Below are positions 1-33,988 of a stretch of 33,988 bases of DNA, piece by piece. Positions within the stretch are counted from its first letter, which is position 1, and each line of letters begins with the position of its first letter. The stretch is from a virus. The stretch covers positions 1 to 33,988 of IMG/VR virus record IMGVR_UViG_3300019890_000014; one strand, 5' to 3'. Below the pieces are notes generated by a model, which did no database searches, had not been told where the DNA came from, and worked only from the letters and a program-made list of their open reading frames with translations. Made by a program: the position numbers and the translations under genes.

Positions 1-785
1 ACTCCGGTTGGTGGCCCGGCGAGGACCCCGAGACGAGCACGTGGGATATCGAGCGCGCCACGACGGCGGGGTTCGTCCCGACGATCGACGAGGCGACCGG
101 CAAGTACAAGACCAAGAAGTTCAACGGCCCGAACGGCAATTACGAGAAGCTGATCGGCAACGAGAAGTACCTCACGCAGCCCGAGGAAATGCTGTGGGCC
201 AAGGCGGCGACCACCGTCTGCAAGCGCCTCGCGCCCGACGTGCTGCTCGGCATCGCACACACCGTTGAGGATCTCGAATCCGAGCCCGACCCCGAACCGG
301 TGCGGGTGAAGTCCGAGCGCGTGCGCGCCGCTGAGATCACCGACAGCGCCCCGGGCGACGGTCCGAAGGTGCAGCAGTGGCAGGCACCAGTCGGTGACGC
401 GCCCACCTCGGACGAGGTCGAAAAGCCGGAAACCGCCGAGGATACGCCCGCGTCGCCCGCCGTCCCTGACCAGCAAGAATCCGAGGAAACGCCAGCTCAG
501 CAGGAGACTCCGCCCGCCGCGGGCCCCCGCGGCAAGTCGCCCACCGACCAGCAGATCAAGGAATTGCAGGCGGCCCTGCGCGCCGAAGGGTTGAAGACGG
601 CTCGGGCGCAGGTGGAATATCTGCGCGACCAGTTCAAACGGCCCACTCTCGGAGCCATATTCGACCTGACCGGCGAGGAGTGCGCTGGCCTGACGCACTA
701 CCTGATGACGGCCGTCGACGAAGCCCCCGCGGGCGACGCCCCCGTGCAGCTGGCAGTCGATGGCGAGAGCGCGGGCGATCGGTGA
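1..785 (+). CDS. RecT-like ssDNA annealing protein, C-terminal part (5' end outside window)
   Basis: The reading frame is open from base 3 and stops at 783-785; the start lies upstream. About 260 residues are visible. The motif EEMLWAKAATTVCKRLAPDV resembles the conserved core of RecT-family single-strand annealing proteins of actinophages, where a W/M-K-T helix is followed by a conserved LAP segment. RecT proteins anneal complementary single strands during phage recombination, usually with a partner exonuclease; none is visible, but it would lie upstream. After the core comes a long acidic, Pro/Glu-rich linker and then a short helical C-terminal module around TDQQIKELQAALRAEG. The stop overlaps the next start by 4 bases (GTGA), so the genes are probably coupled. 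The family call rests on the core motif only. Confidence 0.66.
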   Translation, partial: SGWWPGEDPETSTWDIERATTAGFVPTIDEATGKYKTKKFNGPNGNYEKLIGNEKYLTQPEEMLWAKAATTVCKRLAPDVLLGIAHTVEDLESEPDPEPVRVKSERVRAAEITDSAPGDGPKVQQWQAPVGDAPTSDEVEKPETAEDTPASPAVPDQQESEETPAQQETPPAAGPRGKSPTDQQIKELQAALRAEGLKTARAQVEYLRDQFKRPTLGAIFDLTGEECAGLTHYLMTAVDEAPAGDAPVQLAVDGESAGDR

Positions 786-1075
786 GCGACCACCACGCGC
801 GCCGCGCATTCGAACTACTCGCCCAGCTGCCCAGGTTCGAGCTGGAAACCCTCGAAATAGGCAGTGCCGCAACAGCTCATACGCTGCTCGCGCTCGTCGA
901 ACACGTCGGCGAGCTCGTCGAGCAGCAGCAGCTCGCGAACGTCATCGCCGCATTCGCCGGAATCGAGGCCGAGGGGCACCCGCTCGAGATGGGCTGCGCC
1001 GACATCCACGCCGCAATCATCTACCTGCACAGCCACATTCGCGACATCGTCAACCCTGGAACCGAGGCACCGTGA
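782..1075 (+). CDS. hypothetical early protein, 97 aa
   Basis: The GTG start at 782 overlaps the upstream stop in a GTGA junction, and the end overlaps the clamp gene in the same way, so it belongs to the early operon. The product is mostly helical and acidic, with leucine-rich stretches such as LVEHVGELVEQQQLANV. No enzymatic motif, zinc site or membrane segment is seen. I do not recognise the family. Its place between a RecT-like gene and a sliding clamp suggests, without proving, a replication or recombination role. Confidence 0.6.
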   Translation: MSDHHARRAFELLAQLPRFELETLEIGSAATAHTLLALVEHVGELVEQQQLANVIAAFAGIEAEGHPLEMGCADIHAAIIYLHSHIRDIVNPGTEAP

Positions 1076-1806
1076 CCACCACCCTCGTCGTCGGCACGGC
1101 CGACCTGCGCCAGGCGCTCACCGCGGTGCGGCCGCACGCCAGCACGGACAAGGACGATCCCGAGATCAGCCGGATCCGGCTTACCATCGGTGGAGAGAAC
1201 ATCGTCGTCACCGCGACCGACCGATTCACCGCAGGTCTCGCGATCGCATCCACATGGGACCACGACGGCGAGCCCAGCGAGATCGTCGAGGTACTCGCCG
1301 ACGACGCCGCCAAGATCCTCGCGATCTTCAAGTCCGGCAAGGAAGCTGGCGACGACAGCCCGCAGTATCTCCTGCGCCTGGACATCGACGACGAGCACGT
1401 CACCGTCACCGACTGCTCCGGCATGATCGACGGGCGCCGGTTCCGGATGCCGCGGCTCGCCACGGAGGACAGCCTCGACGTGGTGCCGGTGCTCATCGAC
1501 CGAGTGCACGGTGGGCGCACGGTGCTGCTCGACGACGTCGAGAACATGACCGTCTCGGGCGATCACCTCGGGCGATTCAAGATCGCCGCGACCGCTTATA
1601 AGGAAGCGCTGTCGCTCGAGACGCGCGCCGGAAGCGCGAAAGGCTCTGTGTGCGTGCTCATCCGGTGCGGCGAGTCGTTCCTCGGGCTGATGATGCCGCG
1701 GCGGCTGCTCGGCGAGGACCGCGACCGGGCCCGGGAATGGGCCGACGGATGGACCGCCCGGCTGCCCGGAATCGTCGGTGCGGCAGCGGGATCGGGTGAT
1801 TCGTGA
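1072..1806 (+). CDS. DnaN-like sliding clamp, short form
   Basis: The 244-aa product resembles bacterial DNA polymerase III beta clamps: the segments LRQALTAVRPHASTDKDDPE and VVTATDRFTAGLA match the pattern of a clamp domain, including the TDRF motif typical of DnaN (usually TD.yR). A clamp encircles DNA and tethers polymerase. Bacterial DnaN is about 370 residues with three domains per subunit, so this protein is long enough for only about two, closer in size to T4 gp45 or PCNA. No phage DNA polymerase is seen in the window, so it may work with host polymerase or with a polymerase encoded elsewhere. GTG start at 1072, coupled to both neighbours by 4-base overlaps. Confidence 0.72.
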   Translation: MTTTLVVGTADLRQALTAVRPHASTDKDDPEISRIRLTIGGENIVVTATDRFTAGLAIASTWDHDGEPSEIVEVLADDAAKILAIFKSGKEAGDDSPQYLLRLDIDDEHVTVTDCSGMIDGRRFRMPRLATEDSLDVVPVLIDRVHGGRTVLLDDVENMTVSGDHLGRFKIAATAYKEALSLETRAGSAKGSVCVLIRCGESFLGLMMPRRLLGEDRDRAREWADGWTARLPGIVGAAAGSGDS

Positions 1807-2063
1807 CCGACCATATCGACGTGCACGTCGCCGAGACCGCCGGAGAGGCGCGGCGCATCCGTGCCGCCTCGGCGGACCTGGCCACCTACGGCCACGTCGC
1901 GGTGGTCGTCGCGCTCGACCCCGACAACCCGAGCATCGTGCGCTCGACCGTGGACGTCACCCCGGGCGCACCATGCTGGCGGCAGGCGGCGAAGGCGCTG
2001 CGGGACATCGCCGAGCAGCTTGAGCAGCGGCACCGAGGCGGCCCGTGCGGGGTGCACCGGTGA
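1803..2063 (+). CDS. hypothetical early protein, 86 aa
   Basis: A GTG start at 1803 overlaps the clamp stop (GTGA), and the TGA at 2061-2063 overlaps the next ATG by one base, so it is translated within the early operon. The product has alternating beta-like segments (YGHVAVVVALDP) and an amphipathic helix near residues 60-75. No catalytic or metal-binding motif is evident. Function unknown. Confidence 0.6.
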   Translation: MTDHIDVHVAETAGEARRIRAASADLATYGHVAVVVALDPDNPSIVRSTVDVTPGAPCWRQAAKALRDIAEQLEQRHRGGPCGVHR

Positions 2064-2413
2064 TGGCCGCCACCGAGCCGTCGCTGTTCCCGGACCTCGA
2101 ACCTGTAACGATCCCTGACAGGTTCGAGGGCCTCGGCCAGGACGCCCGGCGCACGCTGCGGCAGGCCGATCTGATCGCCGGCGGATACAACCCGGGCACG
2201 CGCCTGCCGCTGCATGCCGACGCCGCGACGGACCGCACGGGGCCCGGCTTGCGCTGCCGGGACTGCAAGTCGCTCTACCGCACCGGCGCCGGGAACAAGG
2301 CGTTTTGGAAGTGCGACCAGACCGGCGAGCGCAATGCGCGCGGCAGCTGGGGACCTGACATCCGCGCCTGGTGGCCAGCGTGCCGTCTGTTCGATCCTGG
2401 CGGCTCGTCATGA
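2063..2413 (+). CDS. hypothetical protein with cysteine motif, 116 aa
   Basis: ATG at 2063 follows the upstream stop as TGATG, a typical reinitiation junction; an earlier in-frame GTG lies deeper in the upstream gene and is less likely. The C-terminal half contains a CRDC motif, then AFWKC and a later WWPACRLF, a spacing compatible with a small zinc-binding fold. The N-terminus begins with a short LFPDLEP stretch. No enzyme motif. Zinc binding is inference from cysteine spacing. Confidence 0.6.
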   Translation: MAATEPSLFPDLEPVTIPDRFEGLGQDARRTLRQADLIAGGYNPGTRLPLHADAATDRTGPGLRCRDCKSLYRTGAGNKAFWKCDQTGERNARGSWGPDIRAWWPACRLFDPGGSS

Positions 2414-2467
2414 AACCGTATTCGTTTGCGTTACAGGGGTTTTCAGGGGCAGTTGAGGAGGTGGCCG

Positions 2468-3481
2468 GTGACTTGGTTCAAGGTCGACGACGGGTTCTGG
2501 TCGCACCCGAAAACCGCGGCGCTGTCCGATGCCGCGCTCGCGATGTGGGTTAGGGCGGGCGCTTATTCGTGCCAGCACCTGACCGATGGGTTCATCTCGC
2601 CGGCGATGCTGCGGATGCTCGGCGAGCGCGGGTCGGTCGATGAACTTGTCGAGGCCGGACTGTGGGAGGTTGCGCCGGGCGGTTGGCAGTTTCACGACTG
2701 GAGCGAGTACCAGGAGACCGGTGAAGCGGTGAAGCGACGCCGCGAGCAGGCTCGGGACAGGCAACGACGTTCGCGCGTGCAACGCGAGAAGAAACGGCTT
2801 GAGTCACATTCGAATCCGCCTCCTGTCACGCCTCCTGTCACGCGTGACAGATTCGTGAGCGACGCGACGCGACACGAACCGACCGATTACCGCCGGGCCG
2901 ACGAGTCCGAGACTGGACGACCGTCCATCGTGCCCGTGCAGGTCAGAGGGGCGGCCGCCGATTCGGTCACGCGTGACATCACGCGTGAGTTTTCTACCCC
3001 CGACCCGACCGTAGGGAGGGTCGGGACTACGTCCCTGCCCTCCCTACCTTCAGTTGCTGACGCAACTGAAGAACTTCCCCCTCGACCCAGCGCAACAACA
3101 GACCGCGTGCCCGCGCGACTTCCACAGGGCGGACGGGAAGTCGCCGACCGCCTCAACGCCACCGCGCACTCACCCGAGGCACACAACATCGCCCGCCAAT
3201 ACGAGAAACACATCGGGTCGGCGATCCCCGGCAAGGTGCTGACCGACATCGCGCAGCAGATCGACGCGTGCCTCACGTCGGGTGTGCCACCCGAACAGAT
3301 CGGCCGTGGCCTGATCGCCTGGCACGACTCGCCGATCTCGGCCACTTCCCAGATCCCGAGCTTCGTCCACAAGGCCGCCGCCAAGTCACGCCCGCGCGGA
3401 CGCAGCAAGCCCACGAACAGCGCCCTGGACGCCCACCAGATCGCCGAGGACATGATCGCCGGAGGAATCACTCGTGAATGA
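2468..3481 (+). CDS. phage replication initiator with N-terminal winged-helix domain (lambda O-like)
   Basis: The GTG at 2468 is chosen because an AGGAGG lies about 7 bases upstream and the product begins MTWFKVDDGFWSHPKTAAL, a start common to phage and plasmid replication initiators. Residues 1-75 look like a winged-helix DNA-binding domain (ALAMWVRAGAYSCQH, GLWEVAPGGWQFHDW). A basic helix follows (KRRREQARDRQRRSR), then a low-complexity linker of about 100 residues and a helical C-terminal region (about 215-320). The linker DNA contains repeated palindromes and two abutting hairpins, annotated separately as a candidate origin. A DNA-binding N-terminus, an origin-bearing linker and a C-terminal recruitment domain is the layout of lambda O. 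The next gene looks like a helicase-loader partner and overlaps by 8 bases. Confidence 0.72.
   Translation: MTWFKVDDGFWSHPKTAALSDAALAMWVRAGAYSCQHLTDGFISPAMLRMLGERGSVDELVEAGLWEVAPGGWQFHDWSEYQETGEAVKRRREQARDRQRRSRVQREKKRLESHSNPPPVTPPVTRDRFVSDATRHEPTDYRRADESETGRPSIVPVQVRGAAADSVTRDITREFSTPDPTVGRVGTTSLPSLPSVADATEELPPRPSATTDRVPARLPQGGREVADRLNATAHSPEAHNIARQYEKHIGSAIPGKVLTDIAQQIDACLTSGVPPEQIGRGLIAWHDSPISATSQIPSFVHKAAAKSRPRGRSKPTNSALDAHQIAEDMIAGGITRE
2819..2849 (+). repeat. tandem 12-bp repeat running into a 14-bp palindrome
   Basis: CCTCCTGTCACG occurs twice in direct succession (2819-2830 and 2831-2842). The second copy runs into the perfect palindrome TGTCACGCGTGACA at 2836-2849. The half-site TGTCACG therefore recurs 12 bases apart. 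The repeats lie in the linker of the initiator gene and are candidate binding sites (iterons) for the initiator's winged-helix domain. The 12-base repeat also encodes a PPVT repeat, so part of the similarity could be a coding effect. Confidence 0.7.
2966..2988 (+). repeat. paired copies of the same palindrome core
   Basis: GTCACGCGTGAC at 2966-2977 is followed by TCACGCGTGA at 2979-2988, centres 12 bases apart. Both share the 10-base palindromic core TCACGCGTGA with the copy at 2838-2847. Three exact copies in about 150 bases, with a repeated 12-base spacing, are unlikely by chance and suggest protein binding sites. Confidence 0.7.
3011..3071 (+). repeat. two abutting perfect hairpins (cruciform-like element)
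   Basis: Hairpin 1: GTAGGGAGGG (3011-3020) pairs perfectly with CCCTCCCTAC (3038-3047), and inside it GGGAC (3023-3027) pairs with GTCCC (3031-3035) around a 3-base loop. Hairpin 2 starts at the next base: CTTCAGTTGC (3048-3057) pairs perfectly with GCAACTGAAG (3062-3071) around TGAC. Both are inside the linker of the initiator gene, downstream of the palindrome repeats. They are too perfect to be ordinary coding sequence and fit an origin structure or an mRNA regulatory structure. Neither is followed by a T-run, which argues against a simple terminator. Confidence 0.75.
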
Positions 3482-3998
3482 CATCGCCGCGTCTCAGAAG
3501 TCCATGCGCGCTGCCGCCGCCGCATGGTCCCGAGCCCGCATCTACGACGACAAACTCGGCGACCCCGACACCGCACGCCTGGCCGCATGGGCCGAAAGCA
3601 TCGAACGCTGGCGTCTCGACGCCCCCGACCTGCTCGAGGGCGTGAACGCCTACTACGAGGGCAACACCGCAAACCAGACGATCGGCATCGGCAATCTGCT
3701 CCATCACGCCCGCGAAGCGCGACGCCTGCGTGCCGAACGCGAGAAAGCCGCCGAGGTACATGCCGATGTCGTTGCCGCGCTTCCCCCGGGCGGCTACGCC
3801 GGTCTGCCGATCAACGCCGAAGGGCGCCCCGTCTGGGCGGCCTACGACGTGAAGGACGCCATCACCCGCACATGCCCCCGCTGCCACGCCGCACCCAATG
3901 ACGCCTGCGTCACCACACGTGGCACCGCCCAGAAAATTCCGTGCCTGCCGAGAATGACCGGCCGCACAACCATCGAGAAAGCGAACCGAAATGTTTGA
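3474..3998 (+). CDS. probable helicase-loader-like replication protein with C-terminal zinc motif
   Basis: GTG at 3474 overlaps the initiator end by 8 bases. The first half has the pattern of phage helicase loaders of the G39P/DnaB-loader type: a helix ending in AAWAESIERWRLDAPDLLEG, then VNAYYEG, then NLLHHAREARRLRAERE, where such proteins have a conserved av..hY....i.pa.v...ar..R pattern. The C-terminus has CPRCHAAPNDACVTTRG, a small zinc-finger motif frequent in actinophage proteins. Being directly behind an O-like initiator supports a lambda P-like role in bringing host DnaB to the origin. The loader call is inference from pattern and position; a generic zinc-finger protein is the alternative. 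Confidence 0.55.
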   Translation: MNDIAASQKSMRAAAAAWSRARIYDDKLGDPDTARLAAWAESIERWRLDAPDLLEGVNAYYEGNTANQTIGIGNLLHHAREARRLRAEREKAAEVHADVVAALPPGGYAGLPINAEGRPVWAAYDVKDAITRTCPRCHAAPNDACVTTRGTAQKIPCLPRMTGRTTIEKANRNV

Positions 3999-4113
3999 CC
4001 TCACAACACTTTTCGCCATGCTCTGCGGGCCCGCTGTCCTGCACCACCCCGTCATGGTGCTGCCGTTCGAGGGCTACCAGGGACTCGTCGGCGTCATGCA
4101 CTGGGGTGCGTGA
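3991..4113 (+). CDS. small hypothetical protein, 40 aa
   Basis: An ATG at 3991 overlaps the previous gene by 8 bases, and the frame ends at TGA 4111-4113, which overlaps the next GTG start by 4 bases. It therefore fills exactly the gap between two genes in the same coupled style as the rest of the operon, which supports translation. The product starts MFDLTTLFAMLCGPAV and is largely hydrophobic, without a clear single membrane helix. Function unknown. Confidence 0.5.
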   Translation: MFDLTTLFAMLCGPAVLHHPVMVLPFEGYQGLVGVMHWGA

Positions 4114-4496
4114 CCGTGCCTGACACCATCGAACGCACCCCACTGCAAATCGCGCTCACCCAAGCCTGCGAATTCGCGCGCGCACACGGCATTGCGGGCC
4201 GAATCAGGCCGGACGACTTCGGGATTCAACGCAGCGACGCCGGACTCACTAACGCAACCTACGTCGACGGCGACCATGTCGTAACCGTCCTCGTCGACCG
4301 ACATGGGGGCGCGAGATTCGGTGTGGCAGAACTCGACTGGATTCACCACGAGTCCGACGAGGACCGCGAGCCCTGCGACTACTGCGAGGTGGACGACACG
4401 GACGAATTCGACGGCGATTACTTCCATGGCCTGCCGCTCGTCGATGTCTACCTGCCCGGAGACGCACCCGCCGAGGCGGTGAGCGCGCATGGGTGA
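4110..4496 (+). CDS. hypothetical acidic protein, 128 aa
   Basis: GTG at 4110 overlaps the upstream stop (GTGA). The product is strongly acidic in its second half (EVDDTDEFDGDYF) and contains CDYC, a single two-cysteine pair insufficient for a zinc site by itself. Acidic small early phage proteins are sometimes DNA mimics or inhibitors of host proteins, but no motif here proves that. Function unknown. Confidence 0.6.
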   Translation: MTVPDTIERTPLQIALTQACEFARAHGIAGRIRPDDFGIQRSDAGLTNATYVDGDHVVTVLVDRHGGARFGVAELDWIHHESDEDREPCDYCEVDDTDEFDGDYFHGLPLVDVYLPGDAPAEAVSAHG

Positions 4497-4686
4497 CGCG
4501 CTCATGGCCATGTTCTGGGCTGGCCTCGCCGCCGGATTCGCAATCGGCCTCGGCGTCGCCGGACTGATCGCCGCAGTGTGGTGGTTCTGGCCCCAGCACG
4601 ACGAGATCGGGCCCGACACGGAATTCCGGGTCGTCGCAGACTATCCCGACCATGTGCCGGTCGAATGGGAGACCGACGATGCCTGA
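4489..4686 (+). CDS. small single-pass membrane protein, 65 aa
   Basis: ATG at 4489 overlaps the upstream gene by 8 bases. Residues about 6-34 form one hydrophobic segment rich in Gly/Ala (AGLAAGFAIGLGVAGLIAAV) ending in WWFW at the membrane edge, followed by an acidic soluble tail. There is no cleavage site typical of a secreted protein. It is a predicted inner-membrane protein of unknown role in the early operon. Confidence 0.62.
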   Translation: MGDALMAMFWAGLAAGFAIGLGVAGLIAAVWWFWPQHDEIGPDTEFRVVADYPDHVPVEWETDDA

Positions 4687-5236
4687 ATCCACAGCCACCG
4701 CCACCGTTGAAACGCTCACTGCCGAGGTTCGAGTGCTCCAGGTCGGAAACCGGCAGATCACGACATCGGTGGCGAAACAGCTCGATCACGTCGGGCTCAA
4801 CCAGATCGAACCTTTCGGCCGAATTCGGGTCATGATTGATGGTCATGAGAATTATGTCATCGGCCGTGATCGCGGCTCTGGCGCGCTGTCCCTGGCCGAG
4901 TATTCAGAACTAGCGGGAAAAAGAGTTCCTGAAGTAGATCGCTCAACCTGCCCGCTTCCGGCGCAGCTTTTGCCTATGCGTTGCGGGTGCATCACCAGCG
5001 GTTTCAGCGCTCAGACCCGTTCCGGAGTCCCGTTCCATCTGCGCAGATCGGTTCTGAGTGAGAAACGTTGCACATTTGACGCGCCGTGCAAAGGGCGTCT
5101 ATTCCCCTTATCCGAACCTTTCCGAGACTGGGTTGAGGAATGGGTTCCTCGACGACAGGCGGAAATAGAGCGACAAGACGCGCCGGATATAGCCGCTCAA
5201 GCCCTGCCTCTGATCGTCCTGGCAGGTCTGCGATGA
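4679..5236 (+). CDS. hypothetical protein with conserved actinophage N-terminal domain, 185 aa
   Basis: ATG at 4679 overlaps the previous stop by 8 bases. Residues about 10-80 contain EVRVLQVGNRQITTSVAKQL and IEPFGRIRV, a segment I recognise from hypothetical proteins of actinobacterial phages and prophages, without known function. Downstream of about base 4830 the sequence looks less GC-rich than its neighbours, with codons such as GAA, ATT and TTT more frequent. The second half has several cysteines (CPLPAQ, MRCGC, KRCTFDAPCKG) that could bind metal. The composition change suggests the C-terminal half was acquired by recombination. Confidence 0.58.
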   Translation: MPESTATATVETLTAEVRVLQVGNRQITTSVAKQLDHVGLNQIEPFGRIRVMIDGHENYVIGRDRGSGALSLAEYSELAGKRVPEVDRSTCPLPAQLLPMRCGCITSGFSAQTRSGVPFHLRRSVLSEKRCTFDAPCKGRLFPLSEPFRDWVEEWVPRRQAEIERQDAPDIAAQALPLIVLAGLR

Positions 5237-5403
5237 ACGCCCCCGGATGGTGGCGCGTCGAGCCGGATCCGGATGGTGACGGCTGGCTCGTGACCAATGG
5301 CCGGAAACGGCAGCGCTTTGCACCCGGCAAGGATCTGGAGGCACAGCAGCACGCGGACCGGCTCAACCTCCGCAAGGCCGACTTGGAGATGCCTGATGCC
5401 TGA
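5233..5403 (+). CDS. small hypothetical protein, 56 aa
   Basis: ATG at 5233 overlaps the upstream stop (ATGA). The product has the pattern WWRVEPDPDGDGWLVTNG followed by a basic segment and a C-terminal helix (EAQQHADRLN), like small actinophage proteins that form one beta hairpin and one helix. Function unknown. Confidence 0.57.
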   Translation: MNAPGWWRVEPDPDGDGWLVTNGRKRQRFAPGKDLEAQQHADRLNLRKADLEMPDA

Positions 5404-5566
5404 ACCAATCACGTTGCCGGACGGCCTCACTCGCGCCATGGACGCCGCCGGACTCACCGGCGAAGACCGACGTTGCGCCGAGGCGTACGCCCAATTCCTC
5501 GCGCTCGCACCAGAAATCGGCGACGAGATGGCCTACCGCCGCGCCTACGGACTGGGGCTGTGGTGA
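5396..5566 (+). CDS. small hypothetical protein, 56 aa
   Basis: ATG at 5396 overlaps the upstream gene by 8 bases, and the stop overlaps the next GTG by 4. The product is predicted helical (LTRAMDAAGLTGEDRRCAEA) with no recognised domain. It keeps the coupled spacing of the operon, which is the main support for it being real. Confidence 0.55.
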   Translation: MPEPITLPDGLTRAMDAAGLTGEDRRCAEAYAQFLALAPEIGDEMAYRRAYGLGLW

Positions 5567-5796
5567 ACGACGAATACGGAGATCTCCGCATCCGCGTCCG
5601 GGACGCTGCCCGGGAAGGACGCGCGACATACCTCCCCGCCGGTGCCCGCGACAACGCCGTTGCCATGGTCCTGATCGACGGCGAGCCCGTGGGACAGGCA
5701 TCGACGTGCATGACTTTCGTCCGCCTCGTAGGCCTCTACTCGCCGTTCAGCGAGGTGCGATTGATACCCAAGGATGCCTTCGGCGGTGCACGATGA
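5563..5796 (+). CDS. small hypothetical protein, 77 aa
   Basis: GTG at 5563 overlaps the upstream stop (GTGA), and the end overlaps the RusA-like gene by ATGA. The product alternates beta-like segments (DLRIRVRDAA, AVAMVLIDGEPVG, EVRLIPKDAF) and is probably a small beta-rich fold. No function recognised. Confidence 0.55.
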   Translation: MNDEYGDLRIRVRDAAREGRATYLPAGARDNAVAMVLIDGEPVGQASTCMTFVRLVGLYSPFSEVRLIPKDAFGGAR

Positions 5797-6266
5797 CCCG
5801 ATCCCGGGCCAGCGCCATCATCGAACTGCCCTGGACTGCACCCCCGCTCAGCCTCAACGACCGCGGCGCATGGGCCCCCAGAGCACGCAAAATCGCCGAC
5901 GTTCGCGCCACCGCGCTCACACTCGCGCGCGCCGCACGGCTGCCGCACTTCGTCGAGCACGCCACCGTCCAGCTGCACTACCGCCCGCGCGACAACCGCC
6001 GACGGGACACGGACAACCTCGTCGCCACGCTCAAGCCGATCTGCGACGCACTCACGATCGGCCGCGCAGCCGGACGCACACGCACCGGCAAACCCATCGC
6101 CGCGCAGTACGGCTACGGGCTCGTGCTCGACGACACCCCGCGGTACATGGCCAAGCCCGAACCGATCATCCACGCCGCCGAACGTGGCCAGCCCGGCGCG
6201 ATGTGGCTCGAAATCAGTTGGATCAATCCAGCCGCCGACACCGCCCAACCAGCACAGGAGCAGTGA
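5793..6266 (+). CDS. RusA-like Holliday junction resolvase
   Basis: The 157-aa product has the RusA signature: an N-terminal PPLSLNDRG segment, then RRRDTDNLVATLKPICDAL with Asp72, Asp74 and Lys81, and later LVLDDTPRY with Asp113/Asp114. In E. coli RusA the catalytic residues are Asp70, Asp72, Lys76 and Asp91, in the same order. RusA dimers bind four-way junctions and cut them symmetrically, resolving recombination or replication intermediates before packaging. The ATG at 5793 overlaps the upstream stop by 4 bases. It fits with the RecT-like annealing protein at the left edge. Confidence 0.87.
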   Translation: MTRSRASAIIELPWTAPPLSLNDRGAWAPRARKIADVRATALTLARAARLPHFVEHATVQLHYRPRDNRRRDTDNLVATLKPICDALTIGRAAGRTRTGKPIAAQYGYGLVLDDTPRYMAKPEPIIHAAERGQPGAMWLEISWINPAADTAQPAQEQ

Positions 6267-6267
6267 C

Positions 6268-6654
6268 ATGGACGATATCGAGAGTGGCTGGCCCGAAGTA
6301 GCCCACGTCCTCGACGAGACGCATGTGTGGACGCGCGATGCGCTCGGACCATTCTGGGAGCTGACCGTCGAAGACCCGTTCGACCCGAGTGCGTGGTTCG
6401 AGCTCGGCGTCCCTGCGGGGTTCCCGCTCTGGTACCGACCCGAACCGGCCGCGCTACCGGTTGGCCCGATCGGCCGCCTCATCCAGCGCACCCAATGCCG
6501 GTGCGGGCACGACGAGCTGCAGCACATCATCCTGCTCGACGAATGCCTCGCCGGATGCGACTGCCCGAGATACGTCCCGCGCACGCTGCCGGTGCGGATG
6601 GGCTGGCACGAGCGGCTCGTGCGCGCCATCCGGGACGCATGGGGGTGGATGTGA
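6268..6654 (+). CDS. hypothetical protein with CxCGH-type zinc motif, 128 aa
   Basis: ATG at 6268 lies one base after the RusA stop with a GGAG ribosome site just upstream. Near residues 75-95 it has CRCGHDELQHI and CLAGCDCPRYVP, a Cys/His cluster I recognise from many actinophage small proteins and likely to bind zinc. The N-terminus is acidic and tryptophan-rich. Function unknown. Confidence 0.62.
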   Translation: MDDIESGWPEVAHVLDETHVWTRDALGPFWELTVEDPFDPSAWFELGVPAGFPLWYRPEPAALPVGPIGRLIQRTQCRCGHDELQHIILLDECLAGCDCPRYVPRTLPVRMGWHERLVRAIRDAWGWM

Positions 6655-7136
6655 CCGCTCTGGAGGTGGTCGTTCCAGCCTCGGTGGCGATCATCGGTGC
6701 CGTTACCGGCGTCATCCTTGAGCTCAGGCACTGGGGAGATGACTGGCAACACTCCGCGTGGTTCGCCGAGCACCTCCAGCGCGAAATCGAGGAGACACGC
6801 CGCCGAAATGCCAACCTCGAGCGCGCCATCATCGAACCCATCGCCGCGCCGACGCCGTTCGAGGCGTTCCTCGACTGCCCGATATGCGGACACTTCGCCT
6901 GCCACTGGCTGCGCCCACCAGTGCCAGCACCGGACTGGGACCGCCTCGTCGCCGGGCGCATGACTTCCGCGCTCTCCGACATGCAGGTCGAACTTCTCGG
7001 ATGGCCCCTCGTGCACCGGCGAGAACAACTCGGAACATTCCGGCCAACAACCGAAAAGCTCTGGTGCGCAGACGAACACCGGTACGCCATCATTCGCGCC
7101 TGCCGCAGCTGCAATCACGAATGGGGGCAGATATGA
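6651..7136 (+). CDS. hypothetical membrane-anchored zinc-motif protein, 161 aa
   Basis: GTG at 6651 overlaps the upstream stop. Residues 4-24 (LEVVVPASVAIIGAVTGVIL) are a likely N-terminal membrane anchor, followed by a charged coiled-coil-like helix (LQREIEETRRRNANLE). Downstream are CPICGHFACHW and a C-terminal CRSCNHEWG, which together could form a zinc site. The combination suggests a cytoplasmic domain tethered to the inner membrane; function unknown. Confidence 0.6.
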   Translation: MTALEVVVPASVAIIGAVTGVILELRHWGDDWQHSAWFAEHLQREIEETRRRNANLERAIIEPIAAPTPFEAFLDCPICGHFACHWLRPPVPAPDWDRLVAGRMTSALSDMQVELLGWPLVHRREQLGTFRPTTEKLWCADEHRYAIIRACRSCNHEWGQI

Positions 7137-8080
7137 CCGCCGTCCAATGCACCGAATGCGGGCGCATGCTCGGCTACAACGCCGCCCTGTGCCGGGCGTG
7201 CATCGACGAGCTCGTCGAGCAGCTGCTCCGCGTGCCCGCGCTGCTGTACGAGCTCGGCATCACCCGCGCAGGCCTCGGACGCACCGGCGCACCATCCGCC
7301 GGCGGCCGCCCCGCCGAAGCACCACTGCCCATCCGCATCGTCGGCCGCCGGCTGCCCGGCGAATCAGCGGTCCAGCGGCTCGAAACCGCGGTGATCGGAT
7401 GGGCGCGCGTGCTGGCCGAAGAGCTCGGCGTCACGCCCGCCGTCGGTATTGCCTACCTCGTCCAGCTCGCCCAGGATCGGCGACGACTGCCCGGCAGCAC
7501 CGTGCGCTCGGACGCCGCGGCACTCGCCACGCCCGTCACCGCGGTGGAGCAAGCGGCGGTGTGGCTGGCGCACCACCGGCGCGAGCTCGCCCAGCACGAG
7601 GCTGCGCCGGAGCTCGCCCGGGACATTCGGGGAGCCGTCGGCGCGCTCGCCGCGGTGATCTGGCCAGCCGAACGGCAGTATCTGGGGCTGTGCGATTGCG
7701 TCCGCGAGGATGGCGAGGAGTGCGGGCAGGAACTCCGCGCCGAGGTCGGACAGGCGTACGTCGACTGCCGGCGGTGCCGGTGGCGATTCGACGTCGCCCA
7801 GCTGAAAGCCGCCGCGCTCGCCAACGCCGACGACCGGCTGTACAAGGTGGACGACCTGCTGCGCGTCCTCACTGCCCTCGACGAGCCTGTATCGCGCGCC
7901 ACCCTATGGCGCTGGGCCCAGCAACGGCGGATGGAACCGCGCGGGTGGCAGCATGCGGACGACTACGGGGTGCGGATCACCGACCACCGGATCGGCGCGG
8001 GCGACGCGCAGGTATACAGGCTCGGCGATGCGAGAAAGTTGGCCACGAAAGACGAGAACGAGGGAGGATCGGCAGCATGA
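7133..8080 (+). CDS. zinc-finger and helix-turn-helix DNA-binding protein, 315 aa
   Basis: ATG at 7133 overlaps the upstream stop (ATGA). An N-terminal CTECG...CRAC cluster (Cys6, 9, 20, 23) looks like a zinc ribbon. A second cysteine set lies near residues 187-215 (LCDC...DCRRC). The C-terminal region from about residue 237 (YKVDDLLRVLTALDEPVSRA, then TLWRWAQQRR) is a helix-turn-helix of the MerR/excisionase-like type. It is among the larger early genes and could be a transcription regulator of the phage. Target and role are unknown; the DNA-binding call rests on the HTH pattern. Confidence 0.65.
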   Translation: MTAVQCTECGRMLGYNAALCRACIDELVEQLLRVPALLYELGITRAGLGRTGAPSAGGRPAEAPLPIRIVGRRLPGESAVQRLETAVIGWARVLAEELGVTPAVGIAYLVQLAQDRRRLPGSTVRSDAAALATPVTAVEQAAVWLAHHRRELAQHEAAPELARDIRGAVGALAAVIWPAERQYLGLCDCVREDGEECGQELRAEVGQAYVDCRRCRWRFDVAQLKAAALANADDRLYKVDDLLRVLTALDEPVSRATLWRWAQQRRMEPRGWQHADDYGVRITDHRIGAGDAQVYRLGDARKLATKDENEGGSAA

Positions 8081-8283
8081 GCGCACCCATTCCCGACGCC
8101 GAAAGGTTGTCGTCTTTGCTGTTCGTGGCCCGCGAATACATATCGATGTGGGCTGAGACTGTCGAGGAGCGCACCGGCAAGCCTGCGGTCGACGTACGCG
8201 GGGTGATCGACGACCTGGACACCTACCGTATTGAGCACGGCCTGTGGGAACACGGCTTCGGAGCGGACGGAATCGACACATGA
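8077..8283 (+). CDS. small hypothetical protein, 68 aa
   Basis: ATG at 8077 overlaps the upstream stop (ATGA) and has a good GGGAGGA ribosome site. The product has a helical N-terminus (AERLSSLLFVAREYI) and a C-terminal DTYRIEHGLWEHG. No domain recognised. Its start region is nearly identical in DNA to the start region of the gene at 8447. Confidence 0.57.
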   Translation: MSAPIPDAERLSSLLFVAREYISMWAETVEERTGKPAVDVRGVIDDLDTYRIEHGLWEHGFGADGIDT

Positions 8284-8450
8284 GCGCATCGAACCGGCAT
8301 TGGGCCAAGCCCGGCGAACCGTACTGCGGCGAACCGCATCCGACACTCAAATACCTGTGTGGCTGGAACGTCGGTCACGACGGCGACCATATGGAAGCGA
8401 TCTCCAATAACCAGTGGCCAGACGAGCGCGCGGGAGGACCGGCGGCATGA
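8280..8450 (+). CDS. small cysteine/histidine protein, 56 aa
   Basis: ATG at 8280 overlaps the upstream stop by 4 bases. The product contains PYCGEPHP, YLCGWNVGHDGDH and a C-terminal tryptophan, a compact C..C..H..H arrangement common in small actinophage proteins and possibly zinc-binding. Function unknown. Confidence 0.57.
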   Translation: MSASNRHWAKPGEPYCGEPHPTLKYLCGWNVGHDGDHMEAISNNQWPDERAGGPAA

Positions 8451-8632
8451 GCGAGATAACCGAGGGTGCGACCAAGCTCACTGTCGGCGACTACTCGACC
8501 GAACGCCTCGACAACGGAGCTTGGGCGGAAAGCGACGATGGCGAGCTCGTCGGCGTGAGCGACCGGATGCGCTGCCCGACGCTCCGAGCGGGCGATACCT
8601 TCACGATCCAGACGCGGCTGACGATCGCATGA
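8447..8632 (+). CDS. small hypothetical beta-rich protein, 61 aa
   Basis: ATG at 8447 overlaps the upstream stop (ATGA), with GGGAGGA upstream. The sequence alternates short beta-like stretches (TKLTVGDYS, GAWAESDDGELVGV, DTFTIQTRLTIA). No family recognised. Confidence 0.55.
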   Translation: MSEITEGATKLTVGDYSTERLDNGAWAESDDGELVGVSDRMRCPTLRAGDTFTIQTRLTIA

Positions 8633-8946
8633 CCATCGAGGAGTTCATCGAGGCCCGGCTCGATGAGCGGGAAGAAGCCGCAACCGCAGTGCTTGAACAC
8701 GAAGGCTCTTGGCGCGCCGACGGTTTCGAACTCGAATACAGCTGGGTTCGGTTCATCGGCCCTCCTGGCCGCCCGAATCAGTCGTCGACGTTCTGGTCCG
8801 GCGCGCCGACTCCCGCCGAGGTGCTGCGGCAGTGCGCGGCGCTCCGACTCGCCCTGGAATTTTGGCAAGGGCTTACCAGACTGAGGACGATCGCCGCGAT
8901 CTGGTCCGATCATCGCGATTACCAACAGGATTGGGCGAATTCATGA
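8629..8946 (+). CDS. DUF6221-like protein, 105 aa
   Basis: ATG at 8629 overlaps the upstream stop. The layout matches DUF6221, a family of about 100 residues found in actinobacteria and their phages: an N-terminal EEFIEARLDEREEAATAV helix, a central region ending in a PAEVLRQCAALRLALEF helix, and a C-terminal DHRDYQQDWA matching the family's hp.yr..W ending. Function of the family is unknown. The match is by recognised pattern, not a profile search. Confidence 0.65.
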   Translation: MTIEEFIEARLDEREEAATAVLEHEGSWRADGFELEYSWVRFIGPPGRPNQSSTFWSGAPTPAEVLRQCAALRLALEFWQGLTRLRTIAAIWSDHRDYQQDWANS

Positions 8947-9266
8947 TCGACGCACACCGGCTCGCACACGACTACTTCAGCCGGATCGCCCTGAAACCGG
9001 CATCCCGGCTCGACGCCACCTACCAATGGCAGCTGACGCAAGTCATCGAGACGAGCACGCGCCTCGCTGCCATCCTGGACGACGAAGGCATTCCGGATGA
9101 GACAGCGGCGCGAATCATCCGCAGCGTGCTGTACGGCGCGCCGTCGGTGGTCGAGGCCGAGCAGCGCATGAAGCACATGGACCTGCTGCGCAAGATGTTC
9201 GAAACGCCACCCGAGTTTTCGCCGGAACGTCTGCGCGCGGACCTGGAGGCGTTCAAGGAATCCTGA
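8943..9266 (+). CDS. hypothetical helical protein, last gene of early block, 107 aa
   Basis: ATG at 8943 overlaps the upstream stop. The product is almost entirely helical (LDATYQWQLTQVIETSTRLA, VEAEQRMKHMDLLRKMF), with no recognised domain. It is the last coupled gene: its stop codon lies inside the left arm of a perfect 10-base inverted repeat (9262-9300), which probably marks the end of the early transcription unit. Confidence 0.58.
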   Translation: MIDAHRLAHDYFSRIALKPASRLDATYQWQLTQVIETSTRLAAILDDEGIPDETAARIIRSVLYGAPSVVEAEQRMKHMDLLRKMFETPPEFSPERLRADLEAFKES

Positions 9267-9300
9267 CCGCCGATAAGCGGGGGGTAATCGGGCGGTCAGG
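9262..9300 (+). terminator. perfect 10-bp inverted repeat ending the early operon
   Basis: CCTGACCGCC (9262-9271) pairs perfectly with GGCGGTCAGG (9291-9300) around a 19-base loop that includes a run of six G. The left arm overlaps the stop codon of the preceding gene. There is no T-run after it, so it is either a factor-dependent or imperfect terminator, an mRNA 3' stabiliser, or a protein operator. Confidence 0.5.
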
Positions 9301-9310
9301 CCATGATCAC

Positions 9311-9389
9311 AAACCGCCTGGTCATGTACAGTGAGACAGGAAACCGTCGCTGACGAGTGCTGCACGCACCCAGATCAGGGCGGTTTTTT
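9311..9389 (+). ncRNA. candidate structured RNA or long-loop terminator upstream of the tRNA
   Basis: AAACCGCC (9311-9318) can pair with GGCGGTTT (9379-9386), extended by GGTC/GATC with a bulge, enclosing about 50 bases that hold small hairpins (CGTC/GACG at 9345-9355; GTGC/GCAC at 9357-9369). The right arm runs into six T (9384-9389), as in an intrinsic terminator. A -10-like TACAGT is at 9327-9332 with no good -35. No credible coding sequence occupies this gap. It could be a small RNA, a terminator protecting the late region, or part of a packaging site. Confidence 0.35.
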
Positions 9390-9405
9390 CATGCCTCGAG
9401 CACGA

Positions 9406-9479
9406 CGCCGAGTAGAGCAGTTCGGTAGCTCGGCTGCCTCATAAGCAGCAGGTCACGGGTTCGAATCCCGTCTCGGCCA
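9406..9479 (+). tRNA. tRNA-Met (anticodon CAT)
   Basis: A cloverleaf can be drawn by hand: D stem GAGC/GCTC (9415-9418, 9428-9431), anticodon stem GCTGC/GCAGC (9433-9437, 9445-9449) with loop CTCATAA and anticodon CAT at 9440-9442, T stem ACGGG/CCCGT with TTCGAAT loop (9455-9471), and acceptor GCCGAG/CTCGGC. The outermost acceptor position is C opposite C (9406 and 9478), a mismatch. The CCA tail is not encoded. The anticodon stem lacks the three G-C pairs of initiator tRNAs, so this looks like an elongator Met tRNA; an Ile tRNA with modified CAT anticodon is possible. Confidence 0.88.
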
Positions 9480-9514
9480 CGACTGTCCCTGTCACCCATC
9501 CCATGGAGGAAACC

Positions 9515-9601
9515 ATGCTCGTAACCCTGTCCGCCGGTGCCATCGCTGTATGGCCGATCGTCCTGGCCGCGGTCACCGCGCTGCTCGGCCTCGTTCTCTG
9601 A
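9515..9601 (+). CDS. 28-aa membrane peptide
   Basis: An ATG at 9515 with a strong GGAGGA ribosome site 4 bases upstream opens a frame of 28 codons. The peptide is almost wholly hydrophobic (LVTLSAGAIAVWPIVLAAV, then LLGLVL) and would form a single membrane helix. Short peptides of this kind are common but poorly studied in phages. The ribosome site is the main evidence. Confidence 0.5.
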   Translation: MLVTLSAGAIAVWPIVLAAVTALLGLVL

Positions 9602-9615
9602 CACGAGCTGAACCC

Positions 9616-10032
9616 ATGTCGTTCGAAGGCCGCACTCGCGAGCAATGCCGCCAATTCATCGCCTCGCAGAACGCGATCGGCCGACACCTCACGGCCACCG
9701 AGGTCTTCATCATCGACATGCTCGGCGAGCTCGTCGCCCACCTCATCGACCTCAAAACCCAGATCGGAGAATCCACCATGGCCACACAGGCCGATGTCGA
9801 CGCCCTCACCCAGCAGGTCCAGAACCTGAACGGCGCGTGGCAGGCATGGGCGGCCAACGCCGCCACCATCCTGACCAACGTCGAGACCGCACTCACCGCC
9901 GCGGAACAGGCCAACGGAATTCAGCTCACCGACGCGCTGGCCGCCGTCGCCGACGGACAGGCCGCGCTCGCCGCGCTGCCCGCCGAGAGCGATCCCACCG
10001 TCGCACCGCCGACGCCCGCGACCGGTAGCTGA
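9616..10032 (+). CDS. hypothetical helical protein, 138 aa, possible second start at 9778
   Basis: ATG at 9616 opens the long form. An in-frame ATG at 9778 is preceded by GGAGA and would make an 84-residue product starting MATQADVDALTQQVQNLNG. The C-terminal part is a regular alanine-rich helix with coiled-coil character and ends in a Pro/Thr tail, resembling small actinophage proteins of unknown function. The first 54 residues (REQCRQFIASQNAIGRHLTA) are also helical. Whether one or two proteins are made cannot be decided by eye. Confidence 0.55.
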   Translation: MSFEGRTREQCRQFIASQNAIGRHLTATEVFIIDMLGELVAHLIDLKTQIGESTMATQADVDALTQQVQNLNGAWQAWAANAATILTNVETALTAAEQANGIQLTDALAAVADGQAALAALPAESDPTVAPPTPATGS

Positions 10033-10034
10033 CC

Positions 10035-10121
10035 GTGAACGTGCTCGTCCTGGCGTGGGACTTCCTGTCGTTCGATGACTTCGCCGCCGAGAAGTTCGTC
10101 GCAGGCCTGCTCGGACTGTGA
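10035..10121 (+). CDS. 28-aa peptide, coupled to next gene
   Basis: GTG at 10035 opens 28 codons ending in TGA 10119-10121, which overlaps the GTG start of the next gene by 4 bases. The peptide is acidic and hydrophobic (LVLAWDFLSFDDFAAEKFV). The coupled junction fills the gap between two accepted genes and is the only support; no ribosome site is clear. Confidence 0.35.
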   Translation: MNVLVLAWDFLSFDDFAAEKFVAGLLGL

Positions 10122-10345
10122 CCGAGCCGTCCGACTGGCCACCCGGAGTGCCCGTCTCGCGGATCGAGATCGTCGAATACCTCGACAGCGAGACGGGCGA
10201 CTACCTGATCGGCGAACGGTATTGGACCGCCGATGGCGTGCTGATGCCGTACTGGAAGAAGATCGGGCTGCTCGAAGGCGCGAAGATCGCCGCCTGCATT
10301 CCGATGATCCAGAGCGCCCCCGACATGACCAGCGAGGACGAATGA
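10118..10345 (+). CDS. small hypothetical protein, 75 aa
   Basis: GTG at 10118 and an ATGA overlap with the next gene fit the operon style. The product contains RIEIVEYLDSETGDYLIGER and a tyrosine/tryptophan-rich centre. No recognised family or motif. Confidence 0.55.
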   Translation: MTEPSDWPPGVPVSRIEIVEYLDSETGDYLIGERYWTADGVLMPYWKKIGLLEGAKIAACIPMIQSAPDMTSEDE

Positions 10346-10680
10346 CCGCACAGCAGGGCCCGTTCGACCTCGTGCGCGTGACCTGGGTTGACGCGCACAA
10401 CAACCAAGGCGCATGGATGTCCGGCGACGAGCTCGTCGCCTTCGCGGCCGACGAGGCGTACCGCGTCACCCAGGTCGGCTACAAGGTGCACGAGGACGAG
10501 CTGTGCATCGTGCTCGCAGCGCGGCTGAGCACGCCAAGCCCGGATTACGGGCAGTCGTTCGGGATGTGCGAACGCATTCCGCGCAAGCTCATCGACTCCA
10601 TGACCGTGCTCGAGGCTGTCGGTAGCCCCGCCGACCCTATGGAACAGCTGAAGCGACACCCGTTCTCGGCCTACGTGTAG
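10342..10680 (+). CDS. hypothetical protein, 112 aa
   Basis: ATG at 10342 overlaps the previous stop by 4 bases. The pattern DLVRVTWVDAHNNQGAWM, followed by a strand-rich middle and IPRKLIDSMTVLEA, suggests a small beta-barrel-like fold. It resembles phage hypothetical proteins that begin with a VTWVDA motif, but I cannot assign a function. Confidence 0.57.
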   Translation: MTAQQGPFDLVRVTWVDAHNNQGAWMSGDELVAFAADEAYRVTQVGYKVHEDELCIVLAARLSTPSPDYGQSFGMCERIPRKLIDSMTVLEAVGSPADPMEQLKRHPFSAYV

Positions 10681-10689
10681 GAGGCATTC

Positions 10690-10986
10690 ATGGCAATGGG
10701 CAAGCCCCGCAAGGGTGTTGGCGTCGGCTCCGGCACCCAGGCCGCACGCACCGCGTCCGGTGGCGTCAGCGCCGCAGCACGGGCCAAGACTGGCAGCGGC
10801 AAGGGCAAGTCGTTCCCGCTGCCCGACGAGGCTGCCGCCAAGTCCGCAATCAACCTGCGGCACAACGGCAGCGACATGACCGCCAAGCAAGTGCTCGACA
10901 AGGTCGCAGGCAGTAAGTTCGCCAAGAACCCCGTCGTCAAGGCGAAGATCGCCAAGGCGCGCAAAGTCGATCGCGGCGGCAAGTAG
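10690..10986 (+). CDS. small basic Lys/Ala-rich protein, 98 aa
   Basis: ATG at 10690 has an ideal AGGAGG site. The N-terminal half is basic, Gly/Ala/Lys-rich and low-complexity, likely disordered. The C-terminal half (KSFPLPDEAAAKSAINLRHN, then AKQVLDKVAGSKFAK) resembles the short FPlPd..ha..A motif seen at the ends of phage head proteases and related proteins. The strong charge suggests nucleic-acid binding. Function unproven. Confidence 0.58.
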   Translation: MAMGKPRKGVGVGSGTQAARTASGGVSAAARAKTGSGKGKSFPLPDEAAAKSAINLRHNGSDMTAKQVLDKVAGSKFAKNPVVKAKIAKARKVDRGGK

Positions 10987-10992
10987 CTCATC

Positions 10993-11277
10993 GTGGTCGC
11001 CGGACGTGAAGCCACGCCATCGGACATCGACGCCACCGAGCGGCTCAAGCGGTACTGGACCGTCGGCAACGGTGGCAAAGCCATCGCGTGGGGCACGCCC
11101 GGCGACTACGACCGCTGCGTCACCCTCGTCAGCGCAGCCGTCAAGGGCAACGACTCGTTCGTCAAGGGCTACTGCGCGGAGCGGCATCACGACGCGCTCG
11201 GGATCTGGCCGGCCACGCACGCCAAGGAGATCCGCGACGCCGAAGGCCGCGGACACAGCGAGCAGCACGGCCGCTGA
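10993..11277 (+). CDS. conserved actinophage head-region protein, 94 aa
   Basis: GTG at 10993. The segment LKRYWTVGNGGKAIAWGTPG, then DYDRCV, VKGYCAERHHDALGIWP, is a motif I know from actinophage proteins near terminase and capsid genes, where it also appears fused to larger head proteins. The conserved Cys and HH pair hint at metal binding. Its role is unknown. The stop overlaps the HNH start by one base (TGATG). Confidence 0.62.
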   Translation: MVAGREATPSDIDATERLKRYWTVGNGGKAIAWGTPGDYDRCVTLVSAAVKGNDSFVKGYCAERHHDALGIWPATHAKEIRDAEGRGHSEQHGR

Positions 11278-11609
11278 TGCCTCGCGCACCGCGGCGCTGC
11301 CCGCACACCGGCTGTCAAGTCTTGATCGTCAACCGCAGGTATTGCACTGACCACACCGAGGCGTGGGAAAGCTCGAAACGCGGCCGAGCTACCTCGAATT
11401 CACGGTGGCGGCGACTGCGCGAGCGAATCCTCGATCGAGACAAGGGGATCTGCTACCTCTGCGGCCGAGCAGGTGCCGACACCGTTGACCACATCCTCTC
11501 CGTCGCACGCGGCGGAACGGACGACCCCTCGAACCTGGCAGCCGTGCACGACCGGACCGCGCCCCACTGCCACCGCGCGAAAACCAACCAGGAACGCGCG
11601 ATCCGATAG
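11277..11609 (+). CDS. HNH endonuclease, 110 aa
   Basis: Near the N-terminus is a zinc-ribbon-like CPHTGCQ...YCTDH. The HNH core is RWRRLRERILDRDKGICYLC, then AGADTVDHILSVARGGTDDP, SNLAAVH and CHRAKT: the DH pair, the N of SNL and the final H are the active-site pattern, and the CxxC plus C..H pairs hold the zinc. HNH proteins next to terminase genes in cos phages take part in DNA cleavage and packaging. Start ATG at 11277 overlaps the previous stop by one base. Confidence 0.88.
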   Translation: MPRAPRRCPHTGCQVLIVNRRYCTDHTEAWESSKRGRATSNSRWRRLRERILDRDKGICYLCGRAGADTVDHILSVARGGTDDPSNLAAVHDRTAPHCHRAKTNQERAIR

Positions 11610-11612
11610 ACG

Positions 11613-11633
11613 CCCTCGGCTGATCCCCGAGGG
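11613..11633 (+). terminator. small hairpin preceding the intrinsic terminator
   Basis: CCCTCGG (11613-11619) pairs with CCGAGGG (11627-11633) around a 7-base loop, just after the HNH stop codon. It has no T-run and stands 5 bases before the real terminator, so it may pause transcription or protect the mRNA end. Confidence 0.5.
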
Positions 11634-11638
11634 AAGAG

Positions 11639-11668
11639 AACCCCGCAGACCTCATGCTGCGGGGTTTT
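11639..11668 (+). terminator. intrinsic terminator after first HNH gene
   Basis: AACCCCGCAG (11639-11648) pairs with CTGCGGGGTT (11657-11666) around an 8-base loop, and the right arm runs into TTTT (11665-11668). This is a clear rho-independent terminator and ends the transcript carrying the small genes and the first HNH endonuclease. The second HNH gene begins only 22 bases later, so a new promoter or read-through is needed for the late genes. Confidence 0.82.
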
Positions 11669-11690
11669 CGCATCTCATGAGGACAACTGA

Positions 11691-12419
11691 ATGACCAACT
11701 CGAACGTGCACTGCGCCCACTGCGGCGCACTGTTCGCCCGCAGCCACGCCGGCCGGAAGTACTGCAGCGACACCTGCAGCATGCGCGCCTATCACCAGCG
11801 GCGGCAGGTCGAAGGACGCAGCCTGAACCGGACGGTGCACACGCGAGTGTGCGAGAGCTGCCGGAAGGCTTGGCAGACCGAGAAGCGGACAGCGCGTTTC
11901 TGCTCCGTCGACTGCATCGCCGCACATCGCTTCGGGCCCGCACGCCAACGAGGGCGCGCGCCCATGAGCGAGCACTTCAAGCGAGCGCGACGGCAGCTCC
12001 GCAAAGCCGCACGCGGAACGACCGGCAAAGGGATCGTATGGACGCAAGGACCATGCGGCTGGTGCCGACAGTCGTTCCTCGCTCGAACGGCCGCAGGGAC
12101 GCCCGCGCGGTACTGCTCGAAACGCTGTGGCGGTCGCGCCGTCAAGGCGCGACATACTCGGCGCAAGAGGGATTCCTACGTCGAGGATGTCGTTCCGATG
12201 CTGATCTTCCAGCGTGATGGCTACCGCTGCCACATCTGCCGCCGCAAGACGCTGCCGAACAAGAAGGTGCCACACCCGCGGGCGCCGACCATCGACCATA
12301 TGATTCCGCTGAGTCTCGGGGGACCTCACTCCAGGGCGAATGTCTCGACGGCGTGCTTCCGATGCAACACGCTCAAGAGCGCGAGCGGCGCTGGCGACCA
12401 GCTGGCAATCATCGGATGA
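11691..12419 (+). CDS. HNH endonuclease with N-terminal zinc ribbons, 242 aa
   Basis: ATG at 11691 with GAGGA upstream. Three cysteine pairs with short spacing (CAHCGALF...YCSDTC; CESCRKAW...FCSVDC; CGWCRQSF...YCSKRC) form a tandem of FCS-type zinc ribbons in residues 1-155. The C-terminal HNH domain follows: VPMLIFQRDGYRCHICRRKT, TIDHMIPLSLGG, SRANVSTACFRCN. It is a second HNH enzyme directly before the small terminase gene. It may be the terminase-associated nicking enzyme or a homing-type nuclease; position favours the first. Confidence 0.85.
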   Translation: MTNSNVHCAHCGALFARSHAGRKYCSDTCSMRAYHQRRQVEGRSLNRTVHTRVCESCRKAWQTEKRTARFCSVDCIAAHRFGPARQRGRAPMSEHFKRARRQLRKAARGTTGKGIVWTQGPCGWCRQSFLARTAAGTPARYCSKRCGGRAVKARHTRRKRDSYVEDVVPMLIFQRDGYRCHICRRKTLPNKKVPHPRAPTIDHMIPLSLGGPHSRANVSTACFRCNTLKSASGAGDQLAIIG

Positions 12420-12421
12420 AT

Positions 12422-12443
12422 AGGGGGGTGGCACTAACCCCCT
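12422..12443 (+). repeat. G/C-run hairpin in the gap before the small terminase gene
   Basis: GGGGGT (12424-12429) pairs with ACCCCC (12437-12442) around GGCACTA, immediately after the stop of the second HNH gene. No T-run follows. The surrounding 117-base gap (12420-12536) has no gene; near its end is a strong GAAGGAGGTG ribosome site for the small terminase. The hairpin may end the HNH transcript or belong to a packaging site. Confidence 0.5.
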
Positions 12444-12536
12444 GCCGCCCCTCACCAGGCATTCGGGACGCTCTGCCAATTTTGAGCCATACGGGTTCCA
12501 GGAGCTGCGGAGAGCCCCGCGAAGGAGGTGTAGGCC

Positions 12537-12989
12537 ATGCCCGGACCGCTGCCAAAGCACTCCTCGACGCGCCAGCGCCGCAACGCCACGTCGACGCGCG
12601 CCATACTGCATCCCGTCAGCAACCCCGATATCCCCGACCTGCCCGAATACGTGGCATGGCATCCGGCCGTCGTCGCCTGGTGGCGTGATGCCTGGGCATC
12701 GCCGATGGTGCCCGAGTGGACGGAGTCCGACCGGCATGTCCTGGACATGGCTGCGCGCAGCATGCAGACGGTGTGGGCCGAAGCGTCGTCGCCCGGACAG
12801 CGCACCATGGCCAGCGCCGAGGTTCGGATGCTGTTGCGTGAGTGCGGTCTGACGCCGATGGCGCGGCGGGCGCTGCAGTGGGAAGTGGACCGCGGCGAGG
12901 AGGCCGAGCAGCGCACTCGCGTTCGGCGCAATACCGCAGTGGCGCGGGCGGTGCCGGATCCGCGCGCCGAGTATCCAACGGCCGGTTAG
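12537..12989 (+). CDS. terminase small subunit
   Basis: The 150-aa product begins MPGPLPKHSSTRQRRN, the start typical of actinophage small terminases, and contains PEYVAWHPAVVAWWRDAWAS, matching the conserved W..W..W pattern between the basic N-terminus and a long helical region (MASAEVRMLLRECGLTPMAR). Small terminase recognises phage DNA and passes it to the large subunit. ATG at 12537 has a strong GGAGGT site. It lies 3 bases before the large subunit start. Confidence 0.82.
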   Translation: MPGPLPKHSSTRQRRNATSTRAILHPVSNPDIPDLPEYVAWHPAVVAWWRDAWASPMVPEWTESDRHVLDMAARSMQTVWAEASSPGQRTMASAEVRMLLRECGLTPMARRALQWEVDRGEEAEQRTRVRRNTAVARAVPDPRAEYPTAG

Positions 12990-12992
12990 CCC

Positions 12993-14624
12993 GTGCTGCT
13001 GGTGGTGCCGCCCGGCGATCGGGAACCACTCCCGTCGCTGGGTGACCAGGTGGCGACCTTCCTCGAGGAACGTGCGGTGCACGGCCCTGGAAGCTTGAAG
13101 GGCCAGCCGGTGATCCTGGATTCGGATTTCCGATACTGCCTGTACCGGTTGTACGAGCATTGGCCGCGAGGGCATAACCGCGCTGGGCGCCGGCGCTTCC
13201 AACGCGGCTCGATGAGCCTGCGCAAGGGCAGCGCGAAGACCGAAGACCTTGCGTTCATTGCGTACGCGGAGCTTCATCCCGAGTCGCCTGTGCGGTTCAA
13301 TGGATGGAACCCGGATGGCAGCCTCCGACAGGGGCGCCCGGTTGCCAACCCTTACATCCCGCTGCTCGCCAATACGCAGGAGCAGGTCGCCGAGCTCGCC
13401 TATGGCGCGCTGATGGTGATCTGCGACGAGGGCGCAGATCCGGAACTGTTCGACGTGGGCATGGACCGGATCGTCCGGATCGGTGAGCGCGGCGAGGCCG
13501 ACGGCAAGGCGCTTCCGCTGTCGGCCGCGCCGGCGGCCCGTGACGGCGCGCGGACGACGTTCCAGGGTCTCGACGAGCCGCACCGGTTGTTCCTGCCGGG
13601 CCACAAGGCCGCGGTGGAAACGATGATCGCGAACCTGCCGAAACGCTCGCTCGAGGATCCGTGGCAGCTGACGACGACGACGGCGGGCGAGCTCGGCCAG
13701 GGCAGTGTGGCCGAGGACGAGCATTTCGAGGCCGATCAGATCGCCCGCGGCGAGGTGGAGCACCCGCAGTTCTTCTATTTCCATCGGCAGGCCCGCGACG
13801 GCTACGACATGACCAAGTTCGCGCACCGCGTCGAAGCCGTCACGGAAGCTTCCGGCCCCGATGTGCGCAAGTGGTCGGATATCGAGTCCATTGCGGCGCA
13901 GTGGGATCGGCCAGGAGCTGACCTCGCGTATCTCGAACGGGTGTGGTGCAACCGGTGGGTCGCGGCGTCGCGGCTGGCCTTCGACACGAAGCGCTGGCAC
14001 GTCCTCGGGCTCACCGGCGAGCGCATCCCGCGCCGGAGTTGGGTGACGCTGGGGTTCGACGGCGCACGGTTCCGGGATGCGACGGCGCTGGTGCTGACAG
14101 ACATGAGGACCGGATTCCAGCAGCTCGAGGGCCTGTGGGAGCGGCAGCCGGACGCCCCGGACGACTGGGAAGTCCCGGAGGCCGAGGTCACGGAGAAGGT
14201 GTACGAGCTGATGCGCGACTACCGCGTGCTGAAGCTGTATGCCGACCCGCCGCACTGGACGAACGTCATCGGCGAGTGGTCCGTGAAGTATCCGGATGTT
14301 GTCGAGGAGTGGTGGACCAACCGGCGCCGGCCAATGTATCGGGCGATCCGGGCCTACCGCGAGGCAATGTCATCCGGTCGCGTCTCCCACAACGGCGATC
14401 CGCGCCTCGAGCGGCACATCGGTAATGCGGGTCGCGTGCTGACGAACTTGTGGGACGACGCGGAGGATGACGGCACGCAGCAGCGTGTGTGGATCCTCGG
14501 AAAGCTCCACCCGGACCGCAAATTCGACGCGGCGATGGCGGCGACGTTGAGCTGGCAGGCGCGGATGGACAACCTCGGCAAGATCCCTAAGAGCAGGCGT
14601 GGCGCTGTCGCGAAGATCAGGTGA
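12993..14624 (+). CDS. terminase large subunit
   Basis: The 543-aa product carries a variant Walker A (RKGSAKT, residues 77-83) and Walker B (FQGLDEPHRL, Asp194-Glu195), then a nuclease domain with Asp356 (GFDGARFRDAT), a YADPPHW strand and Asp512 (DRKFDAAMAA). Large terminases hydrolyse ATP to pump DNA into the procapsid and cut it. The length is usual for actinophage terminases. GTG at 12993 is 3 bases after the small-subunit stop. The Walker A has Arg-Lys in front and Ala in place of the usual Gly, a deviation normal in this family. Confidence 0.93.
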   Translation: MLLVVPPGDREPLPSLGDQVATFLEERAVHGPGSLKGQPVILDSDFRYCLYRLYEHWPRGHNRAGRRRFQRGSMSLRKGSAKTEDLAFIAYAELHPESPVRFNGWNPDGSLRQGRPVANPYIPLLANTQEQVAELAYGALMVICDEGADPELFDVGMDRIVRIGERGEADGKALPLSAAPAARDGARTTFQGLDEPHRLFLPGHKAAVETMIANLPKRSLEDPWQLTTTTAGELGQGSVAEDEHFEADQIARGEVEHPQFFYFHRQARDGYDMTKFAHRVEAVTEASGPDVRKWSDIESIAAQWDRPGADLAYLERVWCNRWVAASRLAFDTKRWHVLGLTGERIPRRSWVTLGFDGARFRDATALVLTDMRTGFQQLEGLWERQPDAPDDWEVPEAEVTEKVYELMRDYRVLKLYADPPHWTNVIGEWSVKYPDVVEEWWTNRRRPMYRAIRAYREAMSSGRVSHNGDPRLERHIGNAGRVLTNLWDDAEDDGTQQRVWILGKLHPDRKFDAAMAATLSWQARMDNLGKIPKSRRGAVAKIR

Positions 14625-14634
14625 GGAGGTGTCC

Positions 14635-16242
14635 GTGACCGCTCCGAACATATTGGTGGACAACGACTCTGACACGCTGGTCTCGGGTGCTGGTGACCGC
14701 TGGACGGGTCGGCCGGTCAATATCACCGATCCGCAGTCGCCCGGGTGGTGGATGAATTTCCTCGCCCAGAAGTTCGTGGAGCGCGATCGCACCTACGATC
14801 AGGCGGACGATCCTGCCGATCCGTACACGCGTATCGTCCCGTTCCGGACGCGCCGCCAGCGCCTGAATTTGCTGTGGCGCTATTTCATTGGCCGTCCACC
14901 GCTGCCGCAGGTGCGCGAGGAGTACCGCGAGGCGTTCGAGGGTGTCTTGCGCAAGGCGAATGCGGTGTATGCGCCGATGGCGGTGGACGCGATGCTGGAC
15001 CGGATGACCCTGACCGGTGTGCGGACGAGCACGTCGGACGGTCCCGAAGGTGACGAACTCGCGCGGAAGATCATGGAGGTGTCCGGGTTCGCCGCGGCGA
15101 TCAAGGATGCGCTGACCTACCTTTTCGCCATGTCCGAGGCGTACCTGATGGTGGTGCCCGCCGCCGAGGGGTCGGTGGACAAGACACCTCTGATCACCGC
15201 GGAAGATCCGCGACTGTGCATCGGGCAGCCGGATCCGATGGCGCCCAATCAGTTGCGGGCCGCGCTGAAGCTCGGCTACGACGAGGTACGCGAGAGAGTC
15301 GTCGCGTGGGTGTATCCCGGCGACGGTAGGCGCTATCAGGCGTCGCAGTCCTCGACGGGCTGGATCGGCCTGACGGTGAGCGCAGCCGGATTCACGTGGG
15401 ACGGCCCACCGGTCGACATGCCAGAGTTGGAGCCGTACGGCGGTGTGCCGATCGTGCGCCTGGTGAACGCGCACGGGATGGGCGAGTACGAAAAGCATCT
15501 CGACCTGTTGGACCGGATCAACGACACGATCTTGCAGCGCATCGTGATCGCGGCTTTCCAGAGCTTCCGGCAGCGTGGTGTGATCGCTGACCTCGAGGGC
15601 GGCGAGGACGACGAGGACTCGCCCATCGAGGAAATCGACTGGAACAACATATTTTCCGCGTCGCCGGGCGGTCTGTGGAGGTTGCCCGCCGGGTCGCAGT
15701 TCTGGGAGTCCGGTGTCACGGACATGACGCCGATCACGGGTGCGATCAAGTCGGACGTGATGGAGTTCGCCGCGGTGACGCGTACCCCGCTGCACCTCGT
15801 CACGCCGGATGTAGCGACGCAGTCCGCCGAGGGCGCGAGCCTCATGCGCGAAGGCATCGTCTTCAAGGTCAAGGACCGTCGCGACCGGGTCAATCCTGGG
15901 CTCGGGCTGTTGTGGCGCATGGCGTTCGCATTGGCCGGCGAGCCTAAGGACAGCGTGCAAATGCTGTGGGGCAACATCGAATCGTATTCGCTGGTGGAGA
16001 AGGCGCAGGCGATCAACCTCACGCGTGGCATTCTCTCGCGCGAGCGCCAGCTGGTCGACATCCTCGAGATGTCGCCGCCGGAGGCCGCAGACAACATGCA
16101 GGAACTCCTGACCGATCAGTTCCTGAACGCGCAATTGACAACGGCGCCGCCGCCCTCGACGGTGCGCCTCACCGAGAACGTCACCGACACCCATCAGACG
16201 CAGGGCACCACGGCCCCTGACGCTTCCCCGGTCGTGCCGTGA
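14635..16242 (+). CDS. portal protein
   Basis: GTG at 14635 is preceded by GAGGAGGTG. The 535-aa product matches the SPP1 gp6-like portal family of actinophages: YIGRPPLPQ-like FIGRPPLPQVREEYREAF near the N-terminus, YAPMAVDAMLDRM, a central wing region with YGGVPIVRLVNAH, the helix LLDRINDTILQRIVIAAFQS, and RTPLHLVTPDVATQSAEGAS followed by MREGIVFKVKDRR. The portal ring is the DNA entry gate and the connector to the tail. It overlaps the MuF-like gene by 4 bases. Confidence 0.92.
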   Translation: MTAPNILVDNDSDTLVSGAGDRWTGRPVNITDPQSPGWWMNFLAQKFVERDRTYDQADDPADPYTRIVPFRTRRQRLNLLWRYFIGRPPLPQVREEYREAFEGVLRKANAVYAPMAVDAMLDRMTLTGVRTSTSDGPEGDELARKIMEVSGFAAAIKDALTYLFAMSEAYLMVVPAAEGSVDKTPLITAEDPRLCIGQPDPMAPNQLRAALKLGYDEVRERVVAWVYPGDGRRYQASQSSTGWIGLTVSAAGFTWDGPPVDMPELEPYGGVPIVRLVNAHGMGEYEKHLDLLDRINDTILQRIVIAAFQSFRQRGVIADLEGGEDDEDSPIEEIDWNNIFSASPGGLWRLPAGSQFWESGVTDMTPITGAIKSDVMEFAAVTRTPLHLVTPDVATQSAEGASLMREGIVFKVKDRRDRVNPGLGLLWRMAFALAGEPKDSVQMLWGNIESYSLVEKAQAINLTRGILSRERQLVDILEMSPPEAADNMQELLTDQFLNAQLTTAPPPSTVRLTENVTDTHQTQGTTAPDASPVVP

Positions 16243-17390
16243 GCGTCGTCGTGCAGGATCGCCGTGCGCAGGCGCAGGCGAGTGCTGCCGCAGCGACTGC
16301 GGATGCCACAGCTGCGGCATCCGCACTGTTCGGGCGCGGCGATCGTGCCAGCGTGGCGCAGGCGGCCGGAACGATCGTCAACGCGAATGCCGCAGCGGTG
16401 CAGACTGCGGTGACCGTCACCTCGGCGGCGATCGAGGACCTGTGGCACGCGACCGATCCGTACGACAACGCCGCCGTGCAGGATTTCGCGCAGCAGGCCG
16501 GGCGCCTGGTGGTGTCGGCGCAGCGCAGTGTCGCGCAGACGACGAGCGCATCGCAGGCGATCCTGGCGCGCACTGTCGGGTTGCGTGCGCCGGGCGCGGT
16601 GCGGATCCCGGACGATGTGCGCGGCGCACATATCACGATCGGCAGCAACGCCGCGACGGTGCACCCCAAGAGCAGAGTGACCGTGAAGTATCAGCCGGAT
16701 ACGAAGGGCGGCAAGCCGACTCGCGTCACGGTGATCGCCGCGGATGCGCACCCGGACCAGATTTTCAATCGCGCCGCGGTGGTGTACCGGTATCGGGAGT
16801 CGCAGGGCGCCGACGCGGTGACGGCGTCGCGTGCGTCGGTGCAGCGCATCGAGGACATCGTCGACGGGAACCTCATGCTCGCGCAGCGGCTCGCCGAGCA
16901 GCAGTCGCTGAAACAGGCTGGCGCGAAATTCTATCGGCGCGTGATCCATCCGGAGCTGTCCAGGGGCGGCGTGTGCGGCCTGTGTGTGGCCGCATCGGAC
17001 CGGCGGTACCGCGTCGAGGTCCTGAAGCCGATTCACCTGCGCTGTAAGTGCGGGGTGGTGGGTGTCGGCGACGACGCCGATCCCGGTTATGAGCTGAATC
17101 GGAGCGATCTGCGGATGCTGTACGACGAGGGCGGCGAGGCTGCCAAGAACGACGACGGCCGGTACACCAGCGCCAAGTTCGAGGCTCACGTCATCCAGGT
17201 CGAGGCGAATAGGCGCCAGCGCGGGAAAGCGCCTCTGGGCCAAGCGTACTGGGACAAGGTGGCGCGCACGCGCGGCGAGAACTTGAAGAAGACGCGCTAC
17301 GCCATCGTCGATCACGCCGAGCTCGGCCCCACGCTGGTGCGCGTCAGCGGCGAGAAGGTGCCGTTCTACAAGGTCGCCGCCGCCGCATAG
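16239..17390 (+). CDS. MuF-like minor capsid / head morphogenesis protein
   Basis: GTG at 16239 overlaps the portal stop (GTGA). The 383-aa product begins with an Ala-rich helical region and has, around residues 220-285, FYRRVIHPELSRGGVCGLCV followed by HLRCKCGVVGV, the Cys-containing core of actinophage MuF-like proteins encoded after the portal. These proteins enter the procapsid with the portal. No Ser protease motif is evident, so a maturation-protease role cannot be assigned. Confidence 0.78.
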   Translation: MSVVVQDRRAQAQASAAAATADATAAASALFGRGDRASVAQAAGTIVNANAAAVQTAVTVTSAAIEDLWHATDPYDNAAVQDFAQQAGRLVVSAQRSVAQTTSASQAILARTVGLRAPGAVRIPDDVRGAHITIGSNAATVHPKSRVTVKYQPDTKGGKPTRVTVIAADAHPDQIFNRAAVVYRYRESQGADAVTASRASVQRIEDIVDGNLMLAQRLAEQQSLKQAGAKFYRRVIHPELSRGGVCGLCVAASDRRYRVEVLKPIHLRCKCGVVGVGDDADPGYELNRSDLRMLYDEGGEAAKNDDGRYTSAKFEAHVIQVEANRRQRGKAPLGQAYWDKVARTRGENLKKTRYAIVDHAELGPTLVRVSGEKVPFYKVAAAA

Positions 17391-17404
17391 CGGCTCGAAT
17401 ACTT

Positions 17405-17437
17405 CCCGCGCCAATGCGCGGGTGTCCCGTCACGGGA
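17405..17437 (+). repeat. tandem hairpins between MuF-like and scaffold genes
   Basis: CCCGCGC (17405-17411) pairs with GCGCGGG (17416-17422) around CAAT, and 2 bases later TCCCG (17425-17429) pairs with CGGGA (17433-17437) around TCA. Both lie in an 87-base gap. No T-run follows. They may limit read-through or protect the downstream capsid mRNA after processing. Confidence 0.6.
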
Positions 17438-17477
17438 AACCTCATCACCCCTCACTCTCCTGACAAGGCAAAATACT

Positions 17478-18128
17478 GTGACAAATCCTCCTGCTGCCGC
17501 GGGTGCGGTTCCCGCGGCGAATGCGGTCCCCACTCCCAACGATGCCGCGGCGGCAGCTGCTGCTGGCACCCAGGTCCCACCGGCCGGCGCCCCGACGGAC
17601 GCCGGTTTCCCTGCCGACACTCCGCTCGAGCAGATGACCGAGGGTCAGCGGACCGCGTACTGGAAGCACTACGCCCGCAAGCACGAGGACGCCGTCAAGG
17701 CGTACAAGCTCACACCTCAGCAGGTCGCCGAGCTGCAGGCCAAGGCTGAGCAGTTCGAGAACGACAAGCTCAGCGCGGACGAGAAGACGCTGAAGGCGGC
17801 GAAGCAGGAGGCCGCCGACGCAGCCAAGGGCGAGTTCCTGCCGAAGCTGCAACGCGCCGAGGTCAAGTCGATCGCCGCGGAGATCCTCAAGGGCGATGCC
17901 CTGAAAACCTTCCTGTCGATCGTCGATCCCGCGGCGTTCGTCGGCGCCGACGGCGAGATCGATGAAAGCAAGGTGATGGGGGCACTAACCGGCATGTTCG
18001 GTGCCCCGCAACAGCATTCGGGGCCGCGCTGGCAGAACGCGGGCCAGTTCGCACCACCCGCACCGGCGCAGCAGCCCGGCGCGAACGGTCGCGCCGAGGC
18101 CACGAAGCGCTACGGCAAGAAAACCTAA
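17478..18128 (+). CDS. capsid scaffolding protein
   Basis: The 216-aa product has the composition of actinophage scaffolds: a disordered Ala/Pro-rich N-terminus, the motif MTEGQRTAYWKHYARKHED, a long charged coiled coil (QVAELQAKAEQFENDKLSA, then LKAAKQEAADAAKGEFLPKL), a C-terminal helical part with IVDPAAFVGADGEID, and a basic end (TKRYGKKT). Scaffold proteins guide capsid assembly and are lost from the mature head. GTG at 17478 has only a weak ribosome site (AAGG). It lies before the decoration and capsid genes, as expected. Confidence 0.85.
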   Translation: MTNPPAAAGAVPAANAVPTPNDAAAAAAAGTQVPPAGAPTDAGFPADTPLEQMTEGQRTAYWKHYARKHEDAVKAYKLTPQQVAELQAKAEQFENDKLSADEKTLKAAKQEAADAAKGEFLPKLQRAEVKSIAAEILKGDALKTFLSIVDPAAFVGADGEIDESKVMGALTGMFGAPQQHSGPRWQNAGQFAPPAPAQQPGANGRAEATKRYGKKT

Positions 18129-18148
18129 CCCCCACTTAAGGAGTCGAT

Positions 18149-18880
18149 ATGTCGACCGACATCTCGATGGTGACGCAGACCTTCCAGGTCGGCAATCGGC
18201 AGTGGTTGCTGTCCGAGCCCGACTGGAAGCCGAACGTCACCCTCGACATCTCGCTGTTCTCCCGGAACGGCACGTCCGAAGTACAGACCGTCACGATCTC
18301 GGGTACGCCCACCGGTGGCACTTTCACACTCACCTTCGCGGGCCAGACCACGGCCGGGATCGCCTACAACGCTGCGGCTTCCGCGGTGCAGACCGCGCTG
18401 GCTGCTCTGTCGACCGTCGGCGCCGGCAACGTCGCGGTGACCGGCTCGAACGGTGGGCCCTACACCGTCACCTTCGGCGGCATCCTGGCGCACACCAACG
18501 TCGCGGCGATGACCGTCTCCGTGTCGAGCCTGACCGGCGGCACTCCCGCGGGTGCAGTGGCGACCGGCACCGGTGGCGTCAACGCGCACTATCCGGACGG
18601 TTTCATTCCCTCGGGCACCGTCCTCGGCAAGGTGACCTCGAGCGGCCTGTTCGGGCCGTACGACCCCAGCGCCAACGACGGCCGTGAGACTGCCTACGGA
18701 TTCAGCTACGGCGATGCGCGTGCGGTCCGCTGGGACGGCTCGGTCGCATCGCTGGTCGGTACCGGCGCTGTGGTCAACCAGGCCGCTGTGTCGCTGGCGC
18801 ACTTGCCGTTCCAGTCCGGCACCGGGTCGATCGACACCGACGGCAAAGCCGACCTGCCGACCATTCGTTTCGAGGCGTGA
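18149..18880 (+). CDS. head decoration protein with inserted Ig-like domain
   Basis: ATG at 18149 with AAGGAG upstream. Residues 1-40 and about 135-243 resemble gpD-like head decoration proteins (GVNAHYPDGFIPSGTVLGKV, LFGPYDPSANDGRETAYGF). Between them, residues about 44-131, lies a domain beginning EVQTVTISGTPTGGTFTLTF with GQTTAGIAYNAAASAVQTAL and ending SSLTGGTP. That domain is an Ig-like, beta-sandwich insert also seen in other actinophage capsid proteins. Decoration trimers sit on the capsid surface, so the insert is probably displayed outside. Followed closely by the major capsid gene. Confidence 0.78.
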   Translation: MSTDISMVTQTFQVGNRQWLLSEPDWKPNVTLDISLFSRNGTSEVQTVTISGTPTGGTFTLTFAGQTTAGIAYNAAASAVQTALAALSTVGAGNVAVTGSNGGPYTVTFGGILAHTNVAAMTVSVSSLTGGTPAGAVATGTGGVNAHYPDGFIPSGTVLGKVTSSGLFGPYDPSANDGRETAYGFSYGDARAVRWDGSVASLVGTGAVVNQAAVSLAHLPFQSGTGSIDTDGKADLPTIRFEA

Positions 18881-18891
18881 GGAGCTAGGTC

Positions 18892-19929
18892 ATGGCACTT
18901 TTCTTGGATGGGCCGCTGCCCCTCGAGGACACGATCACGTTCGTGCAGGAGATTCCGCTTCCGTCGAATCTCGGCCTGACGCAGATGTTCCCGTCGCGCA
19001 CCTACACCACCGACGAGATCGATTTCGCGATCATCCAGCGCACCAACAGGGCCGCCAAATTCAGGAACTGGGACGGTTCGTACTGGGTGAGCCCTCGCGA
19101 CACCGGCTCGGAGAAGCGCGTGCGCATGCTGCCCCTCGGTGGTCAGCTGGGCGTCGGCGAATACGAGCGCCGTCAGCAGGAGTACAGCCGCGTCGGCGGC
19201 ACGATTCAGAACATCCTGGTCGATGCGATCTACAACGATCTCGAGAATCTGACCCGGGCCGTGCAGAACCGCGTCGAACTCGCCTGGGGTGACGTGCTCA
19301 CCGATGGCGTGCTCTCGATTGACGAGAACGGTGTCAAGCAGGAGTTGGACTATGTGATCCCCGCGGATCAGGTGGTCACCGCGGGCACGCTGTGGTCGGA
19401 CACCGACAACTCCGATCCGCTCGCGGACATGCTCGCCTGGTACGACGTGTGGGTCGCGTTGAACGGGCAGCCGCCCGGCCGCACCCTGATGTCGCTGACC
19501 ACCGCCCGGCAGCTGCAGGTCAACAAGTCCCTTATTTACGCGATCAAGGGCCAGCAGACCGGCGTCACCCACGTCACTCTGGACGACATCAGCGGACTGT
19601 TGGCGAACTACCAGCTGCCGCCGGTGACGACGTCCAGCATCTACAACTCGTTCTTCGACGTGGATGGCGTCACCACGCGCCCGATCCCGGAGAACCGGTT
19701 CCTGTTCTTGCCCGACGACATGAGCACCTTGGGTTTCACGGCATGGGGCACCCCGACCACCGTGATGGAATTGAATGCGAACAACGTGCAGGTGCAGGAG
19801 GCCGCGGGCATCATCGGCATCTTGGTCCGCGAGGATCAGCCGCCGTTCCAGAAGCGCACCTTCGTCGACGCCATCGCTCTGCCCGTGTTGGCCGACCCGC
19901 GCAAGATCCTGACTGCCACGGTGGCCTGA
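18892..19929 (+). CDS. major capsid protein (lambda gpE-like)
   Basis: ATG at 18892 with GGAG about 9 bases upstream. The 345-aa product resembles the gpE family of HK97-fold capsid proteins: FPSRTYTTDEIDFAIIQRTN near the N-terminus, a basic delta region, RRQQEYSRVGGTIQNILVDA (E-loop/spine helix region), a central domain with GRTLMSLTTARQLQVN, and the C-terminal RPIPENRFLFLPDD then REDQPPFQKRTFVDAIALPV. It follows scaffold and decoration genes in the usual order. Confidence 0.9.
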   Translation: MALFLDGPLPLEDTITFVQEIPLPSNLGLTQMFPSRTYTTDEIDFAIIQRTNRAAKFRNWDGSYWVSPRDTGSEKRVRMLPLGGQLGVGEYERRQQEYSRVGGTIQNILVDAIYNDLENLTRAVQNRVELAWGDVLTDGVLSIDENGVKQELDYVIPADQVVTAGTLWSDTDNSDPLADMLAWYDVWVALNGQPPGRTLMSLTTARQLQVNKSLIYAIKGQQTGVTHVTLDDISGLLANYQLPPVTTSSIYNSFFDVDGVTTRPIPENRFLFLPDDMSTLGFTAWGTPTTVMELNANNVQVQEAAGIIGILVREDQPPFQKRTFVDAIALPVLADPRKILTATVA

Positions 19930-19930
19930 G

Positions 19931-20281
19931 ATGCAGATCCGCGGCACGAATACCGTGCATCTGCATCGCCGCGGGGTGCTGCATACGTTCCGGCCGGGCG
20001 ACGAGGTGCCCGACTGGGCGCTCGAGCACATCCGGAATCCGCACGTCCTCGGCGTGGCCGAGGACACCGCACAGCCGGTCACCGCGCCAGCGGCGCCCAG
20101 CTCGGCCGCTGGCCTGGATCCGGTCGATCCGGCTCCGGCGAGCGGCGAGCGGCCGCCGGAGAACGGTCCGGGCGCGACCCGGCAGGTATGGGCCGACTAC
20201 GCCATGAGTGTCGGTGTCGAGGTCGACGCAGCGTGGAAGCGCGAGGACATCATCGCCGCGTGCGCTGCGGCGGGTCGCTGA
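19931..20281 (+). CDS. head-region protein, 116 aa (possible Lsr2/SAP-like C-terminal helix pair)
   Basis: ATG at 19931 lies one base after the capsid stop. The N-terminal half (VHLHRRGVLHTFRPGDEVP then WALEHIRNPHVLG) looks like a small beta domain; a Pro/Ala linker follows; the last 35 residues (WADYAMSVGVEVDAAWKRED then IIAACA) have the pattern of a two-helix DNA-binding motif found at the end of connector-region proteins in actinophages. Exact role unknown. Confidence 0.62.
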   Translation: MQIRGTNTVHLHRRGVLHTFRPGDEVPDWALEHIRNPHVLGVAEDTAQPVTAPAAPSSAAGLDPVDPAPASGERPPENGPGATRQVWADYAMSVGVEVDAAWKREDIIAACAAAGR

Positions 20282-20294
20282 AAGGCGCTGAGCC

Positions 20295-20711
20295 ATGGGC
20301 CAGTTCGCGCAGTTGCAGGATGCGATCGACCAGTTCGAAGGAGTCATCCCGAGTAGCCGGCAGGCGTGGGTGACCAACCTGATCCCGCGCGTCGAGGCAC
20401 GCCTGATCGGCCTTGTGCCGTCTCTGGCGACGTTGTCGCAGACCGCGGACCCCGCGCGGTTCACGCGCGCGAAATTCCTTGTGACCGAGAAGGTTTTGGA
20501 GATCTATCGCAACCCGACAGGGACGACGACAGATTCCGTGATGGGCCAGTCGGTCACCTATAGCCGGACGATCTCGTCGGGTCGCATCTCGTTCACGGAC
20601 GAGGAGCTCGCCACGGTGCGCCAGCGTACGAAGCGAGCCAATCTGGGCACGGCCATGGTGCACCCGTGGCACCCGAGAGGGCGGCGCGGTGTTCTACGCG
20701 GCCCGTGGTGA
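20295..20711 (+). CDS. head-tail adaptor (Gp19/Gp15/Gp42-like)
   Basis: ATG at 20295. The N-terminal helix and loop pattern (LQDAIDQFEGVIPSSRQAWV, then LIPRVEARLIGLVPSLA) and the following FLVTEKVLEIYRNPTG, with a C-terminal ISFTDEELATVR, match the actinophage head-tail adaptor family that binds beneath the portal. It overlaps the next gene by 23 bases, an unusually long overlap for this operon. Confidence 0.75.
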   Translation: MGQFAQLQDAIDQFEGVIPSSRQAWVTNLIPRVEARLIGLVPSLATLSQTADPARFTRAKFLVTEKVLEIYRNPTGTTTDSVMGQSVTYSRTISSGRISFTDEELATVRQRTKRANLGTAMVHPWHPRGRRGVLRGPW

Positions 20712-21027
20712 GACGGTGCTCGTCACCGACGCTGTGACGCGCGACAACGACGGCAACCCGATCACCGGATCCGTGCCGCGGCCGGTGGACGGCGTTCTCG
20801 TCCAGCAGGAAAGCACCGCGATGAATGCGACGGAGAAGGGCGACGTGGCGGTGACAAACCTGCGCGCCCTGTTCCCCGAAGACGATCCCATCGCGCAGCT
20901 CGCGAAGGTCCAATTTCCTCGCCGCGGGACGTTCCATGTCGTAGGCAAGCCGCTGTTGTGCCGCTCGGATCTGACGGGGCGCGTGTGGGGGCTGATCGTC
21001 GACATGGTGCAGATCGGAAGTTCCTGA
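20689..21027 (+). CDS. head-tail connector (stopper-like), 112 aa
   Basis: GTG at 20689 lies inside the adaptor gene, with GAGAGG upstream. The product is beta-rich (ETVLVTDAVTRDNDGNPITG, VPRPVDGVLVQQES, FPRRGTFHVVGKPLLCRSDL) and has the size of head-completion stopper proteins, which sit between adaptor and tail. Assignment is by position and beta-rich pattern. Confidence 0.6.
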   Translation: MFYAARGETVLVTDAVTRDNDGNPITGSVPRPVDGVLVQQESTAMNATEKGDVAVTNLRALFPEDDPIAQLAKVQFPRRGTFHVVGKPLLCRSDLTGRVWGLIVDMVQIGSS

Positions 21028-21374
21028 TGCAGACCACCATTCCGTACCCGAGTCCATTCATCACGTCGTGGCTCGTGGGTGACGAGTGCAGGGATTTGAT
21101 GCAGTCCGAGATCCTGCGCGCGCTCGCGCTCTGGAAGCTCACCGCCGCAGCGCATGCCCGCACCGGCCGCGAACTGGGCTCAGCACGTACCAGCGTCCGC
21201 ATCGGCGGCGTGCACGGTGATCGTTACGTCGCCGAGCTGCTCGTCGGCGGTGCCGATTCGGCTGCCCCGTACACGCTGTCGGACCAGTTCGGAGCCTTCC
21301 GGAGGGCCAGACATTTTCAGGCCCCGGCACGGGACCTGAACAAGGTGCTGGACCTGATGGCGGCCGCGACATGA
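21027..21374 (+). CDS. head-tail connector / tail completion protein, 115 aa
   Basis: ATG at 21027 overlaps the upstream stop by one base (TGATG). The product has a central TAAAHARTGRELGSARTSVR segment followed by a beta-rich VHGDRYVAELLVGGA and a C-terminal helix, the pattern of HK97 gp10-type tail completion proteins. The call rests on gene order and pattern. Confidence 0.6.
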   Translation: MQTTIPYPSPFITSWLVGDECRDLMQSEILRALALWKLTAAAHARTGRELGSARTSVRIGGVHGDRYVAELLVGGADSAAPYTLSDQFGAFRRARHFQAPARDLNKVLDLMAAAT

Positions 21375-21928
21375 TCGTCGGCCCCGACATCTACGTCGGC
21401 GGGTGGCCTGATCGCGAGAAGGTCTGCCAAGACGCGATGCGGCCGTTCGCCAATCTGCTGAGCGTTTACACGATCGACCCGAACACTCAGCAGCAAGTCC
21501 AGGTGATGAACCCGGACAGCACCCCGCGCCGCCCGTACTTGTGTAGCTATATCCCGGACAACTTCAACGATCTGCTGCCCGTCGTCCGGTTCTATCGCGG
21601 CGGCGGTGCGTCCGATCAGGGCAAGCTGATGGATCAGGCGTCGGTCCAGATTGGTGTCATCGCCGCGACCCGCGATGACGGATGGTGGATCCTCGAGTAT
21701 CTGCGTCAGATGATGCTGGCGCTTCCCCGTTCCGGCGGCGCTGTCAAGCGCGCGGACGGCAGCACGACCTCCGTCACGGCGGTCAGCGAAATCGACGGGC
21801 CCGAGATGATTCCCGAGCTCAACCCGGACAACCGGCTGGTCGTGCACACGCTCGCGGTGACATGCCGGTTGCCACGCGAGCTGCCCGACTACGGGCCGTT
21901 CGTCACTCAGATCATGGCCGACGCCTGA
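21371..21928 (+). CDS. tail terminator protein, 185 aa
   Basis: ATG at 21371 overlaps the previous stop by 4 bases. The product has LPVVRFYRGGGASDQGKLMD followed by SVQIGVIAATRDDGWWILEY and a beta-rich C-terminus, resembling tail terminator proteins, which cap the tail tube and join it to the connector. It lies directly before the major tail protein, the normal place. Confidence 0.68.
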   Translation: MIVGPDIYVGGWPDREKVCQDAMRPFANLLSVYTIDPNTQQQVQVMNPDSTPRRPYLCSYIPDNFNDLLPVVRFYRGGGASDQGKLMDQASVQIGVIAATRDDGWWILEYLRQMMLALPRSGGAVKRADGSTTSVTAVSEIDGPEMIPELNPDNRLVVHTLAVTCRLPRELPDYGPFVTQIMADA

Positions 21929-21977
21929 CGCGCAGCCGTATCCACACACTTTCCCTCTCGGATTGGAGAGACCCCTC

Positions 21978-22937
21978 ATGACCGTTACAGGCGTGCAGCT
22001 GTTCCAGCAGATGAAGGACAAGCAGGATCCGCTGGTCCTCGCACCGCTGAATTCCCTTGTGTTCGCACACAAGTGGAGCATCGGCGCGGATTACATCCCC
22101 GACAACATTTGTGACCCGGAAACCGGTGAGCTGCTGACGTTGCCCGTCGACTGGCTGACCCTCGGCGAGCTGCAGAAGAAGGCCGGTGTCGATATGACGC
22201 CGGATCAGAAGACTTCCGATGTCGAAGGTTTGGGCTCGCTGCCCGCGCGGCGCACGATCACCACGAGCGAGGGTTTGGCGATCGACTTCACCGCGCAGGA
22301 ATGGCGCAAGGTGAACACCGAATTGTATTACGGCACCGACCTTTCGAGTACCTGGGCCAACGCGGTCAGCGGTGAATGGCGCGGGCACAAGATGGTGCAG
22401 AGCACCTCGGATTACTGGTCGATCATCGTGTTGGCTTTCGACGGCATCGTCGGCAGCGAAATCTACCCGTTCTGGATCTTCCCGAAGGTGATGAACACCA
22501 AGGCAGGGAAGATGAGCCTTGCGGACGGCTCGGAAATCGCGTTCCCGTCGACTCTGACCTGCTACCAGGACGCGGCGTACGTCTCGAGCGATGGCGTGGT
22601 GGGCTCGTTCTACGACTTCGGCGTGTCCGGTGTCGGAAACATCCCGCTCGCCAAGATCGGCGGGTTCATGGAGGTCACCGACATCACTGTCTCGCCGTCG
22701 ACTGCGACCCTGGCGCATTCGCCTGCCGGTACCAAGCAGCTGACCGTCACGGACAGCAACGGCCGCGACGTGACCGCCTACTCGACGTTCACCTCTGGCA
22801 CCCCCGACGACGCGACCGTGTCCGCGTCCGGTCTGGTCACCGCGGTGGCGGCCGGCAGCTCGGTGATCACCGCGTCCTACACCCCCGATGGTGCGGACGA
22901 GGCGCTGACGGACACCTGCACTGTCACCGTCTCCTGA
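21978..22937 (+). CDS. major tail protein with C-terminal Ig-like (Big_2) domain
   Basis: ATG at 21978 with GGAGAG upstream. Residues 1-230 have the tail tube pattern of actinophages (TTSEGLAIDFTAQEWRKVNT, WSIIVLAFDGIVGSEIYPFW, IFPKVM). Residues about 233-319 form a bacterial Ig-like group 2 domain: TDITVSPSTATLAHSPAGTK, then ATVSASGLVTAVAAGSSVIT and TCTVTVS. Such domains project from the tail surface and are often bound weakly to cell-surface sugars. A perfect 13-base hairpin follows the stop. Confidence 0.88.
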   Translation: MTVTGVQLFQQMKDKQDPLVLAPLNSLVFAHKWSIGADYIPDNICDPETGELLTLPVDWLTLGELQKKAGVDMTPDQKTSDVEGLGSLPARRTITTSEGLAIDFTAQEWRKVNTELYYGTDLSSTWANAVSGEWRGHKMVQSTSDYWSIIVLAFDGIVGSEIYPFWIFPKVMNTKAGKMSLADGSEIAFPSTLTCYQDAAYVSSDGVVGSFYDFGVSGVGNIPLAKIGGFMEVTDITVSPSTATLAHSPAGTKQLTVTDSNGRDVTAYSTFTSGTPDDATVSASGLVTAVAAGSSVITASYTPDGADEALTDTCTVTVS

Positions 22938-22943
22938 CGGCGT

Positions 22944-22979
22944 CCGGGCGGCACGCATCCTCCCGAGCGTGCCGCCCGG
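22944..22979 (+). terminator. perfect 13-bp hairpin after the major tail gene
   Basis: CCGGGCGGCACGC (22944-22956) pairs perfectly with GCGTGCCGCCCGG (22967-22979) around a 10-base loop. The hairpin starts 6 bases after the stop codon and is followed by AAAACCC, not a T-run. It probably reduces transcription into the tail chaperone genes or stabilises the upstream mRNA, so that tail tube protein is made in large amounts. A protein-binding site is an alternative. Confidence 0.7.
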
Positions 22980-23015
22980 AAAACCCTTCCACAACGACAT
23001 GTTTGGAGTTCTTGA

Positions 23016-23438
23016 ATGGCTGCTGCCGCCCCGCGCAAGCGCACTGCCGCGCGCAAGACGACTGCCGCGCGCACCGCACCGAAATCGCCGAACCTCGAGG
23101 CGTTCGAGCGGCTACGCGAGCGGGCCCGCGCGACCCCGTACCAGCTGGCCGAGGCCACCGGGCGCGCGTTCGTGGTTCCCGGTATCGAGCCGCCGATCGA
23201 GGCACACTGGCCCAAGTCGCTCGCTGGACGTGAAGCGTTCCACGAGGCCGCGCGAAGCATGAACTTCTTCGCAATGCTGCGCACGGTCCTGACACCCGCG
23301 GACTATGCGCGTGTGCTGAGCGTATTCGACCAGTTCGACGACTCCGGCGAGCTGCTGATCGGCCTCACCATGGCCATCATCGACCACTTCAACGGCGCGG
23401 GCGCGGGGGATGCCCCGGGGGGTTCTACGCCCTCGTAG
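23016..23438 (+). CDS. tail assembly chaperone, short form (gpG-like)
   Basis: ATG at 23016 with TTGGAG upstream. The 140-aa product has a basic, disordered N-terminus, then a helical chaperone domain (FERLRERARATPYQLAEATG, then MNFFAMLRTVLTPADYARV) and a C-terminal acidic Gly-rich end. It lies between major tail and tape measure genes, the fixed place of tail assembly chaperones. Near the end a slippery run lets some ribosomes change frame to make the longer form. Confidence 0.82.
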   Translation: MAAAAPRKRTAARKTTAARTAPKSPNLEAFERLRERARATPYQLAEATGRAFVVPGIEPPIEAHWPKSLAGREAFHEAARSMNFFAMLRTVLTPADYARVLSVFDQFDDSGELLIGLTMAIIDHFNGAGAGDAPGGSTPS

Positions 23439-23872
23439 AGCTCGTCGGAGCCTACGGGGGCCCGCTGCGCATCGACCTGCGTCGCCAGTTCGGCATCGAC
23501 CTGAACGAGTTCCTGCGCGGCGAACGCAATTGGCTCGAGCTGCATGAGTTCATCGATGACCTGCGCGGGGGCGGCTCCCGATATCGCGCGGCCCGGCTGC
23601 GCGATCCGCAGCTGATCGAGTACATGGCGACCAGGGCGCTGCCGAAGAAACCGCCGCCGCCGCCGCTCGAGGAGTTCGATCCCATCCGCGGCGAGCTGGC
23701 GAACATGCAGGACATCCTGTGGCGGATCCTCTACGCCACCATGCGCGCCGACCCGAAGGGCGCGCCGACGGCCGCACGGCCTGAAATGCCTTGGGAAGCA
23801 AGGCAAAACGAGTTGCTGGCCGCGAAATCTCTGCACCTGCGCTCAATCCTGGTTCCGTGGGAGGTGAACTGA
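23016..23872 (+). CDS. tail assembly chaperone, frameshifted long form (gpGT-like)
   Basis: Frame 0 runs from 23016 to the slippery site at 23414-23423, then continues in the -1 frame to the stop at 23870-23872, giving about 285 residues (136 before the shift, 149 after). In the -1 frame the sequence directly after the slip is FYALVELVGAYGGPLRIDLR, then LNEFLRGERNWLELHEFIDD and a C-terminal ILWRILYATMRADPKGAPTA; there are no stops and the protein sequence looks natural. The second part corresponds to lambda gpT, joined by frameshifting to gpG. Both forms chaperone the tape measure protein during tail assembly. Confidence 0.83.
23414..23423 (+). promoter_or_regulatory. programmed -1 ribosomal frameshift site
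   Basis: The sequence CCCGGGGGGT spans two overlapping heptamers of the type X XXY YYZ in the frame of the upstream gene: C CCG GGG at 23414-23420 and G GGG GGT at 23417-23423. A -1 slip on either leads to the open downstream frame. The 0-frame stop TAG is only 13 bases beyond. Tail chaperone frameshifting is a conserved feature of long-tailed phages; the exact slip point is not decided by eye. Confidence 0.8.
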
Positions 23873-23875
23873 CTC

Positions 23876-26800
23876 TTGGCTGACAAGACCGCTGGCAATG
23901 CCGGTATCGAGCTGCACCCGGACTTCGCGAAGTTCATCGACGAGCTCCGCGGTGGCCTGGAGGGGATCGACGCCAGTCTCAGCGTCGAGATCTCCGCGGA
24001 CACCGCGAAAGCCACCGCCGACATGGAGCGGTGGCGCGCGGAGCAGAACGGAAAGCCGGTCGCGCTCGGGGTCGATCTCGACACCGAGCGGGCGCGCGTG
24101 GGGCTCGACGAGCTCACCCGAGCACGCGTCGCTCTCATCGAAGCCCGTACCGAAGGCGTGGAGCAGCAGCGCGCGCAGCTCGACGAGCTCACCCGGGCCC
24201 GGATCGCGCAGGTGCAGGCGCGCACCGAGGGGACCGCCGCGGTACAGGCGCAGCTGGCCGAACTCGCGCGCACACGCACCGCTCGCGTCCAGGCCCGCCT
24301 GGATCAGACGACCGCGAGCAGAGCTAAACGCGACCTGGACAGCGTCCTGAGCGACCTGAAAAGCGCCGCTACTCTCAGCGTGAAGATCGTGGGCGTTGTC
24401 GGCGGCGCTGCTGTGATCTCGGATCTGCTGGCCGTCGCCGACGCGGCCGGCCAAGCCTCACGCGCCCTGGCGCTGCTGCCTGCGGCAGGCGGTGCCCTGG
24501 CGTTCGGTGGGATCTCCGCGGCGATCGGCGCGCACGGCATCGCGGGTGCGTTCAAGGCAGTCAGCTCCGCCGACGCGGATCCGGCAGCCAACGCCACCAC
24601 GCAGCGTGACGCGCTGAATTCTGTTGCCGAGGCGCAGTATCAGGTCGGCGAAGCCCAGCGCGCCAGCCAGACCGACGCGCGCGAACTCGCCCTCGACGAG
24701 CAGAACCTCAACACCGCATACACCGAGGCGAGCCGCTCCATCCGCGACATGAACCTGTCGCTGGAGGAGCAGAAACTCAACGTCACCGACGCCTCGCTCG
24801 CCGTCGATGAGGCCGCCAAGAACCTGCAAAAGGTGCAGTTCGATCCGACCGCCGGCGCCGATGAGCGCAAGCAGGCGCTCGACGACTATCAGCGTGCGGT
24901 CATCGGCTCGCAGCAGGCGCAGAACAAGCTCGGTGACGCCACCCAGGACACCGCCGCCGCGGACGCGAAGGGCGTCGCCGGATCCGCTGCCGTCGTGCAG
25001 GCGAAGCAGAAAGTGTCCGACGGAATCCAGGCTGAGGCCGACGCCGCGCATTCGCTGCAGCAGGCTCTGGTCGGTGTCACCAAGGCCGAGAGTGATCTCG
25101 CGCAAGGCGGCGGCCAGTCGAAGATCGATGCGGCATTGGCGAAGCTGTCGCCGAAAGCGAAAGAGCTTGTCGCCGATGTGCATTCGATTGGGCCCGCATG
25201 GACCGATGTAGAGCATGCGGGCCAGGATGCGCTGACCAACAGCCTCGGCCCGGCGATCAAGAATCTCGCGGCCGAAGATTTGCCCGCGTTCAAGGCCGGT
25301 GTCGTCGGTGTCAATGAGGCACTCAACACGGGTCTGCGCGCCACCATCGAAGAACTTACGACACCGCAGAGCAAAGCGAATCTCGGCGTCTTCCTTGACA
25401 ATACGGTCGCTGGATTCAAGAACGCGTCTGGTGCCGCTGCACCATTCACGCAGGCCATCACCACACTGACGGCCGCAGGGTCGAAGGAGCTCCCCGCGCT
25501 CGGGCAGGCCGTCGACGACATGGCGACCAAGTTCGACAACCTCATTCTGCGCACCACCTCGGACGGCGAGTTCGACGCCTGGATGAAACAGGGCATCACC
25601 TCGGCTGAACAGCTCGGCGGGATCCTCGAGCACCTCGGCTCATCGGTGGCGAGCGTGTTCCGCGCGGCCGGCGACGGCGGCTCGATCACGCAGTCCCTCG
25701 ACGACCTCACCGGCAAGATGTCGGCATTCCTCAAGAGCACGCAGGGACAGACGGAACTGGGGTCGATATTCACCGAATTGCGCCAGGGCGCACAGGATGT
25801 CGAACCGCTGCTGAAGGATCTGCCCGGTCTGCTGCACGGTGTCATCGAGGGCACACAGCTGTGGGGCAGTGTCGCAGGGCCGATCCTGCACGAGATCGCG
25901 GGCCTCCTGGCTGATCACCCGCGCCTGGTGGAGCTGGCGATCGCCGCATATCTCGGATTCAAGACGGTCAAGCCGGTGCTCGACGGCGCGAAGCTGGCGG
26001 TCGACCTCCTGGCGAAGAGCGCGGGCGGCGCGGCCGAGGGGTCCGGCGGTCTCGGCAAGCTGAAGGCTGCTGGTTCCGGTTTGGTCGGCCTGCTCGGGAA
26101 CCCGTGGACGGTCGCAATCACCGGTGCTGCAGTCGGGTTCCTGACGTTCGAGGAGTCCGCGGACCGCACCACCTCCGCTATGCAGCGGTATAGCACGCAA
26201 GCGCAGCAGACGATCCAGGACGACAGCAATCTGCAGAAGGCCCTGCAAACCTCGGGCGGCAACCTCGACTCCGGTGCGCTGTCGGCCATCACGCAGAATG
26301 TCCAGAATCTGCGGCAGGGGTACGCCGACAACGCCCGCGACCTTCCGGGGTTGATAGACAAGGCTCAGCAGGGGCTGACCGGGATCTCGGCCTCGTGGAC
26401 CGGCATCGGCACCACAGCGCTGCAGAACGATCGCACACGCGATGATGAGGACCAGGCCAGCAAAGCCTCGCAGGACGCACTGAACAGCATCGGCCTGTCG
26501 AATGATCAGCTCACGCAAAAGATCACGGGCAGTAAACCCGCATTCGATGCGATGGTCGACCAGCTCTCGAAGATGGGCCAGGGCGGCAAGGACGCAGCCG
26601 GCGACCTGCAGGGGCTGCGCGACGAGTGGGCGATCGATGCGGCGTCGGTGTCACCGGTCACCGCCGCGATCAAAGATCTCGGCGGCGCGCAGCAGAACGC
26701 CGCCGCCGAGACCGACGCCGCCACCGACGCTCTCGTGCGTCAGCAGCAGAACGCTCTGACCCTCGAGAGCGCACAGGACAAACTCGACACGGCGCTGCGT

Positions 26801-29401
26801 TCGCTGGGAACGAGCGCGCAGACGGCTGGCGGCGCGGTGATCGACGCCTCCGGCACGATCGACAAGACCACCCAAGCGGGCCATAACCTCTTCGATTTGA
26901 TCACCAACCAGTTGGTTCCCGCATGGGACAACGTCACCACCGCGACGATCGACAACGCCAAACGAAACGGCGAGAACGCCGACCAAGCTCAGCAGGCCGG
27001 AAAGAAAGCATCTGATGCCGCCCGCGACTCGGCGGAGAAGTCAATCGAGTCGATGGGGTACACCCAAACCCAGGCCGATCAGCTGCTGCAGCACTATCAG
27101 CCGCTGGCGAAGAACTACAACGCCACGATCACGGCAGACACGTCGCAGGCGACGGCGGCCCTGCAGACGTATGAGCAGCGCCTCGACGACATCCAGAAAA
27201 GGGAGGGAAGCCTCCCGTTCTTGTTGCAACCTCTCAGTGCTGGACTCGGAGCGTCGGACCAATACCGCCCGCAATTCCCGAGCACCCAATCCATCCCCGG
27301 CGCGCCGTCGCCGGTGCCTCCATGGCTGTCGGGTGTCGTCGGCCACGCGACCGGCGGCCAGCTGAGCGGCCCCGGAACCGGCACCTCGGATTCGATGATC
27401 ATCCGGGCGAGCAACAAGGAATATCTGTCACGCGAGGCCTCGGTCGACAAATACGGCGTCAGGTTTTATGACGCGCTGAACGCGGGTGCGATCGATCCGA
27501 GGCTTGTCGCGATGCTGCCCGGGTATGCGACCGGCGGCCAGCCCGGCAGCACTCCGGCGTCGCCGGGCACCTCGGCTCCCACCTCGGCCGGCAACAACAT
27601 CGCCGCGGTGATCGCGCTCGCCCAGGCCCTCGCCGACCAACCGTACGGCGGCGCGCTGGACTGCTCGGGCTTGATCTCCCAGCTGGCGCTGAAGGCCGAT
27701 GGTCTGGATCCGTCCAGCGGCCGGATGGCGACCAGCACGGAGGGCCCGTGGCTCGGTGCGCTGGGCTGGACGATCGGAACCGGTTCCGGCAACGGCGTAT
27801 TCAGCGTCGGCTGGGTGGATGATCCGTCGATGCCGGGCGGTGGCCACACCGCGGGCACACTCCCGGACGGCGAAAACGTCGAGGCGTCCGGGAGTGCGAA
27901 CAAGGTGTTGCTCGGGCCCGGCGCGCTCGGCTCGAACGCCAATCTTTTCACGCAGCACGCCTACCTCAACATGAGCAGCGCGACGGTGAACACCGCCGAC
28001 GGCGGCCTCGGTGCGCCCGCGCCCGGGACGTTGGCCGCGCCGACGCCGGGCGTGAACTCGACCTCGGTACTCAATCCGCAGGTCGGTGCGCCCGCCCCGC
28101 AGTCCGATCAGCAGCTCGAGGTCGTGCAGGACCGAGCCGCATTCGATTCGGCCAACTCGCAGCGCAATTCGGTTTATGCCGATCCGAAGTCCACGCAGCA
28201 GGACAAGACCGCGGCCGACTACGCGTACAACAAGGCCGCCAACACATTGGGCTCGACGCAGCAACAGCAAAGTTCCGGCGCTGCAACACTTTTCAGCGCT
28301 CAGGGTGCGGGAACCGCGCTCGGTATCGGCATCGGCTCGGTCATCGGTTCCGCGATCGGCGCCTCGATCCCGAGCGGCCAGGGCGCGGCGGTGAACGCAG
28401 GAATCGGTGGCCAGTTCGGCAACAAGTTCGGTGGCGGCCTGGGTGGCATCCTCGCCGGTGGCCTCCTGAGTTCCCTCGGGCTGGATCAGTCGGTCCTGTC
28501 CGAGGGCAACGCATGGAACCAGGCGTTCCAGCAGGGCGTCGCGGCGTCCGGTGCCGCGTCCGGTCCCGCTGGCGCGGGCTTGGGCGCGCTCGGGTACACG
28601 CCCCAGAATTTGCCGACGATCGTGACGACTACGACGCAGCAGGGCTCGCCCACTAATCCGGCGACCGGGAATGTCCCTGTAGGTATCGCCACGAATGCTG
28701 CGCTCGCGCACGCCTATGTGCCTGGCGGGGGTGCGAAGCAGTGGTTCAACACCGCTCAGGGCGTCCTGGCGGCTACCGGCCGCAACGCTGCCGACGCCGG
28801 TATCACCGTGGAGCAAATTCAGGACGAGTCCGGGGGCGATCCCGAGGCGGTCAACACCTACGACTCGAACGCGGCAGCCGGCCATCCATCGAAGGGACTG
28901 TTGCAGCTGATCGACGCCACATTCGCGGCCTTCGTAGATCCGCGGTTCCCGGGCGATGTCACCACGCCGACCGCGAACATCGCCGCGGGCCTGAACTATG
29001 TGGACAGCAAATATGGTGGGCCGGAGAAGATTTGGCCCACCACGGCCGGATATGCGGACGGTGGCTGGCTGGGCGGTCCGGGTGGTCCGCGCTCGGACAG
29101 CGTCCCGATGATGTGGTGGGGCAGCAACGGCGAATATCTGCATGTCACGAACGCGCAAGGGGCGCAACAGAATGCGCCGTTCTTGGACGCCATGAACTCC
29201 GGTGCCCAGTTCCAGCCGCTCCCGATGCCCACGAACTACGACCCGGCCGCCATGGCCGGTGCTGGGAGTGGGGAAACGCATTACCACAACGACGTGAATG
29301 TCCATGACCCCCGGATCATGGACATGCGGGAGTTCATGGACCACCTCAACCAGCAGCAGGCGCGCGCGACGCTGGGAGGGATGGGGACATGGTCCGCATG
29401 A
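23876..29401 (+). CDS. tape measure protein with NlpC/P60-like and lytic transglycosylase domains
   Basis: TTG at 23876 is the best start: it lies 3 bases after the chaperone stop, has GGAGGTG upstream, and the next residues (ADKTAGNAGIELHPDFAKFI) are typical. The 1841-aa product is helical and repetitive for about 1100 residues and contains several hydrophobic segments. Residues about 1239-1360 resemble an NlpC/P60 peptidase (GGALDCSGLISQLAL with Cys1263, and GGHTAGTLPDGENVEA with His1324). A Gly-zipper segment follows (about 1478-1535), then an SLT lytic transglycosylase domain (about 1627-1720) with IQDESGGDPEAVNTYDSNAA and likely catalytic Glu1651, then GLLQLIDATFAAF. The protein sets tail length and its enzyme domains probably open peptidoglycan during DNA entry. 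Confidence 0.92.
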   Translation: MADKTAGNAGIELHPDFAKFIDELRGGLEGIDASLSVEISADTAKATADMERWRAEQNGKPVALGVDLDTERARVGLDELTRARVALIEARTEGVEQQRAQLDELTRARIAQVQARTEGTAAVQAQLAELARTRTARVQARLDQTTASRAKRDLDSVLSDLKSAATLSVKIVGVVGGAAVISDLLAVADAAGQASRALALLPAAGGALAFGGISAAIGAHGIAGAFKAVSSADADPAANATTQRDALNSVAEAQYQVGEAQRASQTDARELALDEQNLNTAYTEASRSIRDMNLSLEEQKLNVTDASLAVDEAAKNLQKVQFDPTAGADERKQALDDYQRAVIGSQQAQNKLGDATQDTAAADAKGVAGSAAVVQAKQKVSDGIQAEADAAHSLQQALVGVTKAESDLAQGGGQSKIDAALAKLSPKAKELVADVHSIGPAWTDVEHAGQDALTNSLGPAIKNLAAEDLPAFKAGVVGVNEALNTGLRATIEELTTPQSKANLGVFLDNTVAGFKNASGAAAPFTQAITTLTAAGSKELPALGQAVDDMATKFDNLILRTTSDGEFDAWMKQGITSAEQLGGILEHLGSSVASVFRAAGDGGSITQSLDDLTGKMSAFLKSTQGQTELGSIFTELRQGAQDVEPLLKDLPGLLHGVIEGTQLWGSVAGPILHEIAGLLADHPRLVELAIAAYLGFKTVKPVLDGAKLAVDLLAKSAGGAAEGSGGLGKLKAAGSGLVGLLGNPWTVAITGAAVGFLTFEESADRTTSAMQRYSTQAQQTIQDDSNLQKALQTSGGNLDSGALSAITQNVQNLRQGYADNARDLPGLIDKAQQGLTGISASWTGIGTTALQNDRTRDDEDQASKASQDALNSIGLSNDQLTQKITGSKPAFDAMVDQLSKMGQGGKDAAGDLQGLRDEWAIDAASVSPVTAAIKDLGGAQQNAAAETDAATDALVRQQQNALTLESAQDKLDTALRSLGTSAQTAGGAVIDASGTIDKTTQAGHNLFDLITNQLVPAWDNVTTATIDNAKRNGENADQAQQAGKKASDAARDSAEKSIESMGYTQTQADQLLQHYQPLAKNYNATITADTSQATAALQTYEQRLDDIQKREGSLPFLLQPLSAGLGASDQYRPQFPSTQSIPGAPSPVPPWLSGVVGHATGGQLSGPGTGTSDSMIIRASNKEYLSREASVDKYGVRFYDALNAGAIDPRLVAMLPGYATGGQPGSTPASPGTSAPTSAGNNIAAVIALAQALADQPYGGALDCSGLISQLALKADGLDPSSGRMATSTEGPWLGALGWTIGTGSGNGVFSVGWVDDPSMPGGGHTAGTLPDGENVEASGSANKVLLGPGALGSNANLFTQHAYLNMSSATVNTADGGLGAPAPGTLAAPTPGVNSTSVLNPQVGAPAPQSDQQLEVVQDRAAFDSANSQRNSVYADPKSTQQDKTAADYAYNKAANTLGSTQQQQSSGAATLFSAQGAGTALGIGIGSVIGSAIGASIPSGQGAAVNAGIGGQFGNKFGGGLGGILAGGLLSSLGLDQSVLSEGNAWNQAFQQGVAASGAASGPAGAGLGALGYTPQNLPTIVTTTTQQGSPTNPATGNVPVGIATNAALAHAYVPGGGAKQWFNTAQGVLAATGRNAADAGITVEQIQDESGGDPEAVNTYDSNAAAGHPSKGLLQLIDATFAAFVDPRFPGDVTTPTANIAAGLNYVDSKYGGPEKIWPTTAGYADGGWLGGPGGPRSDSVPMMWWGSNGEYLHVTNAQGAQQNAPFLDAMNSGAQFQPLPMPTNYDPAAMAGAGSGETHYHNDVNVHDPRIMDMREFMDHLNQQQARATLGGMGTWSA

Positions 29402-30303
29402 TCGACCGCTCGCAATATCTGCGACTTACGCTGTCCAGCAAGATATCCGGCCGCAGCTGGAACCTCACCGACGGCACCGAAGGCGCTGAGATCCAAAAGA
29501 ATACAAGCCAGCTGCTCACCGACGCGGATGCGGACACCTACTGGATCAAATCCATCTACGGACAGTCGTATCAGGGGTCGGGCTGGAAGCAGCGCAAGCC
29601 CACCTTCGGCGTGAACATTCACCATCCGGACCCGGATCAGTGGATGCAGATCGAATCTGATTTCCGGGATGACCTGGGAATGTTCGACGACACCTTCACG
29701 GTCACGGCCGAAGCGCCCCGCTCGACACGCACTCTCGACATGCGCCTCTACCAGGCACCCGACAGTTACTCGAAAGGCGCATGGGAGGGTAAAAGCCCGT
29801 TCCTGTACGACACCTCGACGATGGCGATCATGGCCGCGTGTGAGCGGCCGTTCTGGGTCGGCAACGCGCTGGTCTACCCGTGCACCTTCCCCACCGGGAA
29901 CGGCACGCTTCTGATTTGGGTGGCCAACTACGGCAACGTCCCGATCTGGCTGCGATGGAAGCTGCCCGCACCGGGCACGTGGACGGTCCCCGACTACTCG
30001 TGGGGGCAAGAGTTGAAGTTCGGGCGCGCGACAGGGCAGGACGCGACGCGCACCGTCACCTTAGACCCCTTGCTCTCGGGCGAAGATCTGGACCTGAACA
30101 CCGACAAGTTCGAGAAACTGATGGTATCGGCGTCGGCGCTGCCCACCGAGCAGCGCAATTTCGGCGCGCAATTCATGTATCCGGTCGCGCCACGCACGCC
30201 TCCGACGCAGATCCCTCTCGAGCTGGTGGGCGGCAACGCGGGTGCGACCGCGTATGTGGTGTGTCCGCAGTGGTTTTCGCGGCCGTGGGGTGTGTCGTTG
30301 TGA
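29389..30303 (+). CDS. minor tail protein (distal-tail-like), 304 aa
   Basis: ATG at 29389 overlaps the tape measure end by 13 bases. The product begins MVRMIDRSQYLRLTLSSKIS and has a GRSWNLTDGTEGAEIQ segment and the pattern WKQRKPTFGVNIHHPDPDQW found in actinophage minor tail proteins encoded after the tape measure. The C-terminal half is beta-rich (LLIWVANYGNVPIWLRWKLP). A distal tail role is inferred from gene order. Confidence 0.77.
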   Translation: MVRMIDRSQYLRLTLSSKISGRSWNLTDGTEGAEIQKNTSQLLTDADADTYWIKSIYGQSYQGSGWKQRKPTFGVNIHHPDPDQWMQIESDFRDDLGMFDDTFTVTAEAPRSTRTLDMRLYQAPDSYSKGAWEGKSPFLYDTSTMAIMAACERPFWVGNALVYPCTFPTGNGTLLIWVANYGNVPIWLRWKLPAPGTWTVPDYSWGQELKFGRATGQDATRTVTLDPLLSGEDLDLNTDKFEKLMVSASALPTEQRNFGAQFMYPVAPRTPPTQIPLELVGGNAGATAYVVCPQWFSRPWGVSL

Positions 30304-32069
30304 CGACGATGGCGCCTCCGGAGCCGCTCACTCTGGCGGATATCCCGGACACGTGGGACGAGTGCGAGCGGATCCGCGACGAGCGCAGGTCGTGGCGCCG
30401 GGCGAAGCCCCGGGTTCGTTTGTTCACGAACCCGCCGGACGGCGACGAGGACCAGGGACTGATTCTGGTCGCCGACGCCGCGGACAACATTTCCGGATCA
30501 TTCCCGAAACCGAACAAAATCACGGACCCCGGCGTGGGCGTGCTGCGGGTGCGGCCCGATCACCCGCTCGCCCGCTACATCATCAACATTCCATTGTTGG
30601 CTCGCGCGAACCCGAGTATCGCGGACACCATCAAAGCGAACTGCGTCCTGATCGTCGACCACATGGGCGGCGCATTCCAGTGGTCCGGGCTGGTGAAAAA
30701 CTGGCGGCTCCGCAAGGACGCGACCGGTGTCCGATACGTCGAAATAACATGCATTCACGACACCCAGTTCTTGCAGTTCATTTTGTGCCCGCCGAATCCT
30801 GTTCTGCCGATCGAGATTTTCCAGTGGCCGCGTGATCTGCCGCTTTTTGCTCCCAGTAAATGGGCGATTTCCGTGATAATCCTGATCCAGCTGATCAGGT
30901 TGAACGGGAATTTGTGGAACATTCCTGAGGACCCGTTCGATTTGGCAAGTTGGGACGGTCTGTTCGACTGGAGTTCGTGGCAGGTCTTCATCAAGGCGAA
31001 CCCGTTCGATCTGGACGATTCTTCGCTATGGAATTTCTTCAGCATGCGCATGGATCGCACCGACCAGCTGATCGCCGATTCGATGGACGACGGCCAGCTG
31101 ACCATGCAGACCCGGCGCATCATGACCATCGACGGCGAAACGATCGACGTGCCCGGCGTCTCGACTTGCCGCAATGGGGCGTTGGTATTCGAGGTCGTCG
31201 ACAACTCCGGTTTCTACGACCCGGTCGGAACGTCGATCGGTGGAAACCTGTTCGATGGTTTCGCGCGCACGATCGTCAACTGGGCCGAGGGTGGCGTTGA
31301 GGATATCTTCGTCGCCACCAGCAACGACAACGTGCTGTTGCCGGACGAGTACTACACCGCTGGCTATAACGGCCAGGTCCCGTCGTATCCGTGGATCGCC
31401 ATTCAGGACGGCCCGTACACCTCGATAGAGACCTCGGATCTCACCTGGTCGCCGGACACCGCAGTGAGCTTCATCGTCGGCGGCGATAATCCCCTCGTCG
31501 ATCAGGCCGCGAAACTCGCGATCGAAATCGGCGGCGATCTGCTCGGATTCCTTCTCACGACCGGATTCGTAGACAATGCGGGCGACATCGCCGCTGATGT
31601 GATCATGCCGTTCATCGTCGGCACGATTTTCGCCTGGGATCAATACACCCACAACACCCGGGCGCACGCGCTCGGCTGGGTGCATTTATATGAAGTCCTC
31701 GGCCAAGGCCAGAACATTAATGCCTGGTCGCTCGCAGCTATCGACTCATTCCGTGCCGCGATCGACGCAACCGCGTCGGAAACCGCGCACGTATTCACAA
31801 TGGGCGGTAGCGACCGCTATCTGCCCGGCCTGGATTTCGACACCGGCTACCGGATCGGCTCGACCGACTTCGAAATATCTAATTTCTATTTCGTCGATCA
31901 GGTCGCAAATATCACTTTGGGTTGGGATTACTCCCAGGCCAAGCCGCACGACTACGAGGTCCAGGTCGGCGAGGCAAAGAGCAGGCTCACGCAGGCTCAG
32001 CGTTTCGGCCGGATGATTTCGAAAATGCAGTCCTGGCTGTCCGATGTCGGCGCTCACCTTCTTTCATGA
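30300..32069 (+). CDS. minor tail protein (Gp37-like), 589 aa
   Basis: GTG at 30300 overlaps the upstream stop (GTGA). The product has an N-terminal domain with PRVRLFTNPPDGDEDQGLIL, a central VLIVDHMGGAFQWSGLVKNW and CIHDTQFLQFILCPPNPVLP, and hydrophobic helices (VIILIQLIRLNGNLWNI). This matches the ReqiPepy6 Gp37-like tail protein family of actinophages, probably the tail hub or base. The hydrophobic C-terminal region (DLLGFLLTTGFVDN) is notable. Confidence 0.75.
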   Translation: MTTMAPPEPLTLADIPDTWDECERIRDERRSWRRAKPRVRLFTNPPDGDEDQGLILVADAADNISGSFPKPNKITDPGVGVLRVRPDHPLARYIINIPLLARANPSIADTIKANCVLIVDHMGGAFQWSGLVKNWRLRKDATGVRYVEITCIHDTQFLQFILCPPNPVLPIEIFQWPRDLPLFAPSKWAISVIILIQLIRLNGNLWNIPEDPFDLASWDGLFDWSSWQVFIKANPFDLDDSSLWNFFSMRMDRTDQLIADSMDDGQLTMQTRRIMTIDGETIDVPGVSTCRNGALVFEVVDNSGFYDPVGTSIGGNLFDGFARTIVNWAEGGVEDIFVATSNDNVLLPDEYYTAGYNGQVPSYPWIAIQDGPYTSIETSDLTWSPDTAVSFIVGGDNPLVDQAAKLAIEIGGDLLGFLLTTGFVDNAGDIAADVIMPFIVGTIFAWDQYTHNTRAHALGWVHLYEVLGQGQNINAWSLAAIDSFRAAIDATASETAHVFTMGGSDRYLPGLDFDTGYRIGSTDFEISNFYFVDQVANITLGWDYSQAKPHDYEVQVGEAKSRLTQAQRFGRMISKMQSWLSDVGAHLLS

Positions 32070-32080
32070 TGGGAGACTCC

Positions 32081-32608
32081 ATGCCCGACGACGACGAAGA
32101 CCGCGCAGCCGGTATCGCGGAAATCGCGCGTTACCTGGATTCGCTGCCGCAGCCGGGCCCGGGAAAGGGCCGCCGGTTCGCGGTGCATTCGGTGCACGCC
32201 CGCGTCATCGCCGCCGAGTGGTGGGACAAGGGCCTGCGGCTGCACCAGGACAAGGCCGTCATCTTCCCGATCCCGAGCCAGCAGCGCGGCGTGCGCCCCG
32301 GAAGCAAGCTGCTGGACTGGGTGGACGCCGGGGTGTACGGCCAGTTACTGGCCGAGCATCCCGGCGCCGCGCACGCCCTCGCCGAGGTACCCGAGAAGGC
32401 CGCAAGTCTGGAACGCCTCCAGGCCGCGCTGCGCGAGATCAACCCGGAACTCGCGGCGAAGCTGCCGACGATGACCGACGCGGAGCGTGCCGCGGCGCGC
32501 GCGGAGTTCGCGGCCCGGGTGCCGGCCGCGGTGAGGCGGCTCGCGGATCTGGCTGACCGCAACGATCGCATCCGGCAGAACTTGCAGGACGGAGTGGCTG
32601 AATCGTGA
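32081..32608 (+). CDS. tail-region hypothetical protein, 175 aa
   Basis: ATG at 32081 is preferred because GGGAGA lies a few bases upstream; ATGs at 32066 and 32069 in the same frame would add 5 or 4 residues and overlap the previous stop. The product contains GRRFAVHSVHARVIAAEWWD and a segment IFPIPSQQRGVRPGSKLLDW, then long charged helices. I recognise it only as a small protein often found between tail and lysis genes. It overlaps the lysin start by 4 bases. Confidence 0.62.
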   Translation: MPDDDEDRAAGIAEIARYLDSLPQPGPGKGRRFAVHSVHARVIAAEWWDKGLRLHQDKAVIFPIPSQQRGVRPGSKLLDWVDAGVYGQLLAEHPGAAHALAEVPEKAASLERLQAALREINPELAAKLPTMTDAERAAARAEFAARVPAAVRRLADLADRNDRIRQNLQDGVAES

Positions 32609-33429
32609 CCCTGTTCGGCATCGACATCAGCAACAACAACGGCTCCGGCATCGACCTGAATCAGGTTGCCGCCGAAGGATTCTCGTTCGTGTTCGCGAAG
32701 GTCTCCGAGGGCAACTACTTCACCGACCGGACATGGCCCGGGTACCGCGATGCCGCCCTGGCGGCCGGGCTGCTCGTCGTCGGCTATCACTACGTGATCG
32801 CGGGCGACGATCCGGACGCGCAGGCCGCCCGGTTCGCCGGTGGCGGTGGCGGCTCGGTGGCGATGCTAGATTTCGAGGACTACTCCGGCGGCCTCGCCGA
32901 GTTCTGGGCTGTCGTCGCGGCATTCGGCCGCGCCGGTATCACGATCGTGTGCTCGTATGTCCCGCACTGGTATTGGCAGCAGATCGGTTCACCGGACCTG
33001 TCGCAGGTGCCAATGCTGATCGCCTCGAGCTACGTCTCTTCGTGGGGGTACGCCGCGGCGATCTACCCGGGCGACGATGCGGCCGGCTGGGCGCCGTACG
33101 GCGGGGGCGCCCCGGACATCCTCCAGTTCACCGACAAGGCGCTCGTCGCCGGGCAATGGGTGGACGCCAACGCTTTCCGCGGCGGCCGAGACGAGCTCGC
33201 CGAACTATTCACCGCACAACCCCAAGGAGGCTGGCTCATGGCCCTAACCGATCAGCAGCAAGACGACCTGTATCAGAAGGTCTCCGACATCTGGGACCAG
33301 CTCCGCGGCCCCGGCGGTGAGGGCTGGCCACAGCTCGGGCAGAACGCGCAAGGCGCGAACCTCACGCCGGTCGACGCGCTGGCCGAACTGCAAACCGAGG
33401 TCGCCGCACTGAAGGGAACCCAGCCGTGA
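32605..33429 (+). CDS. endolysin, GH25 muramidase with C-terminal domain
   Basis: GTG at 32605 overlaps the upstream stop. The 274-aa product has a GH25 catalytic domain: FGIDISNNNG with Asp7, FVFAKVSEGNYFTD, VGYHYVIAG, AMLDFEDY with Asp89 and Glu91, and DILQFTDKALV at the end. The Asp and DxE pair are the GH25 catalytic pattern. GH25 enzymes cut the MurNAc-GlcNAc bond. From residue 212 the C-terminal region (ALTDQQQDDLYQKVSDIWDQ then GPGGEGWPQLGQNAQG) is a segment shared by actinophage lysins and probably binds the wall or mediates oligomerisation. An internal start lies at its first Met. Confidence 0.9.
   Translation: MTLFGIDISNNNGSGIDLNQVAAEGFSFVFAKVSEGNYFTDRTWPGYRDAALAAGLLVVGYHYVIAGDDPDAQAARFAGGGGGSVAMLDFEDYSGGLAEFWAVVAAFGRAGITIVCSYVPHWYWQQIGSPDLSQVPMLIASSYVSSWGYAAAIYPGDDAAGWAPYGGGAPDILQFTDKALVAGQWVDANAFRGGRDELAELFTAQPQGGWLMALTDQQQDDLYQKVSDIWDQLRGPGGEGWPQLGQNAQGANLTPVDALAELQTEVAALKGTQP
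33224..33240 (+). promoter_or_regulatory. strong internal ribosome binding site and start codon in the endolysin gene
   Basis: AAGGAGG (33224-33230) lies 7 bases before an in-frame ATG (33238-33240), matching the ideal Shine-Dalgarno sequence and spacing. It lies at the domain boundary between GH25 and the C-terminal region. The lysin's own GTG start has no equally good site, which makes the internal one stand out. Confidence 0.7.
33238..33429 (+). CDS. probable internally translated C-terminal domain of the endolysin, 63 aa
   Basis: Translation from the internal ATG would give 63 residues identical to the end of the full lysin (MALTDQQQDDLYQKVSDIWD ...). Several endolysins of Gram-positive phages are known to be made as a full-length chain plus an in-frame C-terminal fragment from an internal ribosome site, and the two assemble into a larger active complex. 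The site and the domain boundary fit that model here; it remains inference. Confidence 0.55.
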   Translation: MALTDQQQDDLYQKVSDIWDQLRGPGGEGWPQLGQNAQGANLTPVDALAELQTEVAALKGTQP

Positions 33430-33668
33430 ACAAGGTCATTTCACTGGTCGAATCGCAGCCCGCGCGCATGTATTTCTATCCGGCCGTGCTTGGGGTCGTC
33501 GCCTATCTCGTCAGCCGCGGCACCCTGGATCACGACACTGCCGATTGGATCAGCAGCATTGTCGCTGCCGTGGTCGGCATCGGAGCGACTGAGAGCGTGC
33601 ACGCGGCGGTCCGGCCGAAATCGGCGCCGCAGCCCCAGATTGAGCCGCCAGCCACGCCGAAGGTCTGA
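33426..33668 (+). CDS. holin-like two-helix membrane protein, 80 aa
   Basis: GTG at 33426 overlaps the lysin stop (GTGA). The product has two hydrophobic segments (residues 17-33, YFYPAVLGVVAYLVSRG; residues 42-60, WISSIVAAVVGIGATESVHA), a short charged loop between them and a Pro-rich hydrophilic tail, the layout of small holins that follow lysin genes in actinophages. Holin function is inferred from topology and position. Confidence 0.7.
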   Translation: MNKVISLVESQPARMYFYPAVLGVVAYLVSRGTLDHDTADWISSIVAAVVGIGATESVHAAVRPKSAPQPQIEPPATPKV

Positions 33669-33670
33669 CC

Positions 33671-33988
33671 GTGAGACCTACGCACTCGGATGGGCGCCAC
33701 CCCGTCGAGGTCGGCCTGCTGGCCTCGTGCGCGGCATGCGGTGTGCTGCGCATGATCGCCGCCGCGCAGCCCAGCGTCGTGCAGGCAGCGATGGGAACGT
33801 CCTGGTCGGCGGCGTGGGGTGCGCTCCTGTGTGTGGGATCGATGATGGCGCTGGCGGGCGTGTTCTGGCCGGGCAGCCTCGAGGCATCGCTGCACATCGA
33901 GCGCGCCGGGCTGGCAGCCGTATGCGGGGCGCTCCTAGCGGCGGTGTCGGCGATCTTGTATCGCACACCGCTGGCCGAGGGGATCGCG
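33671..33988 (+). CDS. membrane protein, probable lysis-cassette protein, cut by the window end
   Basis: GTG at 33671 opens a frame that is still open at the last base (106 codons). It has about three hydrophobic segments: VEVGLLASCAACGVLRMIAA, WSAAWGALLCVGSMMALAGV and AGLAAVCGALLAAVSAILY. The pattern W..AW...L..G..m.LaG..w.GslE..L..E.AGL resembles a membrane protein commonly encoded beside holins in actinophages. It may be a second holin or a regulator of lysis. Function and full length cannot be determined here. Confidence 0.6.
   Translation, partial: MRPTHSDGRHPVEVGLLASCAACGVLRMIAAAQPSVVQAAMGTSWSAAWGALLCVGSMMALAGVFWPGSLEASLHIERAGLAAVCGALLAAVSAILYRTPLAEGIA

Follow-up and report, generated by a model that had tools for sequence, protein, structure and literature searches.

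Replication origins usually carry an AT-rich unwinding element. To our knowledge, most actinophages have no mapped origin. The lambda origin contains iterons and an AT tract (PMC5043065, PMC7466680). The pSK41 initiator comprises a winged-helix domain (residues 1–120), a linker encoded by the ori (residues 121–199), and a C-terminal helical domain (residues 200–319) (PMC5703833). In the extrachromosomal mycobacterial prophages Miko, Rachaly, and Jeeves, which have RepA-like initiators, the repA region is sufficient for replication; the origin was proposed to lie in or beside repA, and no repeated motifs were reported in the region examined there (PMC7157519).

The window, i.e. the whole stretch of DNA analyzed here, is a virus record of 33,988 bases in which RecT- and RusA-like genes precede the initiator region and terminase and portal genes follow it. 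Its similarity to phage records over the whole window is limited to 134 bp of Gordonia phage Murp. The host is probably a Nocardia-like actinobacterium because the closest bacterial-genome relative of the window initiator, locus L081 (63% identity), belongs to a Nocardia cyriacigeorgica prophage. We propose, with a probability of about 0.85, that the interval 2819–3071 is the replication origin of this phage and lies inside the linker-coding part of its own initiator gene. The features concerned are the following.

2468–3481, + strand: replication initiator gene, GTG start, 337 amino acids, assigned from PHROG profiles and an AlphaFold2 model.
2819–2830 and 2831–2842, + strand: perfect tandem copies of the 12-mer CCTCCTGTCACG, with two TCACG half-sites 12 bp apart.
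2838–2847: palindromic iteron TCACGCGTGA, copy 1, read from the sequence.
2854–2858, + strand: extra half-site CGTGA, 11 bp past the half-site of copy 1.
2967–2976: palindromic iteron TCACGCGTGA, copy 2, in the core cluster; conserved in loci L001, L002, and L081.
2979–2988: palindromic iteron TCACGCGTGA, copy 3, 12 bp from copy 2.
2997–3010, + strand: C-run array CCCCCGACCCGACC, with G-runs on the − strand; shortened compared with (CCCGA)4–6 in many relatives.
3011–3047, + strand: hairpin 1, 17-nt arms with 2 mismatches, loop TAC (3028–3030); G-runs in the 5′ arm, C-runs in the 3′ arm.
3048–3071, + strand: hairpin 2, perfect 10-nt arms, loop TGAC (3058–3061); the family-wide hairpin.
3474–3998, + strand: downstream gene overlapping the end of the initiator gene, PHROG 6055/3599, unknown function; relatives L271–L273.

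The product of 2468–3481 matches PHROG 2447/3926/9474, "replication initiation protein" (E 7e-43 to 3e-18), and the profiles matched in relatives include "replisome organizer," "DnaD-like helicase loader," and "replication initiation O-like." The AlphaFold2 model, for which alignment A3 (30 rows) was the input, is confident and winged-helix-like for residues 1–115 and helical for residues 222–331, whereas the proline-rich linker (approximately residues 116–221) has low confidence and is predicted to be disordered. The repeats and hairpins encode residues 118–202, between the modeled N-terminal domain and the C-terminal helical part, which confirms their placement in the sequence-only reading (made earlier by a model from the DNA letters). 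The C-terminal domain of the initiators varies among phages and matches DnaD-like, primosomal, or other profiles. In structural comparisons of the N-terminal domain, entries 4pql, 4pt7, 4pta, and 5kbj, which we take to be a staphylococcal plasmid initiator, the pSK41-type Rep, were matched at Z 6.7–6.9; these values are middling, fall within the range for unrelated winged helices, and are weak alone. Foldseek gave no match in the PDB at E ≤ 0.001, a PDB profile search gave a single, implausible match, and in Pfam 29 of 30 members of the initiator family had no match, the remaining one matching DUF7179 at E 0.008. The product of the downstream gene is conserved and has a CPRCH...C cysteine pattern; it is unrelated to the initiator by profile comparison and is a candidate helicase loader solely by its position, which is that of lambda P.

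Relatives of the initiator were collected from 80 viral-contig loci, 55 bacterial-genome loci, and a pentamer-repeat scan, giving 173 genes, of which 146 are non-redundant. In the window, the three copies of TCACGCGTGA at 2838, 2967, and 2979 and the perfect tandem repeat of CCTCCTGTCACG at 2819–2842 are present as the sequence-only reading had described them, and TCACGCGTGA is absent from the rest of the 33,988-base record; the half-site at 2854–2858 had been missed. When the protein was held constant and codons were redrawn from the same gene, none of 1000 synonymous recodings contained the 10-nt palindrome three times. Repeated 8-mers cover 0.251 of the iteron region of relatives as compared with 0.101 after recoding, and 0.067 as compared with 0.050 in a control region. 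The iteron sequence itself varies by clade, with TCACGCGTGA in the window and GTTCG..CGAAC, TGTCCC..GGGACA, or GTTACG..CGTAAC in other clades. In the TCACG/CGTGA clade (18 genes), like half-sites are spaced 11 or 12 bp apart in 64 of 92 cases, which supports the suggestion that the 12-base spacing would reflect initiator binding. Both the window (2849–2965) and the same place in L081 have approximately 117 extra bp between two iteron clusters. L001 and L002 lack this stretch, which looks like a partial duplication of the iteron block. In the linkers of L006, L008, and L010, a (CCATT)n array stands before, not after, GTGA iterons phased at 12 bp, and no (CCCGA)n array follows.

Autoregulation is common among initiators, and palindromes bound by a winged-helix dimer would suit a repressor too, so that the iterons could be mainly operators of the initiator gene, or binding sites of another regulator, with the true origin elsewhere. 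However, the sites lie approximately 350–520 nt inside the gene, away from the promoter, their order and spacing match those of the intragenic origins of lambda and pSK41, and the array and hairpin have no obvious part in repression. We consider the operator explanation improbable and prefer that of an origin.

Between the iterons and the hairpins lies CCCCCGACCCGACC (2997–3010), which was missed in the sequence-only reading. The corresponding array of relatives consists of C-runs separated by spacers of 1–3 nt, mostly 2, in the order (CCC-N2)n and usually as (CCCGA)n. At least five C3 runs are present in 103 of the 146 non-redundant initiators, against 13.0 expected under synonymous recoding, and the array is confined to one strand, at least five G3 runs being found in only 1 of the 146. 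A scan of the viral collection with CCCGACCCGACCCGACC alone found family initiators in 44 of 80 loci among those listed, and in 41 of these 44 the array lies on the same strand at +360 to +670 nt of the initiator. There is no AT-rich element beside the iterons; the most AT-rich 20-mers of the gene reach 11/20, at approximately 2787, before the iterons. A canonical quadruplex in the window would need the runs of hairpin 1 because only two full C-runs precede that hairpin. Two other structures were considered for the array and rejected: (i) single-strand binding with a fixed period, since the spacers vary (mostly 2 nt, also 1 and 3) and run-based structures fit better, and (ii) a homopyrimidine triplex, since the spacers include purines. 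In the linker of Gordonia phage Clown (L265), a tract of the AAAGAC type, rich in purines like that of lambda, stands in place of the C-run array, and a hairpin with a TTAC loop comes after it. In the Propionibacterium freudenreichii phages B3, Anatole, B22, E1, and E6 (L257; offsets 366–555), the initiator gene ends prematurely, inside the iterons, and a (CCCGTA)n array and a hairpin (10-nt arms, 22-nt loop) lie beyond its stop codon, outside the annotated gene; in phage B3, the +1 frame is open across the array, so that "non-coding" is not strict there.

The hairpins had been described as two abutting perfect ones. They do abut, and that at 3048–3071 is perfect, but that at 3011–3047 has 15 of 17 positions paired; its 3′ arm (3033–3048) is a series of C-runs that had also been missed. 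Among 300 recodings of the initiator gene, a perfect arm of at least 10 nt arose in 8 and an imperfect hairpin as good as 3011–3047 in 2. The segment 2995–3080, folded as single-stranded DNA, has a predicted energy of −25.5 kcal/mol (z = −8.6 relative to shuffles). In the family, a hairpin with arms of at least 7 nt occurs within 84 nt past the array in 56 of 133 non-redundant initiators, as compared with 5.6 expected from synonymous recoding, a count that covers small loops only, some clades carrying other hairpins or none. Over 4 kb in 50-nt bins, hairpin density per locus is 0.48 in the bin after the array, approximately 0.1 in the two bins just upstream of it, and 0–0.05 in nearly all others. 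The hairpin is strand-specific because the loop starts with T on the coding strand in 51 of the 56, T having had no part in their selection. Among 65 hairpins that were picked for T at the start of the loop, 63 have a C-G closing pair, and the loops are TAAA (19), TGAC (18), TAAC (9), TAC (6), and rarer forms. The stem sequences change from phage to phage with complementarity kept, and because loop, strand, and position are fixed while the stems change freely, a function in DNA is indicated.

The sequence-only reading also regarded a double cruciform beside the iterons as unusual. The doubling is indeed special, but many members of the family carry a single hairpin at this position. The pair of the window recurs in L081, where the first hairpin likewise occupies part of the C-run tract. 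Because the loop of hairpin 1, TAC, is one of the loop forms of the family, the "double cruciform" is, judging from these relatives, two hairpins of one class and a clade-specific doubling found in the window and L081. After the array, the Corynebacterium-type initiators of L027, L040, and L049 have GCCAGCC(A)...(T)GGCTGGC arms enclosing a loop of approximately 25–30 nt and have no small-loop hairpin; this large-loop form may be a second class of hairpin.

About half of the initiator genes lack the small-loop hairpin or have a different one. On the tree it is present in 59 of 133, with 39 changes, at least 27 of which are forced by supported branches. It is thus repeatedly lost or regained, always in the same place, and is not essential everywhere. 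A patchy distribution of this kind, together with the resemblance of hairpin 1 to an inverted duplication of the C-run tract, might be expected if the hairpins had been left behind by, or were targets for insertion of, a small mobile or recombination element. That origin for them is very improbable in our view: the position after the array, the strand, and the loop are fixed, the stem sequences differ among phages, and TGAC, TAAC, TAAA, or TAC loops were not seen after C-run arrays in loci that lack an initiator.

Alternatively, the hairpin, and perhaps the array, could act as RNA in the initiator mRNA, for example in control of translation or transcription. The loop is on the coding strand, C(UNAC)G is a stable RNA tetraloop, and TGAC, TAAC, and TTAC loops with their C-G closing pair fit UNAC. 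The TAAA and TAC loops, however, do not. RNA helices tolerate G.U, yet of 79 helices past the array with at least 6 contiguous Watson-Crick or G.T pairs, 64 contain no G.T, as compared with 105 of 832 in controls from the same genes, and the few post-array helices that contain G.T have other loops; the near absence of G.T pairs from the stems favors a structure in DNA rather than in RNA. The hairpins match no Rfam family, RAGATH-31 alone being recovered at 20.1 bits (gathering threshold 71.8; E 0.7), and they do not form a standard rho-independent terminator since there is no T-run past the hairpin, where the sequence from 3072 onward is AACTTCCCCC. A role in the mRNA would also leave the adjacent iterons and the fixed order unexplained. 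We judge such a role to be an improbable account of these features, about as improbable as the operator explanation, and continue with that of a DNA element.

In most relatives, the linker-coding region contains, in this order, palindromic iterons phased at 11–12 bp, the C-run array, and, in about half, the small-loop hairpin, the 5′ arm of which ends in C and the loop of which is mostly TAAA, TGAC, TAAC, or TAC. The module recurs in many diverged phages of actinobacteria. When the window is compared with L081, 28 of the 29 shared residues in the core (2966–3071) use the same codon, as compared with 98 of 159 elsewhere (p = 7e-5). Array-encoded peptides vary by clade (PDPTR-type, PSHPIPSHPS, or PVPVP) with the C-runs kept.

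These data bear on a further alternative, that the repeats are a by-product of a repetitive proline-rich linker (PDPTR, VTRD) and have no DNA function. All of the elements are in frame, the linker is predicted to be disordered and is rich in proline, and in 48 of the 56 hairpins the T of the loop falls on the third codon position, as such a by-product would allow. Recoding for the same protein nevertheless removes arrays, hairpins, and iterons, which largely refutes it; moreover, the arrays favor the otherwise uncommon CGA codon (126 of 166 Arg codons inside arrays against 434 of 3571 elsewhere), the C-runs persist where the peptides differ among clades, and synonymous sites are frozen in the core. 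The chance that the linker protein accounts for the repeats is very slight. Within the limits of sequence comparison, these results show that the ordered module of iterons, C-run array, and strand-fixed hairpin is selected at the DNA level, independent of the encoded protein.

Recoding, codon identity, and repeat coverage thus agree that the repeats are retained at the DNA level in related initiator genes whose linker proteins have diverged, the comparison that the sequence-only reading had proposed, and its placement of a putative phage origin inside the initiator gene is supported. The cumulative GC-skew that it also proposed to examine gave no such support: within the window the skew follows gene blocks and has no minimum at 3000 such as an origin would give. 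Such an array and hairpin are missing from the named phages Redi, Jebeks, Shipwreck, SF3, and Pumpkin, although their initiators belong to related PHROGs. No description of the array sequence, of phage-origin G-quadruplexes or cruciforms, or of hairpins in the initiator genes of actinophages was found in the open-licence literature, and the three-part DNA pattern seems to be undescribed so far, although a search of open-licence papers only is not proof of absence.

A mechanism can be envisaged in which the N-terminal winged-helix domain would bind the iterons approximately one helical turn apart and assembly of the initiator complex would melt the neighboring DNA. The − strand of the array, which is rich in G and capable of forming a G-quadruplex, might then help to hold the bubble open instead of an AT-rich unwinding element. 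The hairpin would fold on the exposed + strand, where its T-first loop may mark the entry of helicase or primer-making machinery, and the exchangeable C-terminal domain would bring that machinery. This specific role of the hairpin is the least certain part of the scheme, and the odds are somewhat against it. That host DnaG would prime directly at the C-T-G or C-T-A of the loop is an attractive idea, these being the primase start sites in E. coli and B. subtilis, but it is disfavored, the start site reported for M. tuberculosis DnaG being 5′-GC(G/C)-3′ (PMC12839067). A bolder and rather unlikely interpretation is that the module represents a new origin class of GC-rich phages, present in many actinobacterial families, in which a tract acting as a G-quadruplex, or as a single-strand guide for the initiator, replaces the AT-rich element and a T-loop hairpin signals the entry of helicase or primase.

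As a sequence signature, the module predicts the origin to approximately 100 bp in many phages, including Gudmit, Cerasum, and Vondra, which are cultured phages of laboratory hosts. With it, the opening of a GC-rich origin that has no AT-rich element becomes accessible to experiment. The module is also a clear example of a DNA element superimposed on the coding sequence of a protein linker, and it could yield new small replicons for actinobacterial genetics.

Compared with the systems described at the outset, Miko RepA was rejected as an experimentally tested relative, being a different-looking protein with no C-run array on inspection. The pSK41-type RepA_N initiators have an intragenic ori and, judging from the predicted model of the window initiator, apparently share its three-part plan with nearly the same borders, but show no sequence relationship to it in Pfam and PDB profile searches. 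Their Rep boxes favor A+T-rich DNA, whereas the iterons and array of the window are G+C-rich, and neither a C-run array nor a T-loop hairpin is mentioned for pSK41 in PMC5703833. The lambda ori lies at the equivalent place, as the sequence-only reading had stated, with iterons at offset 348–432 of gene O as compared with approximately 351–520 in the window gene. In lambda, the iterons are followed by a strand-asymmetric tract and then by the imperfect inverted repeat ATTCGTCAGA-GAAT-TCTGGCGAAT, and the order in the window is the same. However, the lambda tract is AT/purine-rich (78% AT) and its iterons are 18–19 bp long, whereas the window has a GC-rich C-run array and half-sites every 11–12 bp, and the window hairpin, with its T-first loop and two copies, is of a class of its own, unlike the lambda repeat. 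With neither the AT-rich element of the one nor the RepA_N sequence domain of the other, the proposed origin is filed as a member of neither type; since an adjacent AT-rich unwinding element is lacking, it is best described as working like the lambda origin rather than as being one.

Follow-up and report, generated by a model that had tools for sequence, protein, structure and literature searches.

The lysis cassette comprises the last complete genes of the 33,988-base IMG/VR record, which was analysed over its whole length and is referred to below as the window; minor tail genes lie upstream, and all features described here are on the plus strand. The endolysin (lysin A) gene (32605..33429) is an open reading frame with a GTG start and a stop codon at 33427-33429. 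Its full-length product of 274 aa matches the PHROG endolysin family phrog_3084 with an E value of 3.7e-59. Residues about 1-203 (32605..33213) constitute a GH25 muramidase catalytic region according to the Pfam match, the AF2 model and Foldseek; the PF01183 profile aligns with residues 6-141 at an E value of 2.1e-11 and scores 44.9 bits, above the cut-off of 27. The acidic residues D7, D89 and E91, which we take to be the GH25 catalytic residues, are invariant among 16 aligned relatives. The next gene of the cassette (33426..33668) encodes a holin-like membrane protein, with matches to Phage_holin_10 of Pfam (E 1.2e-4) and to a PHROG holin (E 2.7e-4) that are both below or near the cut-off, and is followed by a membrane-protein-like open reading frame truncated by the record end.

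The catalytic region is followed by an interdomain linker of residues about 204-211 (33214..33237), delimited with the AF2 model, whose codons contain the Shine-Dalgarno (SD) sequence AAGGAGG (33224..33230). A spacer of 7 nt, CTGGCTC, separates this element from an in-frame ATG (33238..33240), which is located 211 codons 3' of the GTG at 32605 and leads to the same stop codon. Initiation at this ATG would give a second product of 63 aa (33238..33429; MALTD...GWPQLGQN...LTPVDALA), composed of a helix-strand-helix C-terminal domain that was delineated by a domain alignment of 32 sequences (A2) and by AF2. The computed masses are 29.05 kDa for the full product and 6.78 kDa (pI 4.05) for the inner one; the lysin has one catalytic domain, which the fragment lacks. 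The first-pass annotation had described an AAGGAGG with 7-base spacing ahead of an in-frame ATG, placed exactly at the boundary of the GH25 and C-terminal domains, and a second product of roughly 7 kDa. All of these elements agree with our analysis, in which the Pfam GH25 match lies upstream of the ATG, the 63-residue domain downstream, and the AF2 linker just before it.

Modelled alone by AF2, the 63-residue product reaches a mean pLDDT of 92.8, with a helix at residues 5-23, a strand at 30-35 and a second helix at 44-58. Good order extends up to roughly residue 203 in the full-length model, whose pLDDT falls below 50 only at residues 206-209, just N-terminal to Met 212. As modelled, the fragment is thus a confident autonomous fold, predicted to begin directly after the only disordered linker of the chain. 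Foldseek matched the catalytic part to GH25 structures including 1jfx and 5a6s (CTP1L, rank 7 for the full-length model). With the 63-residue model, fold searches found nothing significant in the PDB (best E 9.6) or in BFVD (best E 0.14, the lysin of Rhodococcus phage Whack), and no VIA-align match had a Z of 2 or more. Sequence searches of the PDB with the domain gave E values above 0.6 only, and the Pfam search returned no annotated family. Since the PDB fold searches yielded no match, no structural relative of the C-terminal domain is known within this survey.

In the window alone, the inner start is predicted to pair with the anti-SD sequence at -11.2 kcal/mol, compared with -8.3 kcal/mol for the lysin's own GTG. 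The pattern RRGGAGG-N7-ATG occurs once on both strands against an expectation of 0.29, and AAGGAGG itself is at chance level (2 observed, 2.11 expected). When the codons of the window gene were shuffled with the protein held fixed, 11% of the shuffles matched the SD strength of the junction (p = 0.11). Because these statistics are near chance level, the comparison with relatives is what decides.

Relatives were collected with the lysin and the 63-residue domain as queries. Viral contigs gave 26, 5 and 22 loci, and bacterial genomes gave 31. Three genome groups also contained relatives (51/297 for the genus of a Mycobacterium gastri genome, 97/150 for the genus of a Nocardia seriolae genome and 56/401 for the family of a Rhodococcus triatomae genome); 26 cultured-phage regions were added. 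Among the 26 viral-contig relatives of the lysin query, the junctions compared are those other than L007, L009, L010, L020 and L021. The 121 loci with a domain match, 86 with a strong SD before the junction Met, 8 with a weak SD and 27 lacking the Met, formed 51 non-redundant clusters at 65% identity; L001 (the window again) and the short open reading frames L112 and L151 were left out of the shuffle test before clustering.

An in-frame start with an SD of -7 kcal/mol or lower is present in the 41-codon junction of 40/51 clusters, although other windows of the same open reading frames predict 9.1; at -10 kcal/mol or lower the numbers are 25 and 1.9, respectively. Some of the 40 sites are off the domain start, e.g. 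in L060 and L068. The result is similar when the junction Met is picked by alignment only, independently of the SD: 28 of the 30 clusters concerned have an SD of -7 kcal/mol or lower (median -10.1), compared with 20/146 of the other internal in-frame Mets in the same open reading frames (median -2.9; Mann-Whitney p 2e-15). Five of these clusters hold profile seeds (W, L023, L030, L031 and L002), all with an SD, and 23/25 retain a strong SD after their removal. Among Gly codons, the rare GGA accounts for 20/32 from position -5 to -3, as against 137/1022 elsewhere (p 4e-10), and protein-preserving codon shuffles combine to a Fisher p of 6e-8 over the 51 clusters. Only 10/51 single clusters reach p 0.05, because Gly-Gly and Glu-Glu linkers favour SD-like codons anyway; the test is weak per gene and useful when combined.

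The purine-rich SD and the start codon recur at the beginning of the C-terminal domain in differing peptide settings: GGA GGx before xLM, GAG GAG GAA before FM, CAG GAG GAC before DM, ACA GGA GAC before DM, and AGA GGT before PLM. Judged by its final base, the SD core is spread over the reading frame (21 cases in codon phase 0, 19 in phase 1 and 3 in phase 2) and so does not reflect a single conserved peptide. A start codon follows the SD by 4-10 nt in 42/43 measured cases. Where the junction Met is replaced by Leu, the codon is TTG in 6/6 lysins checked (TTG makes up 19/160 Leu codons in five of them), and where it is replaced by Val, the codon is GTG in 4/4, a start-codon scan having contributed to the choice of the Leu and Val sites.

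This C-terminal domain, together with its own start, is located behind GH25 (the window, L032, L054, L135), Amidase_2 (L030, L055, L062), transglycosylase (L023), Rv2525c-like hydrolase (L031, L119), GH19 (L154, L160) and C39 peptidase (L085) domains; for L022 and L038, the Pfam search gave no family. The SD persists when the catalytic domain is exchanged for an unrelated one. SD-preceded starts are also found in GH25 lysins with visibly different C-termini (L015-L018 and phages Pupper, Skog and Bunnybear, with TTG as the start in Dove, Gaia and WXIN). The junctions of L019 and L024-L027, GH25 lysins with other C-termini, have no SD-preceded start.

According to Pfam, L160, L119, L157 and the lysin of Corynebacterium phage Poushou (L167) contain, in this order, an M23 peptidase, another catalytic domain and the C-terminal domain. 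SD-preceded starts are present at both borders in all four, the first-border SD being medium in Poushou (-9.5) and L157 (-8.9), and three nested proteins from one gene are therefore predicted in at least these four relatives. Several three-domain lysins arm both junctions, and the notion of exactly one armed junction per lysin of this kind was therefore rejected. In a separate observation, lysin A of Gordonia phages Pupper (L175), Skog (L203), Bunnybear (L202), Neville (L176) and Syleon (L186) consists of two adjacent overlapping genes, split at the border that carries the inner start in other phages; in Bunnybear both products of the split finish in similar C-terminal domains. The WPQLG motif is tandemly duplicated within the C-terminal domain of L002 (3658-3906), L003 (3637-3900) and L077 (2401-2728).

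No junction site at -7 kcal/mol or lower was found in 11 of the 51 clusters (L127, L066, L183, L063, L057, L061, L186, L080, L181, L171 and L182), among which are most of the Corynebacterium members. Also notable among them is the LeBron group (L183), where the inner start is found ahead of the central catalytic domain and so lies between two catalytic domains, the position at which Catalao et al. place the LeBron inner start in the part of their paper considered here (PMC3111421). The Mycobacterium abscessus prophage lysins L004-L006, L008 and L011-L014 lack the C-terminal domain and its site. These lysins, composed of a peptidase-like region and GH25, carry CAGGAGG and a GTG exactly at the GH25 border, a signal resembling the Ms6 inner start in a further group of lysins.

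The conservation across relatives places the inner-start signal beyond chance. The signal is present, and it is conserved at the nucleotide level at the domain border over unrelated catalytic domains. The first-pass annotation had suggested that a C-terminal fragment of the lysin is translated from an internal start, and had named a lack of conservation among relatives as refuting this; related lysins do keep the site, and the proposal is supported. Judged from the sequence comparison, the inner start is very probably a working translation start, and we infer with high confidence that the signal is used for initiation.

Our preferred reading, to which we assign a probability of about 80%, is that the gene specifies two nested proteins by dual initiation on one mRNA. 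Ribosomes starting at the GTG at 32605 would synthesize the full GH25 lysin, and the AAGGAGG within the linker codons would recruit ribosomes to the ATG at 33238, giving only the C-terminal domain of 63 residues. If CTP1L, Lys170 and LysP7951 are a guide, free domains may attach to the full-length chain and provide it with more contacts to the wall, and the extra copies may raise binding avidity or tune lysis. We have moderate confidence, based on these analogies, that the domain binds the wall and that its extra copies associate with the full chain or share its target. The 2018 review, in the sections considered here, treats cell binding by mycobacteriophage C-terminal domains as not shown at that time (PMC6116114). 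Another possibility, which seems to be less likely, is that the small protein acts on its own, for instance by occupying wall sites, blocking debris-bound lysin or timing lysis, instead of associating with the full chain. According to the parts of Pinto et al. considered here (PMC9430671), LysJavan488 showed no association and the result for LysPollywog was unclear, in favour of this alternative, yet the published products made up of only a wall-binding domain formed heteromultimers.

Dual initiation has also to be weighed against the view that the signal is a relic, in which the SD and start of a formerly separate gene were carried into lysins by fusion and have no present function. Nocardia genomes contain short stand-alone genes in which the domain is followed by a long heptad-like (coiled-coil-like) region. 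Eight of the 14 regions retrieved (L188, L190, L191, L192, L194, L195, L196 and L199) start with V/M-TPEQ at the codon that corresponds by homology to the lysin inner start, each preceded by an SD of its own (-9.5 to -12.6), and the open reading frame of L188 permits no earlier start. Therefore, initiation at this codon can produce the domain by itself. The N-terminus differs in L187, L193, L197 and L198, and the other two regions are a lysin fragment (L189) and a frameshifted lysin (L200). These stand-alone genes are what a fusion scar would lead one to expect. However, decay would be expected of a scar, whereas the 51 divergent clusters maintain the SD, written in varying codons and phases and with the rare Gly codon enriched; moreover, a fusion history may hold while the start still functions. 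We thus regard a functionless relic as improbable.

Concerning the same stand-alone genes, the coiled-coil-like region of all eight ends near LPWPLSL, and the open reading frame adjacent to L199 resembles a small GTPase by eye. No phage with the binding domain split into a separate lysin gene was found among the relatives. L112 and L200 were considered as evolutionary splits and are read as decay instead: in L112 a stop codon separates the catalytic part from the C-terminal domain, and L200 has a frameshift within that domain. Both genomes are related to Mycobacterium gastri, and the inner SD and ATG remain in spite of the broken lysin.

Two further explanations seem very improbable. The motif could slow ribosomes at the domain border to aid folding, consistent with its place in the linker, but slowing needs no start codon, and one follows at the proper distance in all but one of the measured cases and is retained as TTG or GTG where Met is replaced, at sites partly scanned for start codons. 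A requirement of the protein for a Gly/acid-rich linker and Met-Ala-Leu-Thr, with the SD-like appearance as a by-product, would fit the many single genes that fail to beat the codon-shuffle null, but is hard to reconcile with linkers as varied as GGWLM, EEEFM, QEDDDM, TGDDM, RGPLM and TTGALM that all retain the SD, and with the combined shuffle and GGA statistics.

Extending the dual-initiation reading, the C-terminal domain may be regarded as a gene inside a gene. SD, start and domain would form a cassette that moves as a unit among actinophage lysins, that keeps its start on fusing behind six or more kinds of catalytic domain, that stands independently in Nocardia, and that in two-border lysins would lead to three nested proteins. 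We consider the chances of this broader proposal to be evenly balanced.

The sections of the 2018 review considered here give no clear reason for a separate wall-binding domain in mycobacteriophage-type lysins, which act under the outer mycolic layer (PMC6116114). A conserved extra supply of the C-terminal domain suggests that the reason is avidity or lysis timing, which becomes testable in laboratory phages. In addition, recombinant actinophage lysins produced from codon-optimised genes may miss a natural subunit, and the domain, for which the PDB offered no matching fold, is a worthwhile structure target as a small stand-alone protein.

Lysins of two polypeptides are well established. The CTP1L-type endolysins of Clostridium phages (CTP1L, CD27L, CS74L), as described in the literature considered, likewise combine a catalytic domain, GH25 or other, with a C-terminal domain that is produced alone from a start between the two; here this product is predicted, the phage is actinobacterial, neither sequence nor fold searches matched the C-terminal domain in the PDB, and the complex is drawn by analogy. 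Lys170 and LysIME-EF1 (Enterococcus) and LysP7951 (Streptococcus) share the arrangement of one catalytic and one C-terminal domain with a start between them, and their second product is the binding domain, although the domain families differ from ours (PMC9430671, in the parts considered). The window lysin shares with these types an SD-preceded in-frame start between the domains, and this start is conserved in homologues. According to Pinto et al. 2022, in the sections considered here, an inner start is predicted in about half of the lysins of Gram-positive and mycobacterial phages, and the cases listed in which the second product is only a binding domain all belong to Enterococcus, Clostridium, Lactococcus and Streptococcus phages (PMC9430671). 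No test of conservation at the codon level over exchanged catalytic domains is described in those sections, and the supplementary list of that paper may already hold lysins of the present group. The open-licence PMC literature, in the parts considered (including PMC3314691, PMC3111421, PMC4777826, PMC12203907, PMC6116114, PMC9671378 and PMC9430671), yielded no actinophage lysin with a product consisting of the C-terminal domain only. The first-pass annotation was aware of no general rule of internal starts in actinophage GH25 lysins. This has to be corrected in so far as in-frame inner starts are documented for the mycobacteriophages Ms6, Corndog and Pollywog, although those starts are located between catalytic domains and not before the C-terminal domain. 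In the Ms6 LysA type, which includes LeBron, the inner start as described precedes the central catalytic domain, so that the short product remains an enzyme, whereas the window lysin has no pair of catalytic domains and its inner product has none. In the papers considered, the actinophage precedents lie between catalytic domains and the binding-only cases come from outside the actinophages; the new aspect of the present case would be an actinophage inner start placed before the C-terminal domain.
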